From NCBI GenBank assembly GCA_021603905.1, contig BQIU01000003.1:1-64000 (forward strand): a stretch of DNA of 64,000 nucleotides, read 5' to 3'. Positions 1 through 64,000 of the stretch are shown here, one piece after another. The translations under genes were made by a program, and so were the position numbers. The notes under the pieces were generated by a model. The model had not been told where the DNA came from, ran no database searches, and worked only from the letters and a program-made list of their open reading frames with translations. The stretch's first letter is position 1; each line of letters opens with the position of its first letter. This stretch comes from Nitrospirales bacterium (GTDB lineage: Bacteria; Nitrospirota; Nitrospiria; Nitrospirales; UBA8639).

Positions 1-1350
1 CTGCTCTTCTTCCACGAAGAAATACGTATGACAAGCACGATCGAGGAGAGCTCGATCAAGTGTCGGAGGTATATCTTTAAACTTTGCAATGCTCACAATT
101 TGTTCAATTAAATCTCGCGGGTGACAGCTTCTCATATTGAGATGGTATTTTTTGTAAATATGTTCGAAGAGGTATTGGACAGCCTCGGGCATATACGGAA
201 CACCTTTTTGTCCGCACACCACTTCAAAAATATGGGCATACTGCTTTTCTGAAGGGTCCGCAATATAGACCTTGTTCCTGATACGTCGAAGAAAAGCTTC
301 ATCAGCTAATTTTTGTGGCTCAAGATTCGTGGCAAAAATCACAATCGTATCAAATGGAATTTGAAAAACTTTTCCGCTATGCAGTGTTAAATAATCGACC
401 CGTTTCTCCAACGGCACAATCCACCGATTGAGTAAATCCCGCGGACGAACAAGTTGACGACCGAAGTCGTCAATCAGAAACACGCCGCCATTGGCCTTGA
501 TGTGGGGTGGAGCCTTGTAATATTTTGCGATGGGGTTAAATGACAAATCCAACATCGCCATGGTCAATTCTCCCCCGGCAAACTCCACGGGTCGGTGGCA
601 TAATTCCCATCGTGCATCGCGTTCAACTTTTGCCTCGATAAACGAATGTGGCGATTCAGGAAGAGCGCCAGTGGTCACATGGGAAATTGGGTCAAAAACC
701 TGGATAATTTGTCCATCGACTTCAACAGCATACGGTATATAAATTTCTCCGCCCCCAACCATTTTCAACATCTGCCCAATGGCCTCGGCAATCACGGTCT
801 TCCCATTGCCGGGAGGGCCGTAGAGAAAAATGGGCCATCCAGAATTAATCGCTTCACCTATTTGTTCGACCGTTTTTTCAGGTAACACTAAGTGGGCCGT
901 GGCTCGTTCCACGATCGCTCGATTAATTTTCAGCTTGCCAATCGGTTGACGATTGATCATCTTCGCATAATGAGAGAGTGGCACGGGAGCAGGGCCGACA
1001 TACCGACTGATCTCCATAGACGCTTGTCCCCGCCTTCGGCCCTCATCAGTGAGCGTATAGCGGTAGAGCACTCCAAGCGGTTCGCCATGACCCCGAACCT
1101 CACAGAGCTTGTCTTTTTGAAGAATGGTGAACAGTTCCTTCATCACACTGTAGGGTAATTTCAAGAGTTCTCCCCCGGTTGCTTCTGTCAACTCACCGGT
1201 TGCCATCAGTGTTTTCAGGAGAAGCTGGACCAGAAGTTCTTCAGATAGCCCTGTCTCTTTCAAAGACGAAGGAGCCACAGGAGTGTTCGACGAAGAAGAT
1301 AAAACTCCATTCACCTCTGGCATTGATGCAAGTCCGGCAGCAGTACTCAT
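1..1350 (-). CDS. AAA+ ATPase (C-terminus beyond the window)
   Basis: The minus-strand frame is open from the ATG at 1350 to the window edge, giving 450 codons without a stop. A GGAG ribosome site sits 7 nt before the start. The first ~150 residues have no motif I recognise but look like a helical, possibly winged-helix, adaptor. The AAA+ core follows: Walker A GPPGNGKT at about residues 178-185, Walker B VFLIDD at about 290-295, sensor-1 FATN ending near 342, and an arginine-finger-like FLRRIRNK near 355. AAA+ proteins of this build remodel protein complexes using ATP. The substrate cannot be told from the sequence, and the downstream partners are outside the window. It is transcribed away from the ABC importer at 1494, so the two share a divergent promoter region. 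Confidence 0.85.
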   Translation of the reverse strand, partial: MSTAAGLASMPEVNGVLSSSSNTPVAPSSLKETGLSEELLVQLLLKTLMATGELTEATGGELLKLPYSVMKELFTILQKDKLCEVRGHGEPLGVLYRYTLTDEGRRRGQASMEISRYVGPAPVPLSHYAKMINRQPIGKLKINRAIVERATAHLVLPEKTVEQIGEAINSGWPIFLYGPPGNGKTVIAEAIGQMLKMVGGGEIYIPYAVEVDGQIIQVFDPISHVTTGALPESPHSFIEAKVERDARWELCHRPVEFAGGELTMAMLDLSFNPIAKYYKAPPHIKANGGVFLIDDFGRQLVRPRDLLNRWIVPLEKRVDYLTLHSGKVFQIPFDTIVIFATNLEPQKLADEAFLRRIRNKVYIADPSEKQYAHIFEVVCGQKGVPYMPEAVQYLFEHIYKKYHLNMRSCHPRDLIEQIVSIAKFKDIPPTLDRALLDRACHTYFFVEEEQ

Positions 1351-1493
1351 AAATGATCTCCACATGTACGATTGTAAGATAGAAATTGTGTATCAAAAAC
1401 ATTGATGACAGACTCAGACTTTCCTAGCCCTTGCCTTAGGAGTCCATGAGAGTTGGAGAAATCCGCCACATGCGGTATCCTTAGACAAGATCC

Positions 1494-3047
1494 ATGGCGT
1501 GCGTACTCACTCACAGCAATTTTCCTCGACTCATTGTCTGCAAACATTTGTTGATCCTGACGATCCTGACTCTCGTCGTGGGATGTTCGGAGCCTCCTCC
1601 AGATAATACCCTCCGATTTGGACTTGCGAATACTCCAGCAAACTTGGACCCTCGATTTGCCACCGACGCCACTTCGGCACGATTGAATCGGCTGCTCTAC
1701 TCCCGTCTAGTCGATTTCGACGAAGCGGCCCGTCCAATTCCTTCCCTCGCAACCTGGGAGCAAGTCTCTCCAACCCACTATCGTTTTTCTTTAGAACCGA
1801 CTCGACAAGCGTTTCATCATGGACACAAGCTCACCGCCAATGATGTCAAAGCCACCTATGAGTTCATCTTAAACCCGAACAACGTGTCTCCTCACCGCAG
1901 TTCCCTCACACTGATATCAGACATCCAAGCGCCGACGGATGACATTGTCGACTTTCATCTCAACAAACCGGACCAGCTCTTTCCTAGCTATCTTGTTATC
2001 GGCATTCTCCCGGCGAACCTTATTCACAGTCGGCACCCCTTCCATGAGCACCCGATTGGAAACGGCCCCTTTCTCTTTATCAATCGATCCGACGACACAC
2101 ATTGGCGGCTAATGAGACACGTAGATCATCAATACGTGGAGTTTCTTCGTATTCCTGATCCAACGGTCAGAATTTTAAAGCTGTTGGCAGGGGAAATTGA
2201 TATGATACAAAATGACCTTCCGCCTGAACTGACGAACTTTCTCGAAAAAAACGACAACCTTCACATTCAAAGGCGACCGGGAGCCACATTCTCCTATCTG
2301 GGCTTTAACCTGCAAGATCCCATTGTTGGCCAACACGACGTTCGCCAAGCCATTGCTCATGCCATCGATCGAACCAGCATCATTCATCACCTCTTAAATG
2401 ATACCGCTCACCCTGCTAATGCATTATTCCCACCAGAACACTGGGTTGGGAACAGCACATTGTCCGGATACGAATATGATCCACAACGAGCTCGGACCTT
2501 GTTACAACAAGCTGGATATAGTGATTCACATCCAGCTCGAATTTCGTATAAAACCTCAACTGACCCTATTCGTTTGAGACTTGCGACCATCGTGCAAGAT
2601 CAACTGGCACAAGTTGGGATTGAAGCATCTATCCAAAGTCACGATTGGGGGACTTTTTACGGAGATATCAAGACTGGCCGGTTTCAAATGTATAGCCTTT
2701 CGTGGGTCGGGCTAAAAACACCAGATATTTTTCGTTACGTATTTCACAGTGACTCCGTTCCACCACATGGGGCCAATCGAGGAAGATTTATCGATACCCA
2801 CAGCGATTACCTTATCGAACAGGCACAGGCAACACAGAACCTTCACGAAAAAGGCGCCATCTATCGACAGCTTCAATCTTATCTTCTCCACGCGCTTCCG
2901 TATGTGCCTTTATGGTTTGAGGAACATGTCTTCATTGCTCGTCGTCACATCCGTGGCTATGTCCTTTCCCCTGATGGGAATTATGATGGACTCCTCACCG
3001 TGACACGGTCACCATCAACTATACTCGTCACTCAACATGACTCTTGA
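1494..3047 (+). CDS. ABC transporter substrate-binding lipoprotein, peptide/nickel (SBP family 5) type
   Basis: This is a 517-residue extracellular solute-binding protein. A hydrophobic stretch ends in a lipobox (LVVGC, Cys near residue 31), so it is a lipoprotein that captures substrate in the periplasm. The family fold is visible throughout: a start-region motif RFGLANTPANLDPRF, the segment LTANDVKATYEF, and the long C-terminal lobe with DPQRARTLLQQAGY typical of oligopeptide, dipeptide and nickel binders. Its stop overlaps the start of the first permease by 4 nt (ATGA), so the three genes are translationally coupled. The start is uncertain because the n-region before the lipobox is long, and an in-frame TTG nearer to it is possible. 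Substrate is not determinable. Confidence 0.92.
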   Translation: MACVLTHSNFPRLIVCKHLLILTILTLVVGCSEPPPDNTLRFGLANTPANLDPRFATDATSARLNRLLYSRLVDFDEAARPIPSLATWEQVSPTHYRFSLEPTRQAFHHGHKLTANDVKATYEFILNPNNVSPHRSSLTLISDIQAPTDDIVDFHLNKPDQLFPSYLVIGILPANLIHSRHPFHEHPIGNGPFLFINRSDDTHWRLMRHVDHQYVEFLRIPDPTVRILKLLAGEIDMIQNDLPPELTNFLEKNDNLHIQRRPGATFSYLGFNLQDPIVGQHDVRQAIAHAIDRTSIIHHLLNDTAHPANALFPPEHWVGNSTLSGYEYDPQRARTLLQQAGYSDSHPARISYKTSTDPIRLRLATIVQDQLAQVGIEASIQSHDWGTFYGDIKTGRFQMYSLSWVGLKTPDIFRYVFHSDSVPPHGANRGRFIDTHSDYLIEQAQATQNLHEKGAIYRQLQSYLLHALPYVPLWFEEHVFIARRHIRGYVLSPDGNYDGLLTVTRSPSTILVTQHDS

Positions 3048-3982
3048 CCTGTATGACTAGATTTATTCTTGCGAGGTTCGCGAGTGCTGTCCTGATTATT
3101 TTCGGCGTGTCTTGCCTGGTCTTCATTCTTATCCATCTCATTCCAGGAGATCCCATTGATGTCATGCTGGGTGAAACGGCGCATCCGACGGACAAAGAAG
3201 CATTGCGAAACGCGATGGGGTTTCATCTTCCTTTGCACATCCAACTCTTCCAATATCTCCAAGGTCTCTTTCGCTTTGATCTCGGCACGTCAATTCACTC
3301 TGGCCGCGCGATCACTGACATTTTACTGGAACGATTACCTGCCACCTTGGAGCTTGGAGTTGGCGCCATGGGCATTGCCATCCTCATCGCCTTTCCGCTT
3401 GGCCTCTTTGCAGCACTGCGTCAAAAAACGTTTATCGATGTCGGCGCAATGACATTCGCACTTGTGGGAATCTCCATTCCAAATTTCTGGCTCGGCCCTC
3501 TGTTGATTATGGTCGGGGCCTTATGGTTAGGCTGGTTCCCTGTCAGCGGACGAGACGGATTGCTCTCACTGATCCTACCCGCACTGACACTGGGAACGGC
3601 CATGGCCGCAATCCTATCTCGGATGATTCGAAGTGCGTTACTCGAAGTCATTCATGAAGACTTCATACGGACGGCACAGGCTAAAGGCCTGAGCGAAACT
3701 CGAACAGTCTTTCGCCACGCTTTGCGTAACGCCCTCCTCCCTGTCCTAACGTTACTCGGACTTCAGTTCGGCGCCCTGCTTAGCGGTGCGGTCATTACTG
3801 AAACCATTTTTTCCTGGCCAGGGATCGGATCATTGATGATTGAAGCCATTCAACAGCGGGACTACCCTATCGTTCAGGCAACGATTTTGTGTATCAGCGT
3901 GATGTACATCGGCATTAATCTTTTGACGGATTTGCTTTATGCCTGGGCCGATCCCCGCATCCGTCTTCGAGGAACCTCATGA
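3044..3982 (+). CDS. ABC transporter permease, DppB type
   Basis: This 312-residue inner-membrane protein has about six hydrophobic segments. It matches the DppB/OppB/NikB family: N-terminal FILARFASAVLIIFGVSCLVF, then LIPGDPIDVMLG, and the cytoplasmic EAA-type loop DFIRTAQAKGLSETRTVFRH that docks onto the ATPase. The late segment ALLSGAVITETIFSWPGIGS is also characteristic. It forms the translocation channel with the next gene product. It overlaps both neighbours by 4 nt, which indicates a tight operon. Confidence 0.94.
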   Translation: MTCMTRFILARFASAVLIIFGVSCLVFILIHLIPGDPIDVMLGETAHPTDKEALRNAMGFHLPLHIQLFQYLQGLFRFDLGTSIHSGRAITDILLERLPATLELGVGAMGIAILIAFPLGLFAALRQKTFIDVGAMTFALVGISIPNFWLGPLLIMVGALWLGWFPVSGRDGLLSLILPALTLGTAMAAILSRMIRSALLEVIHEDFIRTAQAKGLSETRTVFRHALRNALLPVLTLLGLQFGALLSGAVITETIFSWPGIGSLMIEAIQQRDYPIVQATILCISVMYIGINLLTDLLYAWADPRIRLRGTS

Positions 3983-4785
3983 CTCGACTGTGGATTCCTC
4001 TCTTCATTCTATTCATCTGGAGCAGCGTCGCGATCGTCGGTCCGGCATTACCGATTTCACCCAACCATATCGATTTGACACAGATCTTGACACCACCCTC
4101 TACCACAGTATGGCTCGGGCATGACGATATTGGACGTTCAATCAGCGATCGATTGATCATCGGAGCTCGTACCTCCTTTGTGGTGGCCCTCTCAGTTGTC
4201 TTAATTGCCTCAATCTTTGGAAGCTGTATCGGAATCGTCGGAGCCTATTGGGGTGGGTGGATGGATCATTTCCTAATCAGAATCATTGATATTTTCCTGG
4301 CTTTTCCCGGGATACTGCTTGCCATCGCGTTGGCAGGAGTCATGGGCCCGAGTATCAAAAATGTGGTCTTCGCTCTGGCCTGCGTCGGCTGGGTCGGCTA
4401 TGCGCGTTTAGCCCGAGCCCAGGTGCTCGCCCTTAAAGACGCAGATCATGTGATGGCGGCACGTGCACTTGGCGCATCATCTGGACGAATCATGTTTCGC
4501 CATTTGCTCCCTTTACTCAGTGCTCCCTTAATCATTGAATTGAGTTTTGGCGTCGCCAGCATTGTCGTCGCTGAAGCCGGCCTCTCATTTTTAGGCTTAG
4601 GCGTCCAACCCCCTGATGCGTCCTGGGGCAGCATGATTCGCGATGGAACCCGTTACATGCTCGTCGCCCCACATGTCGTCATGGCGCCGGGCTTCGCACT
4701 AATGATCGTCGTCTTCGCAATTAATGTTTTGGGGGATTGGATGCGAGACTGGTTAGACGTCAAATCTCTTTTTCGTAAGAAGTGA
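3979..4785 (+). CDS. ABC transporter permease, DppC type
   Basis: This 268-residue membrane protein is the second channel subunit. WLGHDDIGRSISDRLIIGAR near the N-terminus and the EAA loop DHVMAARALGASSGRIMFRH are hallmarks of DppC/OppC/NikC. It ends with the usual hydrophobic segment and the WMRDWLD tail. The ATM start overlap with the preceding gene is 4 nt. No nucleotide-binding subunit (DppD or DppF type) follows; the next gene is unrelated. The importer must therefore borrow ATPases encoded elsewhere. Confidence 0.94.
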   Translation: MTRLWIPLFILFIWSSVAIVGPALPISPNHIDLTQILTPPSTTVWLGHDDIGRSISDRLIIGARTSFVVALSVVLIASIFGSCIGIVGAYWGGWMDHFLIRIIDIFLAFPGILLAIALAGVMGPSIKNVVFALACVGWVGYARLARAQVLALKDADHVMAARALGASSGRIMFRHLLPLLSAPLIIELSFGVASIVVAEAGLSFLGLGVQPPDASWGSMIRDGTRYMLVAPHVVMAPGFALMIVVFAINVLGDWMRDWLDVKSLFRKK

Positions 4786-4882
4786 AAGAGAAACGCCGTT
4801 GTGTTACGGTTATCGATTGAACCCTACAGAACCTACAAATGAAACCTTGAGGATCATTCTTCCGGCAACCAGCACAAGCAAT

Positions 4883-5092
4883 ATGCAACAATCGATTATT
4901 GGCTTCCATCTCGACGACGTTGGCGATTGGGTCGCTGATCTAGCCTGCGGACACGGACAACACGTTCGACATAATCCGCCATGGAGCGTCCGTCCTTGGG
5001 TCGTGTCGGAAGAAGGACGCCGTGCTCATCTCGGGGAACAGTTGAATTGCAAACGATGTGAAGAGGAACCGGAGAAAGGCGATTCAACATGA
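4883..5092 (+). CDS. DUF3565 family protein
   Basis: From the ATG at 4883 this is a 69-residue protein opening MQQSIIGFHLDDVGDWVADL. It carries the conserved DUF3565 core: CGHGQHVRHNPPW, RPWV, EEGRR and a closing CKRCEE. The cysteine and histidine pattern suggests a small metal-binding protein, and the function of the family is not established. The open frame extends upstream to 4799, but those 28 codons do not look like family sequence, so I prefer the internal start. It follows the ABC permease by about 100 nt and may be carried on the same transcript. Confidence 0.82.
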   Translation: MQQSIIGFHLDDVGDWVADLACGHGQHVRHNPPWSVRPWVVSEEGRRAHLGEQLNCKRCEEEPEKGDST

Positions 5093-5169
5093 TACATGCA
5101 ATGTAAAAAATGAGATTTTCTCGCGTATGACCACTTCTTTATTTTTCACACTACCAGTTGCCTTGGAGA

Positions 5170-7527
5170 TTATTCGTCGGGAATCTCCATCACGAGGCGG
5201 TACATGACGTCACTAAGTTCCATTAACGAATAGGGTTTTGTCATGACGGCATGAAATCCAAACGTTTGATATTGAGCCATGATCGGATCATTGGAATAGC
5301 CACTCGACACCACCGCTTTGACATTCGGATCAATTTGCAACAGTTGCACCATCGTCTCTTTCCCGCCCAATCCTCCAGGTACCGTTAAGTCGAGGATGAC
5401 AGCTGAAAACGGACTATTTGTTTCTTGGGCTTGTCGATACAACGTGACAGCTTCTTCTCCGTTTTTCGCCATTTCAAAGTGATACCCGCACGTACTGAGC
5501 ATCTCACTGGCCAGTACCCGAATAGATTCTTCGTCATCCATGACCAAGACTTTTCCCGATCCGTTCTTCTTCCCAAAGGGAGTCGACGATACGACAGCGG
5601 TTTCTTCGAGGCAAGCAGGAAGATAGAACGACACACATGTCCCAACACCAACCTCCGAGTCAATGGTCATATATCCCTGATGCTTACTGATGATAGTATA
5701 CGCAGAAGTCAATCCCAATCCATGATGATCAGATTTCGTCGTAAAGTACGGATCAAAAGCGCTGGTCAGGTCATCATGACGTATCCCCGAACCATTATCA
5801 GAAAATGACATTTTGACGTAACATCCGGACGGAGCCGGAACGACAGATGAAGGTGAGGACTCGTCAAGGATGAGATTTTCACCATGAACAATAAGACGTC
5901 CATTATGAGAGAGAGACTCGACCGCATTCGTTACAATGATTTGGACAACCTGACTTAGTTGTCCCGCATCAACCTCGACGAATCGAAGCGGTTCATTATA
6001 CACAAAATCCCGAGCCACGGCCGATCCCGACAATGAAAACTCTACCGTATTTTTGACAAGCCCCTCCAACAACGTCACCTGCTTAATCGGTTCACCACCC
6101 TTGGCAAACGTCAAGAGTTGCTGTGAAAGAGCCTTCGCACGAAGGCTCTCAGACTCTGCAACTTGCAAAAAATGATATTCCGAGCTTTTTTCCAGTAAGA
6201 AATTTTTAGCTAAGGAAATATTCCCGAGCACACCTGTCAACAGATTATTGAAATCATGGGCAATGCCACCTGCGAGCGTCCCAATCGCCTCCATTTTTTG
6301 TGACCGTAATAATTGTGAGTCCATCCGTCGTCGCGTTTCTTCAACCTTCTTACGTTCGGTCACATCACGAGTTACGCCAACAAATCCAATAGCCCCACCC
6401 TGTTCGTTTCGAATAAAACTCGCCTGAATTTCCGCAAGAATGCTCGAACCATCTTTACACCGATGTTCAAGTTCCAAGGTTCGAAATCGAAACGGATTGG
6501 CCGTGCTCTGTTGTTCAATGGCGAGTTCTTCATTAATCACCATTCGCGCCGCTTCCAAAGCACGAGGCGTCAACAGATCCTTCAACGAAAGCCCCATGGC
6601 CTCTTCTCTGGAATATCCAAGAATACGCTCAACTGACGAGCTCATATAACTGAAACGCCCTCCATCCAAGGTCATCACCCAAATCACATCCGTAATATTT
6701 TCAGCGAGAAATTGAAATCGGGCTTCAGAAATTCGTAATGAATACGTACGATCTTCAACCAACTGTTCGAGATGATCGCGATGTTGGACAAGTTCCCGTT
6801 CCATGACTTGGCAAGCATTGACTTCTTCAGACAGCACGCGATTCAGGTCTTTGGCCTTATCACGTTCATTGGAAAGGTGCGCAATCAGGCTGGAATTTTC
6901 CAAGTGAAGACGGATCGCATTCATCAGCACCTGATGATTTCGTCGCATGGTCATGATCATCATCACCAGAAATAAGACCCCGACCAAACCCATCGCGAGA
7001 TGAAGGTGACTCCCTTCAGATAAGAATCTGACAATAATTGGAATAATCGATAACAAGCTATACGCAAGAAAGACTTCCTTGGAGGCCGCAAACACCGCCG
7101 TCGCACCAGCAACCATGCCGCCGAGGATCAAACCTAAAAATATTTGATGAGGGATGGAGTCATGCGGATAGAGCAAGACGGGGAATGCCCCCCAGACCAT
7201 ACCGGACCCAATACTCCTGGCCAAAAAATGTGAGCCCCAGACCTCAGCTTGGATCCGGGTCTTATCGAGTTGTCGATATTGATAGGTCAACATACCACCA
7301 ATAACATTGATGGCGAGCACACAACCCAACCAGATCAGAAGGTGCTGGTTCGAGACGACATCCCATTGAATACCCGCAAGAATAGCGGCATTGACTAACG
7401 ACGCCACCATGCCAATGGGGGCTTGCGAATATAATTGCTCCACTTGCCGAGCGTACACATGCTCTGGCTGTGCAGAAATACCGTATTCATCGCCTGACAT
7501 GACAGTAGAAAAAGATTGAGTCGGCAT
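5170..7527 (-). CDS. Membrane PAS hybrid histidine kinase with C-terminal receiver
   Basis: This is a 785-residue sensor. Residues ~38-195 contain several hydrophobic helices forming a membrane sensor module. A coiled-coil linker (~200-262) leads into a PAS/PAC domain (~268-393). The dimerisation domain carries the phospho-accepting histidine in GIAHDFNNLLTG (His424). The ATPase domain shows the N box around Asn534, DNGSGI and GLGL. The C-terminal receiver (~657-780) is intact: acidic pair in VMDDEE, phospho-acceptor Asp713 in VILDLTVPGG, and Lys764. The FNNLL type of H box is typical of kinases that use a C-terminal receiver. No output domain or adjacent response regulator identifies the target. 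An in-frame ATG ten codons in is an alternative start. Confidence 0.92.
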   Translation of the reverse strand: MPTQSFSTVMSGDEYGISAQPEHVYARQVEQLYSQAPIGMVASLVNAAILAGIQWDVVSNQHLLIWLGCVLAINVIGGMLTYQYRQLDKTRIQAEVWGSHFLARSIGSGMVWGAFPVLLYPHDSIPHQIFLGLILGGMVAGATAVFAASKEVFLAYSLLSIIPIIVRFLSEGSHLHLAMGLVGVLFLVMMIMTMRRNHQVLMNAIRLHLENSSLIAHLSNERDKAKDLNRVLSEEVNACQVMERELVQHRDHLEQLVEDRTYSLRISEARFQFLAENITDVIWVMTLDGGRFSYMSSSVERILGYSREEAMGLSLKDLLTPRALEAARMVINEELAIEQQSTANPFRFRTLELEHRCKDGSSILAEIQASFIRNEQGGAIGFVGVTRDVTERKKVEETRRRMDSQLLRSQKMEAIGTLAGGIAHDFNNLLTGVLGNISLAKNFLLEKSSEYHFLQVAESESLRAKALSQQLLTFAKGGEPIKQVTLLEGLVKNTVEFSLSGSAVARDFVYNEPLRFVEVDAGQLSQVVQIIVTNAVESLSHNGRLIVHGENLILDESSPSSVVPAPSGCYVKMSFSDNGSGIRHDDLTSAFDPYFTTKSDHHGLGLTSAYTIISKHQGYMTIDSEVGVGTCVSFYLPACLEETAVVSSTPFGKKNGSGKVLVMDDEESIRVLASEMLSTCGYHFEMAKNGEEAVTLYRQAQETNSPFSAVILDLTVPGGLGGKETMVQLLQIDPNVKAVVSSGYSNDPIMAQYQTFGFHAVMTKPYSLMELSDVMYRLVMEIPDE

Positions 7528-8182
7528 GGCATATGACAGTGAGGAATCTTAGAAGAAGAACCACTCGCGTGGCACTTCAACACCACAGCATAGTAGAACG
7601 AAGAATTGAGCAGTCCCTGTGACATTTGATATGCCAGATATTCAGATTGCACTCGATCTGCTCCAATGTCAAGCAGCCCCCAGAAACGTTGAGAACGAGG
7701 AATTCCCGAGAGAGCAGATAAGCCTAGAATTCCAATTTCAATGCGCAATTATTGCATATGATGCTCCGGACCTTTTCACACCTCACGCTTACCTGACACA
7801 TGACTGTCCATCGCAATAACACACTCAAACATTCCATTTCATATTAAAACCTTGGGGTAGACAGCACCATAATAAAAACTAAGCAAAAGGTAGTCCATGC
7901 ACATCGAGACTAGGACATTTGGGTCTTTCGCGCGAAAAATGTCATGTCTCATCGTTGAGAATACTAGGCCTTTTCATTGATCCACCGCATTGAGATTATT
8001 GAGCTAGACAGGGAGGCGTCATTCTCGAACTAAGCTCTGCGAAACACATCTCGACATCCCTGCATTGTCGCGAGTAATGAAGCCCGTAGCTTGTCTCATA
8101 TTAACCTCAAGTGATACGCTATCAATTTGATACGTCAACTTTAATACCCAATAGGAGACAAGTCTCACAGAGGTTCACCATA
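7528..8182. other. Intergenic region, no gene recognised
   Basis: This is about 650 bases between the divergent kinase gene and the small secreted-protein gene. The short open frames here have no recognisable protein features or ribosome sites. The region presumably holds the promoters of both flanking genes, but no promoter stands out clearly. Confidence 0.6.
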
Positions 8183-8650
8183 ATGACACAGTCGCCAAAA
8201 CAGTGCGTTCCTTTTTCATGGCGCTGGATTTACACGTTTCTTTTAACCTGGATCATTTCATTGCTCATCTCCCCAACCCTTGTTTCTTCCAATGGCTTTC
8301 AATCACCCGAGGAATGCCTAGCCTATGACAATGGCGCTCATTTGAACTGCCTCTACGCCTACATTGAAATTCAACAAGATAAGATTGTGAAATTAGAGAC
8401 CCAGCTCAATACAGAAAAGCGAAGCTCACAACAGCTGCAGGATGACGTTCAGCATCAACACGACCTAAACAATGTGCTTCAGAAACAAATCAAGAATCGT
8501 GAAGATCGTTTCAACAATTATCGTTATCCTCGAATACGCAGTTACTCAGGGCTATACTATGGTTTCGGTCCGCCGCGATATTACCGACGTTTCTTTCAAC
8601 CTCACCTTGGCTTTCATGCAGGACAATTCTACCCAGACTGGTATTGGTAA
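8183..8650 (+). CDS. Small secreted protein with coiled coil, unknown function
   Basis: I choose the ATG at 8183 because an AGAGG ribosome site lies about 9 nt upstream and it gives a normal signal peptide (FLLTWIISLLISPTLVSS). The longer frame from 8111 has no such support. The mature protein of ~120 residues has a Cys pair near its start (EECLAY and LNCLYA). A heptad-rich helix follows (QQDKIVKLETQLNTE onward), and the tail is rich in Tyr, Arg, Pro and Gly (YYGFGPPRYYRRFF). I do not recognise the family. A periplasmic or outer-membrane-associated protein is likely from the signal alone. Confidence 0.7.
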   Translation: MTQSPKQCVPFSWRWIYTFLLTWIISLLISPTLVSSNGFQSPEECLAYDNGAHLNCLYAYIEIQQDKIVKLETQLNTEKRSSQQLQDDVQHQHDLNNVLQKQIKNREDRFNNYRYPRIRSYSGLYYGFGPPRYYRRFFQPHLGFHAGQFYPDWYW

Positions 8651-8794
8651 CTGAAACGGTCGCATCGGCTTCACGACACAAAGACATTTCTTGAGGCGCA
8701 AGATGGCATCGACTCAATACTATATGCCTCCCCCTCACCACCAGACCTCATCTTTCATCATTTCTACTCAAAAAGGTGCTTCACGCGTGAATTC

Positions 8795-9025
8795 TTGTGT
8801 GCGGCATTTGTGCTAATGCTGAACCCAGGACCAGGATGTTCGAGCGCAGAGGAAGCGCCGCATTAGGTGCATTTGACGGAGCCGCCATAGACGCGGGTGG
8901 CTACGAGTACAATTTTAAAAACACAGAAAGAGCGAATCGATGAAGATCTCAAGAACGGGAAAGTTGATCAGAGGGAATACAATATTCGGCAAGATCAGAT
9001 CACGCGAAACCCGTTGATCCAATAA
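8795..9025 (+). pseudogene. Frameshifted small lipoprotein gene with SHOCT-like tail
   Basis: Three reading frames together rebuild one small protein. Frame one gives a lipoprotein-like signal (LCAAFVLMLNPGPGCSS) and then stops. Frame two gives ALGAFDGAAIDAGGYEYNF and stops at a TGA near 8941. Frame three overlaps it and carries on as RIDEDLKNGKVDQREYNIRQ to a TAA at 9023-9025. The last part resembles the short C-terminal oligomerisation motif called SHOCT. There is no convincing ATG at the front. I infer a decayed gene with at least two frameshifts. Sequencing error is an alternative for single-base shifts, although two in 200 bases is less likely. Confidence 0.5.
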
Positions 9026-9039
9026 CGTTTGCCAAATAG

Positions 9040-9074
9040 CCCTGACGTCATAATAGGTAATCATGACGTCAGGG
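9040..9074. terminator. Perfect 12-bp inverted repeat, probable bidirectional terminator
   Basis: CCCTGACGTCAT (9040-9051) and its exact reverse complement (9063-9074) flank an 11-base loop. It sits between the pseudogene ending at 9025 and the convergent hydrolase gene ending at 9102. There is no long T-run, so termination is an inference from position and stem strength. The stem contains TGACGTCA, itself palindromic, so a protein-binding site is an alternative. Confidence 0.5.
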
Positions 9075-9101
9075 TGCTCTCTTACTGGATCGAGAAACCG
9101 T

Positions 9102-10211
9102 TCATCTCAACCACTGCACGATACGTTTCCAACTTTCTCGATTATTGACATGCAAATTAAATGAATGCCCGATGGTTGAAAGCGTTTGAACCTTGACCTT
9201 GGGGGCACGTGGATAAAAACTTGCTTCTTGATCCGCGAGTCTCGCAGGAGCGATGACATCAAACTCGCCAAGTTGAATCAGAACTGGAACTCGAATCCGA
9301 TTCGACCGAGAGAAATCCTTGATAAACGCTATGTCGTTGGCATTTCCTCTTGCCATGGCTTCGAGTAATGGAAGGCCTTGCGTGAAAATACCCCTGGGGG
9401 TCTGATCTGCGATCTTGCTATTATCAAACATAATCACTGCAGGATCAGCTTTTGGCAAAAAGTAAAACAAATCTTCGCGCAGTTGAGGGGGGAGCTGAAC
9501 ATAAGGATTTTGCAAAGCAGCGGCTAAAAGATCTGGCGGTAGCACAACATGTGGAGCGAAGGCCCATGCCGTCACCACCAGTGCATCCGCAGCTTGAGGA
9601 AAAGTCCCCAATGTTGCCACGCTCAGAATTGCACCTAAAGAATGACCAACCAGAATCACTTTTTTGAAAGAACGTTGAAGCGGATTTTTCTTAGTTTTCA
9701 GACTTAACAGGATTTGTGCGATGGTGAAAGAGTATTCTTTGATATTCAGTAAATCTCCATCTGGCACATCAGATTTTCCACTACCCAGCAAATCAAGAGC
9801 CAAAACCACAAAGCCATTCTTGGCCATAAAACGAGCATATGAATAGCTCCGGCCGTTGAATCTCTTGCTAGCCCAGTATCGGTGGCTATAGGTCAGTCCA
9901 TGAATAACTGTCTGAACTGGCTGTTTACCCACGTTCTTCTTCATAAGACATGCAATCACCCATTTTCGTTCGGTGTGCGACAAACAGCCCTTGACACGTT
10001 CGACCTTAAAATAAAAAAATCCCACCATCTCAAAACTTTTACCAGTTGAGAGCTTTACCGGGAACTTCATTTTCTTTTTCACAACTTTTCCTATTAATGC
10101 AGAGACTTTTTCGGGAGTCCACGTCTGCTCTTCGTGAGCCAATGTCACAGCCGACGTTGCCAGAAGAACACAAACAACACACGCTAGCGACAACAACATT
10201 CGACGAATCAT
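9102..10211 (-). CDS. Secreted alpha/beta hydrolase
   Basis: The start at 10211 is fixed by an excellent AGAAGGAGGT ribosome site; the open frame continues upstream to 10295 without support. The 369-residue product has a signal peptide (MLLSLACVVCVLLATSAVTLA, cleavage near AHEE). It then shows an alpha/beta-hydrolase fold: oxyanion-region HGLTYSHRYW, nucleophile elbow GHSLG with the catalytic Ser, Asp in LGEFDVIAP and His in IGHSFN. Such enzymes cleave esters or related bonds, here probably in the periplasm. The substrate is not predictable. The gene stands alone between intergenic regions. Confidence 0.85.
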   Translation of the reverse strand: MIRRMLLSLACVVCVLLATSAVTLAHEEQTWTPEKVSALIGKVVKKKMKFPVKLSTGKSFEMVGFFYFKVERVKGCLSHTERKWVIACLMKKNVGKQPVQTVIHGLTYSHRYWASKRFNGRSYSYARFMAKNGFVVLALDLLGSGKSDVPDGDLLNIKEYSFTIAQILLSLKTKKNPLQRSFKKVILVGHSLGAILSVATLGTFPQAADALVVTAWAFAPHVVLPPDLLAAALQNPYVQLPPQLREDLFYFLPKADPAVIMFDNSKIADQTPRGIFTQGLPLLEAMARGNANDIAFIKDFSRSNRIRVPVLIQLGEFDVIAPARLADQEASFYPRAPKVKVQTLSTIGHSFNLHVNNRESWKRIVQWLR

Positions 10212-10571
10212 AAGAAACCTCCTTCTGGGAATTAAATGACTAGAATGAAACCACAGAGGGGTATTGTGAATGGAACGGATTGGTGAAAATAGCAAAGAAG
10301 AGGGAGTTGTTTCCAGAAAAAAATAAAGAAATGTTATAATTTGAGGAACACTTTACGGAAAATAAAATAATTCTTCTGTTTAATCCAGGCTTGTCATACG
10401 TGTTCTTGAGAATAATTACTATCCGAGGCTCTCGCACAAATCAGGCAAACCTTGATACACTACAACGAATCCAATTAATTTCCAGTCTATGAGCAGAGGA
10501 TGCTCTGACAACAATTGACCTTGAATATCACGTAGTGAATATTAAAATTCAGCTATTTGGTATTCTACCGA

Positions 10572-10598
10572 TTCGGAATAGCTGAAACGGCTATAGCG
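10572..10598 (+). repeat. 27-bp motif shared with 51075-51101
   Basis: The core CTGAAACGGCTAT lies in a 27-base stretch that matches a second copy at 51075-51101 at 23 positions. ATAGC and GCTAT form a small inverted repeat around TGAAACG. It lies directly before the gene at 10606. It could be a regulatory site or a small dispersed repeat. The rest of the 10296-10605 intergenic region shows nothing recognisable. Confidence 0.5.
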
Positions 10599-10605
10599 AC
10601 TCTTC

Positions 10606-11565
10606 ATGATTGTTCCTAATAGACATATGCCAGACATGTGCATACTCAAACATCTTTTCGCTATACATCTGGACCGAAACACTCATCGAGGGCGATGGGT
10701 CAGACTCATGCTCTGCTGCAGTATCAGCTTGCTCCTCACTTCCAGCTTTGCCTTTTCTTCCGACGTACGCCCCGCACTCCAACCACATCTGAAAGGGATT
10801 GCGTCATTTGCCAAACCATCACCAATGGTGTCGATCCCAGCTGGTCCATTTCTTATGGGAACCGAACGGCGTGATGCCGATGCGTTCCATGTCGATACAC
10901 AGTACGATGACACCGAATTTCCACAACGTCGTATTTGGATTAAGGCATTTGACATTGATCAATATGAAGTGACACTCGGAGAATTCCTCGCGTTTCATCA
11001 ACAGCACAACCACATGGTCTCTGACGAATTGCAAGAATTGATCTGGCACTTGATTGACGTTCATTTCATTCCAGACGAAGTTTTGGCACCATGGCCAGCC
11101 TTGTACGTCACCTGGGAAGAAGCTTCGGCATTTTGTCAAGCTCAGGGGAAACGGTTACCAACCGAAGCCGAATGGGAAAAAGCCGCACGAGGGTTGGAAG
11201 GACGAGCCTTTCCCTGGGGACAAGACCCACCAACTGAGACTCTTGTGGTCTTCGGACAATATCATATGCATCAAATTCCACTGGTCGCCGCAGTCGATAG
11301 CTATCCCGAAGGACAGAGTGTCTTTGGGGTGTATCATATGGCCGGGAACGTCGCCGAATGGGTAGAGGATTGGTTCGGATCGGACTACTATCCCATCATG
11401 CCGGATCGAAACCCGACCGGCCCTAAGAGTGGTCGCTACAAAAGCGTGCGTGGCGGGTCATGGAAAAGTAAGGTTGTGATGCTCAGGACTGCTACGCGAG
11501 GTGGCGCCTTTCCGCAACAGCGTGAGGCCACCATCGGATTTCGTTGTGCAAAAACGCACCCGTAG
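10606..11565 (+). CDS. Formylglycine-generating-enzyme-like (SUMF1 family) secreted protein
   Basis: This 319-residue protein has a hydrophobic export signal (LMLCCSISLLLTSSFAF) preceded by ~34 residues. The true start may therefore be the ATG near 10708 rather than 10606. The rest is the FGE-sulfatase fold: MVSIPAGPFLMGT, FDIDQYEVTLGEFLAF, VTWEEASAFCQAQGKRLPTEAEWEKAARG, MAGNVAEWVEDW, VRGGSWKS and a closing IGFRCA. In true FGEs a Cys pair oxidises a sulfatase Cys or Ser; I do not see that pair, so enzyme activity is doubtful. Many proteins of this fold in environmental bacteria have other or unknown roles. No sulfatase gene is nearby. Confidence 0.85.
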   Translation: MIVPNRHMPDMCILKHLFAIHLDRNTHRGRWVRLMLCCSISLLLTSSFAFSSDVRPALQPHLKGIASFAKPSPMVSIPAGPFLMGTERRDADAFHVDTQYDDTEFPQRRIWIKAFDIDQYEVTLGEFLAFHQQHNHMVSDELQELIWHLIDVHFIPDEVLAPWPALYVTWEEASAFCQAQGKRLPTEAEWEKAARGLEGRAFPWGQDPPTETLVVFGQYHMHQIPLVAAVDSYPEGQSVFGVYHMAGNVAEWVEDWFGSDYYPIMPDRNPTGPKSGRYKSVRGGSWKSKVVMLRTATRGGAFPQQREATIGFRCAKTHP

Positions 11566-11571
11566 TTCGTA

Positions 11572-11695
11572 TCTTGTCATTCGTTGCTCGCATCTCGTTA
11601 GACACTCGTCTCATTGCCTGTTCCGCGATACGCTTCACGCTTGCGCGCCGGAGCGCTACAGTGCGCAGGCACGAACGACGAGATGCGATTTCATT
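11572..11695. repeat. Palindromic element, copy 1 (REP/MITE-like)
   Basis: The ends are inverted: TCGCATCTCGT at 11588-11598 and its exact complement at 11678-11688. The inner 46 bases (11634-11679, GC-rich, containing TTGCGCGCCGGAGCGCT) match the copy at 41857-41902 at 43 positions. No open frame lies inside. The form suggests a non-autonomous mobile repeat. A related sequence lies inside the kinase gene at 57701-57784. Confidence 0.7.
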
Positions 11696-11721
11696 CTGAT
11701 GAGGTCGTGTGGCAAGCAGAT

Positions 11722-12483
11722 TCAGTCAGAACCTTTAGGTTCTTTACAAGCGACAGGACCACTCTCGGGCATCGCGAGTGTGGATGCGGACAGAGGATGG
11801 GAAGAGGAGGACGTCTCGATGACTCCATCTTTAACTCTGATCAATTTTTCGGTCCTCTCGGCAATGTCAGGTTCATGGGTGACCAGGACAATCGTAGCAC
11901 CGGATTGATGCAACTGCGTGAAGAGATCCATGACTTCATCCGAAGTTTTCGTATCCAGATTGCCAGTCGGTTCATCGGCCAGAATCACTTTGGGGTTTGT
12001 AATCAGGGCTCGAGCGATTGCCACACGTTGACGCTCTCCTCCCGATAACTCATTCGGGAAATGATCGGCACGATGGTCTAGCCCCACTCGTTCCAAGTAC
12101 TCTCGGGCTCGGTCTTGACGAAGAGCCCGTGGAACCCCTTGATAGGACAACGGCAATACGATATTTTCCAGTGCCGTTTTAAACGGCAATAAATGGAATG
12201 ATTGAAATACAAATCCTAAGAGTGTGTTGCGATAGATGGTGGCTTGCGATTGCGAAAGATCTTTGATCGGTGTTCCCGCTAACGTGTAGAGGCCAGAATC
12301 ATAATGATCAAAGATCCCTATAATATTCAGCAGGGTGGATTTCCCTGATCCTGAAGGACCCATGATGGAAACAAACTCACCCTGCGCAATGGTAAGATCA
12401 ATACCTCGCAAAACGGGAACCACACTTGAGTGGTCCTTATATGCTTTGCTCACCTGTTGAAGCTGTATCATCGGTTCGCTCAT
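11722..12483 (-). CDS. ABC transporter ATP-binding protein, MacB/LolD type
   Basis: This 253-residue nucleotide-binding subunit has Walker [11 protein letters not shown]-loop [18 protein letters not shown], signature LSGGERQR, Walker [13 protein letters not shown] and the switch His in VTHEPD. The DEPTGNLD form and the LLPxxTALEN segment place it in the MacB/LolD group. That group powers mechanotransmission by FtsX-like permeases, not transport through the membrane. The likely partners are the permease at 23519 and fusion protein at 22379, about 10 kb away on the same strand, with receptor unit A between. The last ~30 residues exceed the usual length. Their DNA near 11704-11748 resembles the 3' end of the methyltransferase gene at 41123. 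Confidence 0.9.
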
Positions 12484-12581
12484 TCAAGCATCCTCTCCAA
12501 CATGAGCAGAATTTTTCTTCGGTGAAACAGTTGCCCCCACAACGCCGGTTTGGTCAAAAACTCGACAAACGTCTCAACAGC

Positions 12582-13031
12582 TTACTTTGCAAAAATGATG
12601 GATCGTATCCCAGAGGGGAGAAAATCAACTTCGCCGAAATCTGAATCACCGCGAAATCGCCCGTCAATTCCTAACGGAAACTTCCCTGTTTTTCCATTCG
12701 TTAAATGAACGGTCAGTTCGGGCTCCTTGCCATTCGGTTGAACATGAATTTCTTTAATCGAAGAAAATTTCACCTGGATGGTGGCCGCACCTTTTTTAAC
12801 AGGCACATGGTGCAATTCATGAGGAACAAAGGCGGTCTCATCCAATCGCTCTTCATAATAAAAACGAAAGTTTTGGATCTGACCTTCAACACCTTCAGCA
12901 TCAATGACGGTCGCCTCAAAGGGAGGTGCCCCTTCAACTACAAAAGGTACGCTCAGAACACTACACACGACCATCAGACTACCGATGAGCGACGAACTGG
13001 ACCAGGACAAGACTGAATTCATGCGACTCAT
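12582..13031 (-). CDS. Secreted protein of unknown function
   Basis: The start at 13031 is supported by a GGAGG site 7 nt upstream; the frame running up to 13070 is not. The 149-residue product begins with a signal peptide (LIGSLMVVCSVLSVPFVVEG, cleavage near APPFEA). The mature part appears all-beta. It contains segments such as TVIDAEGVEGQIQNFRFYYEE and IKEIHVQPNGKEPELTVHL, and ends SGIRSIIFAK. I recognise no named family with confidence. The segment resembles short domains that report or bind through surface loops in exported proteins. It lies between the ABC ATPase and tonB on the same strand. Confidence 0.75.
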   Translation of the reverse strand: MSRMNSVLSWSSSSLIGSLMVVCSVLSVPFVVEGAPPFEATVIDAEGVEGQIQNFRFYYEERLDETAFVPHELHHVPVKKGAATIQVKFSSIKEIHVQPNGKEPELTVHLTNGKTGKFPLGIDGRFRGDSDFGEVDFLPSGIRSIIFAK

Positions 13032-13211
13032 AAGAGACCTCCGTATTAGTAGAACGAATGAAAACATCAATAATGATTAACATCGATACTCTGTGTACGG
13101 AGAACCTTCGATGCACACAAAGCCCGCGTTAAACGCATGACCCAAGCACTTCCCGGTACAGCCTCTGACGAATCCACAGACAGTTGAAGTGCCTGCCCTC
13201 CGGGTAACGCA

Positions 13212-14342
13212 TTAATTCAATTTATACACAATCGGAAGATCCACCATCACAATTGGATGCTGGATTCGATGTTGTAACGTCAACGGAGACGCCATTTTGA
13301 TCGTGTTCAGAGCCTCTTCATCCAACAAATTATGGCCAGAACTTTCGAGGAGTTGCACCTCTTGAATCTCGCCAGCGGCATTAATTAACACGCGTAGCTC
13401 AACAGTCCCTTCCCAGACTTTTCTTCGTGCACGAGACGGGTACCGCTTTAACTGTTGCACTCTCTTCAAAAGCGTATCGGCAACCCACCCATAGTCAGCG
13501 GAAGGTAATGGAGTCTTCTCCAACGCACGCTTCACAATCTCTGTCTGTTTCTTTTTGATCACCGTGCGCTCAACAGATCGGCGAGAGACCGATTTGACTG
13601 GAGGCGCCTTCCTCTGAGATACAGGAGTTTTCGACACCGAACGCGCAGGAGCAGGAAAGGGCTTCACACGCGGTGCCGATCGGCTGATCGACCCGGTGAC
13701 AATTGCCGGAACCTGCTTCAAGCTGGAAGATCGAGCTTCAATTTTACGGGTTGTTGGTTTTGTCCCATTGCGAGACGCCACCGGGACCTGCTGAACCGAT
13801 GGCTGACTCTTGCTTTGGCGTACTGGGGTGGAGATCGGAGTAGACTTCATCGCAACCGCACGATGAGATGGCTGACGGGTTGGCTGCATTTGAGCTTGAG
13901 CGACCACCGTTTGCACCACAGGAGTGTGGGCGGTTTTTGGTTGAGGAATCGGAGTCGTCACGCTCTTGACTGGTTGCTTGACTGGCTGCTTAACCGGCTG
14001 AGTTTGAGGGCGTTGGGCCTGAACAATTTCCCGCTTCACAGGTTCTTGCTTGACGGGAGTGGGAACAACCTGTTTCACAGGATTTTGTTCAACAGGCTGA
14101 CGTTTAACCATCGGCCTAGACTTAGGGGTTTTTTGAACAGCTTGAGGCTGCTTCACAGGTTCAGGTGGTAGCGTCACGAGTGAAATATCCAATCGAAACG
14201 GATCTGGTTTTTTCACTTCCATGACTTGCGACATGGTCAAGACAATACCCGCGATCAGACCGGCATGGATTACAACCGAAAGCAGCCATCCGTGAACGGC
14301 TTGCGGGGAATTTATGGGAAACCCGTCACTTCGATCACTCAT
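13212..14342 (-). CDS. tonB: TonB family energy-transducing protein (first copy)
   Basis: This 376-residue protein has the three-part plan of TonB. An N-terminal membrane anchor (HGWLLSVVIHAGLIAGIVLTM) is followed by a long periplasmic spacer rich in Pro, Lys, Val and Gln (residues ~50-260, with repeated PVKQ units). The C-terminal TonB domain contains YPSRARRKVWEGTVELRV, GEIQEVQLLESSGHNLLDEEAL and PIVYKLN. It would couple the ExbBD proton-driven motor to outer-membrane receptors such as the three in this window. No exbB or exbD is present here. The spacer's repeats generate spurious open frames on the other strand. Confidence 0.92.
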   Translation of the reverse strand: MSDRSDGFPINSPQAVHGWLLSVVIHAGLIAGIVLTMSQVMEVKKPDPFRLDISLVTLPPEPVKQPQAVQKTPKSRPMVKRQPVEQNPVKQVVPTPVKQEPVKREIVQAQRPQTQPVKQPVKQPVKSVTTPIPQPKTAHTPVVQTVVAQAQMQPTRQPSHRAVAMKSTPISTPVRQSKSQPSVQQVPVASRNGTKPTTRKIEARSSSLKQVPAIVTGSISRSAPRVKPFPAPARSVSKTPVSQRKAPPVKSVSRRSVERTVIKKKQTEIVKRALEKTPLPSADYGWVADTLLKRVQQLKRYPSRARRKVWEGTVELRVLINAAGEIQEVQLLESSGHNLLDEEALNTIKMASPLTLQHRIQHPIVMVDLPIVYKLN

Positions 14343-15066
14343 GACTAGCAGACCTCACGACATCCCAAGTATGAGGCCGATCATGAATGATCATGACAGA
14401 TACAGCGGCAAGAACAGCGCATATCGAACTTTTTTGTTTCACAAAATACGAATGTGTCTATGAAGGATGAAAACACGCAGAGGTGTTTATGTAGCTTGAT
14501 AGTTGAGGCCTGACGAACCCACACACGCTCCAAACATCCCTTTTCGCAAACAGTCAGAAGGGCCCACCAATATATACTCACCCCCACATAAACTAAGACG
14601 AATGAAACAACGTTTTCCTGCCCTCTAAAATACATTTATTTTTTCATAAACTTCCCGTAAATAGGTGTAAATACGTATAAATTAGCCGCAAACAATTGAA
14701 TTGTTAAAGAAAATAAATATTCAAATTTCCGCACACGCAAGGTGTCTCCACGACAGAGACAACGCACACCTACTATATTATACCTATCAACATTCCTCCA
14801 ACTCTCAACCCATAAAAACACACATGGGCACGTACTAATCACCAGGGATTTCGTGATTGCAAGAAAGTCGCACGAGTAAAACCGCAGGCATATGGGATCA
14901 GAGAGTCACATAGATATAGGATCAGACATGATTCTTGAATTTTAAAGACACGTCGTAACCCTTCTGCAAATAAAACCAATACACGCAACATGCATTCACA
15001 CGTACATTGCGAACGCCTCGACAATTTAGTGGGATAAAGTGAGAGTAAGATGTTGAAAGGTTTGAC
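14343..15066. other. AT-rich intergenic region, no gene recognised
   Basis: About 720 bases lie between the divergent tonB and the Uma2 relic. Part of it (14620-14720) is clearly AT-rich, which would suit promoters for tonB. The small minus-strand frames here lack ribosome sites and family features. Confidence 0.6.
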
Positions 15067-15630
15067 ATGACAACCTCGTCTAGCACAATCAAATTGACCT
15101 ATGAGGACTATCTGGGCTTTCCTGATTATGGGAAACGCCATGAACTCATCGGTGGAGAACACCACGTGACTCCTGCCCCCATCACAAAGCACCAGCGTAT
15201 TGCAAGCAATCTACAGGGTTATATCTTCCAGCATTCTCAACATACCAAGCAAGGCCGCATCTTCTCGGCTCCGACCGATGTTGTCCTTACTGACACTGAT
15301 GTCGTGCAGCCCGACATACTCTTCATCCGTTCAGAACGGCTATCCATCATCACCCGTCAAAACATCCAGGGAGCGCCTGATCTGGTCATCGAAATCCTGT
15401 CCGAAACCACGCGTCAACGGAATGAACGCTTAAAGCGCACCCTTTACGAACAGCACGGCGTCAACGAATACTGGATTGCCGACCCGGAACTCGACAGCAT
15501 CAAAATATAACGCCTCCAAGAAGGCCGCTATGGCCCCTGCCAAGAATTTACATTGGAACACCCACAAACAACTCTTACCACGTCGCTCCTTCCAGGCTTC
15601 TCTCTGCCTCTACCCAACGTATTTGAGTAA
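15067..15630 (+). pseudogene. Uma2 family (DUF820) nuclease gene with in-frame stop
   Basis: The first 147 codons encode a normal Uma2-type PD-(D/E)XK nuclease: LTYEDYLGFPDYGKRHELIGGE, VQPDILFI, GAPDLVIEILSETT and VNEYWIADPELDSIKI. A TAA then interrupts at 15508-15510. The same frame continues as RLQEGRYGPCQEFTLEHP and on to FSLPLPNVFE, ending at a TAA at 15628-15630. This is the usual C-terminus of the family, so a single codon (probably TAT or TAC for Tyr) changed to TAA. The truncated protein still holds the catalytic acidic residues but loses its last ~40 residues. Uma2 genes are often mobile and of unknown role. Confidence 0.85.
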
Positions 15631-15754
15631 CGACTTAAAGCTTCCTTGTATTCAACAACACCTAAGGAAGATAGACTGAATTTGCAAACGTTATATTAAT
15701 GATCATAAGGCAGCATAGTCGACAGGGGGTTTCAATCAAGGGTAAGCGCCCGAC

Positions 15755-16057
15755 TCATCGGTTGAGCACATGATAGGCAAGCCCACCCACGGACAGTCGA
15801 GGACGATTTGGCATCTTTGCTTGCACTCGACCAACCCGAGAATTCGAAAAAAGACTCCCGACCCCTGATACCAACACGATCACGTTAATGGCACAGAACC
15901 CCCAGAACACCAGACTCGTCAGGTTGCCGGATGTGTGTAAGGCCCGATTAATCAACGCTAGCAACCCCGCTCCACCAAGCCCGCTGACGACACCAGCCTA
16001 ACCAGCCAGCACCACCTTGCCCCACGAGGCGCGTAAGAGAAACAGGATTACCTGCAT
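15755..16057 (-). pseudogene. N-terminal fragment of a cyclic-peptide/siderophore ABC exporter
   Basis: Starting at the ATG at 16057 the frame reads MQVILFLLRASWGKVVLAG, hits a TAG, then goes on as AGVVSGLGGAGLLALINRAL with further hydrophobic sequence, to a stop at 15755. This resembles the first membrane segments of the SyrD/PvdE family of ABC exporters, which secrete cyclic peptides and pyoverdine precursors. After about 70 codons the match fades, and the rest of the membrane domain and the whole ATPase domain are missing. It sits right behind receptor A on the same strand, so it may be a relic of a siderophore-export function. The family assignment rests on memory of the N-terminal pattern. 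Confidence 0.6.
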
Positions 16058-16135
16058 TGACCTGCTCACATATTCGATTCCATCAAGATTGATATCACCA
16101 TTCTATTCCGCTTGAGGATAAGACGAAGCATGGAC

Positions 16136-16235
16136 CGAATTCCTACCCATTTCGCTTCACCCTTCACGAATAACGCTTCACTCGTATTTTTCATCTTCCT
16201 CCGCTTTACCTTTCACGAATAACGCTTCACGCTTT
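16136..16235. repeat. Degenerate GTGAAGCGT-type repeat after receptor A
   Basis: On the minus strand two similar units follow the receptor stop, each of the type GTGAAGCGTTATTCGTGAA. Related sequence follows receptor B (28016-28071) and, more weakly, receptor C (34021-34055). It does not form a strong terminator hairpin. Confidence 0.6.
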
Positions 16236-18968
16236 TCAATCCGCCCACGGCGGTGTCCACTCAAAATCCGGATCAAACTTCACACGCAGCGTCCCGAAGA
16301 CGCTGACTGGAGCGCCAAATTGGTTGAATGCATTTGCGAATCCTCCGCTTTCGATATAGGTCGCATCCAGCAGATTGCGTACATTAATGGTGAACTCATA
16401 GGCCTTCCGAGGCGGCCGGTAGAACACCACCGCATCAACTCGTTCGTAGTCATCTGTTGAGGGAAACGGCGGAGCGTCAAAGGTTTCCAACACAAACCCG
16501 CTCTGAAAGAAGACGCCCCCGCCAAAACCGAATCCTTGTAAGGGGCCTGATTGTAATTCGTAAGTCGCGAAGACCTTCCCGACATACGACCGAGGAATTC
16601 CAACTGGATGGGACCCTTCGTAGAACCCATCATTGTCGTCAGTGACCTTAGCATCGATAATCGAAAACTGCCCCAACAGGTTCAGGCCTGGCCATGGCTG
16701 CCCGTTAATGTCTAACTCGACACCTTGATGCCGCTGCTCACCAACGGCTCGCGAAAATCCTGGGTTACCAAGATCCGCAGCCTGGATATTTTGCCGATAG
16801 TTTCGGAAGACGGCCGTTGTCAGACGAACGCGCCCGTCCAAGAGATCTATCTTGGCGCCCACCTCGTAATTCTCCCCCGTTTCAGGAGGCAGGAGCGAGC
16901 CGTCTGCCTGAACGCCGAAGAAATTTACGATAAAGGACTGGGCAAAACCTCCATAGATTCGTATGCCGGGAAATAGTTCATAAATTGCTCCCACACGGCC
17001 GGTAAGCTCGGAATCATCACCCTTACTCGTTCTATCTCGCCTAAAATCTTCAGCTGTCGTCTCAGCCCAGTCCTGTCGTAATGCGCCAACCAGCGTCAAC
17101 CGCGGAAGAGGACGGGCTACGACCTGGGCAAAAACCCCCGTTTGCTTGAAGTCTATCTGTCGATTATTAAAAGCAAAAAGACTATCGTCTGGCAGTACAT
17201 TAAATGTATTAACGGGGTTAAAGATATTATTAATTCCGACGTATTCGCTGGCGGCAAAAATATCGACTTTGTGGTCACGATGATCGACCCCCACCAACAC
17301 CTCGTGTTTCTGTCCCAGTGCCTCGAACTCATGACTAAGAAAGATCTCTCCAGCATAGGTTTCCCATTCGTTACGTTGTAAGCCAGAGTAAATAGGCATG
17401 TCACCGCTCGGGGGGAGTTCTGGCGAGGGATAGGCATACAGAGTTCTGTCAACTTGGTCGGAAAGCGAATATTTGCCTTTCATTGACAGTTTCAAGTTAT
17501 TGACAAAGTCGTGCACATAGTGAGCTTCATAATTTTGCCCGTCAAAGTCCAAATCTGCCCCGTTGGAAGTCCCGCCACTAATGTTGTGAGTGCGCGGAAT
17601 ATCGGGAATTTCGACATTCGCCAGAAGCGGAATCCCTTTATAGTTTGAGCCATCAAATTTTTGATAGTGACCAGTGAGCAGCAGGATACCGGTTCCGTCA
17701 AACAGATCGATTTCTACGGACGGCGCAATCGTGTATTGCCGGACATCGATATCATCTACGAAATGTCCGCCTTCTTCGACTGCAAAGATAAAACGTCCGC
17801 GTACATTTTTATGCTGAGGCAAGACGCCATTCGCGTCGATAACCCCGCGATAAAAGTCGAAGGAGCCCGTCTGAAAATCGGAGGTAGCAAAATTCTCATC
17901 TTGCGGGCTTTTCGTCACACGGTTGACCAATCCACCTGGACTGGATGCCCCACCCGCGATGGATGCCGGGCCTTTAATAATCTCATAGCGCTCGATGAGT
18001 GCGGGGTCCGGGGCAAATGCCATGCCGACTGGCAACCCGTTCGACCTGAGGGCACCTAATGAACCAAACCGATTGTTCGAGCCAAACCCTCGAATACTGA
18101 ACTGTTCAGATCGCCCCAGACGAGTGGTGTTACGACGCGTCACACCGCTGACATGCTCAAAGGCTTCGCTCTGCGAGCGGGAAAAGGTGTCTTTGATGAC
18201 ATCACGGGTCACCACTCCGATGGACGTGGGCGTTTCGTTAATTGGCAGCGCCGTGCGAGTGCTGCTTGTTGTTTGATCTGCTTTGTAGCCATCCACGGGG
18301 GGCAAAAACCCCGTAGGCCGTGTGATCGTATCCGTCACTTCCACCGGCTCTACTTGGACAACAGGAGCGTCAGACTTCTGTGTGGTTCCCGCACCCGCCG
18401 CCGCTCCTGCGATTCCGGCAACTCCTGCCGCACCGGTATCGTCCTGTGCAAACAATGTAATGGTGTCGACATCGGAAAAGCGGTACTGCAAACCTGTGCA
18501 TTGCAGCAATCGTTGCAATGCTTCTTCGGAGGTATACAGCCCTTCGAGCCCTTGTGTTTCACGCCCCGTGACTAAATCCGAGGGATACAAGAGCTGCACT
18601 CGGCCTTGTTCCGATAAGGCCAAGAGTGCTGGCTGTAATGCTCCGGCTGGAATCGTCAGTGACAGTCGCGCAGGCTCCCCTTCTTCCTGGCGCGCGGCAG
18701 ACATTGGATGATGGCGACCACCAATGGATAGCTCGGGATCTTGTTGACGGGAATGACGGGATGGCAACGACTTTCCTTCTTTCGCCAATGCGGGGTGATA
18801 GGTCCCCACGGCTAACGAGGAAAGTCCGACCATGATTCCCCATGCCATCCGCTGGGTCCTTCCAGCCGTTACGGAATTCGTCGCACTTTCAAAAACTGCA
18901 TGAACTGCTTTAGCAATTGCCCGTCTTGCAAGCTTTCGCCGCTGTGACTTCATACGCTTTCTTTTCAT
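16236..18968 (-). CDS. TonB-dependent siderophore receptor with STN signalling domain (receptor A)
   Basis: This is a 910-residue outer-membrane receptor. A very long basic n-region (~40 residues) precedes the signal core WGIMVGLSSLAVG and a cleavage near PALA. The STN domain (~100-172; SLTIPAGALQPALLALSEQG) interacts with FecR. A low-complexity linker leads to a TonB-box-like EPVEVTDTI near 210. The plug follows (TPTSIGVVTRDVIKDT, IRGFG, ERYEIIKGPASIAGGASSPGG). The rest is the beta-barrel, ending in NVRNLLDATYIE and FDPDFEWTPPWAD. The STN-plus-plug form and the IKGP segment are typical of ferric-siderophore receptors under FecI/FecR control. The upstream genes on the same strand are its FecR and sigma factors. 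The ligand is unknown. Confidence 0.94.
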   Translation of the reverse strand: MKRKRMKSQRRKLARRAIAKAVHAVFESATNSVTAGRTQRMAWGIMVGLSSLAVGTYHPALAKEGKSLPSRHSRQQDPELSIGGRHHPMSAARQEEGEPARLSLTIPAGALQPALLALSEQGRVQLLYPSDLVTGRETQGLEGLYTSEEALQRLLQCTGLQYRFSDVDTITLFAQDDTGAAGVAGIAGAAAGAGTTQKSDAPVVQVEPVEVTDTITRPTGFLPPVDGYKADQTTSSTRTALPINETPTSIGVVTRDVIKDTFSRSQSEAFEHVSGVTRRNTTRLGRSEQFSIRGFGSNNRFGSLGALRSNGLPVGMAFAPDPALIERYEIIKGPASIAGGASSPGGLVNRVTKSPQDENFATSDFQTGSFDFYRGVIDANGVLPQHKNVRGRFIFAVEEGGHFVDDIDVRQYTIAPSVEIDLFDGTGILLLTGHYQKFDGSNYKGIPLLANVEIPDIPRTHNISGGTSNGADLDFDGQNYEAHYVHDFVNNLKLSMKGKYSLSDQVDRTLYAYPSPELPPSGDMPIYSGLQRNEWETYAGEIFLSHEFEALGQKHEVLVGVDHRDHKVDIFAASEYVGINNIFNPVNTFNVLPDDSLFAFNNRQIDFKQTGVFAQVVARPLPRLTLVGALRQDWAETTAEDFRRDRTSKGDDSELTGRVGAIYELFPGIRIYGGFAQSFIVNFFGVQADGSLLPPETGENYEVGAKIDLLDGRVRLTTAVFRNYRQNIQAADLGNPGFSRAVGEQRHQGVELDINGQPWPGLNLLGQFSIIDAKVTDDNDGFYEGSHPVGIPRSYVGKVFATYELQSGPLQGFGFGGGVFFQSGFVLETFDAPPFPSTDDYERVDAVVFYRPPRKAYEFTINVRNLLDATYIESGGFANAFNQFGAPVSVFGTLRVKFDPDFEWTPPWAD

Positions 18969-19001
18969 GTGTCTCTACTAAGCCTTTCAAAATAAAAAGG
19001 T

Positions 19002-19030
19002 GGGATCGGGAATCGACGTTCTCTGTCCTC
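19002..19030 (-). promoter_or_regulatory. 29-bp block shared with the upstream region of receptor C
   Basis: On the plus strand it reads GGGATCGGGAATC, two bases, then CGTTCTCTGTCCTC. It matches 36898-36926 at 27 of 29 positions, while the surrounding DNA differs. It lies 34-62 nt before the receptor A start. A promoter for an ECF sigma factor or a leader element is possible; I cannot assign -35 and -10 parts. Confidence 0.55.
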
Positions 19031-19181
19031 TGCAAGACCCACGATAAATAAAGAGTAAAATGTATGGATAATTTCACACGAGCGATCAAGTCGACTGTAT
19101 ACATTTCACCGCTCGATAGAGAGAAGACGCCCCAAATCCCCATACCCTGACGTTTCAATTAAACTTATTTTCCATATAAGT

Positions 19182-19224
19182 GGGGTCAGACTCGAAATAA
19201 TAGACTTTCGAGCCTTTCTGACAT
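19182..19224. repeat. GGGGTCAGACTCGAA motif within an inverted repeat
   Basis: The 15-base motif at 19182-19196 recurs exactly, inverted, at 43836-43850. Here CTCGAAA pairs with TTTCGAG and GTCAGA with TCTGAC around a small loop. It lies between fecR A and receptor A. It looks like a relic of a palindromic repeat. Confidence 0.45.
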
Positions 19225-19270
19225 CCGATTCATGAGGGCCACTCTTACGCGATCGATAAAAATATAGCGT

Positions 19271-20308
19271 TTAGATGTGAGGTTGGCGGGCGAGGAGAAT
19301 GAGGTTCTCGTTACGACTGACGACACGGATCGAGAAGGTATCTTCCAGTGCCTGTAAAAATCCCTTGATGTTATCAAGATGAAAGGCGCCACTGATCGGT
19401 AAGTCTCTCAGTTTCGGATCGTCAATTCGAATCTCATCGGCTCGGTAGCGAGACCATTCCTTCAGAACATCCTTGAGCGACTTTTCAACAAAAACTAATT
19501 TTCCCTTTGCCCATGCAGCGGTTGCTTTTTCATTAAACGGTTCAACTGCAGACAGTCGTCCTTGCGCCGTATAAAACAGATGTTCCCCCTGTCGAAGAAC
19601 GGTTGGATGCGTTCCCGCTCTTGATTGCTCTGCGTGAATGAGGGCCACTTCGACTTCTCCCTCAAGAACGGCCACGTTCACCTTCACAGAGGATTGACGG
19701 ACGAGAAATTCTGTGCCGATATCGTGAATAACGCCATTGGCCACATAGACATCAAACGGTCGTTGCGAATCGTGCGCGACAGTAAACAAAGCTTCTCCGC
19801 GTTTCAACGTGACCCGACGTTCGTCAGTGGAAAGACGAACCGACAACTGTGAATCGGTATTCATCAGAATCGTTGACCCATCCGCTAAGTGAATCGTACG
19901 TTGTTCGCCTTTAGCCGTTTGATACGATTCGTGTACTACCAAGGAAAACGGCTGCCACCACAGCAGCAGGCCAATCATAAGGGCGGCAAACCCCATGACC
20001 GAGACCACGTGCCCCCCATGCGTTTTCCAGCCTACCGAATCGGTTGATGGTCCATCTCCATGCTGAGACCAATAGATGTCAGCTTCGGCTAGCTCTTTAA
20101 CTAATAGCGGGGAAACATGGTCTAGTTTGTCCCATACCTCCACAGCCTGCTCAAATTCCTGTTGATGCATGGGATCCGCGCTAATCCATTGCTCAAATTG
20201 GAGGCGATCAGTCGGCGTCGCATGCCCTGACTGCAGACGAACCTTCCAGGCCATCGCTTGATCACGAACAGAAGGCAAAGTTGGCTGGTGAAGATCGTCA
20301 AACATCAT
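19271..20308 (-). CDS. FecR-type anti-sigma regulator (unit A)
   Basis: The 345-residue product starts at MMFDDLHQ; the open frame extends to 20350 without support. The cytoplasmic DUF4880 domain (~15-70) contains RDQAMAWKVRLQSGHAT and FEQWISADPMHQQEF. One membrane helix follows (VMGFAALMIGLLLWW). The periplasmic FecR domain then shows YQTAKGEQRTIHLADGST, LNTDSQLSV, and IHDIGTEFLVR with VAVLEGEVEV. A C-terminal secretin/TonB-short-like domain ends the protein. It would sense the STN domain of receptor A and control an ECF sigma factor. Gene order sigma-fecR-receptor on the minus strand matches the classical arrangement. Confidence 0.93.
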   Translation of the reverse strand: MMFDDLHQPTLPSVRDQAMAWKVRLQSGHATPTDRLQFEQWISADPMHQQEFEQAVEVWDKLDHVSPLLVKELAEADIYWSQHGDGPSTDSVGWKTHGGHVVSVMGFAALMIGLLLWWQPFSLVVHESYQTAKGEQRTIHLADGSTILMNTDSQLSVRLSTDERRVTLKRGEALFTVAHDSQRPFDVYVANGVIHDIGTEFLVRQSSVKVNVAVLEGEVEVALIHAEQSRAGTHPTVLRQGEHLFYTAQGRLSAVEPFNEKATAAWAKGKLVFVEKSLKDVLKEWSRYRADEIRIDDPKLRDLPISGAFHLDNIKGFLQALEDTFSIRVVSRNENLILLARQPHI

Positions 20309-20643
20309 TCGTTGTCCACATATGCATGAGGAATTATTGTAGCATAACAACAGGACTCATCCTGCATGGTCATCAAGCGACTCACTGCTCAACTGCCCTT
20401 CTCGATCCTCCTGTGGAACATTTCCAGCAATTGCCCACGACCTTCAGATCAACTTACAGTGCACTCAAGGTTATGACGTATGGAACGGAACTATCCTGAC
20501 CTTTGACAGTTATTTTGCTTAGATTGGGAAGGAGATAGAGGGATTGGAAGAAAAAACCGACTGCCTGGCACAAATCTCTAGCAGGTCGGTATGCAGATGT
20601 TGCGAAGCGGCTATCCAGTCGTTCAGACTGACAGGACCCAGTG

Positions 20644-21150
20644 TTATTTCAAGTTATGAAGCCTCTGCCGACAATGGGCCACCCCTTTGATAATATGTTT
20701 TTCGACCATGTTTTGAGAGATACCCAAATGAGCGGCAATTTCACGGTGTGACTTTCCACGGACTTTATGCAGAAGAAATACATGGCGACATTTGGGTGGT
20801 AATTCCGCGATGGCATGACTGAGTATTTGCACGTCTTCTTTTCCAGCCACAACTCGTTCTGGGTCGGCATGCCGCGACGGCAGATCATGCGCGTCTTCTA
20901 AATTCACACTCCGGTTGGATTGCCTTTGATCCCGACGAAACAGATCGATCGTGATATTCGTCGCAGTTTTGTACAGTAACGCGCGAGCATTCATGATAGG
21001 TTGTGATGACGAACTTGTCAGCACCCGCAAAAAGGTTTCTTGCACCGCATCTGCGGCTTGATCGCGTGACCGAAGTCGACTGGTTAAAAACGTCAATATT
21101 TCCCCGTAGTATTCTTGAACCAGGGTATTGATCGTGGGACTAGTACTCAT
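20644..21150 (-). CDS. ECF sigma factor, FecI type (unit A, proximal)
   Basis: This 168-residue sigma-70-like factor has only regions 2 and 4. Region 2 includes YYGEILTFLTSRLRSRDQA and ETFLRVL with RALLYKTATNITIDLFRRDQ. Region 4 is ELPPKCRHVFLLHKVRGKSH plus the helix-turn-helix REIAAHLGISQNMVEKHI. The LPPKCR and NMVEKH signatures are those of FecI/PvdS-like factors of the iron-starvation group. A Fur-box-like sequence lies 38-56 nt upstream. Its stop is about 335 nt from the fecR A start, further than usual for these pairs. Confidence 0.93.
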   Translation of the reverse strand: MSTSPTINTLVQEYYGEILTFLTSRLRSRDQAADAVQETFLRVLTSSSSQPIMNARALLYKTATNITIDLFRRDQRQSNRSVNLEDAHDLPSRHADPERVVAGKEDVQILSHAIAELPPKCRHVFLLHKVRGKSHREIAAHLGISQNMVEKHIIKGVAHCRQRLHNLK

Positions 21151-21187
21151 ACATCACAGACAACAGCGCAAGGGTTAATTTAAAATC

Positions 21188-21206
21188 AATAATAATATTC
21201 ATTCTC
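21188..21206 (-). promoter_or_regulatory. Candidate Fur box before sigma factor gene
   Basis: On the minus strand, GAGAATGAATATTATTATT matches the 19-base Fur consensus GATAATGATAATCATTATC at 14 positions. It sits 38-56 nt before the start at 21150, in AT-rich DNA, where repression by iron-loaded Fur would make sense. AT-rich DNA gives such matches by chance more often. Confidence 0.5.
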
Positions 21207-21329
21207 AATAATATAAAAAATGCAGTACACTAGTAAACCATAAATGATCTTCTTTCCATTTGGCCATGTTCAAATTCTAGATAAACATGCGTGACGATCG
21301 GATCACAGCTCAAAAATCCCTGTGACCAC

Positions 21330-21881
21330 CTAGTCTTCCTTTTCAAGGTACAGGCGGCAAGACTGGAGGGCTTTACGCAAATGCTTCTCGACCATGTTTC
21401 GGGAAATGCCAAGTTGCTGAGCAATATCCTGATATTCCATCTGCTCAAACTTCCGCATAATCAAGACTTCCCGGCAGCGAGGAGGCAACGCATCAATCGC
21501 TTGAAGGAGGAGCGCCAGGCGTTCACGACCTTCCACCACACGATATGCGGACGGCGCTTCGTACGGAATACACTCCTCTAGCGGTTCAGCGATGACATGC
21601 TTGGTGCGAAGCTGCTCTTTTCGATACAAGTCCGTGGCAAGATTATTCGCAATCCGGTACAGGTAAGCTCTCGGATTCGCAATAGTGAGCTTTTGACTGA
21701 TTTTTTCTACTCGAAGATACGTTTCATGAATGACTTCAAAGGCAAGCGAAGAAGAGCCCAGTTTTTTGGTGAAATACCCGACGAGTTCCCCGTAGTAATA
21801 TTCGACAAACCCTGGAAGGGTCGACGAATTATGTTCGACCATCATAGGCGTTTTCACATCAACTCGCTGCGCACCCATCAC
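21330..21881 (-). CDS. Second ECF sigma factor, FecI type (unit A, distal)
   Basis: This 183-residue factor has the same layout as its neighbour but clearly different sequence. Region 2 reads EYYYGELVGYFTKKLGSSSL, ETYLRVEKI and RAYLYRIANNLATDLYRKEQ. Region 4 reads ALPPRCREVLIMRKFEQMEY and QDIAQQLGISRNMVEKHLRK. The RVEKI variant replaces the usual RVL motif. It lies 179 nt upstream of the other sigma gene on the same strand, so two FecI-like factors are stacked before one fecR-receptor pair. It may serve another receptor, for example unit C which lacks one. An ATG 13 codons in is an alternative start. Confidence 0.92.
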   Translation of the reverse strand: MMGAQRVDVKTPMMVEHNSSTLPGFVEYYYGELVGYFTKKLGSSSLAFEVIHETYLRVEKISQKLTIANPRAYLYRIANNLATDLYRKEQLRTKHVIAEPLEECIPYEAPSAYRVVEGRERLALLLQAIDALPPRCREVLIMRKFEQMEYQDIAQQLGISRNMVEKHLRKALQSCRLYLEKED

Positions 21882-22089
21882 AGATGATCCATGTTCATTC
21901 GTTTCGCAAGCACGACACTCACCTCACCGAAGAATCTCAAAGGGCAACCGTAAAGTCCCACTATAGCCGCGTAAGGTAACTTCCGATGTTTGAGACTTAG
22001 TCATACGCTGTCTAGGCGACCTACAATTAACACTTCAGAGGCAACTCAGTCTTACTATTGGCAATCCCTTCAACCCTGTGAAAAGAATG

Positions 22090-22116
22090 CAACAACCGTC
22101 GCCTAGGGTTCCTTTC
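22090..22116 (-). repeat. 27-bp repeat containing CCTAGGCGAC, copy 1
   Basis: Its reverse complement matches 55425-55451 at 26 of 27 positions; the core is CCTAGGCGACGGTTGTTG. It lies in the intergenic region before the distal sigma gene, where no gene is recognised between 21882 and 22378. Confidence 0.7.
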
Positions 22117-22378
22117 TTCATACAACTGGAAATTAATTAGATTCGCTATAGTTTACAAAAGAATCACAACGCATCAATATGTTCATTTGCCAGATTTCCA
22201 TGTTCATTTACCAGAAGGCACGATTGACTTACGGCTGAAACAACAGCGGATTGTTTCTAAGAAAATAGGAGTACGGACAAACTCAAAGGTAGGGAGAAAC
22301 ACTGGAGTGGAACCCGAGAACCATCGTCATCACAGCCTGGATCAAGCACGAATGACTGAACCTGAGGCGGCTGACTGA

Positions 22379-23458
22379 TCATTCAGTCACAGGGAGAATA
22401 CGAAAACGCTCCTCTTCCTGCAACCCGTCTTGGACTTCAATCACTAACCCATCGGAAAGACCGAGAGTTAACATGCGATCTTCAAACTTCTTCGGCTGAA
22501 TTTCTACAGGCACAAATGGCTGACCATCCTTGAACAGCAGATTTCGCTCAGAAATAGCGAGCACCTGCTCACGACGGGCCACGACAATGTTGGCCACCGC
22601 ACTATAACCAGCCCGGACAAACCGATCGGCTCTCAACGTGACGCTACTGCGCACTTCGAACGTCGTCCGTCCATCTTTGACCAGGGCTTTGGGTGAGAGA
22701 AACTCAATGGCCCCGGTGAACGTCGCCTCGGGAAACGCACCCACGGTTAACGTGACAGGCATGCCAACCGCAAGCAAGCCCGCATCGGGTTCATCCACTT
22801 GCCCTTTAAAGAGTAAGTCTGCCATGTCGGCAATCGTCACAATACTTGTCCCGACATTAAACTCATTGGACTCAATAACAAACGCCCCCACTTCCACTGT
22901 ACGCTCTAAGACCAAGCCGCTGACCGTGGCCCGAATTTCCGACGCACTTTGATCGAGTTCCGTGGAAGCTCCGGATCGAACAATTTCCACATTCCGTTGG
23001 GTAGCGCCTAAGTTCTGTTTAGCCAGTTGAAGTTCCATATGTGATTCTTCGAACTCTACACGCGGGATATACCGCTTCTTATAGAGTTGCTTCGTCCGCG
23101 TAAATTCCCGCTGTTGATGCTTGAAACGAATTTGTGCATCCCGAAGTTTGGACTCCGCCTCACTCACATCAATCGGATCGGGATAGGGTTGAATCAATGC
23201 CAGAAGATCATTCTGCGTCACGGCATCGCCCGGCATCACATAGATCTCCTTAATCACGCCGGAAATGTGTGGTTTGATCACCACTTCCTGACGAGGAGTA
23301 ATCGTTCCATTCGCCACAATCGTCCGTTCAATATCGGCGAAGAACGGCACCGCCGTTTGATACTCATCCGACGTACTGGCTGACCTGGTATACAGAAAAT
23401 AGCCAGACACCGCCGAGAACACAAGAACCGACACGACCAGCAAGAGGCCACGCATCAT
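22379..23458 (-). CDS. Periplasmic adaptor (membrane fusion protein), HlyD/MacA type
   Basis: This 359-residue protein begins with a membrane anchor (LLLVVSVLVFSAVSGYFLY). A lipoyl/barrel-sandwich half contains FADIERTIVANGTITPRQE and VVIKPHISGVIKEIYVMPGDAV. A short helical hairpin (LRDAQIRFKHQQREFTRTK onward) precedes the second lipoyl half (IRATVSGLVLERTVEVGAFV). A beta-barrel and membrane-proximal domain complete it. Such adaptors bridge an inner-membrane ABC permease to an outer-membrane channel. The cognate permease is 60 nt upstream on the same strand. No TolC-like gene is present in the window. Confidence 0.92.
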   Translation of the reverse strand: MMRGLLLVVSVLVFSAVSGYFLYTRSASTSDEYQTAVPFFADIERTIVANGTITPRQEVVIKPHISGVIKEIYVMPGDAVTQNDLLALIQPYPDPIDVSEAESKLRDAQIRFKHQQREFTRTKQLYKKRYIPRVEFEESHMELQLAKQNLGATQRNVEIVRSGASTELDQSASEIRATVSGLVLERTVEVGAFVIESNEFNVGTSIVTIADMADLLFKGQVDEPDAGLLAVGMPVTLTVGAFPEATFTGAIEFLSPKALVKDGRTTFEVRSSVTLRADRFVRAGYSAVANIVVARREQVLAISERNLLFKDGQPFVPVEIQPKKFEDRMLTLGLSDGLVIEVQDGLQEEERFRILPVTE

Positions 23459-23518
23459 CGCCGCACCTCAAAGTGCCTCATCGCACTCTCACCGACAACA
23501 GAATGTTGCTCGTCGCGT

Positions 23519-24760
23519 TCACTCATGCCGCAAGGCCTCAACAATATTAATCCGGGCAGCTTGCTGCGCCGGAATATAGCCAGCTCCCACTCCTCCCAAA
23601 ACCAGGACCGTCAACGCCCAAAGCGCCACACCAAGATCGACTTCAGGGTCTCGAAAATACTCCAACTCCACGCCCAACGAACGAATGATCTCAATCCCGA
23701 CCACCCCCGCCAGCAACCCAAGATACCCTGCCGACAACGTCAGGACCAACGATTCCGACAGGATCATCGATAAAATCTTGGGAGGCGTGGCGCCGATGGC
23801 CTTGCGAATACCGATTTCCCGTGTCCGCTCTCGAACGGCAATAAACATCACGTTGGTCACCCCAATTAGCCCGGCGCACAACGTCCCAAGACCGACAATA
23901 CCCACAAAGATATGAATGCCGAAAAAGAGCGATTGAAACTTGCGATAGGTTTCCATCGAATTATACACATAAACCGCGGCAAAATCCGTGGGGGCAAAAC
24001 GAAAGTGACTCGCGAAGATGGTGCGAATCGAACGATCAAAATCCACAGCATGAAACCCGTCCTTAATCGTAAAAATAATCGTCTCTAATGTTGGATTGGG
24101 ATCGACCGAGCGCACATACGCTGTGTACGGAATATAAATTCGACGCAGTTCGTTTTCCCCGCCCACGTCCGTAAACGTCCCCACCACCAAATAATTCATT
24201 CCATGAATCGTGATATGCTTGCCAATCGGATCGTGTCGATCCCCAAACAGCAAGTCCGCGACACGAGCGCCGATAATCGCCACCCGACGCGACTCCGATA
24301 CATCCAGTTCATTCAGAAGCCGTCCCGACAACAATTGCGTTTGCTCTACGACATGATACCCTGGGGCAATCGCTAAGACGGGGAAGACCCCGCTTTGTCG
24401 CTCAAACACAATCGGCTCCGTCGTATTCAACCGAATACGCGGCGTGACATTTTCAATGCCGGTCAGGGCTGTACGTAACAAGTCCAGATCCTGAATGGTT
24501 AACGTAATCTGCCGTCCCGGGGTTAAACCGTCAAAGGGCACCGACGTTTTCCCGCCCTCAATCCACACACTATTGAACGCATCATCCTTGAAGATTTGAG
24601 TCACCCCACGTTCCAACCCTTTTCCAACACCAAGCAGCAGCACCACCATAAAAATTCCCCAGAAGACTCCGAACGCCGTCAGAAATGCACGGAGTTTGTG
24701 TCGACGGACACTCAGAAAAATGTCTTCCCAATGGTCAAGGACGCCCATCATCAACCGCAC
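23519..24760 (-). CDS. ABC transporter permease, MacB/FtsX type
   Basis: This 413-residue inner-membrane protein starts with a helix after FLSVRRHKLRAFLTAFGVFW. A large periplasmic MacB core domain follows (~50-270). Three C-terminal FtsX helices complete the fold, with FIAVRERTREIGIRKAIGAT between helices and GAGYIPAQQAARINIVEALR at the end. With the adaptor at 22379 it would form a tripartite efflux pump or lipoprotein exporter. Its ATPase is missing from the immediate operon; the best candidate is at 11722. Location next to siderophore genes makes siderophore or metal-complex export one possibility, but nothing in the sequence fixes the cargo. Confidence 0.92.
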   Translation of the reverse strand: MRLMMGVLDHWEDIFLSVRRHKLRAFLTAFGVFWGIFMVVLLLGVGKGLERGVTQIFKDDAFNSVWIEGGKTSVPFDGLTPGRQITLTIQDLDLLRTALTGIENVTPRIRLNTTEPIVFERQSGVFPVLAIAPGYHVVEQTQLLSGRLLNELDVSESRRVAIIGARVADLLFGDRHDPIGKHITIHGMNYLVVGTFTDVGGENELRRIYIPYTAYVRSVDPNPTLETIIFTIKDGFHAVDFDRSIRTIFASHFRFAPTDFAAVYVYNSMETYRKFQSLFFGIHIFVGIVGLGTLCAGLIGVTNVMFIAVRERTREIGIRKAIGATPPKILSMILSESLVLTLSAGYLGLLAGVVGIEIIRSLGVELEYFRDPEVDLGVALWALTVLVLGGVGAGYIPAQQAARINIVEALRHE

Positions 24761-24911
24761 ACTCCTCTCAACCAGCCCACAACACGTTCAGCGTCAATAC
24801 CAAAGGTATGGACCACAGATCAAACCTGCCAGGGATTACAACATTCAGCAACAGAAGGAGAAAAACTCAGCAATGGCCCATAAGCCGAGAGGGAGGATGA
24901 GCGGAAAGACG

Positions 24912-26732
24912 TCACACCGACATACGGTCGTCGTGGAATCCGGCAAACGCCGCATCCAAATCTGGGAGGTATTCCTGGTAGGTTTTCCAACGGTCCACCG
25001 AACGCGTGTAGATAGGTTGCCGCACTTGCCAACGACTCGGGGTTTGGACTGCACGATCCACCTGGTGAAAATCAAGACACCGATCATCCCATGGCACGCC
25101 CAGAAAATTTGTCAACCGCCGCGCCTGTCCTTCAAGATCCGCCACCGTCTCTTCATACCGCACATCCAGAATAAAAAGCGGAAGTTCTGCATGCCAATGC
25201 CGCATGATTCGTCGAGACTCCCCGGTAAACCAGGCCAAATCTGAAAAATCCGTCGAATACCGTTGATCAGGATTGAAGTTTTCCAACCAGATCGACAGCG
25301 CATTATCACGAACACCGCGATGACAGTAAATCACACGGGCATTGGGAAACAGTACCGCAGCAAACGCGAGCTGGAAAAAATTCAACGGCTGCTTATCGCT
25401 GATCCGCAATCGTCCCCTAGGCGCACCTTGGCGCAGCGCGTCGAGATAGCGATAGGAAAACTGTCGACTCTTCATTTCCGTGAGCCGAAGCGCCGCTTGC
25501 CACGGAGCGTCCCCTTCGTCATGAAGCGCCTGCCCGGCCAACCGAGCAAGATCCGGCAATTCACCCGTTCCATGCATCTGCGGATGCGCCGACAATATTT
25601 GCTCCGTCAAGGTCGTTCCAGAACGCGGCAACCCGACAATGAACACCGGTTGATCAGTCCCCACACCGTAATGCTGCCGTGCCTGAAAAAACTCTTTGGT
25701 ATAGGTCTGCATAATGTGATCCACGCGTGCCGTTAACGCGTCGCGATCGAGGGGACCTGCTTTCTTACGACGAGCCGCATTGCCCAGCATGCCCGCTTCA
25801 GCCGCGAGCCGAAATTGACGACGGCGATCATGATATTTCGCCAACCCATAACCCAACAACGCCTTCGCTTCTTCAGGCGTCTGATCGCTGCCGAGCGCCT
25901 TATGCGCATGAACCAACCACATCCCACTCTGTTCATCTTCCTCATCTTTCACTAAACTCAAGTATTGTCCCAGCGCCAAGGCATTTCCCGGATACCGGCG
26001 CAGGACGTTCCGATAACACCCCAACGCGGCTTCAGCCTGACCAAGGTCTTCTAACGTACGGCCTAACCCAAACCAACTGGAAATATCATCGGGGTCCAAC
26101 CCCAGCGACTGCCGAAACAAGGCCTCAGCTTGCTTAACATTACCTTGTTGAGATAACTCCTGCGCCAACCGGCTGCGGGCACGGGACATCGACGGATCGT
26201 GTACGGCTGCCCATTGAAAACACTGAATAGCATCTTCAAGCTGCTCGGCCTCAACCAATAAGTTTCCAAGCGTGAGATAGGTCTCGGCACGAGTCGCATC
26301 AATTTGGAGCGCCCGCTTGAGTGCATCAAACGCACGCTCACGATCGCCAGTTTTTTTCAGTGCCGACCCAAGATTATGCCAACCATCGGCATACTGAGGA
26401 TCGAGTTCAACCGCTTTCGAAAAAGACTCGATAGCCTTGGGCCACGCTTGCCCCCGGATATAGACCCGACCAAGATCCGACCAGGTGCGGGGATCTTCGG
26501 GAGCCAATTCAGTCGATCGAATGGCCGATTGCAGCGCTTGCTCCCGTTCACCCATGAGAGAATGGATTTGCCCGAGATACCGGTAGGCATCGGGGTCATT
26601 TAAATTGATCTCCAATTGTTCCCGACACAACTGCCTGGCGGCAGACCAATTCTGTTCTTCAAGGGCTTTTTGAACTTCTTGTAACAAAGGAGATTGAGGG
26701 CGCTCTGATTTGATTGCAGTAGAGGTGGTCAT
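24912..26732 (-). CDS. TPR-repeat sulfotransferase
   Basis: This 606-residue protein has two halves. Residues ~15-290 hold about eight tetratricopeptide repeats, for example AYRYLGQIHSLMGEREQALQ and GWHNLGSALKKTGDRERAFD. Residues ~360-600 are a sulfotransferase: the 5'-phosphosulfate loop VGLPRSGTTLTEQIL, the TGELPDL segment, and a 3'-phosphate site around CHRGVRDNALSIW. The enzyme would transfer sulfate from PAPS to an unknown acceptor; no signal peptide is visible, so it is cytoplasmic. Proteins of this architecture are often found near TonB-dependent receptor genes. It lies 151 nt upstream of the permease on the same strand. Confidence 0.9.
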   Translation of the reverse strand: MTTSTAIKSERPQSPLLQEVQKALEEQNWSAARQLCREQLEINLNDPDAYRYLGQIHSLMGEREQALQSAIRSTELAPEDPRTWSDLGRVYIRGQAWPKAIESFSKAVELDPQYADGWHNLGSALKKTGDRERAFDALKRALQIDATRAETYLTLGNLLVEAEQLEDAIQCFQWAAVHDPSMSRARSRLAQELSQQGNVKQAEALFRQSLGLDPDDISSWFGLGRTLEDLGQAEAALGCYRNVLRRYPGNALALGQYLSLVKDEEDEQSGMWLVHAHKALGSDQTPEEAKALLGYGLAKYHDRRRQFRLAAEAGMLGNAARRKKAGPLDRDALTARVDHIMQTYTKEFFQARQHYGVGTDQPVFIVGLPRSGTTLTEQILSAHPQMHGTGELPDLARLAGQALHDEGDAPWQAALRLTEMKSRQFSYRYLDALRQGAPRGRLRISDKQPLNFFQLAFAAVLFPNARVIYCHRGVRDNALSIWLENFNPDQRYSTDFSDLAWFTGESRRIMRHWHAELPLFILDVRYEETVADLEGQARRLTNFLGVPWDDRCLDFHQVDRAVQTPSRWQVRQPIYTRSVDRWKTYQEYLPDLDAAFAGFHDDRMSV

Positions 26733-27062
26733 AGGTAGTACACAGCCTTTGGCAGAAGAGGATGTTGGAAGAATTCAAAAAATCGATACACCTGGGGGGT
26801 GAAGGTACTTCGCCCTCCTACACAATAAGACGATTACAAACACCAAATCCTGACCCCCCAGGCAAGATTTTTACAAATTCAAAAATTCCACGTCCAATAT
26901 GCACAACTCACGCTATCCCGTGCCTTTCTAAGCAAGCAGTATGAGTAGGTAGTGCCTGACTCGATAGTAATGACATGCCTGGGCAGGGTATCGCCTGAAC
27001 CTCAAGAATGCAGACTTCTCAACTAGAGTCACAACATTTCTGTTAATTTTGATATTTGCTCA

Positions 27063-27081
27063 GTACATACAAAAAGTGTAC
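27063..27081. promoter_or_regulatory. Possible operator before the BrnT-like toxin gene
   Basis: GTACA and TGTAC form an inverted repeat separated by nine bases, 14 nt before the toxin ATG in AT-rich DNA. Type II toxin-antitoxin operons are usually autorepressed through such palindromes. This is position-based inference. Confidence 0.35.
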
Positions 27082-27094
27082 ATTATCATATATA

Positions 27095-27379
27095 ATGAAG
27101 TATGAATGGGATCCTCAGAAAAATGAACTCTTAAAAAAGGAAAGAGGTGTTTCGTTCGAACAGGTTATTTTTCATATCGCTCAAGGTGATGTCTGGAAAA
27201 TTGCTGACCACCCAGATCAAAAGACCTATCCTGGGCAAAAAATCTATTTCGTTGTGATTGAAAAATATGTTTATCTTGTCCCATATGTATACGACAAACA
27301 CCAAATTTTTCTCAAAACAATCATTCCGAACAGGAAAGCCACCAAAGAATATCTGCATGAGTCCGGAGGTGTCACATGA
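27095..27379 (+). CDS. BrnT-like toxin (type II toxin-antitoxin)
   Basis: From the ATG at 27095 the product has 94 residues and opens MKYEWDPQKNELLKKERGVS. This is the BrnT pattern (F/Y-E-W-D-xx-K-N, then a GVSFE motif). The middle strand segment IYFVVIEKYVYLVPYVYD and the closing IIPNRKATKEYLHE also match the family, whose members are RNase toxins of the RelE fold. The frame extends upstream to 27056 without a ribosome site. The toxin gene comes first and overlaps the next by 4 nt (ATGA). Similar DUF4258-type toxins are an alternative label. Confidence 0.75.
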   Translation: MKYEWDPQKNELLKKERGVSFEQVIFHIAQGDVWKIADHPDQKTYPGQKIYFVVIEKYVYLVPYVYDKHQIFLKTIIPNRKATKEYLHESGGVT

Positions 27380-27642
27380 AATATAATCAAGAAGAAAAAC
27401 TCATTATCGATGCATACGAAGCAGGGAAAATGCCAACCACGACCCCTTCTAAAAAAGAACAATTAGCCATGCAAGCTGCAGCTCATAGTACATTCAAAAA
27501 AGACAAACGAATTACAATACGCCTGTATGATCACGATTACCAAGGCATTCAGAAAAAGGCAATGGAAATGGGCATCCCTTATCAAACGCTCATTTCCGGT
27601 GTCATCCACCGCTACATCGAGGGTGAGCTAGGACCAAAATGA
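27376..27642 (+). CDS. Antitoxin partner, ribbon-helix-helix/CopG-like
   Basis: This 88-residue protein is coupled to the preceding toxin by a 4-nt overlap. The N-terminal half is charged (MKYNQEEKLIIDAYEAGKMP), as in toxin-binding tails. The C-terminal half carries a DNA-binding segment: KRITIRLYDHDYQGIQKKAM followed by GIPYQTLISGVIHRYIEGEL. This looks like the ribbon-helix-helix of BrnA or CopG proteins. It should neutralise the toxin and repress the operon. The pair is bounded by intergenic DNA on both sides, inside the siderophore island. Confidence 0.8.
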   Translation: MKYNQEEKLIIDAYEAGKMPTTTPSKKEQLAMQAAAHSTFKKDKRITIRLYDHDYQGIQKKAMEMGIPYQTLISGVIHRYIEGELGPK

Positions 27643-28015
27643 ATGGGAAATCAAAGAGAAAGACATGCAGGCAGTTTTACAGAACTTCTGACAGTTGAGA
27701 TGACGGGTTGCGAATGAAACAAACGACCTCAGAACAATGAGAACCATTCTGAATAGGTTTCGACATTACCGTATACAACCACACCACAATTCCCTCCACA
27801 CATAATCGGTAACCGCTCCTTTGTATTCAAACCTCACCAAAGATTCAGCAGTCTAAAATTCACCTTCACAAGTCTTAAATCATGCCTGATCCCAATGGCT
27901 AAAATAAAGATTACTTCAAAATCCCAGTTCAAACGTTCGTTCACTTTGTAATTTTCAATTTGCCTTTCCCCACACTTTTTTTGCCATTTTCATTTCCCCA
28001 TTTTGTCACTAGCTC
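27643..28015. other. Intergenic region, no gene recognised
   Basis: About 370 bases between the antitoxin and the repeat behind receptor B. No convincing frame, hairpin or promoter was seen. Confidence 0.6.
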
Positions 28016-28071
28016 GCTTCACGCTTCACGAACGACGCTTCACTCGCCCTTCGTCTTCCGCTTCACGCTTT
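28016..28071. repeat. Degenerate GTGAAGCGT-type repeat after receptor B
   Basis: CGCTTCACGCTTCACG and further CGCTTCAC units directly follow the receptor stop (on its downstream side), as after receptor A. The similarity to the A copy continues into the receptor coding sequence, so part of it may reflect shared ancestry of the receptor genes. Confidence 0.6.
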
Positions 28072-30804
28072 TCAATCCGCCCACGGCGGCGTCCATTCCA
28101 AATCTGGATCAAACTTCACCCGCAGGGTCCCAAAGACGCTCACCGGAGCGCCGAATTGATTGTACGCCGCTAAACCTCCAGGACTTTCAATATAGGTCTT
28201 ATCCAACAGATTGCGCACGTTGATCGTAAAATCATACGCCTTTTGCGGCGGTCGATAGAACACGACAGCATCCACGCGTTGGTACGGATCCGTCCCAAAC
28301 CGGTTCGGTGCCGTCAATTCGAAACCACTATGAAAAAAGACGCCGCCGCCAACTCCAAAGCCTTGCAACATTCCCGACTGCCACTCGTACGTTCCAAACA
28401 CTCGCCCCACATAGGACCGCGGCACTCTTGTCGGCACGCTCCCTTTCAGATTGGCATTCGTATCTTTCGTGATTTCCGCGTCAATATATGAGACATTGGC
28501 TGTGAGGTTCAATCCGGGTACTGGTTGTCCGTTGACGTCAAACTCGATGCCTTGATGCCGCTGCTCCCCAACCGTGAGGGAAAACCCGGGATTGTTTGGA
28601 TCGAAAGCGGCCACATTTTCTCTATAGGCGCGAAATACTGCAGTGGACAACAATAGTTTCCCATCCAAAAGATCGAGCTTCGCGCCAACCTCGTAACTGT
28701 CACCGGTCTCTGGTTCGACTAAAACACCATCCAACGTACGCCGAAAGGGAGTGACCTGAAAGGATTGTGCATAGCCCGCATAGACATGCAGACCCGAGAC
28801 AATCTCATAAGTGGCTCCGACACGGCCGGTAAAATGAGAAAATTCACCATTTCGTGTTTCGTTGGTGCGCACATCTTTATTTGTCAGATCTGCCCAATCG
28901 TACCGACCGGCCGCCACCAACGTCAGCGGAGCGAGAGGACGCACCACGACTTGCCCAAACAATCCCGTTTGAATCAAATCCACCGTCCGCGGATTGAATC
29001 CGCCTCCGCGAGCTAATAAGTCTGCGTCTGAAGAAATCTGAAAATTATTGGCCGGATTAAAGACATTATCAATACCTAATTCGGTGTAAGAAAATGCGTT
29101 AAAAAAGTCTTGATTCATATCGCGATGATCAGCCCCAATCAACACTTCATGGCTTTGCCCGAACGCTTCAAATTCTTTACTGACAAAGATCTCCCCAGCA
29201 TAGGTTTCGATATCGTTTATCCGCAACGTGTCGGTGATCCTGGCATCGCCATTCAATTGAATACCATCAAAACCAACCACATCATATGCATAGACACTCT
29301 TGTCACGCACATCGGAATGGCCATACTTCCCTTTGATTGAGAGGGTCAAGTTATCGACAAATTCATGAAGATAGTGCATTTCATAATTCTGTCCTTCAAA
29401 CGTCAAATCGGCACCTGTCTTCGTTCCACCACCGATATTCCGGGTCCGTGGAATATCCGGCACCTTGCCATTGACTAACAACGGAAATCCTAAATAACTG
29501 GAGCCATCAAACTTTTGATACTGGCCGGTCAGCAGCAAGGTCCCGGCCCCGTCGAAGAGATCAATTTCAAGCGACGGCGCGACGGTGTATTGCCGGACAT
29601 CCACATCATCCACAAAGTTTCCGCCTTCTTCTACCGCAAAGATCAACCTCCCTCGCACATTCGGTGTCAGCGGCAAGACCCCGTTGGCATCCACCACGCC
29701 TCGGGACAGTCCAAAGGAACCGGCTTGAAATTCTGAAGTAGCGAAATTGGCCGCTTGCGGCGTTTTCGTAATGCGGTTCACGAGACCACCCGGGCTGGAC
29801 GCCCCTCCAGAAATCGAAACCGGCCCTTTGATGATTTCATACCGCTCAATCAAGGCCGGATCCGGCGCAAAAGCGCCATCCGTCGCCAACCCATTTTGCC
29901 GAAGCGAGCTGAAGGCATTGGCGAAATCCCCAACGAAGAAGCCTCGGATATTGACACCTTCGGCCCGGCCCATACGACTTGACGACCGCGATACCCCACT
30001 GACATGCTCCAGCGCATCACCCTGCCGTAGCGAATACGTGTCTTTAATAACATCTCTCGTCACCACACCGATCGACGTGGGCGTTTCAGTAATCGGCAAG
30101 GCTGTGCGTGTGCTACCAGTTGTTTCGTCCGCCTTGTACCCATCGACTGGAGGCAGGAAGACTTTATTCCGTTTGATGGTATCCGTCACTTCCACCGGCT
30201 GGACTTCGATAACAGGGACCTCAGACTCAATGGCTGCTCCCGCCACCGCTGCGGCTCCTGCGGCTCCCACCGCACCGGTATCGTCCTGCGCAAACAGCGT
30301 CACGGTATCGGCATCCGAAAAGCGGTAGATCAACCCAGTCCCATCCAGTACCGCTTTTAAGGCGTGTTCCGGCGTCATCTTGCCTTGTACGCCATGTGTC
30401 TGTCGTCCGGTTATGAGTGCCGGTGGGTACAGAAGTTGTAAGTTCGTTTGCCGTCCCAACGTCAACAACGCCGGGTGTAAGTCTCCGGGTTGAATATCCA
30501 CTGACAAGGCTGGAGCGTTCAGAGAATCTTGGTCCGCTACCATACGTGGGCTGGCATCGCGAGCCTTCGCTGTGTCCTTCCGTATATCCCACGCATCTTC
30601 AGCAAGAGCGGGACTGTATGCAGTCAGCGCTAAGGATGAGAGGCCGACGATGAAATTCCAGGTCAAACGTTGCCGGTGCGGGTACACACCGGTGCGCTCG
30701 CGCGCAATCACGCGTTGCGCAGTCTGACGTATCGTGGATGGCCGCTCTGCGCCTGACCGCTGGGTCTGCATGGTGTGTCGAGGCCCTGTTCTTCTGTCAC
30801 GCAT
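28072..30804 (-). CDS. TonB-dependent siderophore receptor with STN domain (receptor B)
   Basis: This receptor has 910 residues, the same size as receptor A, and the same plan. A long basic leader is followed by signal core WNFIVGLSSLALTAYSPALA. An STN domain (LSVDIQPGDLHPALLTLGRQ) precedes a TonB-box-like QPVEVTDTI. The plug has PTSIGVVTRDVIKDT, IRGFF and ERYEIIKGPVSISGGASSPG. The barrel ends in NVRNLLDKTYIES and FDPDLEWTPPWAD. A GGAAGGAC ribosome site precedes the ATG at 30804. Barrel loops differ from A and C, which suggests a different ligand. Its FecR and sigma genes lie upstream on the same strand. Confidence 0.94.
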   Translation of the reverse strand: MRDRRTGPRHTMQTQRSGAERPSTIRQTAQRVIARERTGVYPHRQRLTWNFIVGLSSLALTAYSPALAEDAWDIRKDTAKARDASPRMVADQDSLNAPALSVDIQPGDLHPALLTLGRQTNLQLLYPPALITGRQTHGVQGKMTPEHALKAVLDGTGLIYRFSDADTVTLFAQDDTGAVGAAGAAAVAGAAIESEVPVIEVQPVEVTDTIKRNKVFLPPVDGYKADETTGSTRTALPITETPTSIGVVTRDVIKDTYSLRQGDALEHVSGVSRSSSRMGRAEGVNIRGFFVGDFANAFSSLRQNGLATDGAFAPDPALIERYEIIKGPVSISGGASSPGGLVNRITKTPQAANFATSEFQAGSFGLSRGVVDANGVLPLTPNVRGRLIFAVEEGGNFVDDVDVRQYTVAPSLEIDLFDGAGTLLLTGQYQKFDGSSYLGFPLLVNGKVPDIPRTRNIGGGTKTGADLTFEGQNYEMHYLHEFVDNLTLSIKGKYGHSDVRDKSVYAYDVVGFDGIQLNGDARITDTLRINDIETYAGEIFVSKEFEAFGQSHEVLIGADHRDMNQDFFNAFSYTELGIDNVFNPANNFQISSDADLLARGGGFNPRTVDLIQTGLFGQVVVRPLAPLTLVAAGRYDWADLTNKDVRTNETRNGEFSHFTGRVGATYEIVSGLHVYAGYAQSFQVTPFRRTLDGVLVEPETGDSYEVGAKLDLLDGKLLLSTAVFRAYRENVAAFDPNNPGFSLTVGEQRHQGIEFDVNGQPVPGLNLTANVSYIDAEITKDTNANLKGSVPTRVPRSYVGRVFGTYEWQSGMLQGFGVGGGVFFHSGFELTAPNRFGTDPYQRVDAVVFYRPPQKAYDFTINVRNLLDKTYIESPGGLAAYNQFGAPVSVFGTLRVKFDPDLEWTPPWAD

Positions 30805-31052
30805 TCGGTGTGTCCTTCCTTATTCAAATCGACAATAAAAAAATAGGAGTGCTACCTATGGATAGAGTGGGCTCCCTATTCGTGTCCCTTTCCTCCTCAC
30901 CCGTGAGACCGGCATAGCTTGCAGCCCGTATCCGTGATGACGAAAGACTGCTGCGCACCTGACCTCTACATTGTCTTTTGTGCAGTCGAAAATCCAAAAA
31001 TGGAACGATTGTGAGGATTGAGCCGTGACGAGAGGCGACGAAACGGAAACAA

Positions 31053-31967
31053 TCAGGAGGAAGACTTGCGGTCTAAGACGACCAACTGCGGATTGATCTG
31101 CGTAGCCGTAATGGGAAAGGCTTCTTGCAGTGCCTGCGGGAAACGTCCAAGATTTTCCAGATTGAAGATGCCACTGACGGGCAAATCCGCCAGAGTGGGG
31201 TCCAGCAAGCGAATTTCACCTGGTGCGTAGCGGGCGAGTTCGTTGAGTACGGTGTTCAAGGTTTGGGCATGAAACACCAGCTTGCCTTCCGTCCAGGCAC
31301 TGGCGATGTGCTCTTCGAACGGCTCAATGGATGACATATGCCCTTCAACGGTATACCGCACCTGCTGGCCTTGCGTGAGCAGGCGGCGACCTGACGCTGT
31401 AGCCGAGGACGCCGGCTGGAGCACACCAACCTCCACCGTGCCCTCAAACACGAAAATCTCCACCTGGTCCGACAGATGTTTGACGATGAATTGCGTGCCA
31501 AGATCGTGAATCATGCCATTCCCCGCCTTGACATGAAACGGTCGGTGTTCATCATGCGTGACAGTGAACCTGGCTTCGCCCTGTTCCAGCTCGACCACCC
31601 GTTCCTGATTGGACAGGCGAACCAAGAGCATGGTGTCCGTATTCAGCATGACGATTGATCCATCAGCAAGCGTGACAGTCTGCTGCTCGCCCTTCGCGGT
31701 CTGATAGTGAGTGGCATTGGTGCCGACTCCGACCCACCACCACATGGCCAGCACTATCACTGCCGCCAACGCACTCCAGGCCCCAAAGTTCAATGGCAGA
31801 ACCGACCACCTGCTGAGGGACTCCGGCTGCGGCGTACGGGAGTGAGCGAACCAAAAGGCCTCGGCTTCCTCCAACTCTTGCGTGAGCAGAGGTTTCACGC
31901 CATCGAGTTCCTTCCATACCTCATGAAACTCCGGGGAAATGGGATCTCGCCGTTCAGGCGCACTCAT
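31053..31967 (-). CDS. FecR-type anti-sigma regulator with shortened N-terminus (unit B)
   Basis: An AAGGAG site fixes the start at 31967 (MSAPERRDPISPEFHEVWKE), giving 304 residues. Compared with FecR A and C the first ~35-40 residues of the cytoplasmic DUF4880 domain are missing, including the RDQAxxWxxxLQS segment. Upstream in-frame sequence to 32036 does not restore it. The membrane helix (WSALAAVIVLAMWWW) and periplasmic FecR domain (YQTAKGEQQTVTLADGS, LNTDTMLLV, IHDLGTQFIVK) look intact. The missing part is where FecR proteins contact their sigma factor, so signalling through this copy may be altered. Confidence 0.88.
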   Translation of the reverse strand: MSAPERRDPISPEFHEVWKELDGVKPLLTQELEEAEAFWFAHSRTPQPESLSRWSVLPLNFGAWSALAAVIVLAMWWWVGVGTNATHYQTAKGEQQTVTLADGSIVMLNTDTMLLVRLSNQERVVELEQGEARFTVTHDEHRPFHVKAGNGMIHDLGTQFIVKHLSDQVEIFVFEGTVEVGVLQPASSATASGRRLLTQGQQVRYTVEGHMSSIEPFEEHIASAWTEGKLVFHAQTLNTVLNELARYAPGEIRLLDPTLADLPVSGIFNLENLGRFPQALQEAFPITATQINPQLVVLDRKSSS

Positions 31968-32137
31968 GCATGCGCTCCTTTCCCTCCATGCCTTGGGCCC
32001 GTGGTATCCATAGGTGCCACAAAATGTTCCTTTCACTATACATGATGACGCAACAACCCAACCGAACCTGATGCGTCACGATTCACGGATTCACTTGCTG
32101 GCTCCCGTCAACCATCCCCCTTCGACCCGTTGTTCGA

Positions 32138-32719
32138 TTACTCGCGAGGAATAGAAGACTCATACCTTCTCAGGCTGGTTCGCGTCGAACGGCTCGACGC
32201 GGAAACCAGACTGGAGTCGTCCAACCATCTCTTACAATGGGCCAGGGCTTTCATGACATGTTTTTCCACCATATTCTTCGAAATACCCAATTGTATGGCA
32301 ATTTCCATTTGAGAACGTTCTTGAAATTTATGCAACAAAAACACGTGCCGGCATTTCGGCGGCAACTCTTGAATGGCCAGGTACAACCGATGCAGACGCT
32401 CCTTGCCTTCAACCCGCTGCTCCTGATCAGGCTCAACGGTCAGCGCCGATTGAATATCGTCTGATTCCAACGACACATGGGTATGCTTTTGCTCTCGTCG
32501 AAACATATCGATGGTTAAATTTCTCGCGGTTTTATAGAGAAAGGCACGTGGATTGTCGATAGGGTGTGACGATTTCTGGCTCAATACGCGCAGGAATGTT
32601 TCCTGAGTCGCATCTAAAGCTTGCTCATGCGACCCCAATCTTCGAGTTAGAAATATCAGCAATTCATCGTAGTATTGACGGAAGTGCAACAACGCGACCT
32701 TGGATTTGGAATCAGACAT
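32138..32719 (-). CDS. ECF sigma factor, FecI type (unit B)
   Basis: This 193-residue sigma factor is close to the proximal one of unit A. Region 2 has YYDELLIFLTRRLGSHEQAL, ETFLRVL and RAFLYKTARNLTIDMFRREQ. Region 4 has ELPPKCRHVFLLHKFQERSQ and MEIAIQLGISKNMVEKHVMK. A Ser/Arg-rich tail of ~25 residues extends past region 4. It is 170 nt upstream of fecR B. I found only a weak Fur-like match before it. It is expected to drive receptor B. Confidence 0.93.
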   Translation of the reverse strand: MSDSKSKVALLHFRQYYDELLIFLTRRLGSHEQALDATQETFLRVLSQKSSHPIDNPRAFLYKTARNLTIDMFRREQKHTHVSLESDDIQSALTVEPDQEQRVEGKERLHRLYLAIQELPPKCRHVFLLHKFQERSQMEIAIQLGISKNMVEKHVMKALAHCKRWLDDSSLVSASSRSTRTSLRRYESSIPRE

Positions 32720-32966
32720 AGACGCATTTCAAGAATCCCCGCCAACCAATGCCGGCAAAAGCGAGGAGTAACCAACCGTGAATAAACTGCATGCGTCAAT
32801 AGCATACGGCGACCGCACATGACCATGCTCATTTTCCAGTTGCGCATACAAGCATGGCCTCACAACAAGAGAAGAACACGTCAAAACACAAACCTTGCGA
32901 CTACCTTTTTTTCAAGAAAGTACCGCACAACCCGAGAACCAGCCCACGCCCAAGACCTCAAACGCC

Positions 32967-32994
32967 AATGGGGTCAGCCTGAGGTGGCCCCATT
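32967..32994. repeat. Hairpin AATGGGGTC / GGCCCCATT
   Basis: A 9-bp stem with one imperfect pair and a ten-base loop lies in the 32720-33183 intergenic region, followed by ATTTCTTTG. No plus-strand gene ends just before it, so a terminator role is not obvious. It resembles the GGGGTCAG repeat family. The rest of this ~460-base gap holds nothing I recognise. Confidence 0.45.
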
Positions 32995-33183
32995 ATTTCT
33001 TTGTACAAATGCTTAAAGCTGTTTCCCATCCACCACATCCGGTTGACTAAAGATACCGTGGTGTTCTTCTATATAGAATATAAGGAAATCAGTTTATGGC
33101 CTGCCTAAGTTTGACGAATATTGACGATATCCGACGCTACAGGCATAACAAGTACAAGATGAAGAGGGAAAGGGAAAGTACTC

Positions 33184-33441
33184 ATGAATAATAGTCTTAA
33201 TGTGACATTAACCGATGAACTTCGCGCATTTATTGATCGAAACTGTGGAGATGGGACGCTTTTCTCCACGCCAACTGAATTTATGCGCGATGTGTTGCGA
33301 GAAAAAAAAGAACGGCTCGAGGCCGCTGAGGTACGAGCTGGGATTCTCGAAGGGTATCAGGATGCCATTGCGGGCCGAACCACAAAATTTTCCGGAGACC
33401 TCAAAGCCGATATGGCTCAATTTAGAAAGCGTAGTTCCTAA
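33184..33441 (+). CDS. parD: ParD-like antitoxin
   Basis: This 85-residue protein starts with NVTLTDELRAFIDRNCGDGT, the ribbon-helix-helix DNA-binding fold of ParD-type antitoxins. FSTPTEFMRDVLREKKERLE follows, and a charged C-terminal toxin-binding region contains EGYQDAIAGRTTKF. It represses its own operon and neutralises ParE. The stop is 2 nt before the toxin start. The pair stands alone between receptor units B and C. Confidence 0.88.
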   Translation: MNNSLNVTLTDELRAFIDRNCGDGTLFSTPTEFMRDVLREKKERLEAAEVRAGILEGYQDAIAGRTTKFSGDLKADMAQFRKRSS

Positions 33442-33443
33442 TT

Positions 33444-33743
33444 GTGCCGATCTCCATCAAACTCACGGACAGAGCCCACTATGATCTTCAGACGATTGAA
33501 GCCTATTCTCTCCAAAAGTGGGGACGGACCGTCATTAATCGCTATCTTGAAGATATCCAAACGGCCTTGTCGCTTCTGCAAGAAAACCCTGAATTGTTAC
33601 GGAACAAACTCGACATATCTGAACACTTTCAATTTTATCGTGTTCGCAAACATTTATTAGTCTGTCTCCAACTGAAAGACGTTCTTCTGGTTCTCACGAT
33701 CAACATGGACAGATGGACTTATCTCGTCAGCTGGGAGAGTTAG
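33444..33743 (+). CDS. parE: ParE/RelE-fold toxin
   Basis: This 99-residue protein starts with GTG two bases after the parD stop. PISIKLTDRAHYDLQTIEAY, WGRTVINRYLEDIQTAL and LLQENPELLRNKLD match ParE toxins, and so does the late segment FYRVRKHLLVCLQLKDVLLV. ParE proteins poison DNA gyrase; related RelE-fold proteins cut mRNA, and the sequence alone does not exclude the latter. Residues look complete, so the pair is probably functional. Confidence 0.87.
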   Translation: MPISIKLTDRAHYDLQTIEAYSLQKWGRTVINRYLEDIQTALSLLQENPELLRNKLDISEHFQFYRVRKHLLVCLQLKDVLLVLTINMDRWTYLVSWES

Positions 33744-34020
33744 AACCCACGTTGATTCAAGAGGCCGACCTTCTGTATCAAAGACTCGTCACTACCGAAA
33801 AAAACGTCGCAAGTCCCGTCACACAAAGTAGTTGGCCTTGCCTAACCAATGTGGCTTTACTCTTTTTCTCGCGAGTGCCTCAACGAGAAAGATGTATCAC
33901 AAACGTACATTTTCACATAAATACGCATGGCTCCCCAAAATAGAACCATTCGGCTATATATAACCCACTCTGCACCTCACGGCACACTTCCTCCGTCTCA
34001 CCTTCCATGTCTCATCTGTG
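33744..34020. other. Intergenic region after parE, no gene recognised
   Basis: A plus-strand frame overlapping the parE end runs to 33943, but it has no ribosome site of its own or family features. TTTCTCG and CGAGAAA form a weak inverted repeat near 33860-33890. Confidence 0.5.
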
Positions 34021-34055
34021 ACGTTTCACAATTGACGAATGACGCATCACGCTTT
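34021..34055. repeat. Short degenerate repeat after receptor C
   Basis: GACGTTTCAC, GACGAATGACGCATCACG and the receptor end resemble the repeats behind receptors A and B, but the unit is shorter and more divergent. Confidence 0.4.
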
Positions 34056-36827
34056 TCAATCCCCCCATGGCGGTGACCAATCCAGATCCGGGTCAAATTT
34101 CACGCGCAGGGTGCCGAAGACGCTGACTGGTGCGCCGAATTGGTTGTAAGCGGTGGGTGTCCCAGGGCTTTCAATATAGGTCGCATCTAAAAGATTACGA
34201 ACATTGATGGTGAAATCATAGGCTTTTTGTGGTGGACGATAGAACACCACGGCATCCACTCGCTGGTAGGCATCGGTCGAATACCTGTTGGGAAGCTCTA
34301 ATTCAAACCCGCTCTGAAAGTAAACCCCTCCTCCAAATCCCAAACCTTGTAGTGGGCCTGACTGCAGTTCATATGTGGCAAAGACACGACCAACATAATG
34401 CTGCGGGATCTGGATTGGAGTACTACCTTCATTTGCCGTCGCGTTGTCTTTGGTGATCTCTGCGTCGAAATAGGTGAACGCTCCGATCAGGCTCAAGCCC
34501 GGTAACGGCCGGCCGTTCACATCGAATTCCACACCCTGATGACGTTGCTCGCCCACCGCTCGTTGAAATTGCGGATTGGCAAGATCCGTCGTTGCGACGT
34601 TCTGTCGATAGGTGCGGAACAGCGCCGTCGTGATGCGGAGTCGGTTATTCAGCAGATCAAATTTAGCGCCAATTTCGTAATTTTCCCCTGTTTCAGGTGG
34701 TAGCAGTGAGCCGTTCACGGTCGTGGAAGTGGTATTGACTTGGAAAGACTCTGAATAGCCGGCATAGATCCGCATCCAGGGAAACAGTTTGTAAGTTCCT
34801 CCAACCCGGCCCGTGAATTCGGAAAAGTTTTCATTCAGAGTCTCATTTGTCCGCAGCGTCGTATTGTCCACATCCGCCCAGTCGTACCGACCAGCTGCCA
34901 CCAAGGTGAACCGCTCGAAGGGACGGACCACCACCTGACCAAAGATACCAGTTTGTATAAGCGTGCTGCTTCGCGGACTTCCTGCGTTGCCTTCAAGCAC
35001 CTCATCAGACGGGGCCTGAAAAGTATTAGCTGGATTGAAAATGTTGTCAGTTCCAAGATAGGCATAGCCGAGCAAAAAATCATCCTTCTGATGGCGAAAA
35101 TCGGTCCCAACCAACACTTCGTGTTTCCGGCCAAGCGCCTCGAATTCTTTGCCAAGGAAGACTTCTCCGGCATAGGTTTCAATATCGATTTTACGCAACC
35201 CCGAATACACATAGGAAAGACCGCTACTCGGAATGCTACCTCCGTAGTTATAGCCGTAAATGGCTTTATCGGTGAGATCGGATTTGGAATACTTTCCTCG
35301 CACAGAAAGGGTTAAGTTATCAATAAAATCGTGATTGTAGTGCAGTTCATAGTTCTGTCCTTCGAAGTTGGTGTTGGCTCCATTTCTGCTGCCACCGCCG
35401 AAATTGCGAGAGCGCGGGATGTCTGGAACTTTCCCATTTTCCATAAGGGGAAACCCAATGTGACTCGAGCCATCAAACTTCTGATAATGGCCGGTTAGCA
35501 GCAAGGTACCAGCACCGCCAAAAAGACTCATTTCCAATGAAGGGGCCACCGTGTATTGCCGGACATCGACTTCATCCACAAAATTGCCACCGTCCTCAAC
35601 CGCGAAAATCAACCGGCCGCGCAGGTTCTTGTTCTGGGGCAGCACGCCATTGGCATCCATCACCCCTCGCAACAGGCTGAAGGAGCCGGCTTGAAACTCC
35701 GACGTGGCGAAATTCTCATCTTGGGGAGTTTTCGTGACCCGATTCACGAGACCGCCGGGACTGGAGGCCCCGCCGGTAACCGAGGCTGGGCCTTTAATAA
35801 TTTCGTAGCGCTCGATGAGGGCTCGATCTAGTGAGAATAGGCTGTCAGCGGCTAACCCGTTTTGCCTGATTGAGCTGGCATTGTTCGCCCCACCCATATT
35901 AAATCCACGAATATTGAATGATTCTGACCGACCGAACGCTAAGTTGCCACGCGATATGCCACTGGTCTGTTCAAAGGCGTCATTCTGACTGCGAGAAAGC
36001 GTGTCTCGAATAGCATCCCGAGTGACGACACCGATGGAAGACGGGATTTCACTAATGGGCAAAGCCGAACGCGTGAGCCCCGTCGCTTGATCCGCTTTAT
36101 ATCCATCGACGGGAGGCAGGAAAACCTTCGTTCGTGTGATCGTGTCGGTCACCTCTATGGGCTCGACTGATACCACGGGAATCTCAGACTCCGTGGCAGC
36201 TCCAGCTATTCCAGCAGCCGCTGCGGCCCCGGTAGCACGTTTAGCATCTGACGAAAAGAGTGTGACCGTGTTGGCATCAGAGAAACGATAGGTCACGCCT
36301 GTATCTGTGAGTAGTCGTCGTAGCGCGTCCTGATTCGAATGCGTGCCATGCACGCCTGGGGTTTGAAGCCCTGCCACAAGGTCGGATGGATATAGCAGCT
36401 GCCATTCGACCTGACGTGCATAGGCCTTCAAAGCCTCGGCAAGACTTCCTTCCGGAATATCAAATGACTGCGTGGTCGCAATCGGCCGATCTTGATCGGC
36501 CACAAGCTTTACGGCGCCCGACTTCGCCTTCCGAGACTGAGTGAACGGCCTCGCAAGCGGACCTGCCTGAATCAACCCAGAGGGATGACGGTCGGCAGCC
36601 ACACCACCGTTTGGCCTGGGCGGCGCTTCGCGCCAATCCTGTGCCAAGGCCGGATGATAGGCCCCCAACGCCATTGAAGAAACTCCAACGAAAAATCCCC
36701 ATACCAAACTGTGTCGATGATAGCCCGTGACGGTATCCGCCGTCGCGTTCACAACCTGATTGAGACGCTCGATCATCGCCTGACGGCGATGTGTTCGTCT
36801 CCGTTGCTTGACCTTTTTTTGCCGCAT
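34056..36827 (-). CDS. TonB-dependent siderophore receptor with STN domain (receptor C)
   Basis: I start at 36827 because a GGAAGGAC ribosome site precedes it and the start aligns with receptor B; the open frame reaches 36860. This gives 923 residues. A basic leader is followed by the signal core WGFFVGVSSMALGAYHPALA. The STN domain (SFDIPEGSLAEALKAYARQ) comes after a longer linker than in A and B. The TonB-box-like EPIEVTDTI, the plug (IPSSIGVVTRDAIRDT, IRGFN, ERYEIIKGPASVTGGASSPG) and the barrel ending NVRNLLDATYIES and FDPDLDWSPPWGD follow. It lies downstream of fecR C. No sigma gene accompanies this unit. Confidence 0.93.
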   Translation of the reverse strand: MRQKKVKQRRRTHRRQAMIERLNQVVNATADTVTGYHRHSLVWGFFVGVSSMALGAYHPALAQDWREAPPRPNGGVAADRHPSGLIQAGPLARPFTQSRKAKSGAVKLVADQDRPIATTQSFDIPEGSLAEALKAYARQVEWQLLYPSDLVAGLQTPGVHGTHSNQDALRRLLTDTGVTYRFSDANTVTLFSSDAKRATGAAAAAGIAGAATESEIPVVSVEPIEVTDTITRTKVFLPPVDGYKADQATGLTRSALPISEIPSSIGVVTRDAIRDTLSRSQNDAFEQTSGISRGNLAFGRSESFNIRGFNMGGANNASSIRQNGLAADSLFSLDRALIERYEIIKGPASVTGGASSPGGLVNRVTKTPQDENFATSEFQAGSFSLLRGVMDANGVLPQNKNLRGRLIFAVEDGGNFVDEVDVRQYTVAPSLEMSLFGGAGTLLLTGHYQKFDGSSHIGFPLMENGKVPDIPRSRNFGGGSRNGANTNFEGQNYELHYNHDFIDNLTLSVRGKYSKSDLTDKAIYGYNYGGSIPSSGLSYVYSGLRKIDIETYAGEVFLGKEFEALGRKHEVLVGTDFRHQKDDFLLGYAYLGTDNIFNPANTFQAPSDEVLEGNAGSPRSSTLIQTGIFGQVVVRPFERFTLVAAGRYDWADVDNTTLRTNETLNENFSEFTGRVGGTYKLFPWMRIYAGYSESFQVNTTSTTVNGSLLPPETGENYEIGAKFDLLNNRLRITTALFRTYRQNVATTDLANPQFQRAVGEQRHQGVEFDVNGRPLPGLSLIGAFTYFDAEITKDNATANEGSTPIQIPQHYVGRVFATYELQSGPLQGLGFGGGVYFQSGFELELPNRYSTDAYQRVDAVVFYRPPQKAYDFTINVRNLLDATYIESPGTPTAYNQFGAPVSVFGTLRVKFDPDLDWSPPWGD

Positions 36828-36897
36828 ACGACTCGTCCTTCCGTATATGGTCTCAACCATTGCCCACCGACTGGCATCAATGGAGGAGACAAAAAAG

Positions 36898-36926
36898 GGG
36901 ATCGGGAATCAGCGTTCTCTGTCCTC
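36898..36926 (-). promoter_or_regulatory. 29-bp block shared with the upstream region of receptor A
   Basis: It is the same block as at 19002-19030 with two differences, and lies 71-99 nt before the preferred receptor C start. The bases around it are not alike in the two loci, so the block itself is conserved. Receptor B has only a weak resemblance in its upstream region. Confidence 0.55.
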
Positions 36927-37165
36927 GTTAAAGTATTGTGAGAATGAAGATGAATGAATGATGCCGTAGGGGGCCTGTGTCGCGATACATTCCACCCTTA
37001 TGGGCGACAGAACAATGTTCAGTGATCATGAACTATGACGAGTTCAATTCAAAAAACGGGACCTGGTCTTGAGATTTTTTCAGACAGGAGGATCAGTGGT
37101 GCCCAAACCAACCTCACGATCACAACAGATAAAGGGCACGACACAATTGAATATGGAGAGATTTT

Positions 37166-38197
37166 TTAGGTGTGAGCCTTGCGTTCTAAGATGACATGCT
37201 GAGGCGTGATGTAGCGTGCGCGAATGGAAAGCGTCTCATCCAAGGCTTGAAAAAAGCTCTGCAGGTGATCAATACGAAATTTTCCACTGACCGGTATGCG
37301 GCCAAGGCTGGGATCCTGCAATCGAATGTCTGCGATGCCATAGCGCGACCATTCGTCAATGACTTCCTTGAGGGGTTTTGCCTCAAAGTAGAGTTGCGCT
37401 TCCGTCCAGGCCAGGACCATGTCCCGGTCGAACGATTGGATGGAAGACATCAGACCTGAAGCCTGGTACACCAACTGATCACCCTGCCTGAGAATTTTTG
37501 ATTTCTGAGTTGAGCGAATGTCCGTCCCTTCTTTAATCTCCACCTCAACAACCCCTTCAAGCACTGCCACGTTGACATTCGTGGAAGACTGTCGGATAAG
37601 AAACTGCGTGCCGATATCTTGGATCATCCCGTTTCCAGCATACACCGTGAAGGGTCGTTGCTGATCATGCGCGACGGTAAAGAGGACTTCTCCTTGCTGC
37701 AATTTGACGACACGTTCATCATCGGAAAGTTGGACGATGATCTGCGAATCGGTATTCATGAAGATGGTCGAGCCATCCGCGAGATTGATGGTCCGTTGTT
37801 CGCCTTTGACCGTGAGATACGATTCTTCAGAGACAAATGAGTACGGCCACCACCAAACGCTCAAGACAAAGACCACCAGCGCCACAGTCAGGGCTGCGGG
37901 CAATCGCCAACTTCGAGTCATGCCCAGTGAAGGCAAGGCCCAGCCCTTCCGGATCTGAGCTCGCGGTCGCGATGAGACACGATATTTCTCCATCACCTGA
38001 GGACTCAACTGATCAAAGTCTTTCCACATGGCTGAAACCTGCTCATATTCCTTGCGATGCACGGGATTTTCCCGTAGCCAGGATTCATGACGCTGCAGGT
38101 CGTGAGCCGTCGCTTCCTCGGATTGGAGATGAAGAAACCAGCTAATCGCTTGATCCCGTGGCGATTGAGGCTCCCGTTGTTCTTGGCCTTCGTTCAT
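37166..38197 (-). CDS. FecR-type anti-sigma regulator (unit C)
   Basis: I prefer the ATG at 38197 (MNEGQEQREPQSPRDQAIS) because the distance to the RDQA segment equals that in FecR A. The frame is open to 38323, where AAGGAGGAA abuts another ATG. The product has 343 residues. DUF4880 contains SWFLHLQSEEAT and WLRENPVHRKEYEQ. One membrane helix follows (ALVVFVLSVWWWPYSF). The FecR domain has YLTVKGEQRTINLADGSTIF and IQDIGTQFLIRQ with VAVLEGVVEVE. A C-terminal signalling domain completes it. It would serve receptor C downstream. The region upstream to 38586 holds a Fur-like site but no sigma factor. Confidence 0.9.
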   Translation of the reverse strand: MNEGQEQREPQSPRDQAISWFLHLQSEEATAHDLQRHESWLRENPVHRKEYEQVSAMWKDFDQLSPQVMEKYRVSSRPRAQIRKGWALPSLGMTRSWRLPAALTVALVVFVLSVWWWPYSFVSEESYLTVKGEQRTINLADGSTIFMNTDSQIIVQLSDDERVVKLQQGEVLFTVAHDQQRPFTVYAGNGMIQDIGTQFLIRQSSTNVNVAVLEGVVEVEIKEGTDIRSTQKSKILRQGDQLVYQASGLMSSIQSFDRDMVLAWTEAQLYFEAKPLKEVIDEWSRYGIADIRLQDPSLGRIPVSGKFRIDHLQSFFQALDETLSIRARYITPQHVILERKAHT

Positions 38198-38418
38198 ACG
38201 TGTTCGAGCGAAAACGAATGTTGCATTAACTAAGAATGCTCTATCTGTATGACGAATGAATCCGTCGAGATCTACCACAACAGAGAGAGTTTTTTTGACT
38301 TTCCTTGAGACACCTTTCGTCATTTCCTCCTTTTACATATAAAAACAGACAGACTTTAAATATTAAAAATTTAAATAAAATAATAACTTAAATGTCTCAA
38401 TTCATTAATTTTGATAAA

Positions 38419-38437
38419 GATATCCATTATCATTGTT
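38419..38437. promoter_or_regulatory. Candidate Fur box between fecR C and the second tonB
   Basis: On the minus strand AACAATGATAATGGATATC matches the 19-base Fur consensus at 14 positions, including the central AATGATAAT. It lies in the AT-rich divergent promoter region, so one Fur dimer could repress both the fecR-receptor C transcript and the tonB-PepSY transcript. Confidence 0.6.
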
Positions 38438-38586
38438 TTTTCGTAGCATTGTATATATAGTAGCGGCTCATTTGATGAAATATCATAAAATCGGCAACCG
38501 ATTCGTTTTTTCTTTCGTTCAATTTACTCATTCATATTCAACATTTTCATACATTCACCTTTTCATGAATTCATCTTTACCTCTTT

Positions 38587-39615
38587 ATGAACCGGGCAAC
38601 TCTACGTTCCGATAATCGGCAGCACCGAAGATCTTCGATTCGAACACGATCTCGACGACGTACACACATGGCCTGGGCTCTTTCGCTCTTAGCTCACGGC
38701 TGCGTGTTGACGGTGATCGGCATCCTCTTGAACATTGAATGGGTCAATCCTACGCAATCATCCTTCGCCTGGAAGGTTCAATTTGTTCAACCTGATCTGC
38801 CAGCACCTGTGGACACACCCAAACAGCCCTTCTCACAGCTTGTCCGCAAACGAACGGTTGATGCAGCACCACCTCCACAACACCTGGTTCAAAGAAAACG
38901 GCACACACCACACCATCATCGTCAAATGCGTGCCCGATCGGGACAACAAGGTTCAGTGCCGATCCCCTCGCCTGCTCGTCCCACGTTTAGCGACACCTCA
39001 ACTTACGCCCGAATTCCCCATGAGACAGTGAGGCCTTCTCCTCCGGCACGGTTCAAAAAAGAAGCACAATTGACTGCGCATCTCACGTCGCCCCGCCCCA
39101 CCTCAAAACCGGCTCTTCTTCCTCAAACTGATAGACCTCAACCCAACAAAATCCTATCGCAATCAGCTAGAGCTACCACAGATCATTCATGGAATGAAGG
39201 GACACGTCAGGCAACACAGCAAGCCCCAGACTTTTCCGTAACGGGGCAAAAGGCTCTCGCTCCTGCAACCGATCCTCAAGTCTTGAAACCGGCACCGACT
39301 CGGGCGCACACCCCACAGCAAGCTGATTTTGGGTGGCTGGTTGCGACCCTGCATGAAAAAGTTCAACGGTTAAAACAGTATCCCACTCGCGCCAAACGTC
39401 GAAGCCTGGAAGGGCAAGTGATGATCCGCGCGACCATCACAAGCAGCGGACTCCTCGGCAACCTGATGATTGAACAATCATCAGGCCATCACCTTTTGGA
39501 TGAAGATGCGCTGCAGACCGTCAAGCAAGCGTTTCCCCTTCACCTTCAGCACCGATTGTATCAGCCTCAAATCGTCCTGCTTCTGCCCATCAATTACACA
39601 CTCCAAAATCTCTAG
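38587..39615 (+). CDS. tonB: TonB family energy-transducing protein (second copy)
   Basis: This 342-residue protein has a basic N-terminus and a membrane anchor (MAWALSLLAHGCVLTVIGILL). A Pro/Gln/Lys/His-rich spacer spans ~75-250. The TonB domain has QADFGWLVATLHEKVQRLKQ, YPTRAKRRSLEGQVMIR, SSGHHLLDEDALQTVKQAF and ILLLPINYTLQ at the end. Its DNA and spacer differ from the copy at 13212, but the C-terminal domains are clearly paralogous. It is the first gene of a plus-strand pair with the PepSY protein, divergent from unit C. It is probably dedicated to siderophore uptake. Confidence 0.92.
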   Translation: MNRATLRSDNRQHRRSSIRTRSRRRTHMAWALSLLAHGCVLTVIGILLNIEWVNPTQSSFAWKVQFVQPDLPAPVDTPKQPFSQLVRKRTVDAAPPPQHLVQRKRHTPHHHRQMRARSGQQGSVPIPSPARPTFSDTSTYARIPHETVRPSPPARFKKEAQLTAHLTSPRPTSKPALLPQTDRPQPNKILSQSARATTDHSWNEGTRQATQQAPDFSVTGQKALAPATDPQVLKPAPTRAHTPQQADFGWLVATLHEKVQRLKQYPTRAKRRSLEGQVMIRATITSSGLLGNLMIEQSSGHHLLDEDALQTVKQAFPLHLQHRLYQPQIVLLLPINYTLQNL

Positions 39616-39743
39616 TTTTTCAACTTTTTCTAACCGTTATTTTCGAAAAAAGGTCAGGATTTGGCCGACTCCTTCGTCTTCTCTATAGAGGGGTTCTGTG
39701 CACCCGCGCCTTTCTTCAGAGATCCATCCATGGTGACCCAATC

Positions 39744-41087
39744 ATGATACGCCGCCCGACATGGCTGCTGATCCATCGCTACATTGGGCTTGTGATGGCC
39801 TTTTTTCTGCTTGTTTCTGGCATCACCGGCAGCCTCTTGGCTTTCTACGACGAGTTAGATATGGCGGCGAATGCGCAGGTCATGACCGTCACACCGCCGT
39901 CCCCCGACGCTCAACCCTTGGACGCGGTACTCTTGCGTGAACAGATTCAAGCGCGTTATCCAGCTGCCTTGGTGTATTGGGTGACTCTTGCGCTCGAACC
40001 AGGTCAGACGTGGACCTATTTTTTGGAAGGCCTCCCTGATCCTGATACCGGCGAACGTGTAGACGTCGAAAACGACACTCTCTTCGTCAACCCGTATACC
40101 GGAGAGGTGCTGGGCGCACGAAGGTGGGGGGACATCAGACAAGGGCTCACCAATCTGATGCCCTTTATTTACCTCCTGCACTATAGTTTAGCACTGGGCA
40201 CGGTTGGGGAGTATATCTTTGGCATTGTCGCCTTGCTGTGGACGTTGGATTGCTTTGTCGGAGCCTATCTCACCTTCCCCGCCCCGGCGCGTGCGCATGG
40301 GAACCTCAACCCTCAGATCCCTTCCTCTAGGAACTACCGCAAAAAACACTGGTTGGCCCGGTGGTGGCAATCCTGGACCGTTCGGTGGAAACGCGGCACC
40401 TACAAAGTGAACTTTGATCTGCACCGCGCCGGTGGACTGTGGCCATGGGCGATGCTGCTTGTGCTGGCCTGGTCCAGCGTCGGCTTTAATTTAATTGAAG
40501 TGTATAAACCTGTGATGGGCGTCTTCTTCACCGGCCAGACGCGGACGGAACACATACCCGATCTCGCCAAGCATCAACCGACCCCTCCCATTCCATGGAC
40601 TCAGGCGTTGGTGATCGGGCAAGGACTGATGGCGACGGAAGCCCGCCGTCAAGGATTCGAAGTGCTGACAGCCAAGGCTTTGTCGTATGACCCTGAGAAG
40701 GGTTTATACCGGTATATCGTCAAGAGTGACCGAGATATTGCTGATCATGGCGGTGCCACTTCGATCTGGTTCGATGCCACGACAGGGAATCAGCGAGCCA
40801 TCTACCTCCCCACTGGTGCAGCAAGTGGCGACACCGTCAGCAATTGGCTGTTTGCGCTGCATATGGCAAAGGTAGGCGGGGTGGCCTTTCAAGTTTTTGT
40901 GAGCGTGATGGGAATAGCCGTCGCGATGCTTTCCATCACCGGCGTCGTCATTTGGTGGAAAAAGAGAACCTCACGGCAGCAGTATCAAATCCGTCAGACA
41001 AAAACCTCTCCCCTTGAGTCTTCACATCCAAGTCACCCATCAATTGAATGGGAATCAAGTGTCGCGAGAAAACAATCACTGCTGTAA
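39744..41087 (+). CDS. PepSY-domain membrane protein, siderophore-iron handling type
   Basis: This 447-residue inner-membrane protein starts with LLIHRYIGLVMAFFLLVSGI, the signature of PepSY-associated TM proteins. A PepSY-like periplasmic region follows (~45-125; LFVNPYTGEVLGARRW). A second helix cluster contains FIYLLHYSLALG and YIFGIVALLWTLDCFVG. A third is FDLHRAGGLWPWAMLLVLAW, and the final pair contains WLFALHMAKVGG and VMGIAVAMLSITGVVIWWKK. Conserved His residues in the helices could bind haem. Members next to TonB-dependent receptors are linked to reduction or release of iron from imported ferric siderophores. It follows tonB by 128 nt. Confidence 0.88.
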   Translation: MIRRPTWLLIHRYIGLVMAFFLLVSGITGSLLAFYDELDMAANAQVMTVTPPSPDAQPLDAVLLREQIQARYPAALVYWVTLALEPGQTWTYFLEGLPDPDTGERVDVENDTLFVNPYTGEVLGARRWGDIRQGLTNLMPFIYLLHYSLALGTVGEYIFGIVALLWTLDCFVGAYLTFPAPARAHGNLNPQIPSSRNYRKKHWLARWWQSWTVRWKRGTYKVNFDLHRAGGLWPWAMLLVLAWSSVGFNLIEVYKPVMGVFFTGQTRTEHIPDLAKHQPTPPIPWTQALVIGQGLMATEARRQGFEVLTAKALSYDPEKGLYRYIVKSDRDIADHGGATSIWFDATTGNQRAIYLPTGAASGDTVSNWLFALHMAKVGGVAFQVFVSVMGIAVAMLSITGVVIWWKKRTSRQQYQIRQTKTSPLESSHPSHPSIEWESSVARKQSLL

Positions 41088-41122
41088 TCTCCATCCGTCC
41101 GTGCTGGTGACTCTTATTTTTT

Positions 41123-41749
41123 TCAATAAGGTCGTGTGGCGAGAAGATTAAGCCAGGAACCTTTGCGTTCTTGATGTTTCACGCGCTCAATGGAGACAAT
41201 GTTCCAGGCGGCCGCTTGGACCACGCGCTTCAACTCTGACTTATGCCATTTCGCGAGATACCGGCCAGCAATCCACTGCTTTTGAGGAACACCCACTTCA
41301 CGACCATACATGACGGTGATCGCCAGCCAGCCGCCCGGCTTGGTCAAGGACAACAATCTTCGGAATAAGGTCCGGGCCTGTGCTTTGGGTAGATGAATGA
41401 CCGACGCTGCTGCCCAGATTCCATCAAAGACTTGTGACGGAAATGGCAACCGTCGCATATCCGCCTGAACCACCGGTAAGCGGGGGGCGCGTGCTTTGGC
41501 GGCTTGAAGAAACGACCAGGTGAGATCAGCTCCACACACATGAAACCCTTGCCGACGTAGATAGCGAGTGTCCTGACCCGGCCCACACCCGACATCTAAT
41601 AGCAATCCGGCCTTCGGCATGCGAGCGATCAAAGTATGTAAGTGTGGCGGTACCTTGTACCGACGGGCGTTCCATTCGTGAAGATAGATATCGTGCTGTG
41701 CTTCGTAGGCTTGGACTGTTCGCTGCGTTGGAGTCAGTCGAGTGGCCAT
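41123..41749 (-). CDS. Class I SAM-dependent methyltransferase
   Basis: This 208-residue protein has the Rossmann-like SAM site: LLLDVGCGPGQDTRYLRRQG (motif I), GADLTWSFLQAAK, VVQADMRRLPF and GIWAAASVIHLPK, followed by LSLTKPGGWLAITVMYG. These are typical of small-molecule or UbiE-like methyltransferases; the substrate is not evident. It ends [14 protein letters not shown] damaged copy of this 3' end appears at 11704-11748. The gene converges on the PepSY gene, and an AT-rich CTTATT/AATAAG hairpin overlaps its end. Confidence 0.9.
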   Translation of the reverse strand: MATRLTPTQRTVQAYEAQHDIYLHEWNARRYKVPPHLHTLIARMPKAGLLLDVGCGPGQDTRYLRRQGFHVCGADLTWSFLQAAKARAPRLPVVQADMRRLPFPSQVFDGIWAAASVIHLPKAQARTLFRRLLSLTKPGGWLAITVMYGREVGVPQKQWIAGRYLAKWHKSELKRVVQAAAWNIVSIERVKHQERKGSWLNLLATRPY

Positions 41750-41807
41750 GACATCTGAAACAGGAAGGAAACGTAAAGGAATAAGGATGGATGGACTGCA
41801 AAGCCAC

Positions 41808-41903
41808 TGTCGCTCGCATCTCGTGAAAGACTGTGTAGCCTTTCGACGAGATACGGTTCACGCTTGCGCGCCGGAGCGCTGCAGCGCGCAGGCACGAGCG
41901 ACA
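41808..41903. repeat. Palindromic element, copy 2 (REP/MITE-like)
   Basis: TGTCGCTCG (41808-41816) and its exact complement (41895-41903) mark the ends. The inner 46 bases (41857-41902) match copy 1 at 43 positions, with differences that keep the GC-rich palindrome. It sits between the methyltransferase start and the DsrE-like gene end. Confidence 0.7.
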
Positions 41904-41916
41904 AACCTGACAGCCC

Positions 41917-42384
41917 TTACGGCTTAATGTAGATGTACCCTGCCTTTTGCAAGTCAGCAATACGCTTCACCGCCACGGGATGTTCCGTTGGGGTAAACCC
42001 TGCCACCAGTTTTTCCAGTGGGGTGCCAAAGAGTTTCATCGACACTTGGCACATTTCTGCACCGACTCCTTGGTCGATTACAGTCTTGAGCTTCGCCTTA
42101 AGATCCGGATCTACAGTATCCGCTTCAAAAAGCGGGAGCGCAGGCCCATGAACGACGAGTTTGATATCGATCTTATCCGGCCCACCTTCCGCCTCAATAT
42201 GTTTATTGATAAGGGCCAGGGCATACTTGGCCGTTGCCAAGTCATGTCCATCGACATGATAGACCACTTTGGTCTTCTCCGTTTCTGCAACGGCCACACT
42301 CGAGAATACGCCCGGACTCAGCAACAGGATGCTGAGACTCAGCAATACGAATGAATACATTCGCCGCCGTTGTAAGATTCCCAT
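41917..42384 (-). CDS. Secreted DsrE-like protein
   Basis: The start at 42384 follows a perfect AAGGAGG site. The 155-residue product has a signal peptide (FVLLSLSILLLSPGVFSSVAVA). The mature part resembles the DsrE/DsrF fold: KTKVVYHVDGHDLATAKYAL at the start, KIDIKLVVHGPALPLF in the middle, and QGVGAEMCQVSMKLFGTPL with a single Cys. In sulfur-relay proteins such a Cys carries sulfur. Periplasmic members with export signals are common in environmental bacteria but uncharacterised. It is a single gene transcribed away from the 42552 gene. Confidence 0.82.
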   Translation of the reverse strand: MGILQRRRMYSFVLLSLSILLLSPGVFSSVAVAETEKTKVVYHVDGHDLATAKYALALINKHIEAEGGPDKIDIKLVVHGPALPLFEADTVDPDLKAKLKTVIDQGVGAEMCQVSMKLFGTPLEKLVAGFTPTEHPVAVKRIADLQKAGYIYIKP

Positions 42385-42551
42385 GATCGCCTCCTTCACC
42401 ATAATGTAGAATAACCGTCTAACTGCATGCATGCTGCCTCCATTATCACAGCTTTATCAAGACATGAGCAAACAGCGACGACTTGCCGGAAGGATGACTG
42501 CCTTTGCTACAATTTCTTACACGCTCATCCCAAGCCATGAGGAGAACACGT

Positions 42552-43751
42552 ATGTACATGCCACTTGCACAATGTAAATATCAAATTCTTTTAGTCAGAT
42601 TCCTGAGATACACAATGATAAGTGTCTCAACCATTGCATGGCTTGTGTGTTCTGCCACTTTCACCTTTGGCAACGAAAAACATGGTCACACACCCCCACT
42701 CACGACAACGACCACCGGCCACCATGTTCCAGGAGCCACGTTTCAAGTGTTTCTCCAGCCTGGCAAAGGTGCCGCCGAGGACATCGTATTGGACAAATCG
42801 GTTGCTGACGATGCCGTCCAAACATTAGTAGATGCCTTGGGCACCATGATCCAACAACGCCATCACTATCCAAGATTCGATGAAGCCGTTAAAAAAAACG
42901 TTCTCAAGAAAGTCGTCATCGAACCCAAAGTCTTTAATCGTTTTGTCAAAGAATTTCCGTTTCTCGTAGCACGGACAAGCCAACCAAAACAGGTCGTCCT
43001 ACTCGTCAACGCTTTGAAGCTTAAAGAGGAAGGCTATCTCAATCATTTCGAAAAGCTCATCCCGCGTCTTGAACGAGAGTTTCAATGGGTCTTGAGCAAA
43101 GCCGCTACGCAACCAAAACCGAAAAAAGTCTCCATTCAACGAGACCTCGTCCATGCCCCAATTGAGACAGTCAAAGAAATCAAATCGATGTCCGGGGATG
43201 AACGGGAACAAGCGATTCAGGCGCTCTTTGAATCGTATCTCGTCACGATCGATGACTATCAAAGCCTCATGCACCAACCGGCCTACGATGTTGGCTCGAC
43301 ACAACTCATAAAACCTGCCCAGCCAGATTCCACCGTGAAGCTCTATGACATTCGGATTCGCGAAGCGCTTCAGTTACTCGTTCGCGAGCCTTCCTTTATC
43401 GAGCATACACCTAAAGCAGTGAGGAATTTATTAAATGGCCGAATCTGGAATGTGTCGTTTGTGAAAATCGACTCACGTGAGTGGGCGACAAGAACGCGAG
43501 TGGCACCAAAAGATAAGTCCGTGGTGGTTGGAAAGAATGAGACCTCTATTCAACCGGCAAAAATCTTAGTGAATTACCATCGGAAAGCCATACCGGAAGA
43601 TCCGTATTATACGGAAACCGAAGGCCTGCCCATGGGTGCGCTATCAGCCCATCAACTCGCTCGCGTCATCGCCCTGGAAATCGAAAAGAACATCACCGAT
43701 AAATCCATGCGCGGCCATGTCGCACAAGATGAGCAGACAGCACCGGAGTAG
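42552..43751 (+). CDS. Secreted protein of unknown function, 399 residues
   Basis: The ATG at 42552 (MYMPLAQCKYQ) is chosen because GAGGAG lies 7-8 nt upstream. A hydrophobic segment (MISVSTIAWLVCSATFTFG) ends in a likely cleavage site. The mature protein is largely helical and charged: AVKKNVLKKVVIEPKVFNR, LNHFEKLIPRLEREFQWVL, SGDEREQAIQALFESYLVT. A more mixed C-terminal part contains EWATRTRVAPKDKSVVVG and GALSAHQLARVIALEIEKN. No catalytic motif or family is recognised. It is divergent from the DsrE-like gene. Confidence 0.72.
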   Translation: MYMPLAQCKYQILLVRFLRYTMISVSTIAWLVCSATFTFGNEKHGHTPPLTTTTTGHHVPGATFQVFLQPGKGAAEDIVLDKSVADDAVQTLVDALGTMIQQRHHYPRFDEAVKKNVLKKVVIEPKVFNRFVKEFPFLVARTSQPKQVVLLVNALKLKEEGYLNHFEKLIPRLEREFQWVLSKAATQPKPKKVSIQRDLVHAPIETVKEIKSMSGDEREQAIQALFESYLVTIDDYQSLMHQPAYDVGSTQLIKPAQPDSTVKLYDIRIREALQLLVREPSFIEHTPKAVRNLLNGRIWNVSFVKIDSREWATRTRVAPKDKSVVVGKNETSIQPAKILVNYHRKAIPEDPYYTETEGLPMGALSAHQLARVIALEIEKNITDKSMRGHVAQDEQTAPE

Positions 43752-43867
43752 GTAACCCTGCGCCAGCAATACCAACATACGTGCCAAAATTCACGCTAAT
43801 CACATCAACTGGCAGCTGGCAGGGAAGAGTGTAAATTCGAGTCTGACCCCTAAAAAACTATAAATAA
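43752..43867. repeat. Intergenic stretch with inverted copy of GGGGTCAGACTCGAA
   Basis: The exact 15-base motif lies at 43836-43850 in the opposite orientation to the copy at 19182. It directly precedes the PIN-domain relic. Nothing else is recognised in this stretch. Confidence 0.5.
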
Positions 43868-44190
43868 CAAAGCTCCAACGTCTTTCTTCGATTCCTGACG
43901 AATGATGACCCACAGAAGGCTAAACGTGCCGAAGCCCTCTTTCGCAAGGCCATCAGAGGAGAAATTGTTTTAGCAACCAGCCTTTTATTCGTCACCGAAA
44001 TCGTCTGGACTTTAGAGTCGTTTTATTATCTCGACAAGCAAGAGATTGCATACAAGGTAGAGAAATTTTCAAACACTCCGCATCTAGAGTGCACCGATTA
44101 CACCATAAAATTTGCGCACACAACAGCTGATTTTCATAATAGGCCTCATAATCAATATCTCCTTAGCGCCTCAAACTATGACTTTCGTTT
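43868..44190 (+). pseudogene. Remnant of a PIN-domain (VapC-like) toxin gene
   Basis: The frame reads NVFLRFLTNDDPQKAKRAE, LFRKAIRGEIVLATSLLFVT, EIVWTLESFYYLDKQEIAYK and HLECTDYTI. This matches the first ~90 residues of VapC-type PIN ribonucleases. The start codon and the first residues (normally MxxxDT or similar, with the first catalytic Asp) are missing, as a TAA lies just before. After CTDYTI the sequence no longer follows the family, so the C-terminal acidic residues are gone. No antitoxin partner is left. It overlaps the 3' end of the convergent VOC gene slightly. Confidence 0.7.
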
Positions 44191-44541
44191 ATGGATGATG
44201 AGGCCATTGCCATCGGGGTCGGCAATCACCGCCATATGACAGACTTTGGTTTCAAATGGTTCAATGCTAAACGTCACATGCTGAGTTTGTAACTCTTGTA
44301 TGGCTTGCTCAAAATCCTCGACTTCTAACGAGACGGATGGCCCGTCAGCTGAAGGCTGCCATTCTTTGGCTACATTACTCAACGCTAAAACTGATTGTCC
44401 GATTTGGTATTCCACCCAAGCCGTTTCTTCCGTACCATTCACCCAGGATGGAACAAGTCCTAAGACTTCTTCATAGAACGTTCGTGCGCGAGGTAAATCG
44501 GTCACAGGGTATCCCGTAAACGCTATTTCGATTACCTTCAT
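44176..44541 (-). CDS. VOC (glyoxalase/bleomycin-resistance fold) family protein
   Basis: A GAGGAGAGA site fixes the start at 44541, giving 121 residues. FTGYPVTDLPRARTFYEEVL and LGLVPSWV open the first beta-alpha-beta-beta-beta unit. The second ends with VCHMAVIADPDGNGLIIHK. The fold binds a metal with His and Glu residues in lyases and dioxygenases, or acts as a drug-binding protein. Function is not predictable. It is a single gene. Confidence 0.87.
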   Translation of the reverse strand: MKVIEIAFTGYPVTDLPRARTFYEEVLGLVPSWVNGTEETAWVEYQIGQSVLALSNVAKEWQPSADGPSVSLEVEDFEQAIQELQTQHVTFSIEPFETKVCHMAVIADPDGNGLIIHKRKS

Positions 44542-44782
44542 AAATCTCTCCTCAGTTGAAGATTCATTGATAATAAACAACTCTACACTGCACTATAGGA
44601 TAGGCAATTTGATTAGGTATAGCCATAGCTCCTCTATCCTATTGGGTTTACAAGTTTGTCTCAATGGAGGAATTGATCGACGGCGTCTCATCAGTTATGG
44701 TTCAGAGATATCTGAATAATGCACTCTTTGACACAAATCAACCAGCTCTCATTCACACGTCACAATATCGATACGATCATCT

Positions 44783-45883
44783 ATGCATATTGAAAAAGGC
44801 ACCTGCTTAGCGATATTTGCCTATGATATCGGAACCGCCATTGACTTAGATCAAGCCGACCAGCGTATCACGGCTACCAAAAAACGCGATCGACTCAAAC
44901 GACAACGTTCTGCCCCGCAGTATTTTGATTATCGGCCTCCACCACTCCGCATCAGCGAAGATGTGGAATCCTTGCAAATTGGAGATGCCTTCACACGACC
45001 TTCTGTCGATGTCGTCTTGTATGACTTTGGTGCCGTTTCTGTTATCTACTCTATTCCTCTCCAGGGTTCATTTGAGGCGCTGCTCCCACTCAGTGAAGCA
45101 CTCTATGAAAATGCGCTGCTGCTCGATGAGTCTCGGCAACGAGTCAATCTTCTTGTCAAGACCATTGCCTCGGCCGTTGAAAAACCAAGTATTGCTTCCT
45201 TTGTCGAAGATTACTTGATCTTTCACATCGAGGCGACTCAGCCGATCTTCACCGCAACCGATATCGTCACGACTTTGAGTCCAGCGATCGCTCAAATTCT
45301 TCGCTGTGAACGCGAGCCCTTATCCGAACAAGAAGTGCATGACTCAACTTCATACCATATTGCATTTGGGAAAAATGACATTTCCTTCATTGATTGGAAT
45401 GGCGCGTTGATCTATGGAGAGGAGATGGAGGATGTCTGTGCCGTGCTCGAATTCGCCAATGTTGAACTTCTTGAACGACGATATCTGGACGACCAATTGG
45501 ATACGGCATTGGATCAAGTCTATGAATCGCTCACCAAATATCAGTGGCAACACTTTCGCTGGCCAGGCTCTTTTCATACCGATCTTCGTGGAATCGGACA
45601 ACTGCAAGTTGATAGTGCCATCCTGTTTGAACGTGTCACCAATGCGTTAAAATTGCTCGGCGATCAATATCTGGCGCGCGTGTATCGTCTGACCTCTCAG
45701 CGTTTCCATTTAGAGGGATGGGATGCCGGCATTCATCGAAAACTCGAAACTATTGCCAGCGTGTACGAAAAACTGGCTGATCAGACCGGGAACCGCCGCA
45801 TGGAGGTTTTAGAATGGATCATTATTATTCTGATTGCGGTATCCATCCTTCTCCCGTTTATTCCAGGATTTCCAGGATACTAA
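44783..45883 (+). CDS. RMD1/YagE family (DUF155) protein
   Basis: This 366-residue protein has the DUF155 plan. An N-terminal domain contains TCLAIFAYDIGTAIDL and VDVVLYDFGAVSVIYSIPL. A helical middle has EDVCAVLEFANVELLERRYL, DQLDTALDQVYESL and DQYLARVYRLTSQRFHLEGW. A C-terminal membrane anchor (WIIIILIAVSILLPFI) ends the protein. Related yeast and mitochondrial proteins are anchored factors of uncertain role (RMD1, RMND1). It is followed by rmuC with a 4-nt gap, which suggests one transcript. Confidence 0.87.
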   Translation: MHIEKGTCLAIFAYDIGTAIDLDQADQRITATKKRDRLKRQRSAPQYFDYRPPPLRISEDVESLQIGDAFTRPSVDVVLYDFGAVSVIYSIPLQGSFEALLPLSEALYENALLLDESRQRVNLLVKTIASAVEKPSIASFVEDYLIFHIEATQPIFTATDIVTTLSPAIAQILRCEREPLSEQEVHDSTSYHIAFGKNDISFIDWNGALIYGEEMEDVCAVLEFANVELLERRYLDDQLDTALDQVYESLTKYQWQHFRWPGSFHTDLRGIGQLQVDSAILFERVTNALKLLGDQYLARVYRLTSQRFHLEGWDAGIHRKLETIASVYEKLADQTGNRRMEVLEWIIIILIAVSILLPFIPGFPGY

Positions 45884-45887
45884 ATTG

Positions 45888-47303
45888 ATGCTGCCCATTC
45901 CTGACTGGACGATTCTTACCATGACCTTTTTGGCCGGAGCATGCGTCGCCTGGCTCATTACGAGTACACGAGTGAAAGCCTCGATGACGTCTGCCCTGAG
46001 CCACGAAGAGCAGCAACGGGCAGCCGCAGAGTCACGAATTGAGGAACTGCGTCAACAACTCACGGCGATTCACACTGAATGTCATCAGACTCGTGAACGC
46101 TTTATGGACAGTGAGGCTGCGAAAATTTCTGCTGAGACCAAGTATGAAGAAGCCACTCGTCATCTTGCTCAGCAACATTCGCTCCTGGAAGAAACAAAAT
46201 CCACACTCTCAAATACCTTTCGCTCACTGGCCGCAGAAGCTCTGGCAGGAAATAACACCGGGTTTTTGACCTTGGCGGAAGAGAAATTCAAGGCCTTACG
46301 AGAAGAAAGTTCCAATGATCTCGAACAGAAAAAAATGTCGATCGACGCACTTGTTCAACCTCTCACACAACTGCTCTCCACGTATCAACAGGAAACCAAA
46401 GCACTTGAAGACAAGCGACTTCGTGAACTGAGTACCGTAGGCGAACAATTACGACAAGTGGCGCTCACTCAGTCAACCTTACATACCGAAACCGCAAAAC
46501 TCGTCAACGCACTCCGTTCACCACAAGTCCGAGGTCGGTGGGGTGAAATTGCCCTTCGCAAAACAGCAGAACTAGCGGGCATGTCTGCACATTGTGATTT
46601 CATTGAACAAAAAAATGTCACAACCGCCACCGGTCATCTTCGTCCTGACATGGTGGTCAAACTTCCAGCACAACGGGAAGTCGTGATCGATTCTAAAGTA
46701 CCATTTAGCGCATTCCTCGAATCGCTTGAAGCCACAAACGAGGATGAACGCAACCGTGCGCTCTCGCGCCATGCGGCGCAAGTGAAACATCATGTCAATC
46801 AACTGTCTTCTAAAGAGTACTGGGACCAGTTTCAGGCCTCTCCAGAATTCGTCGTTTTGTTCATCCCTAACGATTCATTTCTGGCTGCGGCGGCTGAACG
46901 AGACCCCTCACTCATTGAATCCGCCATCAGTAAAAATATTGTCATCGCGACGCCAACGACGTTTATCGCATTACTCAAAGCCATCGCCTATGGATGGAAG
47001 CAGGAACAAATCACGGAAGATGCCGAACGCATTAGTACCCTAGGGCAGGAGCTTTCAGAACGCTTGGGAATCTTAGTGGATCATTTCTTGAAAATTGGTG
47101 GATCGCTTGGCAAGGCGGTCGATGCCTACAATGCGTCCGTGGCATCCCTGGAAAGCCGCGTACTGCCTACGGCACGAAAGTTTCAACAGCTAGGAGCCGG
47201 CAGCAAAAAAGACATCGATGACCTTCGACCCATCGATCATATTCCTCGCACCGTGGCATCGACACAACACGAGACAGAGGTTCCAGACCGATACACACCG
47301 TAA
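45888..47303 (+). CDS. rmuC: DNA recombination protein RmuC
   Basis: The start at 45888 lies 4 nt after the previous stop; the frame extends upstream inside that gene. The 471-residue product has an N-terminal membrane helix and a long coiled coil (~30-200). The conserved RmuC nuclease-like domain follows: VRGRWGEIALRKTAELAGM, RPDMVVKLPAQREVVIDSKV, YWDQFQASPEFVVLFIPNDS, and TPTTFIALLKAIAYGWKQE. RmuC limits inversions at short inverted repeats and can restrict incoming DNA. That is notable here given the many inverted repeats in this window. Confidence 0.94.
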   Translation: MLPIPDWTILTMTFLAGACVAWLITSTRVKASMTSALSHEEQQRAAAESRIEELRQQLTAIHTECHQTRERFMDSEAAKISAETKYEEATRHLAQQHSLLEETKSTLSNTFRSLAAEALAGNNTGFLTLAEEKFKALREESSNDLEQKKMSIDALVQPLTQLLSTYQQETKALEDKRLRELSTVGEQLRQVALTQSTLHTETAKLVNALRSPQVRGRWGEIALRKTAELAGMSAHCDFIEQKNVTTATGHLRPDMVVKLPAQREVVIDSKVPFSAFLESLEATNEDERNRALSRHAAQVKHHVNQLSSKEYWDQFQASPEFVVLFIPNDSFLAAAAERDPSLIESAISKNIVIATPTTFIALLKAIAYGWKQEQITEDAERISTLGQELSERLGILVDHFLKIGGSLGKAVDAYNASVASLESRVLPTARKFQQLGAGSKKDIDDLRPIDHIPRTVASTQHETEVPDRYTP

Positions 47304-47330
47304 CTGTTTCACTTCTTATGAAGGGAGGAT

Positions 47331-47405
47331 CGTGAAGCGTCCTTCTTGTCTCGCAAGAATCCTTTTTGTATTGATACGGAATACGAGATACGCTTCACGA
47401 GAAAC
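47331..47405. repeat. Degenerate repeat before the alcohol dehydrogenase gene
   Basis: CGTGAAGCGT and ACGAGATACGCTTCACGAG belong to the same family of GTGAAGCGT-like sequences found after the receptors. It lies just before the gene start and gives a misleading upstream extension of the reading frame. Confidence 0.4.
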
Positions 47406-47412
47406 GAACCTT

Positions 47413-48414
47413 ATGAAAGCCATGCTCCTTAAACAAGAAGATGATGTCTCCGGAGCACCTCTTCGCCTTACGGAACTTCCTGATCCTCACCCCGGCTCAG
47501 GGCAAGTTCGAGTCAAAGTCCAGGTATGTGGCGTGTGCAGGACCGATCTTCATATCGTTGAAGGCGAGTTACCACGTTCAACCCGCCCCATTATCCCAGG
47601 GCATGAGACGATTGGCATTGTCGATCAAGTTGGCCCACAGGTTCACCACCTGAAAGAGGGAGACAGAGTCGGCATTGCCTGGCTTCAAGACACCTGCGGA
47701 CACTGTGAGTTTTGCTTGAACAACCGGGAAAATCTTTGTTCACAGGCTCTCTTCACAGGCTATCACGTCCATGGCGGCTACGCGGAATATGCGTTGGTTT
47801 CGGAACAATTTGCGTATCCCATCCCCTCTATATTTAGCGATGAAGAAGCTGCGCCATTACTCTGCGCTGGCATAATTGGGTATCGCGCGTTACGTCGCAG
47901 TCACATCAAGCCCGGTCAACGTCTCGGACTCTATGGATTTGGTGCATCCGCGCATATCACCATTCAAATTGCCCGGCACTGGGGTTGTTCAGTCTATGTC
48001 TGTTCGCTTCGCGAGGAACATCGTGCCCTTGCTCGTCAGCTGGGAGCGGTTTGGGTTGGCGAAGCCGCAGAAGGTCCTCCTGATACTTTACACGGCGCAA
48101 TCCTATTTGCACCCGCAGGGGAACTTGTCCCGCCAGCTCTTCGGGCTCTTGAGAAAGGCGGCACACTCGCGTTAGCCGGCATTCATATGAGCGCGATTCC
48201 ACAGCTTGACTATGTACAAGACTTATTTCATGAACGGACGATTCAAAGTGTCACGGCAAATACGAAACAGGACGGGTTAGATCTTTTCCAAGAGGCGTCA
48301 GCCATTCCCATCAGAACGCATACCCAAACATTTCCATTAGAGGCTGCCAACCTCGCCCTACAAAAATTGAAAGCTGGAACCATTCAAGGTGCAGGAGTCT
48401 TGACGCTGCCATAA
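47413..48414 (+). CDS. Zinc-dependent alcohol dehydrogenase
   Basis: The 333-residue medium-chain dehydrogenase starts at MKAMLLKQED; the open frame before it is repeat DNA. Catalytic zinc ligands are Cys42 (CGVCRTDLH) and the His/Glu of GHE near 64. The structural zinc is held by Cys95, 98, 101 and 109 (CGHCEFC...C). The NAD(P) site is LGLYGFGASAHITIQIA. It oxidises an alcohol or reduces an aldehyde; substrate range is not evident. A close match would be the ADH family proteins with the DTCGHCEFC loop. It forms no obvious operon. Confidence 0.92.
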   Translation: MKAMLLKQEDDVSGAPLRLTELPDPHPGSGQVRVKVQVCGVCRTDLHIVEGELPRSTRPIIPGHETIGIVDQVGPQVHHLKEGDRVGIAWLQDTCGHCEFCLNNRENLCSQALFTGYHVHGGYAEYALVSEQFAYPIPSIFSDEEAAPLLCAGIIGYRALRRSHIKPGQRLGLYGFGASAHITIQIARHWGCSVYVCSLREEHRALARQLGAVWVGEAAEGPPDTLHGAILFAPAGELVPPALRALEKGGTLALAGIHMSAIPQLDYVQDLFHERTIQSVTANTKQDGLDLFQEASAIPIRTHTQTFPLEAANLALQKLKAGTIQGAGVLTLP

Positions 48415-48471
48415 TGCAGAGGTATCTTTTCAGCAGAAATCGCTCAATGTCCAAACATATCGAAATCGGCT

Positions 48472-49074
48472 ATGATTAAAAAAATGGATGTTTCGGTTAA
48501 GACTGGAAGGGGGAATCAAATGGGTGATCGACAGTTTCAATGTTTCTCAATACCAAGCACCAGCAACCAAACTAATTTCATGACCAGAGAACCGGACTAC
48601 CTTTGGATGTTGACCTTCAGTTTTTTGAGTTTCATGATCCTGTTTTCCTATACGCAATCTTTCGCCGATGACGCCGCAACGGATGTCACAGAATCGACAT
48701 TGATCGTGCCATACACTGGCTCCATCCTCAAAGGCCCGCTTAAATTTCCTCTCTATAAAGGCAAAGGATTTGAATATTTCACCGCCGGGGTCGGCTTGGA
48801 AGAACGCCAGGTGACCTATCCATCGTATCCGGTCAAGTTGATTCTTGTGCAGGATGGAGGAGCATTTTTATCAAACGTTGCAATTACCGTCCATCAGCTG
48901 GATGGACCGGTGACATTTGATATCCCTGCGACTCATGTCGAAGGCCCATGGGTCTTCCTCAACATTCCCACTGGGACCTATGTGCTCAAGGCGATGAATT
49001 CTCAACAGCAACTTATTGAAAAACAGATTGACGTTGTAAATAATCAACAGAAGATTATCCACCTACGCTGGTAA
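48472..49074 (+). CDS. Secreted protein of unknown function
   Basis: This 200-residue frame has a hydrophobic export signal (WMLTFSFLSFMILFSYTQSFA, cleavage before DDAAT). The ATG near 48580 (MTREPDYLW) would give a normal signal length and may be the true start. The mature part is beta-rich, with TLIVPYTGSILKGPLKFPLY, YPVKLILVQDGGAFLSNVAI and IPTGTYVLKAMNSQQQLIEK. That end resembles carboxypeptidase-regulatory-like folds. No family can be named with confidence. Confidence 0.7.
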   Translation: MIKKMDVSVKTGRGNQMGDRQFQCFSIPSTSNQTNFMTREPDYLWMLTFSFLSFMILFSYTQSFADDAATDVTESTLIVPYTGSILKGPLKFPLYKGKGFEYFTAGVGLEERQVTYPSYPVKLILVQDGGAFLSNVAITVHQLDGPVTFDIPATHVEGPWVFLNIPTGTYVLKAMNSQQQLIEKQIDVVNNQQKIIHLRW

Positions 49075-49349
49075 GATTGGCCGCGCACATAGGCGTGGGA
49101 TCCAACTTGTACCAGCTCCACACATCTCCGAGATCCGCGACCATCATTACCTGCAGACTCGGCCTGACTCTCTGAACGAAAGAGTATGCTAAACTCCTTC
49201 ACATCGGTCATCCGCGCACGTTAACTCACCCCCTGCCCTCCCTGACACCTCGCGCCTCCCGTTCATTAGAAATTTTTAATGTGGGTCTAATCTGAAACTT
49301 AGATCTCATTGATAGGATCCACCCATAAGCTAAGGAGGCAAGCATCATT

Positions 49350-49637
49350 ATGATTAACGATACAAACAAAGCAAATGTGAGTCAGTATACGTGTTCACGG
49401 TGTCAGGGCCTCATGGCTCCAGAATCATGCTTCAATTTGCATTACGATGCAGGAGAAATGGAGATATTGACTTGGCGTTGCCTGCAATGCGGAGAGTTGA
49501 TCGATCCGGTCATCCTCCAAAATCGCTCAAACCCTCTTCCCAACGCCGAAAGAAGAAAACCGCGTCCGATGTTACCAAGCGTACAACGAACATCAAGATC
49601 GAAATCGCTGACGGCTCACCCGTGTGAGAAATCATAG
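49350..49637 (+). CDS. Small zinc-ribbon-like protein, unknown function
   Basis: A strong TAAGGAGG site precedes the ATG. The 95-residue product has two cysteine pairs, CSRCQG near residue 15 and CLQCGE near 44, the pattern of a zinc ribbon. A basic, Pro/Arg-rich tail follows. Such short proteins often bind nucleic acid or act in regulation, but none is recognised here. A response-regulator gene follows after ~50 nt. Confidence 0.75.
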   Translation: MINDTNKANVSQYTCSRCQGLMAPESCFNLHYDAGEMEILTWRCLQCGELIDPVILQNRSNPLPNAERRKPRPMLPSVQRTSRSKSLTAHPCEKS

Positions 49638-49688
49638 TGTGCAGTGAAAGATAAACGTTAAATAGTCATAACGACATTGAGAAATAGA

Positions 49689-50093
49689 ATGGCACATCGC
49701 ATCCTTATAATTGATGATAATGCCGACATTCGATGGATATTATCTGACCTACTGGAATCGCACGGATTTCGTTGCGAAAAGGCTCAAAACGCGATAACAG
49801 CACTCTCGATGGTTCAAAATTCTGACTTTGACCTCATTTTGACCGACTATCAGATGCCGAAGATGAACGGATTGGAGTTGCTTCAGCAACTTTCCGCATC
49901 GTCGAGGACTTCATCTATACCCGTGATCATGATTACGGCGTTTGGGAGTGAGACACTTGAGTCTGACGCACAACAGGCCGGAGCCTGCGCTGTGCTTCGG
50001 AAACCAATCGATTCGCGTGAACTTCTGACAACCGTCACGCAAACAATCGAAAAAACACTACCGCCTCACTCTAGCCCATGTCAGTGTCGATAA
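49689..50093 (+). CDS. Single-domain response regulator
   Basis: The 134-residue protein starts MAHRILIIDDNADIRWILSD; the frame reaches back to 49677. It is a lone receiver: acidic pair in IIDDN, phospho-acceptor Asp53 in LILTDYQMPKMNG, Thr in MITAFGS and Lys in VLRKPIDS. There is no output domain, so it acts by protein contact or phosphotransfer. A sensor kinase is not adjacent. The hybrid kinases at 5170 and 57536 are candidates only by presence. Confidence 0.92.
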   Translation: MAHRILIIDDNADIRWILSDLLESHGFRCEKAQNAITALSMVQNSDFDLILTDYQMPKMNGLELLQQLSASSRTSSIPVIMITAFGSETLESDAQQAGACAVLRKPIDSRELLTTVTQTIEKTLPPHSSPCQCR

Positions 50094-50278
50094 CATGAGA
50101 AAGAGAGCCGGAAATGTTTCCCTGAGTCGCTTCGGGATACCATCCCACCACAATTGGTTACCCACGACCAAAGATTTAGGCAAGCGCTTCCGCCTCTCCC
50201 GTTTTCGGGCAAGGTTTTATAAAACTTCGATTGACGCCTGTCGCTATTTCAACCGCTCAAAGGCCGAACGATTTGAAT

Positions 50279-50764
50279 ATGAAAACCAGACTATTCAGAC
50301 AGAGACGCATTAATCATCGTCCTCTCGCGCGTTCTATCTTGCTATCATTTCTCATATTCTTCCTCTCCCCATTAATGATTGAAGTTGTGTTCTCCCAAAC
50401 GATGCTCACCTCTACACCGATGAGTGAGGATGAGGCCATTCAGCTAGGTGAAGAGTTTGGACTGATCGTTGGCGAGGTTGATGAAGAACTTCGAGCATAC
50501 CTCGGGCTTGAACGAGCAGAAGGCGTCGTGGTGTTTGAAGTGATTGGGGGAAAACCCGCAGATCTCGCGGGAATCAAAGCGCGATCACTCATTAAAGAAA
50601 TCGACTCCCATGATATTCATACCTTAAAAGAGTTTGGCACGGCCCTCAAAATAGCACTAACAACAGAGAATTTCAGCTTAGCCACATATGAACCAGCTGA
50701 CCCGACAAACCAAGGCCTCACTGGTGGTGTCCACTTTCACTTCGTCCGCGTCAAAAAAACTTAA
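50279..50764 (+). CDS. Exported PDZ-domain protein
   Basis: Starting at MKTRLFRQRR, the 161-residue protein has a signal segment (SILLSFLIFFLSPLMIEVVF). A single PDZ domain (~70-150) contains LGLERAEGVVVFEVIGGKPA, DLAGIKARSLIKEIDSHDIH and LKEFGTALKIAL. PDZ domains of this kind bind peptide C-termini in the periplasm; no protease domain is attached. The frame continues upstream to 50231 without a ribosome site. It lies 185 nt after the response regulator. Confidence 0.85.
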   Translation: MKTRLFRQRRINHRPLARSILLSFLIFFLSPLMIEVVFSQTMLTSTPMSEDEAIQLGEEFGLIVGEVDEELRAYLGLERAEGVVVFEVIGGKPADLAGIKARSLIKEIDSHDIHTLKEFGTALKIALTTENFSLATYEPADPTNQGLTGGVHFHFVRVKKT

Positions 50765-50776
50765 TCCCTGACATTT

Positions 50777-50800
50777 ACGCCTCGTTGCCCATCAAGGCGT
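50777..50800 (+). terminator. Weak hairpin after the PDZ gene
   Basis: ACGCCT and AGGCGT pair around a 12-base loop 13 nt past the stop, followed by GTCTTCCC. Position suggests a terminator, but the stem is short and there is no T-run. The remaining gap to 51074 shows no gene. Confidence 0.35.
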
Positions 50801-51074
50801 GTCTTCCCATACGACTTTCCTTTCTAGTACGAAGTCTTCTCAAGTCAGAGTATTCTTTAAATCTCTTGCAGAGAAAGAACAATTGCCTCGAGCCCTGCAA
50901 CACACTACACTATAGCGAATACAAATAAGTACCAGCTGAGGGATATCAACCAACTCTGCGCGATTACTCATTTCCAACATGTGGAAGGTTATACCCGCTT
51001 GGATGTACTGATAATGCTTGACGACTCATATCACGTATTGGATATCAACATTGGACAAGTTGAAGCTTTATCGT

Positions 51075-51101
51075 TTCGGTATAACTGAAACGGCTATTGT
51101 G
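51075..51101 (+). repeat. 27-bp motif shared with 10572-10598
   Basis: It matches the copy before the 10606 gene at 23 of 27 positions, sharing TTCGG, CTGAAACGGCTAT. It lies 65-91 nt before the DUF4197 gene. A similar GAAAAACGGCTATAG appears near 55660 without a gene close by. Confidence 0.5.
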
Positions 51102-51165
51102 TGAATGCACATTCTTTTTTTGAATGTAACCGGGTTTCCCCACCCGACTCTCATGGAGGACTGTC

Positions 51166-51909
51166 ATGATCGAACCTCGACTCATCCTGAGCCTCTTACT
51201 GTGCCTTATTCCAAATATTTCTTTTGCGCAATTCGATCTCTTGGACAGCCTGAAAGAAAAGACAATCGAACAGCTCGGATCGTCAAGTAACAAGACTCTA
51301 GGAAATGACAAGATTATATCAGGCCTCAAAGAAGCCTTATCCGTTGGTACGGATAATACCATCAATCTCACGGGCAACCTTAACGGGTATCTCAAGAATG
51401 ACGCCATCAAAATCTTACTACCAAAACAATTACAGGCCATGGATAAAGGGCTGCGCGTCGTCGGGCTTGGGCCTCAAGTCGATGAATTCGTCGTTGGGAT
51501 GAATCGTGCCGCCGAGGAAGCCGCACCATTAGCCAAACCTATCTTTCAGGATGCCGTCAAAGAGATGTCGGTAGAAGACGGAAAAGCCATCTTAAATGGC
51601 GGAGACACCGCAGCGACTGATTACTTCAAAGGCAAGACCAAGGATAAGCTGACCGAAGCATTTACCCCAAAAGTTCAAGAAGCCATGGACAAGGTGGGAG
51701 TGGCCGCGCAGTACAAAGCACTCGTTGGCCGCTATACATCCTTACCTTTTGTTAAGGCTGAACAGTTCGACCTCGATCAGTACGTGGTCGGAAAAAGTTT
51801 GAATGGTTTGTTCTATACGCTTGCGCAAGAAGAACAAAAAATTCGAACCGATCCTGCAGCCCGCGTCACCGATCTATTGAAAGACGTATTCGGGAAACAG
51901 GGAAACTAG
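51166..51909 (+). CDS. DUF4197 family exported protein
   Basis: A GGAGG site lies close before the ATG. The 247-residue protein has a signal peptide (LILSLLLCLIPNISFA). The DUF4197 body includes NDKIISGLKEALSVGTDNTI, IKILLPKQLQAMDKGLRVVG, DEFVVGMNRAAEEAAPLAK and a C-terminal GLFYTLAQEEQKIRTDPAAR. The family is widespread in Gram-negative bacteria and of unknown function; it is predicted periplasmic and helical. It is a single gene in intergenic surroundings. Confidence 0.9.
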   Translation: MIEPRLILSLLLCLIPNISFAQFDLLDSLKEKTIEQLGSSSNKTLGNDKIISGLKEALSVGTDNTINLTGNLNGYLKNDAIKILLPKQLQAMDKGLRVVGLGPQVDEFVVGMNRAAEEAAPLAKPIFQDAVKEMSVEDGKAILNGGDTAATDYFKGKTKDKLTEAFTPKVQEAMDKVGVAAQYKALVGRYTSLPFVKAEQFDLDQYVVGKSLNGLFYTLAQEEQKIRTDPAARVTDLLKDVFGKQGN

Positions 51910-51990
51910 ATTTGAGCGATCGACTCCGTCCTGCGTTCCTAGTCTCGGATTGCGCAGAAGAATGTTAAGGCTCAATCATACGAAACGGAG

Positions 51991-52389
51991 TTAATTGTGT
52001 TCAGGCGAAGAAGAATCGGAGTCCGCTGGATTAAAATTTTTGAGGCGGTCAACAAGAGGTTGAGCTTCCGGAGTTGACGATCTTGTTGGCTCGCTCGGGG
52101 GATGGCTCCACGCAATGTGCGTGATGTGATGCTCTTCAAACGTTTGACGAATGACGATAACCATGGCATCGAGCGTGACTTCATCACTTTCACGAAGATC
52201 AAGGCGACGTTCTTCACTCTTCTCAGGCGGAGGAGTTTCGTGAATCAAAGCCCAACAACGGTTAAATAATGTCTCTCGAACAGCGACCGGGATTGTAAGT
52301 GATTCCAGATCAGACGTGGACAAAGCTAACACCATGAGCACGAACTGCAAGTCAGGTAAGCCGGGGTTTTGAACGTCGAGTGTTTGCAT
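51991..52389 (-). CDS. Hypothetical protein, 132 residues
   Basis: The frame starts MQTLDVQNPGLPDLQFVLMV and ends in an acidic, Ser-rich tail (SDSSSPEHN). It has no signal peptide or known motif. Composition and the long charged helix around RETLFNRCWALIHETPPPEK look protein-like. No ribosome site precedes the ATG, so confidence is limited. It is divergent from the phosphoesterase gene. Confidence 0.5.
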   Translation of the reverse strand: MQTLDVQNPGLPDLQFVLMVLALSTSDLESLTIPVAVRETLFNRCWALIHETPPPEKSEERRLDLRESDEVTLDAMVIVIRQTFEEHHITHIAWSHPPSEPTRSSTPEAQPLVDRLKNFNPADSDSSSPEHN

Positions 52390-52449
52390 TGGGTTATGTT
52401 ATCGTTGATCGTCCAGTTTTGACAAGAGCCCAAATCACGAAATTCTGAA

Positions 52450-53430
52450 ATGGAATCAAAAAAACTCTCCTATATACTTGATCGTATCGGTCCACACCAT
52501 GCGAGTAGACGCCTCGAACTTCAGACAATCCATTCGGCCATTCATTCCGGCCCCACGGGATTACACATAAGCTTTGAAAATTTGGATCAGGTAGGACCGT
52601 TACTGAAAGGTCTACTCAAAATCAGTGGACTATGGACCAGAGCTGTACGTAATTCGCTTGATTATGAGGTCGTTGAAAATCCCGTCAGCTTACCGCACTT
52701 ACCTCAGTTATTTCATGGATTCCGGATTCTTCACCTTTCAGACCTCCACCTTGAGGGCATCGCTGACCAAGGCAAAGCCCTGCACGAAACGATCACGCAA
52801 CTCGAGTACGATCTCTGCGTCATCACTGGAGATTACCGACTGTTAACCTACGGGGATTATCAAACGACCCTGGACTGCCTGACCCCGCTGGTGAAACACA
52901 TTCAGTGCCACCATGGCATCATCGGGATACTGGGTAACCATGATTTTCTAGAGATGGTTCCCGGATTAGAAAATCTTGGCATCCAAATGCTGCTCAATGA
53001 AGCCATTCCCATTCAGCGTGGCACGGAAACCATCTGGATGGCGGGAGTTGATGACGCACACTGGTATGAAGTGGCCGATCTCCCCAAAGCCTTACAATCT
53101 GTGCCAAAGGACAATCACCTCGTTCGAATTCTCCTAGCACATTCTCCAGAGATTATTGAAGAAGCCGCTCAAGCGGGCATTGAGCTCTATCTTTGCGGTC
53201 ATTCACATGGAGGACAAATCTGTCTGCCTGGAGGAAGGTCAATCATTGTCAATAGTCGATGCGCACGAGAATACACATCTGGAAAGTGGAAGCACCAACA
53301 GATGCAAGGCTATACCACTCGAGGGGTCGGGACGTCATTACTCCCCGTTCGTTTGTCTTGTCGACCTGAACTTGTTATCCATCGTCTCATCTCCGATGAT
53401 TCCCCTCGCAACATTTCTGGACAACCTTAA
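52450..53430 (+). CDS. Calcineurin-like metallophosphoesterase
   Basis: This 326-residue protein shows all five metal-binding motifs: HLSDLHLEG, ITGDYR, ILGNHDF, LLAHSPE and CGHSHGGQICLPGG. The YaeI/YkuE-like order and the GGQICLPGG end point to the group that acts on lipid-like or membrane phosphoesters. An N-terminal ~90-residue segment precedes the domain, and there is no clear signal peptide. Its stop codon overlaps the convergent gene at 53427 by 4 nt. Confidence 0.92.
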   Translation: MESKKLSYILDRIGPHHASRRLELQTIHSAIHSGPTGLHISFENLDQVGPLLKGLLKISGLWTRAVRNSLDYEVVENPVSLPHLPQLFHGFRILHLSDLHLEGIADQGKALHETITQLEYDLCVITGDYRLLTYGDYQTTLDCLTPLVKHIQCHHGIIGILGNHDFLEMVPGLENLGIQMLLNEAIPIQRGTETIWMAGVDDAHWYEVADLPKALQSVPKDNHLVRILLAHSPEIIEEAAQAGIELYLCGHSHGGQICLPGGRSIIVNSRCAREYTSGKWKHQQMQGYTTRGVGTSLLPVRLSCRPELVIHRLISDDSPRNISGQP

Positions 53431-55157
53431 AACGGCAACTTAATCCCACCCGGAAGGATAGACTTCGGCACGCTCTTCTTCAGAAGGTCTTCTAACACAC
53501 TGTTGTATTGGGCGACACGAGTAGTTAAGTCACCACCAATTGAGCCAAGGCTTCCAAGATTTTGTTGTAATTGCTGAATCGGTTCTTTGGTTTTGGCTAT
53601 GAGAGCGGCTTGGAGATCTTGTTTAAAGCGAGCCGCGACATCATTCACCATTTTCCCTGCCGCATTCTGTACAATCTTATCAAGGTCAGACTCGAGTGCC
53701 ACATTATAATGCTCAACCGTACCGGTCACATTAGCCTTGATAGATAACTGAGAAATATCCGAAATTGCCTTGCGTAATGACTGCGTGAGTGGACGAGTAT
53801 CCTGTTGAGAACCCGCAGAAATCTTCAAGCCTGTCAGCTGTCCCGTCCCTTGGGCATCCAAAGCCTTTCCTTTCAGGGAAGCCGTCACCGTGATATCTGC
53901 AGCACCGTCGTTCAACGATACCGGCAACTTCTCATCCTTCGATAAGACAATGTCTTGAAGCCTAAAGTCCTTCGCGGCAAACTTCATATGGTCTGAGGAT
54001 TGAGCCGGCTGACGGTGATCAAGCGTCCCCTCCAGCATGAGAGACGTCACACCTTTCAACTGTTCTCCGCTAAATGCAAACGTCAGCGGCTGACCAAATA
54101 TCGCCTGTTCAGGCGTGATATTGCGAACTGTTCCGGCAAGATCTCCAACATCAAGCTGTAGCGACACCTTGGCAAGACGAATCAAAAAGTCCACGCCCGG
54201 GTCGTCAGCAGACGCTGGAGTCTCAGATTCCTTGGCTTCTTGACCCTGTTCGAGATACGGTTTCAATCGTTCATACCATGACACTCCCTGCTGCACCCAC
54301 GCTCCAATATGCGATCCGAGAAGTGACTGACTCAGATTGGCAAGTCCTTGCGGAGAGAGATTATATTTTTCCTGAAGATGCTGAATATCACGTTGTGGTG
54401 CAGATTTAATCTGAGCCAACCGTGCTTTCAACAGTTCAGCCTTCTCTTCAAATTGCTTTTTGGCACTGCGAACTTGTCGAACGTCCACTTCAAGCTCTTC
54501 CTTCAAAGATTGAACTTTTTCGACCCCACTCAACACTCCGCCTATTCCACCTTTCACAGACTTTTTTACTTCTTTGACGCGTTGCTTATACTTCGACACC
54601 TGTTTTTTCCCCGGTAATTTTTGTAACCGTTCTTTCCAAATCTCTCGTTCTTGCTGAATATCGGCTTTCAACGCTTCAATTAGTTTCATCGTCTCCAAAT
54701 CTTCTTTTTCCAAAATCTCTTTCACATTGGGAATTTCAAGGGCTGGTAACGAAATTGCGAACTGACTATCCATGGCATTCGTGACTGTGGCATTCCGAAT
54801 GGCACCAGAAGTTGATCGTTCTGTCCCGAACCTCACTCCCTCAACCGCCATTTCATCGATGATCACCTGACGCCACAACAATGGCAACACATCCAACCCC
54901 ATGGCCATTCGAGCAATATCAACAGCATTCGTCATCGGCTTATCAGGATTCGTCACTTGCAAGCGAGTCAGTGTTAAGCCAGAAGGAAACACACTCAAAT
55001 CCGCTTCATCAAGCTCGACCATCGCTCCAACAATTTCTGTCCCTTTGGCTTCAATGATGTTTTCAACAATCATATCAACAAAAAATATCCAAAAGACGAC
55101 AAGAAGCACGGTCAGAATGAATACGAACCCGAGACTCCATTTCATGAACTTCTTCAT
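53427..55157 (-). CDS. TIGR03545 family membrane-anchored protein
   Basis: This 576-residue protein has an N-terminal helix (WSLGFVFILTVLLVVFWIFF). An AsmA-like start follows (IVENIIEAKGTEIVGAMVEL, DEADLSVFPSGLTLTRLQV, IDEMAVEGVRFGTERSTSGA). A long coiled coil spans ~150-270, and a beta-rich periplasmic region precedes the C-terminal VPKSILPGGIKLPF. The family is conserved in Gram-negative bacteria but uncharacterised; the layout suggests a role in lipid or envelope transport. It is transcribed alone. Confidence 0.88.
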   Translation of the reverse strand: MKKFMKWSLGFVFILTVLLVVFWIFFVDMIVENIIEAKGTEIVGAMVELDEADLSVFPSGLTLTRLQVTNPDKPMTNAVDIARMAMGLDVLPLLWRQVIIDEMAVEGVRFGTERSTSGAIRNATVTNAMDSQFAISLPALEIPNVKEILEKEDLETMKLIEALKADIQQEREIWKERLQKLPGKKQVSKYKQRVKEVKKSVKGGIGGVLSGVEKVQSLKEELEVDVRQVRSAKKQFEEKAELLKARLAQIKSAPQRDIQHLQEKYNLSPQGLANLSQSLLGSHIGAWVQQGVSWYERLKPYLEQGQEAKESETPASADDPGVDFLIRLAKVSLQLDVGDLAGTVRNITPEQAIFGQPLTFAFSGEQLKGVTSLMLEGTLDHRQPAQSSDHMKFAAKDFRLQDIVLSKDEKLPVSLNDGAADITVTASLKGKALDAQGTGQLTGLKISAGSQQDTRPLTQSLRKAISDISQLSIKANVTGTVEHYNVALESDLDKIVQNAAGKMVNDVAARFKQDLQAALIAKTKEPIQQLQQNLGSLGSIGGDLTTRVAQYNSVLEDLLKKSVPKSILPGGIKLPF

Positions 55158-55424
55158 CCGTTCATACTCCCTGGTAAAATCAATCCTTCAAACATGTTGT
55201 AATGTAAATGGACACTGTGATAATCCGTGATACCCAATGTCCCCCAAGTCGGTCTAAGCAAAACAGCCTACCGTGACTACCGCGTCAGACTCGAATGAGC
55301 CATGCCTTTAATTATAGCGAATCCAATGGCTGGAAAGCCTTACACCCTTCACTGGCTTCCACCCTCGTTCTTTCAATAATCCATCTGACCTAGGGCTTAG
55401 ATGTGTCCAAGTCCAGTGAATGAG
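55158..55424. other. Intergenic region, no gene recognised
   Basis: It contains GTCAGACTCGAA at 55284-55295, part of the motif seen at 19182 and 43836, and TATAGCGAAT near 55315. No frame here looks coding. Confidence 0.5.
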
Positions 55425-55542
55425 GAAAGGAAGCCTAGGCGACGGTTGTTGCTCCCCCTCAGATGATTGAAGCAGCAACAAAGGTTCCTTCTTTGGTTCC
55501 TCTTAACGTCTTGTTTACAAGTCGCCTAGGCGACGGTTGTTG
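55425..55542. repeat. Pair of CCTAGGCGACGGTTGTTG repeats
   Basis: One copy lies at 55425-55451, the other at 55521-55542, about 95 bases apart in the same orientation. The second contains a perfect 14-bp palindrome, GTCGCCTAGGCGAC. The copy at 22090-22116 is inverted relative to these and matches the first at 26 of 27 bases. Confidence 0.7.
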
Positions 55543-55762
55543 TGTAACCAAGTGCACCCCAATAGGCAACTTTGCTTGAAAGCCGTGCTGTCTCTGAGAT
55601 ATAGGTAGAAGGTCGCCTCGCAGCATAAGACTACGTTTCAAACATCTGAAGTTATGTGAAAAACGGCTATAGGCCACGACCGCTCTACTCCATCAGAATA
55701 CCGCTCAAATACGTACCTGTCCAATATCATTTGCACAAATTTACGCACACGATAATCTAAAA

Positions 55763-55800
55763 GACCGCACGTACCCTGGAAACCCAGGGCACGTGCGGTC
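55763..55800. repeat. Strong 17-bp hairpin, one mismatch, four-base loop
   Basis: GACCGCACGTACCCTGG (55763-55779) pairs with 55784-55800 except at one position. On the minus strand it is followed by TTTTAG, so it could end a minus-strand transcript, but no such gene is present. A small structured RNA or mobile repeat end are other options. Confidence 0.55.
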
Positions 55801-55913
55801 AAGCCCTCCGTACCTATGGACAAATGGAGTCCATACTCCAAGTCGCCTTAGGCAGGAAATGTATACTGTATTCACCTCTTACTTTAACGTGAAAATGTGA
55901 AAAACAAGCCTCG

Positions 55914-55939
55914 GAACGCCTGGAGAAGCCAGGCGCTTC
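55914..55939 (+). promoter_or_regulatory. Hairpin and possible promoter in the helicase leader
   Basis: CGCCTGG and CCAGGCG (55917-55935) form a stem with a five-base loop, extended by flanking GAA and TTC. TATAAT follows at 55944-55949, a good -10 candidate for the helicase transcript, without a clear -35. Transcription from it would give a leader of ~110 bases. Confidence 0.4.
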
Positions 55940-56008
55940 GACGTATAATGGTTTCAGGTATAGACCCGCGCGTGATCCAGTCCAAAGCAGTACCATAACG
56001 TTCGAAAC

Positions 56009-56041
56009 GGTTGAGCTCTTTTCAGAGGCTCAACCATTTTT
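56009..56041 (+). terminator. Terminator-like hairpin 22 nt before the helicase start
   Basis: GGTTGAGCTCT pairs with AGA and GCTCAACC with one bulged G and a TTTC loop, followed by ATTTTTC. This is the form of an intrinsic terminator. As no gene ends just upstream, it could attenuate the helicase transcript or end a small leader RNA. Confidence 0.6.
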
Positions 56042-56062
56042 CAGAAGCCAGATGAATACGCT

Positions 56063-57304
56063 ATGAAGTTTGAAAAGTATCCTATTTCAGAAACCATCAA
56101 ACAGAATCTCGCCCAACTGGGATTTGTACGAACCACAGACATTCAATTCAAAACTATTCCTTCGATCATGGACGGTGAAGATGTGTTGGCCATTGCACAA
56201 ACTGGAACAGGAAAAACCGCCGCCTTCGCCATCCCTATCATTCATCAAATCGATTACAGGAAGAACAGTAAACGCTCGTATGGTATTCAATGCATCGTCA
56301 TGGTTCCAACCCACGAGTTGGCAATGCAAATTGGTGACGTGTTCACGAAGCTCTCGAAACAAACCAAAGTAAAAACATTCGCCATGTATGGCGGGATCGA
56401 ACAAGACCCGCAGATTCAAAAATTGCAAAGTGGCCTCGACGTGCTGATTACCACACCAGGTCGATTATTTGATCTCATCCATCAAGGATACGTTGACGTC
56501 AAACGCGTCGAAACTCTGGTCCTTGATGAAGCCGATCATATGCTCGACCTCGGCTTCATTAAAGATATTCACGCCATCAAACGAATGCTCACCCAACAGC
56601 ATCAGACCTTGTTTTTCTCAGCCACGATAAATAAAGACATTAAAAAACTCGCTTATTCGCAAATCAGGCATTCGGCAATCCGAATTCAAGTTTCGCCCGA
56701 AAATCGTGTTTCTAAAAATGTCACGCACTATGTGATGTTTGTCGAAATGGATGACAAACGGTTTTTCCTTGAACGATTTATGACCGATAATCCAGAAAGT
56801 CGGGTGATCGTATTTGTGAGAACACGAGTCCGCGCCGAACGGGTCGCCAAAGCAATGGGACGTGTTGGGATCGAAACGATGACGATTCATGGAGACAAGG
56901 ATCAACACGATCGTGCCGAAGTGATGAACGCGTTCAAGGCGGGATCCTGCCGGACGTTAATCGCCACCGATGTCAGTGCACGGGGCATCGATATTCCGGA
57001 CGTTCATTATGTCATTAACTATGATTTACCCGATAAGGCGGAAAACTACGTCCATCGCGTTGGGAGAACCGGTCGAGGCATCAACAAGGGCATTGCGCTT
57101 TCGTTCTGTAGCAAAGAAGAAAAAGTCCGTCTTGAGGAAATCCAAGGGTTCCTCGACAAACCAATCGACGTCATCAAAATTGCAAAAGAAGATTACGCCT
57201 TCACGCTTCAACACCCGAGTGGGGAGCATAGCTTAGAAGAATTGATGGAAGAAATGAACGAATGGGAAAAGAACAAAAAGAAGAGGAGAAAGAAAAAAGC
57301 TTAA
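56063..57304 (+). CDS. DEAD-box ATP-dependent RNA helicase, RhlE type
   Basis: This 413-residue helicase has the full motif set. Q-motif TDIQFKTIPSIM precedes motif I AQTGTGKT. Then come PTHELAMQ (Ia), TTPGR (Ib), LDEAD (II) and FSATI (III). The second domain has VIVFVRTR (IV), ATDVSARGID (V) and HRVGRTGR (VI). It ends in a Lys/Arg-rich tail (KNKKKRRKKKA). RhlE-type enzymes unwind short RNA duplexes in ribosome assembly, RNA decay and cold adaptation. The opening MKFEKYPISETIKQNLAQLG is reminiscent of Bacteroidota RhlE proteins, so past transfer is possible. Confidence 0.94.
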   Translation: MKFEKYPISETIKQNLAQLGFVRTTDIQFKTIPSIMDGEDVLAIAQTGTGKTAAFAIPIIHQIDYRKNSKRSYGIQCIVMVPTHELAMQIGDVFTKLSKQTKVKTFAMYGGIEQDPQIQKLQSGLDVLITTPGRLFDLIHQGYVDVKRVETLVLDEADHMLDLGFIKDIHAIKRMLTQQHQTLFFSATINKDIKKLAYSQIRHSAIRIQVSPENRVSKNVTHYVMFVEMDDKRFFLERFMTDNPESRVIVFVRTRVRAERVAKAMGRVGIETMTIHGDKDQHDRAEVMNAFKAGSCRTLIATDVSARGIDIPDVHYVINYDLPDKAENYVHRVGRTGRGINKGIALSFCSKEEKVRLEEIQGFLDKPIDVIKIAKEDYAFTLQHPSGEHSLEELMEEMNEWEKNKKKRRKKKA

Positions 57305-57535
57305 GAAGAAAAGTGTAAGATCAATAGCACCACATGTGTTCAGAAAATTTCCTTTAATAAGTTATTGTCAATTCTAATAACTTCCAAGGTTTGAAGTATT
57401 AAATACCGCGAAGATAATCTGAATGGAGCACATGGATAGTAATTGGATTCGCTATCATGTCTGAATGGTGGCTGGACAAATCGATTCGATTCAAACGCAT
57501 TGTCCATCGTGACAACAGGACAACAGTCCATACCT
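57305..57535. other. Short intergenic region between convergent genes
   Basis: AT-rich sequence of ~230 bases between the helicase and the kinase; no terminator hairpin or gene recognised. Confidence 0.5.
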
Positions 57536-60304
57536 TTAAACACCAGCTTTCTGCAGTTGCGTTTTCGGTAACCACTTCATGACCATATTCGCTAATTCTT
57601 GAAAATTGATTGGCTTTGTCACATAATCATCCATTCCAGCAGCAAGACACTTATCACGATCACCTTGCATCGCATTGGCCGTCATCGCAATAATTGGCAC
57701 GCCCTGCGTGCCGCGTTGCTCGACGCTCATCTCTCGTATCTCGTCTGACGCTTCACGTTTCACGTTTAACGCCTCGCGCGCGCGAATTGCCTTCGTCGCT
57801 TCATAACCATCCATTTCCGGCATCTGACAGTCCATCAAGACCAGGGTATAGGGCACTCGTGATACGGCTTCGACAGCTTCGTGTCCATTCCCCACGACAT
57901 CAGTCCGATATCCCAAACGCTCTAACATCATGACGGCAAGTTGCTGATTCACACGATGATCATCAGCCACGAGAATCCTCACGGCACCTCGAACGATCGC
58001 GTCTGTCGATTTTTTTGAATCGGCAAATGGGACGAGCACAGACTCAGGCTCTTCCTGTTGATAGCCCATGACCGTGGCCAAAGAGTCATGGAGTACTTGC
58101 TTACGAATGGGTTTGGTCACATAGCCGTCGAACCCAGCATCACGAGAGGCAATACCATCATCTCGTTGTCCCATAGAAGTCAACAGGAGCAAACGCACAG
58201 ACCTGATGGATGGATTGGCCTTGATGGTCCGTGCGAAGGTCAAACCATCCATTTCAGACACCTTCATCCCTACGATCGCGAGATCGAATGGATCGTTCTC
58301 CCGTTCTGCCTCCTGCAGAACACTCAATGCATCCGTCGATGTTTCGACCGTCACACACTGTATTCCCCATTCTTCGGCATATTTCGCCAAAAGGTCACGA
58401 CTGCCTCGATGTTCATCGATGATACACAGACGAAGCTTTTGAAATTCGACTTGGTGAGAAAGAGCCGCTTGTTCTGGTTGGGTCTCAAGTTGGATCGTCA
58501 TCCAAAACGTACTTCCCTCATTCAGAATACTCTCAACTCCAATCTCACCGTTCATCCGCTCGATAAGCTGTTTGCTGATAGCAAGACCAAGGCCTGTCCC
58601 CCCGTATTTCCGTGTGGTCGAACTATCCGCCTGACTAAATGAAGTAAAGAGTTTGGCTTTGCCCTCAGGACTGATGCCGATTCCTGTATCCGATACTTCT
58701 ATACGAAGGACGACAAATTCTGTCGTTTTTTGAAGAAGCTGAACCTGCAATGAAACTTCTCCCTGTTCAGTAAACTTAATGGCATTGCCAATCAGATTCA
58801 GCAAAATTTGGCGCAGACGACCAGGATCTCCACGAAGATCAACAGGAACATTCGCAGAAACATGCCCAAAGAGTTCCAGGTTCTTTTCTGCCGCTTTGCT
58901 TGAGACTAATTCCAACGTTTCTTCAATGGACGTTCGAAGGTTGAAATCGATCGTTTCTAATTCAAGCTTCCCGGCTTCAATCTTCGAAAAATCAAGAATG
59001 TCATTGATAATCGTCAACAATGCTTCACCAGAACTCCGCACGGTGTCAGCCAGATGATGTTGTTGAGAAGTGAGCGCTGTCTCAAGTAACAGTCCTGTCA
59101 TACCAATAACCCCATTCATCGGAGTTCTGATCTCATGGCTCATGGTCGCAAGAAATTCACTCTTCGCTCTCACGGCGGCTTCCGCCCGGTCCATGGCCTC
59201 AAGAAGTTCGAGTTCGCTACATTTGCGTTTCGTAATATCAATAGAATACACACGAATGGCTTCAAAATCTGGCATATAGGTAATTTCTTGCTCATAGATG
59301 ACATGATCCATGTAGATTTCGCGAACATATGACTGTTGCTGACCTGACTTCAATTTCCCAATAATTGATGGCAAGTCATGAATCAGTGGATGTGTCTCTG
59401 CATCATGACTCTGCTCTTCAAAAATGGTTCGCGCAGCAGGATTCATGTACCGCATGTGCCCATCGCCATTCACTTCGATGATAGGATTGGGATTGCTTTC
59501 AGGAAATGAAGCCAAGCGCCGTAGCTGGGCTTCTCCTTCCAACTTAGCCTTCACGGCCTGTTGAGCTTCCTCTCGTGCTCTCTTCAGTTCCTGTACTTGG
59601 GAAGAGATCTTCTGTGACAAGACCATAGCCACACACAGAAAGATGAAGACTCCCATTCCTCCAAGGCTCAGCACTTCGTTCCATCTGTTGGCTAAGGACT
59701 CCTCAACATTGTCAAAGAGGCGATCAACTTCCTCCTGAATGAGAGCATGAATCTTTGCTTGAGATTGATAGATATCTTCAAAGACAACGTCTATCTTATC
59801 TTTGAGCATTGCACGTTCCTGAAGCAGACGTAACAGATGCTCGCGACGATCTGCTTGGACAGCATTTTGATATTCAACTTCCCATTTATCTGCTAGGACG
59901 ACAAAGGCCTTAAGATCTGCAGACACGGCTTCTAACCCAAGCAACGTGTTCCGAAATTCAGGCTGTTGACTGGCCTGAGATTGCACTCGAAGAAAACCCT
60001 GCAGTTTGTCAATGGCATCGACCTTCCCATTCTTTATATCTTGAATATCGAACAGTGAGATCATTTGTATTCGCACGTCTGTCAAATGTTTCTGAATGTT
60101 CTCCCTGGATCCATGTAAGGCATTCTCTTGGGCTTTCACTTGCGTTCGAGCATCTTTCACTTGCCCAAGCGCAAAGTGAATCAAGCTCACAGCATAAAGA
60201 CCAAACGCAAAAGCCAACCCCACGAGTACCCACACCATCAAGTGAATTCGATATTCATCTTTCAAAACGTTCATAACGTGCTGCATCCTGAATTCACAAC
60301 CCAA
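57536..60304 (-). CDS. Hybrid sensor histidine kinase with two receivers
   Basis: This 922-residue sensor begins with a membrane helix (~23-47). A periplasmic helical region (~48-213) is followed by a second helix ([17 protein letters not shown]). A PAS domain (~265-360) precedes the kinase core: His390 in [21 protein letters not shown] box [17 protein letters not shown] and [10 protein letters not shown]. Receiver 1 (~624-748) keeps the acidic pair (Asp630/Glu631) and Lys731 but has Gly679 where the phospho-acceptor Asp should be. Receiver 2 (~776-910) is complete: Asp781/782, Asp825 in [10 protein letters not shown], Lys897. Residues ~841-868 form an unusually long loop encoded by repeat-like DNA. 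The architecture resembles BarA-type sensors without an Hpt domain. Confidence 0.92.
57701..57784 (-). repeat. Repeat-like DNA inside the kinase gene, in frame
   Basis: GTTGCTCG (57715-57722), CATCTC, ACGCTTCACG (57748-57757) and a GCGCGCGCG end occur in the same order as in the palindromic element at 11572. The TTCACGTTTCACG type repeats also resemble those after the receptors. It encodes a charged loop of ~27 residues between alpha-3 and beta-4 of receiver 2, where ~8-14 are usual. Confidence 0.6.
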
Positions 60305-61449
60305 CGAAAGACATCACACGATATTCATTGAAATCATACGAATTCGTAAAACGTGAAGTACGTAAACTTCCAATGTAGGATTTTTCAATGACAAGACGGC
60401 TCTCGGGCAATGCGCAAACCGGTCAATTATTCATATGGCCAAAAGCACATAACCGTTCTCTGACTGTTCGTCTGAGTCAAGGGAACATTCATTAGTCATT
60501 ATCGAAACAATAGCGTCAAAAATTAAGTCTAACTTTTTGAAAGGTAATAGAATTCCTTTCGATTTCCTTATCCATTCCACCTTCACTATGGCTAACGCAG
60601 TCTATTCCGGCCAAAACCCTTACATCTTCGCCATTACAGCAACACACCCAACTATAACGAGCTACAACACCGAGAAAAGACAAATTTCGACACATAACGT
60701 TTAACAATCTCACGCCGTCGTGCAGAGCCGTCAGTAAACGCACGGGACACAAAACAAGAAAAATCTTTCAGACAAGGCCTCGGCTTGAGAGTCATGTGCT
60801 GACATCATTCCGGAAAACTTACACACACAATACATGACAGTGTGATCTCGACATATCAGCTTCCTGCTCCAGGAACACTAAAATGTGAGGCAAGGGATTT
60901 TCTTTACCTTTGTGACATGGAGTCTTGGTTTTTCCTATCACAGACTTAATTAGACTTCACTCAACCAGTATTTTATGAACACGAATAATAGGTATCACCC
61001 GTCACCTACACCAAGTACAACAGCAAATCACTGAGAACCTTTTGCGTACTAAGGGTTTAGAGCGGCATGACTCACCTGAACCATTTACTTCGAATGAGGC
61101 TTTCGATCAGAAGATAGGTAAACCGTCAATCAGGTGAGCAAACCAAGAGGACCCTGTTCAGGGTTTGGATGAGAAAGTTGTGGGTCAGGTACTCGTTCGG
61201 ACGTTCGATGCGACTCAATATATTGAAAATTAGCGTTGGAAGACTCGCAGAACATTGGAGTAAAAACGAAACCACTCCAGGGAGACACGGCTCTAAGAAA
61301 AATCAAAAGAACGGAGGAGCCTTCGGCATAGTTAGCTGAAAAGAAGCATCAAACCTTCCTGAAGGTGTCAAAGTCTAATTTTTCTTTTAGAAAAACTCAA
61401 AGCACAGTAGATTTTCCTAACTCCACACCCTCAATTACCCACTGTAAAT
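60305..61449. other. Long intergenic region, no gene recognised
   Basis: About 1.1 kb between the kinase start and the sthA end. Frames on both strands are short and unlike proteins. No tRNA, rRNA or riboswitch pattern was recognised. ACCCTGTTCAGGGT near 61150 is a 14-bp palindrome. The stretch could contain an unannotated RNA or degraded genes. Confidence 0.5.
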
Positions 61450-62850
61450 TTATTGAGTCAGCTTGTTATAGGCATCATATGCCGCCACTTTATAACATTC
61501 AGCTAGAGTGGGATAATTGAATACAGTATTCAGAAAGTAGGATAGTCCCCCGCCTGTCCCCATCACCGCCTGGCCAATATGGATCAACTCGGTCGCGCCC
61601 GTTCCAATTGCATGGACGCCAAGGAGCTTTTGATCGTAACGATGAAATAGCAGTTTTAATAATCCGCTGTCGTCACCTAAAATAGCGCCTCGCGCGATTT
61701 CTCTATATCGAGCCATTCCAACTTCATATGGGACCTTTAAATTCGTCAACTCCCGTTCTGTTTCGCCAACCATAGAAATTTCGGGAATGGCATAAATGCC
61801 TATGGGAAGATGCGAGAGCTTTGATTCAGTATCAACACCAAATGCATGACAGGCAGCTAAACGACCTTGTTCAGCTGATGTCGCTGCCAGGCCAGGATGT
61901 CCAATGACATCCCCCGCGGCAAAGATATGCGGAACCTTGGTGCGAAACTGCTCGTTAACTCTCAGACGCCCTCGAATATCGGCGGCCAACCCTGCTGCTT
62001 CCAAGTTGAGAGATTCTGTGGCACCCAAACGCCCTACAGAAAATAACGCGACATCTGAGACATGCCGCTTGCCTGATTCTAAATGAATCACGACCTTGCG
62101 TGGAGTTCCTGAAGATACCTCAAAATGCTCCACCGCTTCGCCGAGACGAAAGACCACATTTTTGTTCCGCATTTGATGGATAAGTTCATCGATAATTTCA
62201 TAATCAAGAAATTCCAAAGGTCTTTCACGTTTGTCTATGACTGTCACTTCCGTGCCTAATGCCGAGAACATCGAAGCGTATTCAATACCAATAACTCCAG
62301 ATCCAATCACAGCCATCGTTCGAGGTATCTGTTTGATTTGGAGGATACCATCACTATCAACAAGCCATTCACCGTCCGGATTCTTTCCTGGGGGAGGAGC
62401 TGGAATTGTGCCGACCGCTATCAAAATATGATCGGCTTCAATGAGGCACTCTTGATTTAAGTCATTAACAATAGTGCTGTGATCACTGATAAACCGTGCC
62501 GATCCGTGTACGACCGAAATGCCATTACGCCGAAGTTGTGACTCAACAACCTCTGATTCTTTCTGAACAATCAAACCTACTCGTGCCATCAATTGCTCCA
62601 TGGTTGGAACAGATTCCTCAAGAAATCCCTGGCGTGCCACCCTCAGGTCCATGGAAGGCATCAAAGAAAGAATCGCCTCACGAAATGTTTTACTTGGAAT
62701 AGTCCCTGTATCCACACAGACTCCTCCGACGATTCGCCTTTTTTCAATCACGGCAACCTTTCGCCCCAATTTGGCCGCTTGCACTGCTGCACGTTGACCG
62801 GCTGGACCACTCCCAATGCATAAGAGATCGAACTTGCGTGAAGCGGTCAT
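61450..62850 (-). CDS. sthA: Soluble pyridine nucleotide transhydrogenase
   Basis: This 466-residue flavoprotein belongs to the pyridine-nucleotide disulfide reductase fold. FAD binding is by LLCIGSGPAGQRAAVQAAKL and the GRLRVNEQFRTKVPHIFAAGD segment; NAD(P) by AVIGSGVIGIEYAS. The redox loop reads GGVCVDTGTIPSKT: Cys45 is present but the second Cys is Thr50, the hallmark of SthA as opposed to lipoamide dehydrogenases. It ends with the interface segment ending YDAYNKLTQ. It moves reducing equivalents between NADPH and NADH in the cytoplasm. The gene is single. Confidence 0.93.
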   Translation of the reverse strand: MTASRKFDLLCIGSGPAGQRAAVQAAKLGRKVAVIEKRRIVGGVCVDTGTIPSKTFREAILSLMPSMDLRVARQGFLEESVPTMEQLMARVGLIVQKESEVVESQLRRNGISVVHGSARFISDHSTIVNDLNQECLIEADHILIAVGTIPAPPPGKNPDGEWLVDSDGILQIKQIPRTMAVIGSGVIGIEYASMFSALGTEVTVIDKRERPLEFLDYEIIDELIHQMRNKNVVFRLGEAVEHFEVSSGTPRKVVIHLESGKRHVSDVALFSVGRLGATESLNLEAAGLAADIRGRLRVNEQFRTKVPHIFAAGDVIGHPGLAATSAEQGRLAACHAFGVDTESKLSHLPIGIYAIPEISMVGETERELTNLKVPYEVGMARYREIARGAILGDDSGLLKLLFHRYDQKLLGVHAIGTGATELIHIGQAVMGTGGGLSYFLNTVFNYPTLAECYKVAAYDAYNKLTQ

Positions 62851-63213
62851 AGGTCAAGCCCTTCCTTACGAACGTCATCAGTGATTTGTGACATACGAGA
62901 ATTTTTGCTATGAGTTCTCACCATAGGCATATCCGCTCTTTTCATTTTGAATATTGGACAACTAGTTCCGTAAATACCAGTGATGGTCTGAGTACTAGAA
63001 ATCGGAAATACATCACACACACTTTGTAACAAAACGATGTATTACTCGAGCTCGACATTCGTCATTCCTCACATAGCCCCACCCTGAGGGGAGTAGAGGA
63101 ATACGATGGTGACGCAGTATAATGACCAAATGCAATAGACCATGAAATTAGGGTCAAGGACCGTATACTGCTGGAGAAGACGTTTAGTAACTTATGACAT
63201 GATCGGAGGCATT
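62851..63213. other. Divergent promoter region of sthA and the CBS gene
   Basis: About 360 bases; a small GCCCCACCCTGAGGGGAG hairpin lies near 63076-63093. No gene recognised. Confidence 0.45.
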
Positions 63214-63648
63214 ATGGCAATCGACAAAGAAGCTCGGGCCGCGCTTCGAGCAAGCAAATTTGGGCAACTGACTGTCGGCTCATTAATGGAAACAACAGTT
63301 CGATCCGAAGAGGAAGATGCGAGTGCCGAGCTGGTGGCGTCTTTTCTTATGGAAGGATTTGGATCGGTACCCATCATTGATCCGACCAACCGCCTGGTTG
63401 GTCTGGTTTCCGAATTTGACCTTTTGAATGCTATTCGACAAGGGAAACGACTTGCGGATATCACGGCTGGAGAGATTATGACGGACAATCCGATCTCTGT
63501 CACACAAGGTACCGACGTGCTTACAGTAATCGATGTTCTACACAACAATCATCTTATTCGAGTCCCAGTAGTCGATGCTTCAGGTAAACTTGTTGGAATA
63601 TTGGCACGACGCGATGTCCTGCGCGGATACCTTCAGTCTAGCCCCTAA
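63214..63648 (+). CDS. CBS-domain protein
   Basis: CGGAGG before the ATG at 63214 fixes the start (MAIDKEARAALRASKFGQLT); the frame from 63142 is unsupported. The 144-residue product consists of two CBS motifs. The first contains EDASAELVASFLMEGFGSVP and NRLVGLVSEFDLLNAI. The second has IMTDNPISVTQGTDVLTVID and KLVGILARRDVLRGYL. Tandem CBS pairs bind adenine nucleotides and sense energy state. No effector domain is attached, so it probably acts on a partner protein. Confidence 0.9.
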   Translation: MAIDKEARAALRASKFGQLTVGSLMETTVRSEEEDASAELVASFLMEGFGSVPIIDPTNRLVGLVSEFDLLNAIRQGKRLADITAGEIMTDNPISVTQGTDVLTVIDVLHNNHLIRVPVVDASGKLVGILARRDVLRGYLQSSP

Positions 63649-64000
63649 ATTGACTCTCTGTTGAATGGAATACTTGAAGAGAAAACATGGACATCCAGGT
63701 CGATTAGGCTCTCTCAAGAATTGTGAACCGGAGCGGTAACAGTGTTAACTGGCCGTGCATTGCTCAAAGGAAGAGCAACGTTGTCTTCTCTGAATGCTGG
63801 AACATTAGAAACTCTCATTATTGAGATGGCATTGAAACACCTTACAAAATCAAACTGTCTTCACTTGTGTTGGACAGTCCACAAGCGAGGATTCACCAAT
63901 TTTCTACCATAAGACGATAGACGGTGGAACTATGGCCTTGTTGGCCATGCCACGGTCAGCTTGCTCCCCTAAGAGTGTCCTGCGACACGTCTCTTAATCA
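63649..64000. other. Right-edge intergenic region with two hairpins
   Basis: ATGGCC and GGCCAT pair around TTGTT near 63932-63948, and TAAGAG-TGTC pairs with GACA-(CGT)-CTCTTA near 63970-63997. They may belong to a leader or terminator of a gene beyond the edge. No coding frame was recognised. Confidence 0.4.

Follow-up and report, generated by a model that had tools for sequence, protein, structure and literature searches.

Seven-base word arrays, a hairpin core and its inserts in a probable family of nested palindromic repeats of Nitrospirales

MITEs of DDE insertion sequences are non-coding, carry terminal inverted repeats and short flanking direct repeats, and have unoccupied orthologous sites; IS200/IS605 insertion is duplication-free, and the STRR of cyanobacteria are heptanucleotide repeats. 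Seven-base units also make up the TAACTGA arrays described in Beggiatoaceae (PMC4679880), and two seven-base motifs build the P6b hairpin stem of the Nostoc tRNA-Leu intron (PMC4476775). RAYT genes are described in PMC2817692 as always flanked by two inverted REPs, while the passages of PMC3733652 on CGTC-tagged repeats present these as seemingly without a dedicated transposase. The same source names RPE-4 and RPE-6 among the Rickettsia palindromic elements.

The repeats described here were examined from a window of 64,000 nucleotides, the whole stretch of DNA analysed, which is part of contig C3 of the genome G000 (4.74 Mb in 203 contigs, 90.8% complete, 7.5% contamination). G001 to G004 are relatives of G000, and C followed by a number is a contig of G000. 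No description of this repeat family was found in the open-access literature, subscription papers lying mostly outside the scope of the search, and little work on such repeats was found there for the phylum of the nitrite oxidisers and their relatives.

Anatomy and distribution of the element

The window holds two composite elements and further word arrays, located as follows.

11568 to 11688, plus strand: copy 1, composite element between convergent genes (an FGE-sulfatase-domain ORF ending at 11565 and an ABC ATPase ORF at 11722-12483 on the minus strand)
11568 to 11598, minus strand: left word array of copy 1, CGTATCT TGTCATT CGTTGCT CGCATCT CGT, containing the 11-bp inverted end 11588-11598
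11640 to 11669, plus strand: core of copy 1, a 30-bp hairpin module with TTCACG before it (11634-11639) and CACG after it (11670-11673)
11670 to 11688, plus strand: right word array of copy 1, CACGAACGACGAGATGCGA, containing the 11-bp inverted end 11678-11688
41808 to 41903, plus strand: copy 2, composite element with 9-bp inverted ends, a same-site ortholog in G003 and a core-less word remnant in G004
41863 to 41892, plus strand: core of copy 2, a 30-bp hairpin module with TTCACG before it (41857-41862) and CACG after it (41893-41896); the G003 version is 22 bp
47383 to 47407, plus strand: trace of a word array without a core, ACGAGATACGCTTCACGAGAAACGA
57713 to 57775, no strand assigned: in-gene word arrays in the hybrid histidine kinase ORF 57536-60304 (minus strand), read in frame, in a receiver-domain loop

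As the preliminary description had it, the two copies share a GC-rich core (best ungapped 46-mer, 43 of 46 positions, 11634 against 41857) and have exact inverted ends, of 11 bp in copy 1 (TCGCATCTCGT, 11588-11598 pairing with 11678-11688) and of 9 bp in copy 2 (TGTCGCTCG, 41808-41816 pairing with 41895-41903). The ends do differ between the copies, as it noted, but both are words of one seven-base lexicon; it had recognised the palindromic elements but not their seven-base grammar or nesting, and its boundaries are refined here, the start of copy 1 lying at about 11568, three bases past the stop codon at 11565, and the shared core being a separable 30-bp module. Its statement that no transposase lies beside either copy was borne out, the neighbours being an FGE-sulfatase-domain protein and an ABC ATPase at copy 1 and a methyltransferase and a DsrE-like protein at copy 2.

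The match between the two copies (E 4e-18) is not due to chance, since 18 more stretches of the genome match at E <= 1e-3, giving 20 for the copy 1 query with itself and copy 2 included, some of these stretches being fragments of a single element. With copy 2 as the query, 34 stretches match at E <= 1, some of which are likewise pieces of a single element. Instead of two copies only and no empty sites, there are thus many copies, together with orthologous sites in relatives that are free of the element or of its core, in agreement with the earlier view of a dispersed, mobile-looking, non-autonomous element.

The grammar of the arrays was surveyed in 231,864 bases of G000, regions around elements that were mostly picked for holding them. 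Triples of ACG triplets occur at a spacing of 7 at 215 sites, compared with 0-3 sites at spacings 4-6 and 8-12; word arrays number 114 against 1 after shuffling, and array pairs within 150 bp are convergent in 26 cases and divergent in 1. An unbiased genome-wide count gives 126 matches to the ACGARNNACGARNNACG pattern and 3 to its reverse. AGATACG (67), CTTCACG (44), AGCGACG (43) and AGCAACG (32) are the commonest words, with AACGACG (28), AAATACG (25), ATTCACG (12) and TTTCACG (9) among the others. The arms pair via the invariant ACG/CGT, and mirrored words are identical in 6 of 106 cases, fewer than the 12.6 expected (P 0.022), so that template switching that perfects palindromes is not favoured. 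Matching of words between the two arms, which agree less than expected, was ruled out.

The core occurs in G000 in length classes of 12 bp (2 copies), 22 bp (2), 30 bp (6), 63 bp (6) and 71 bp (6), the 12- and 22-bp cores resembling internal deletions of the 30-bp core. Lengths in relatives are mostly 22 and 30 bp, 12-nt matches there being left uncounted as mostly fragments of longer cores. MITE-type terminal inverted repeats, C[T/C]TGCGCGC and GCGCGCAGG, bound most of the 22 cores, although these same ends served to detect them. Among the 20 cores detected by their own ends, without flanks, in the G000 stretches surveyed, TTCACG stands upstream in 16 and CACG downstream in 16, the context being imperfect on the left in 4 and on the right in 4; the two 12-bp cores are excluded from these counts, since the pattern that found them takes in the flanks.

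The longer classes carry inserts in the core loop: 63-bp cores consist of the core and a 33-bp hairpin module and 71-bp cores of the core and a 41-bp module, at different loop points, and both modules occur together, as a 104-bp core, in G003 and G004, a 110-bp relative being present in G004. By inspection, GTAG occurs on one strand of both inserts, close to a hairpin, a feature shared with REPs that is insufficient alone to call them REPs. A search for an autonomous copy between half cores returned half-core matches at two loci, which turned out to be 104-bp cores carrying the two inserts. A conserved RNA or DNA structure was also considered and rejected, because the strong folding of the 104-bp core in G003 (z -6.7) is not matched in G004 (z +0.4).

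Within the named genome collection the core pattern matched seven stretches, all in Nitrospirae or Nitrospirales MAGs, and a 106-nt consensus of the element matched at E <= 1e-3 in 5 of the 40 genomes searched, which were G000 and relatives; the five are G000 itself, two from its genus and two from a second genus in the family. The ACGARNNACGARNNACG pattern is patchy over 117 genomes of the order, with at least 20 matches in 19 and few in most others; G000 has 126, G003 157, G091 131 and G060 117, and the reversed control never exceeds 4. G028 and G031, of another family, have 19 and 17 word matches and no element match. Viral contigs gave no match to two exact patterns, and Rfam gave none at four loci bearing copies.

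Several further observations were made on the arrays. Their abundance is uneven between species of one genus (2 matches in G001, 15 in G002 and 157 in G003). In two hybrid histidine kinases, encoded by the window ORF 57536-60304 and at C3:122090-122120, arrays enter receiver-domain loops in frame (e.g. SDETRETSDEIRGT) and can therefore add peptide sequence to signalling proteins; a G003 relative has a different loop sequence. The 33-kb contig C48 is unusually array-dense (112 motif matches against 6.2 shuffled) and is syntenic in four relatives of the same genus. A second dispersed repeat, about 125-140 bp long, lies on the same contig (G000:C48:26747-26889); it is unlike the word elements in sequence and has dozens of copies in G001, G003 and G004.

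Variation at orthologous sites

Site surveys took in 8 of the 15 listed core sites, compared without G001, and 15 of the 23 listed array sites. Five sites have a core in G000 and words only in a relative. At C48:19349 the G004 sequence continues in heptad register without the core, and at C36 G004 reads CCCTTCACGAGCGACG where G000 has CTTCACG-core-CACGAGCGTCG; at C104 (against G003) and C25 (against both G004 and G003) the words run uninterrupted in the relatives, and at C21 words replace the core in G003 after allowing for an inversion. At the site of copy 2 (41808), the element is present in G003 too, its core there measuring 22 bp, while the core-less G004 sequence, a word-spacer-word remnant, is degraded and hence not a clean empty site. 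Inserts vary in the same manner, the 33-bp module at C37 in G000 being missing from two copies in G004 whose sequence matches otherwise. The whole element is missing at C78 in G004 and G002 and at C48:32475 in G004, and no clean target duplication for the whole element was found at sites of whole-element absence. At the site of copy 1, G003 has about 500 bp of unrelated DNA.

One locus, C21, is a clear inversion: the whole element (160 bp) is inverted between the same two flanks, with a reverse score of 187 over 148 bp against G004. The reverse score against G003 is 89, the maximum among 1690 non-orthologous reverse comparisons being 112. The C21 spacer has no second occurrence in the 232 kb of G000 sequence surveyed; the locus is only about 630 bp away from the end of its contig, and the opposite orientations are known only between assemblies. 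When elements alone were compared in 40 of 42 ortholog pairs (in the other two the element was not found in the relative), forward homology reached P <= 0.05 in 17 and reverse homology in one, C21 against G003. This test clipped the G004 element at C21 to 17 nt, so that the evidence for that pair is the reverse score of 187. A second inversion, at C48:25029 against G004, was suggested by eye and scores only 25. Inversions at C95 (reverse score 66, under the 99th percentile of 68) and C48:29764 (49) were not accepted.

Explanation and its alternatives

The observed anatomy and copy number, the presence and absence of cores, inserts and whole elements, and the single in-place inversion probably belong to one Nitrospirales family of palindromic repeats that are non-autonomous and nested, with word arrays, core and inserts as the three levels. 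On the first level, two convergent arrays of words ending in ACG, about nine of them common, form a palindrome whose A/T-rich spacer measures about 20-60 bp; this element is mostly intergenic, its words turning over fast. On the second, a GC-rich hairpin core of 30 bp, whose terminal repeats are imperfect (C[T/C]TGCGCGC...GCGCGCAGG), would enter an array after a TTCACG word; CACG repeats flank it, as expected of a MITE that prefers a certain target and duplicates 4 bp on insertion. On the third, hairpin modules of 33 and 41 bp occupy two fixed positions in the loop of the core and would be gained or lost as units. A putative enzyme supplied in trans may transpose the core, slippage and recombination at the palindrome may change the words, and exchange between the inverted arrays may flip the element. 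A more ambitious version, which we consider distinctly unlikely, makes the convergent arrays the recognition arrays of an undescribed DNA-rearranging system, in which the ACG every 7 bp would position an enzyme responsible for flipping the element, for placing the core precisely after TTCACG words and for keeping the words of the arms different, such that no long perfect palindrome arises.

The presence of cores at sites where relatives have words alone indicates that core and arrays are separate units, and because core-less words stand at the orthologous sites, the core probably behaves like a MITE that prefers one target and leaves a 4-bp duplication. The main rival is that core and inserts are ancestral and are being lost by slippage between the CACG or the internal GCGCGC direct repeats, apparent insertions then being losses in relatives. 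The CACG repeats flanking the core are consistent with such loss, as are the 12- and 22-bp cores, and shortening of this kind is seen at 41808 (in G003) and at C48:31717 (in G000 compared with G003). At C25, however, both G004 and G003 are without the core and have their words intact, which makes a gain in G000 the simpler reading; G028 and G031 have words without an element match, and core sequence is uniform whereas the words differ. Ancestral presence followed by loss is therefore unlikely, and gain of the core with a 4-bp duplication is the preferred reading over loss between CACG repeats. Host-selected regulatory or terminator hairpins, placed at gene borders and spread through gene conversion, would agree with the position of copy 1 directly after a stop codon and with folding relative to shuffles in copy 2 (z -3.0) and in two core-less elements (z -3.0 each). 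Copy 1 reaches only z -1.8 and the isolated core z +0.8, however, and presence and absence change quickly, Rfam gives no match, C48:32475 lies by inspection between two start codons, and copies occur inside coding sequence, leaving this origin improbable. It is equally doubtful that a site-specific invertase or a similar enzyme acts on the arrays, which would make the element an invertible switch between adjacent genes: the convergent arrays, the invariant ACG every 7 bp, the non-random lexicon, the inversion at C21 relative to two relatives and the weak candidate at C48:25029 point that way, but only one case is strong, and small hairpin-flanked inversions are common in chloroplasts, where they are reported in PMC9887819 as tied to hairpin structure.

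The preliminary description had favoured REPs moved by a transposase encoded elsewhere, for example a RAYT. G000 has nine Y1-transposase (Y1_Tnp) loci, and six intact Y1 transposases match the NCBIfam RAYT model best, two of them above the cut-off; the GTAG of the 33- and 41-bp inserts would also suit REP or REPIN elements. None of the nine loci, however, carries the element, the core or the GTAG-bearing inserts in its flanks, as examined by a motif scan, a GTAG-hairpin scan within 500 bp and BLAST with a working positive control, in flanks of up to about 1.5 kb, some loci lying near contig ends. The CACG flanks of the core resemble a target duplication, unlike IS200/IS605 insertion, and are unexpected for a Y1 transposase. 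Although REPs occur in many phyla (PMC3733652), movement by a RAYT thus found no support and has little probability here. No enzyme linked to the element was found among the Y1 loci, the family covered by the transposase search; given that CGTC-tagged repeats seemingly have no transposase of their own in the account of PMC3733652, an unlinked mover would not be unique to this family. In two of the Y1 transposases, L010 and L012, the C-terminal region matches DnaA models.

Comparison with described repeats

The element offers a compact bacterial case of repeat nesting three deep, its grammar consisting of an invariant ACG at intervals of seven bases and a limited set of words. Because this grammar is clear, the nested element prefers one word and close relatives supply natural before/after pairs, the origin, targeting, loss and flipping of REP- and MITE-like repeats become directly testable.

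Like MITEs, the core has terminal inverted repeats, flanking direct repeats and no coding capacity, and the core-less arrays at five sites in relatives may be its unoccupied orthologous sites. Unlike them, it is only 30 bp long and strongly prefers a word of another repeat family, and a parent insertion sequence was not found in a search of Y1 transposases only. The arrays within kinase genes recall the Rickettsia palindromic elements, palindromes tolerated in frame within genes; by inspection, however, the sequences are unrelated, and only two in-gene copies were seen here, both in receiver-domain loops. With the TAACTGA, P6b and STRR repeats the arrays share a period of seven, degenerate motifs and tandem units, the P6b motifs also forming a hairpin stem. 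They differ from what is described of those repeats in a lexicon of about nine words, in convergent arrays at many dispersed sites and in a nested hairpin that comes and goes, and words such as AGATACG differ from TAACTGA by inspection.

The inversion at C21 resembles the small hairpin-associated inversions reported for chloroplasts (PMC9887819), where DNA bounded by short inverted repeats has opposite orientations in closely related genomes, although here the host is a bacterium and what has flipped is a composite repeat. As described for REPs, BIMEs and REPINs (PMC2817692, PMC3733652; see also PMC3116915), the element is short, dispersed, mostly intergenic, palindromic and modular, and a REP-like high copy number and dispersal are found (22 cores in the surveyed stretches and 126 word-array matches genome-wide). 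REPs have a GTAG or CGTC tetranucleotide as a head beside an imperfect hairpin; in the present element GTAG was noted in the inserts by inspection. In contrast to the REPs and REPINs of these accounts, its arms are arrays of seven-base words, its core is flanked by CACG and nested at several levels at a fixed word, and no RAYT flanked by the element was found among the nine Y1 loci. The element is filed here with short palindromic repeats of the MITE kind rather than with the REPs of RAYT systems.
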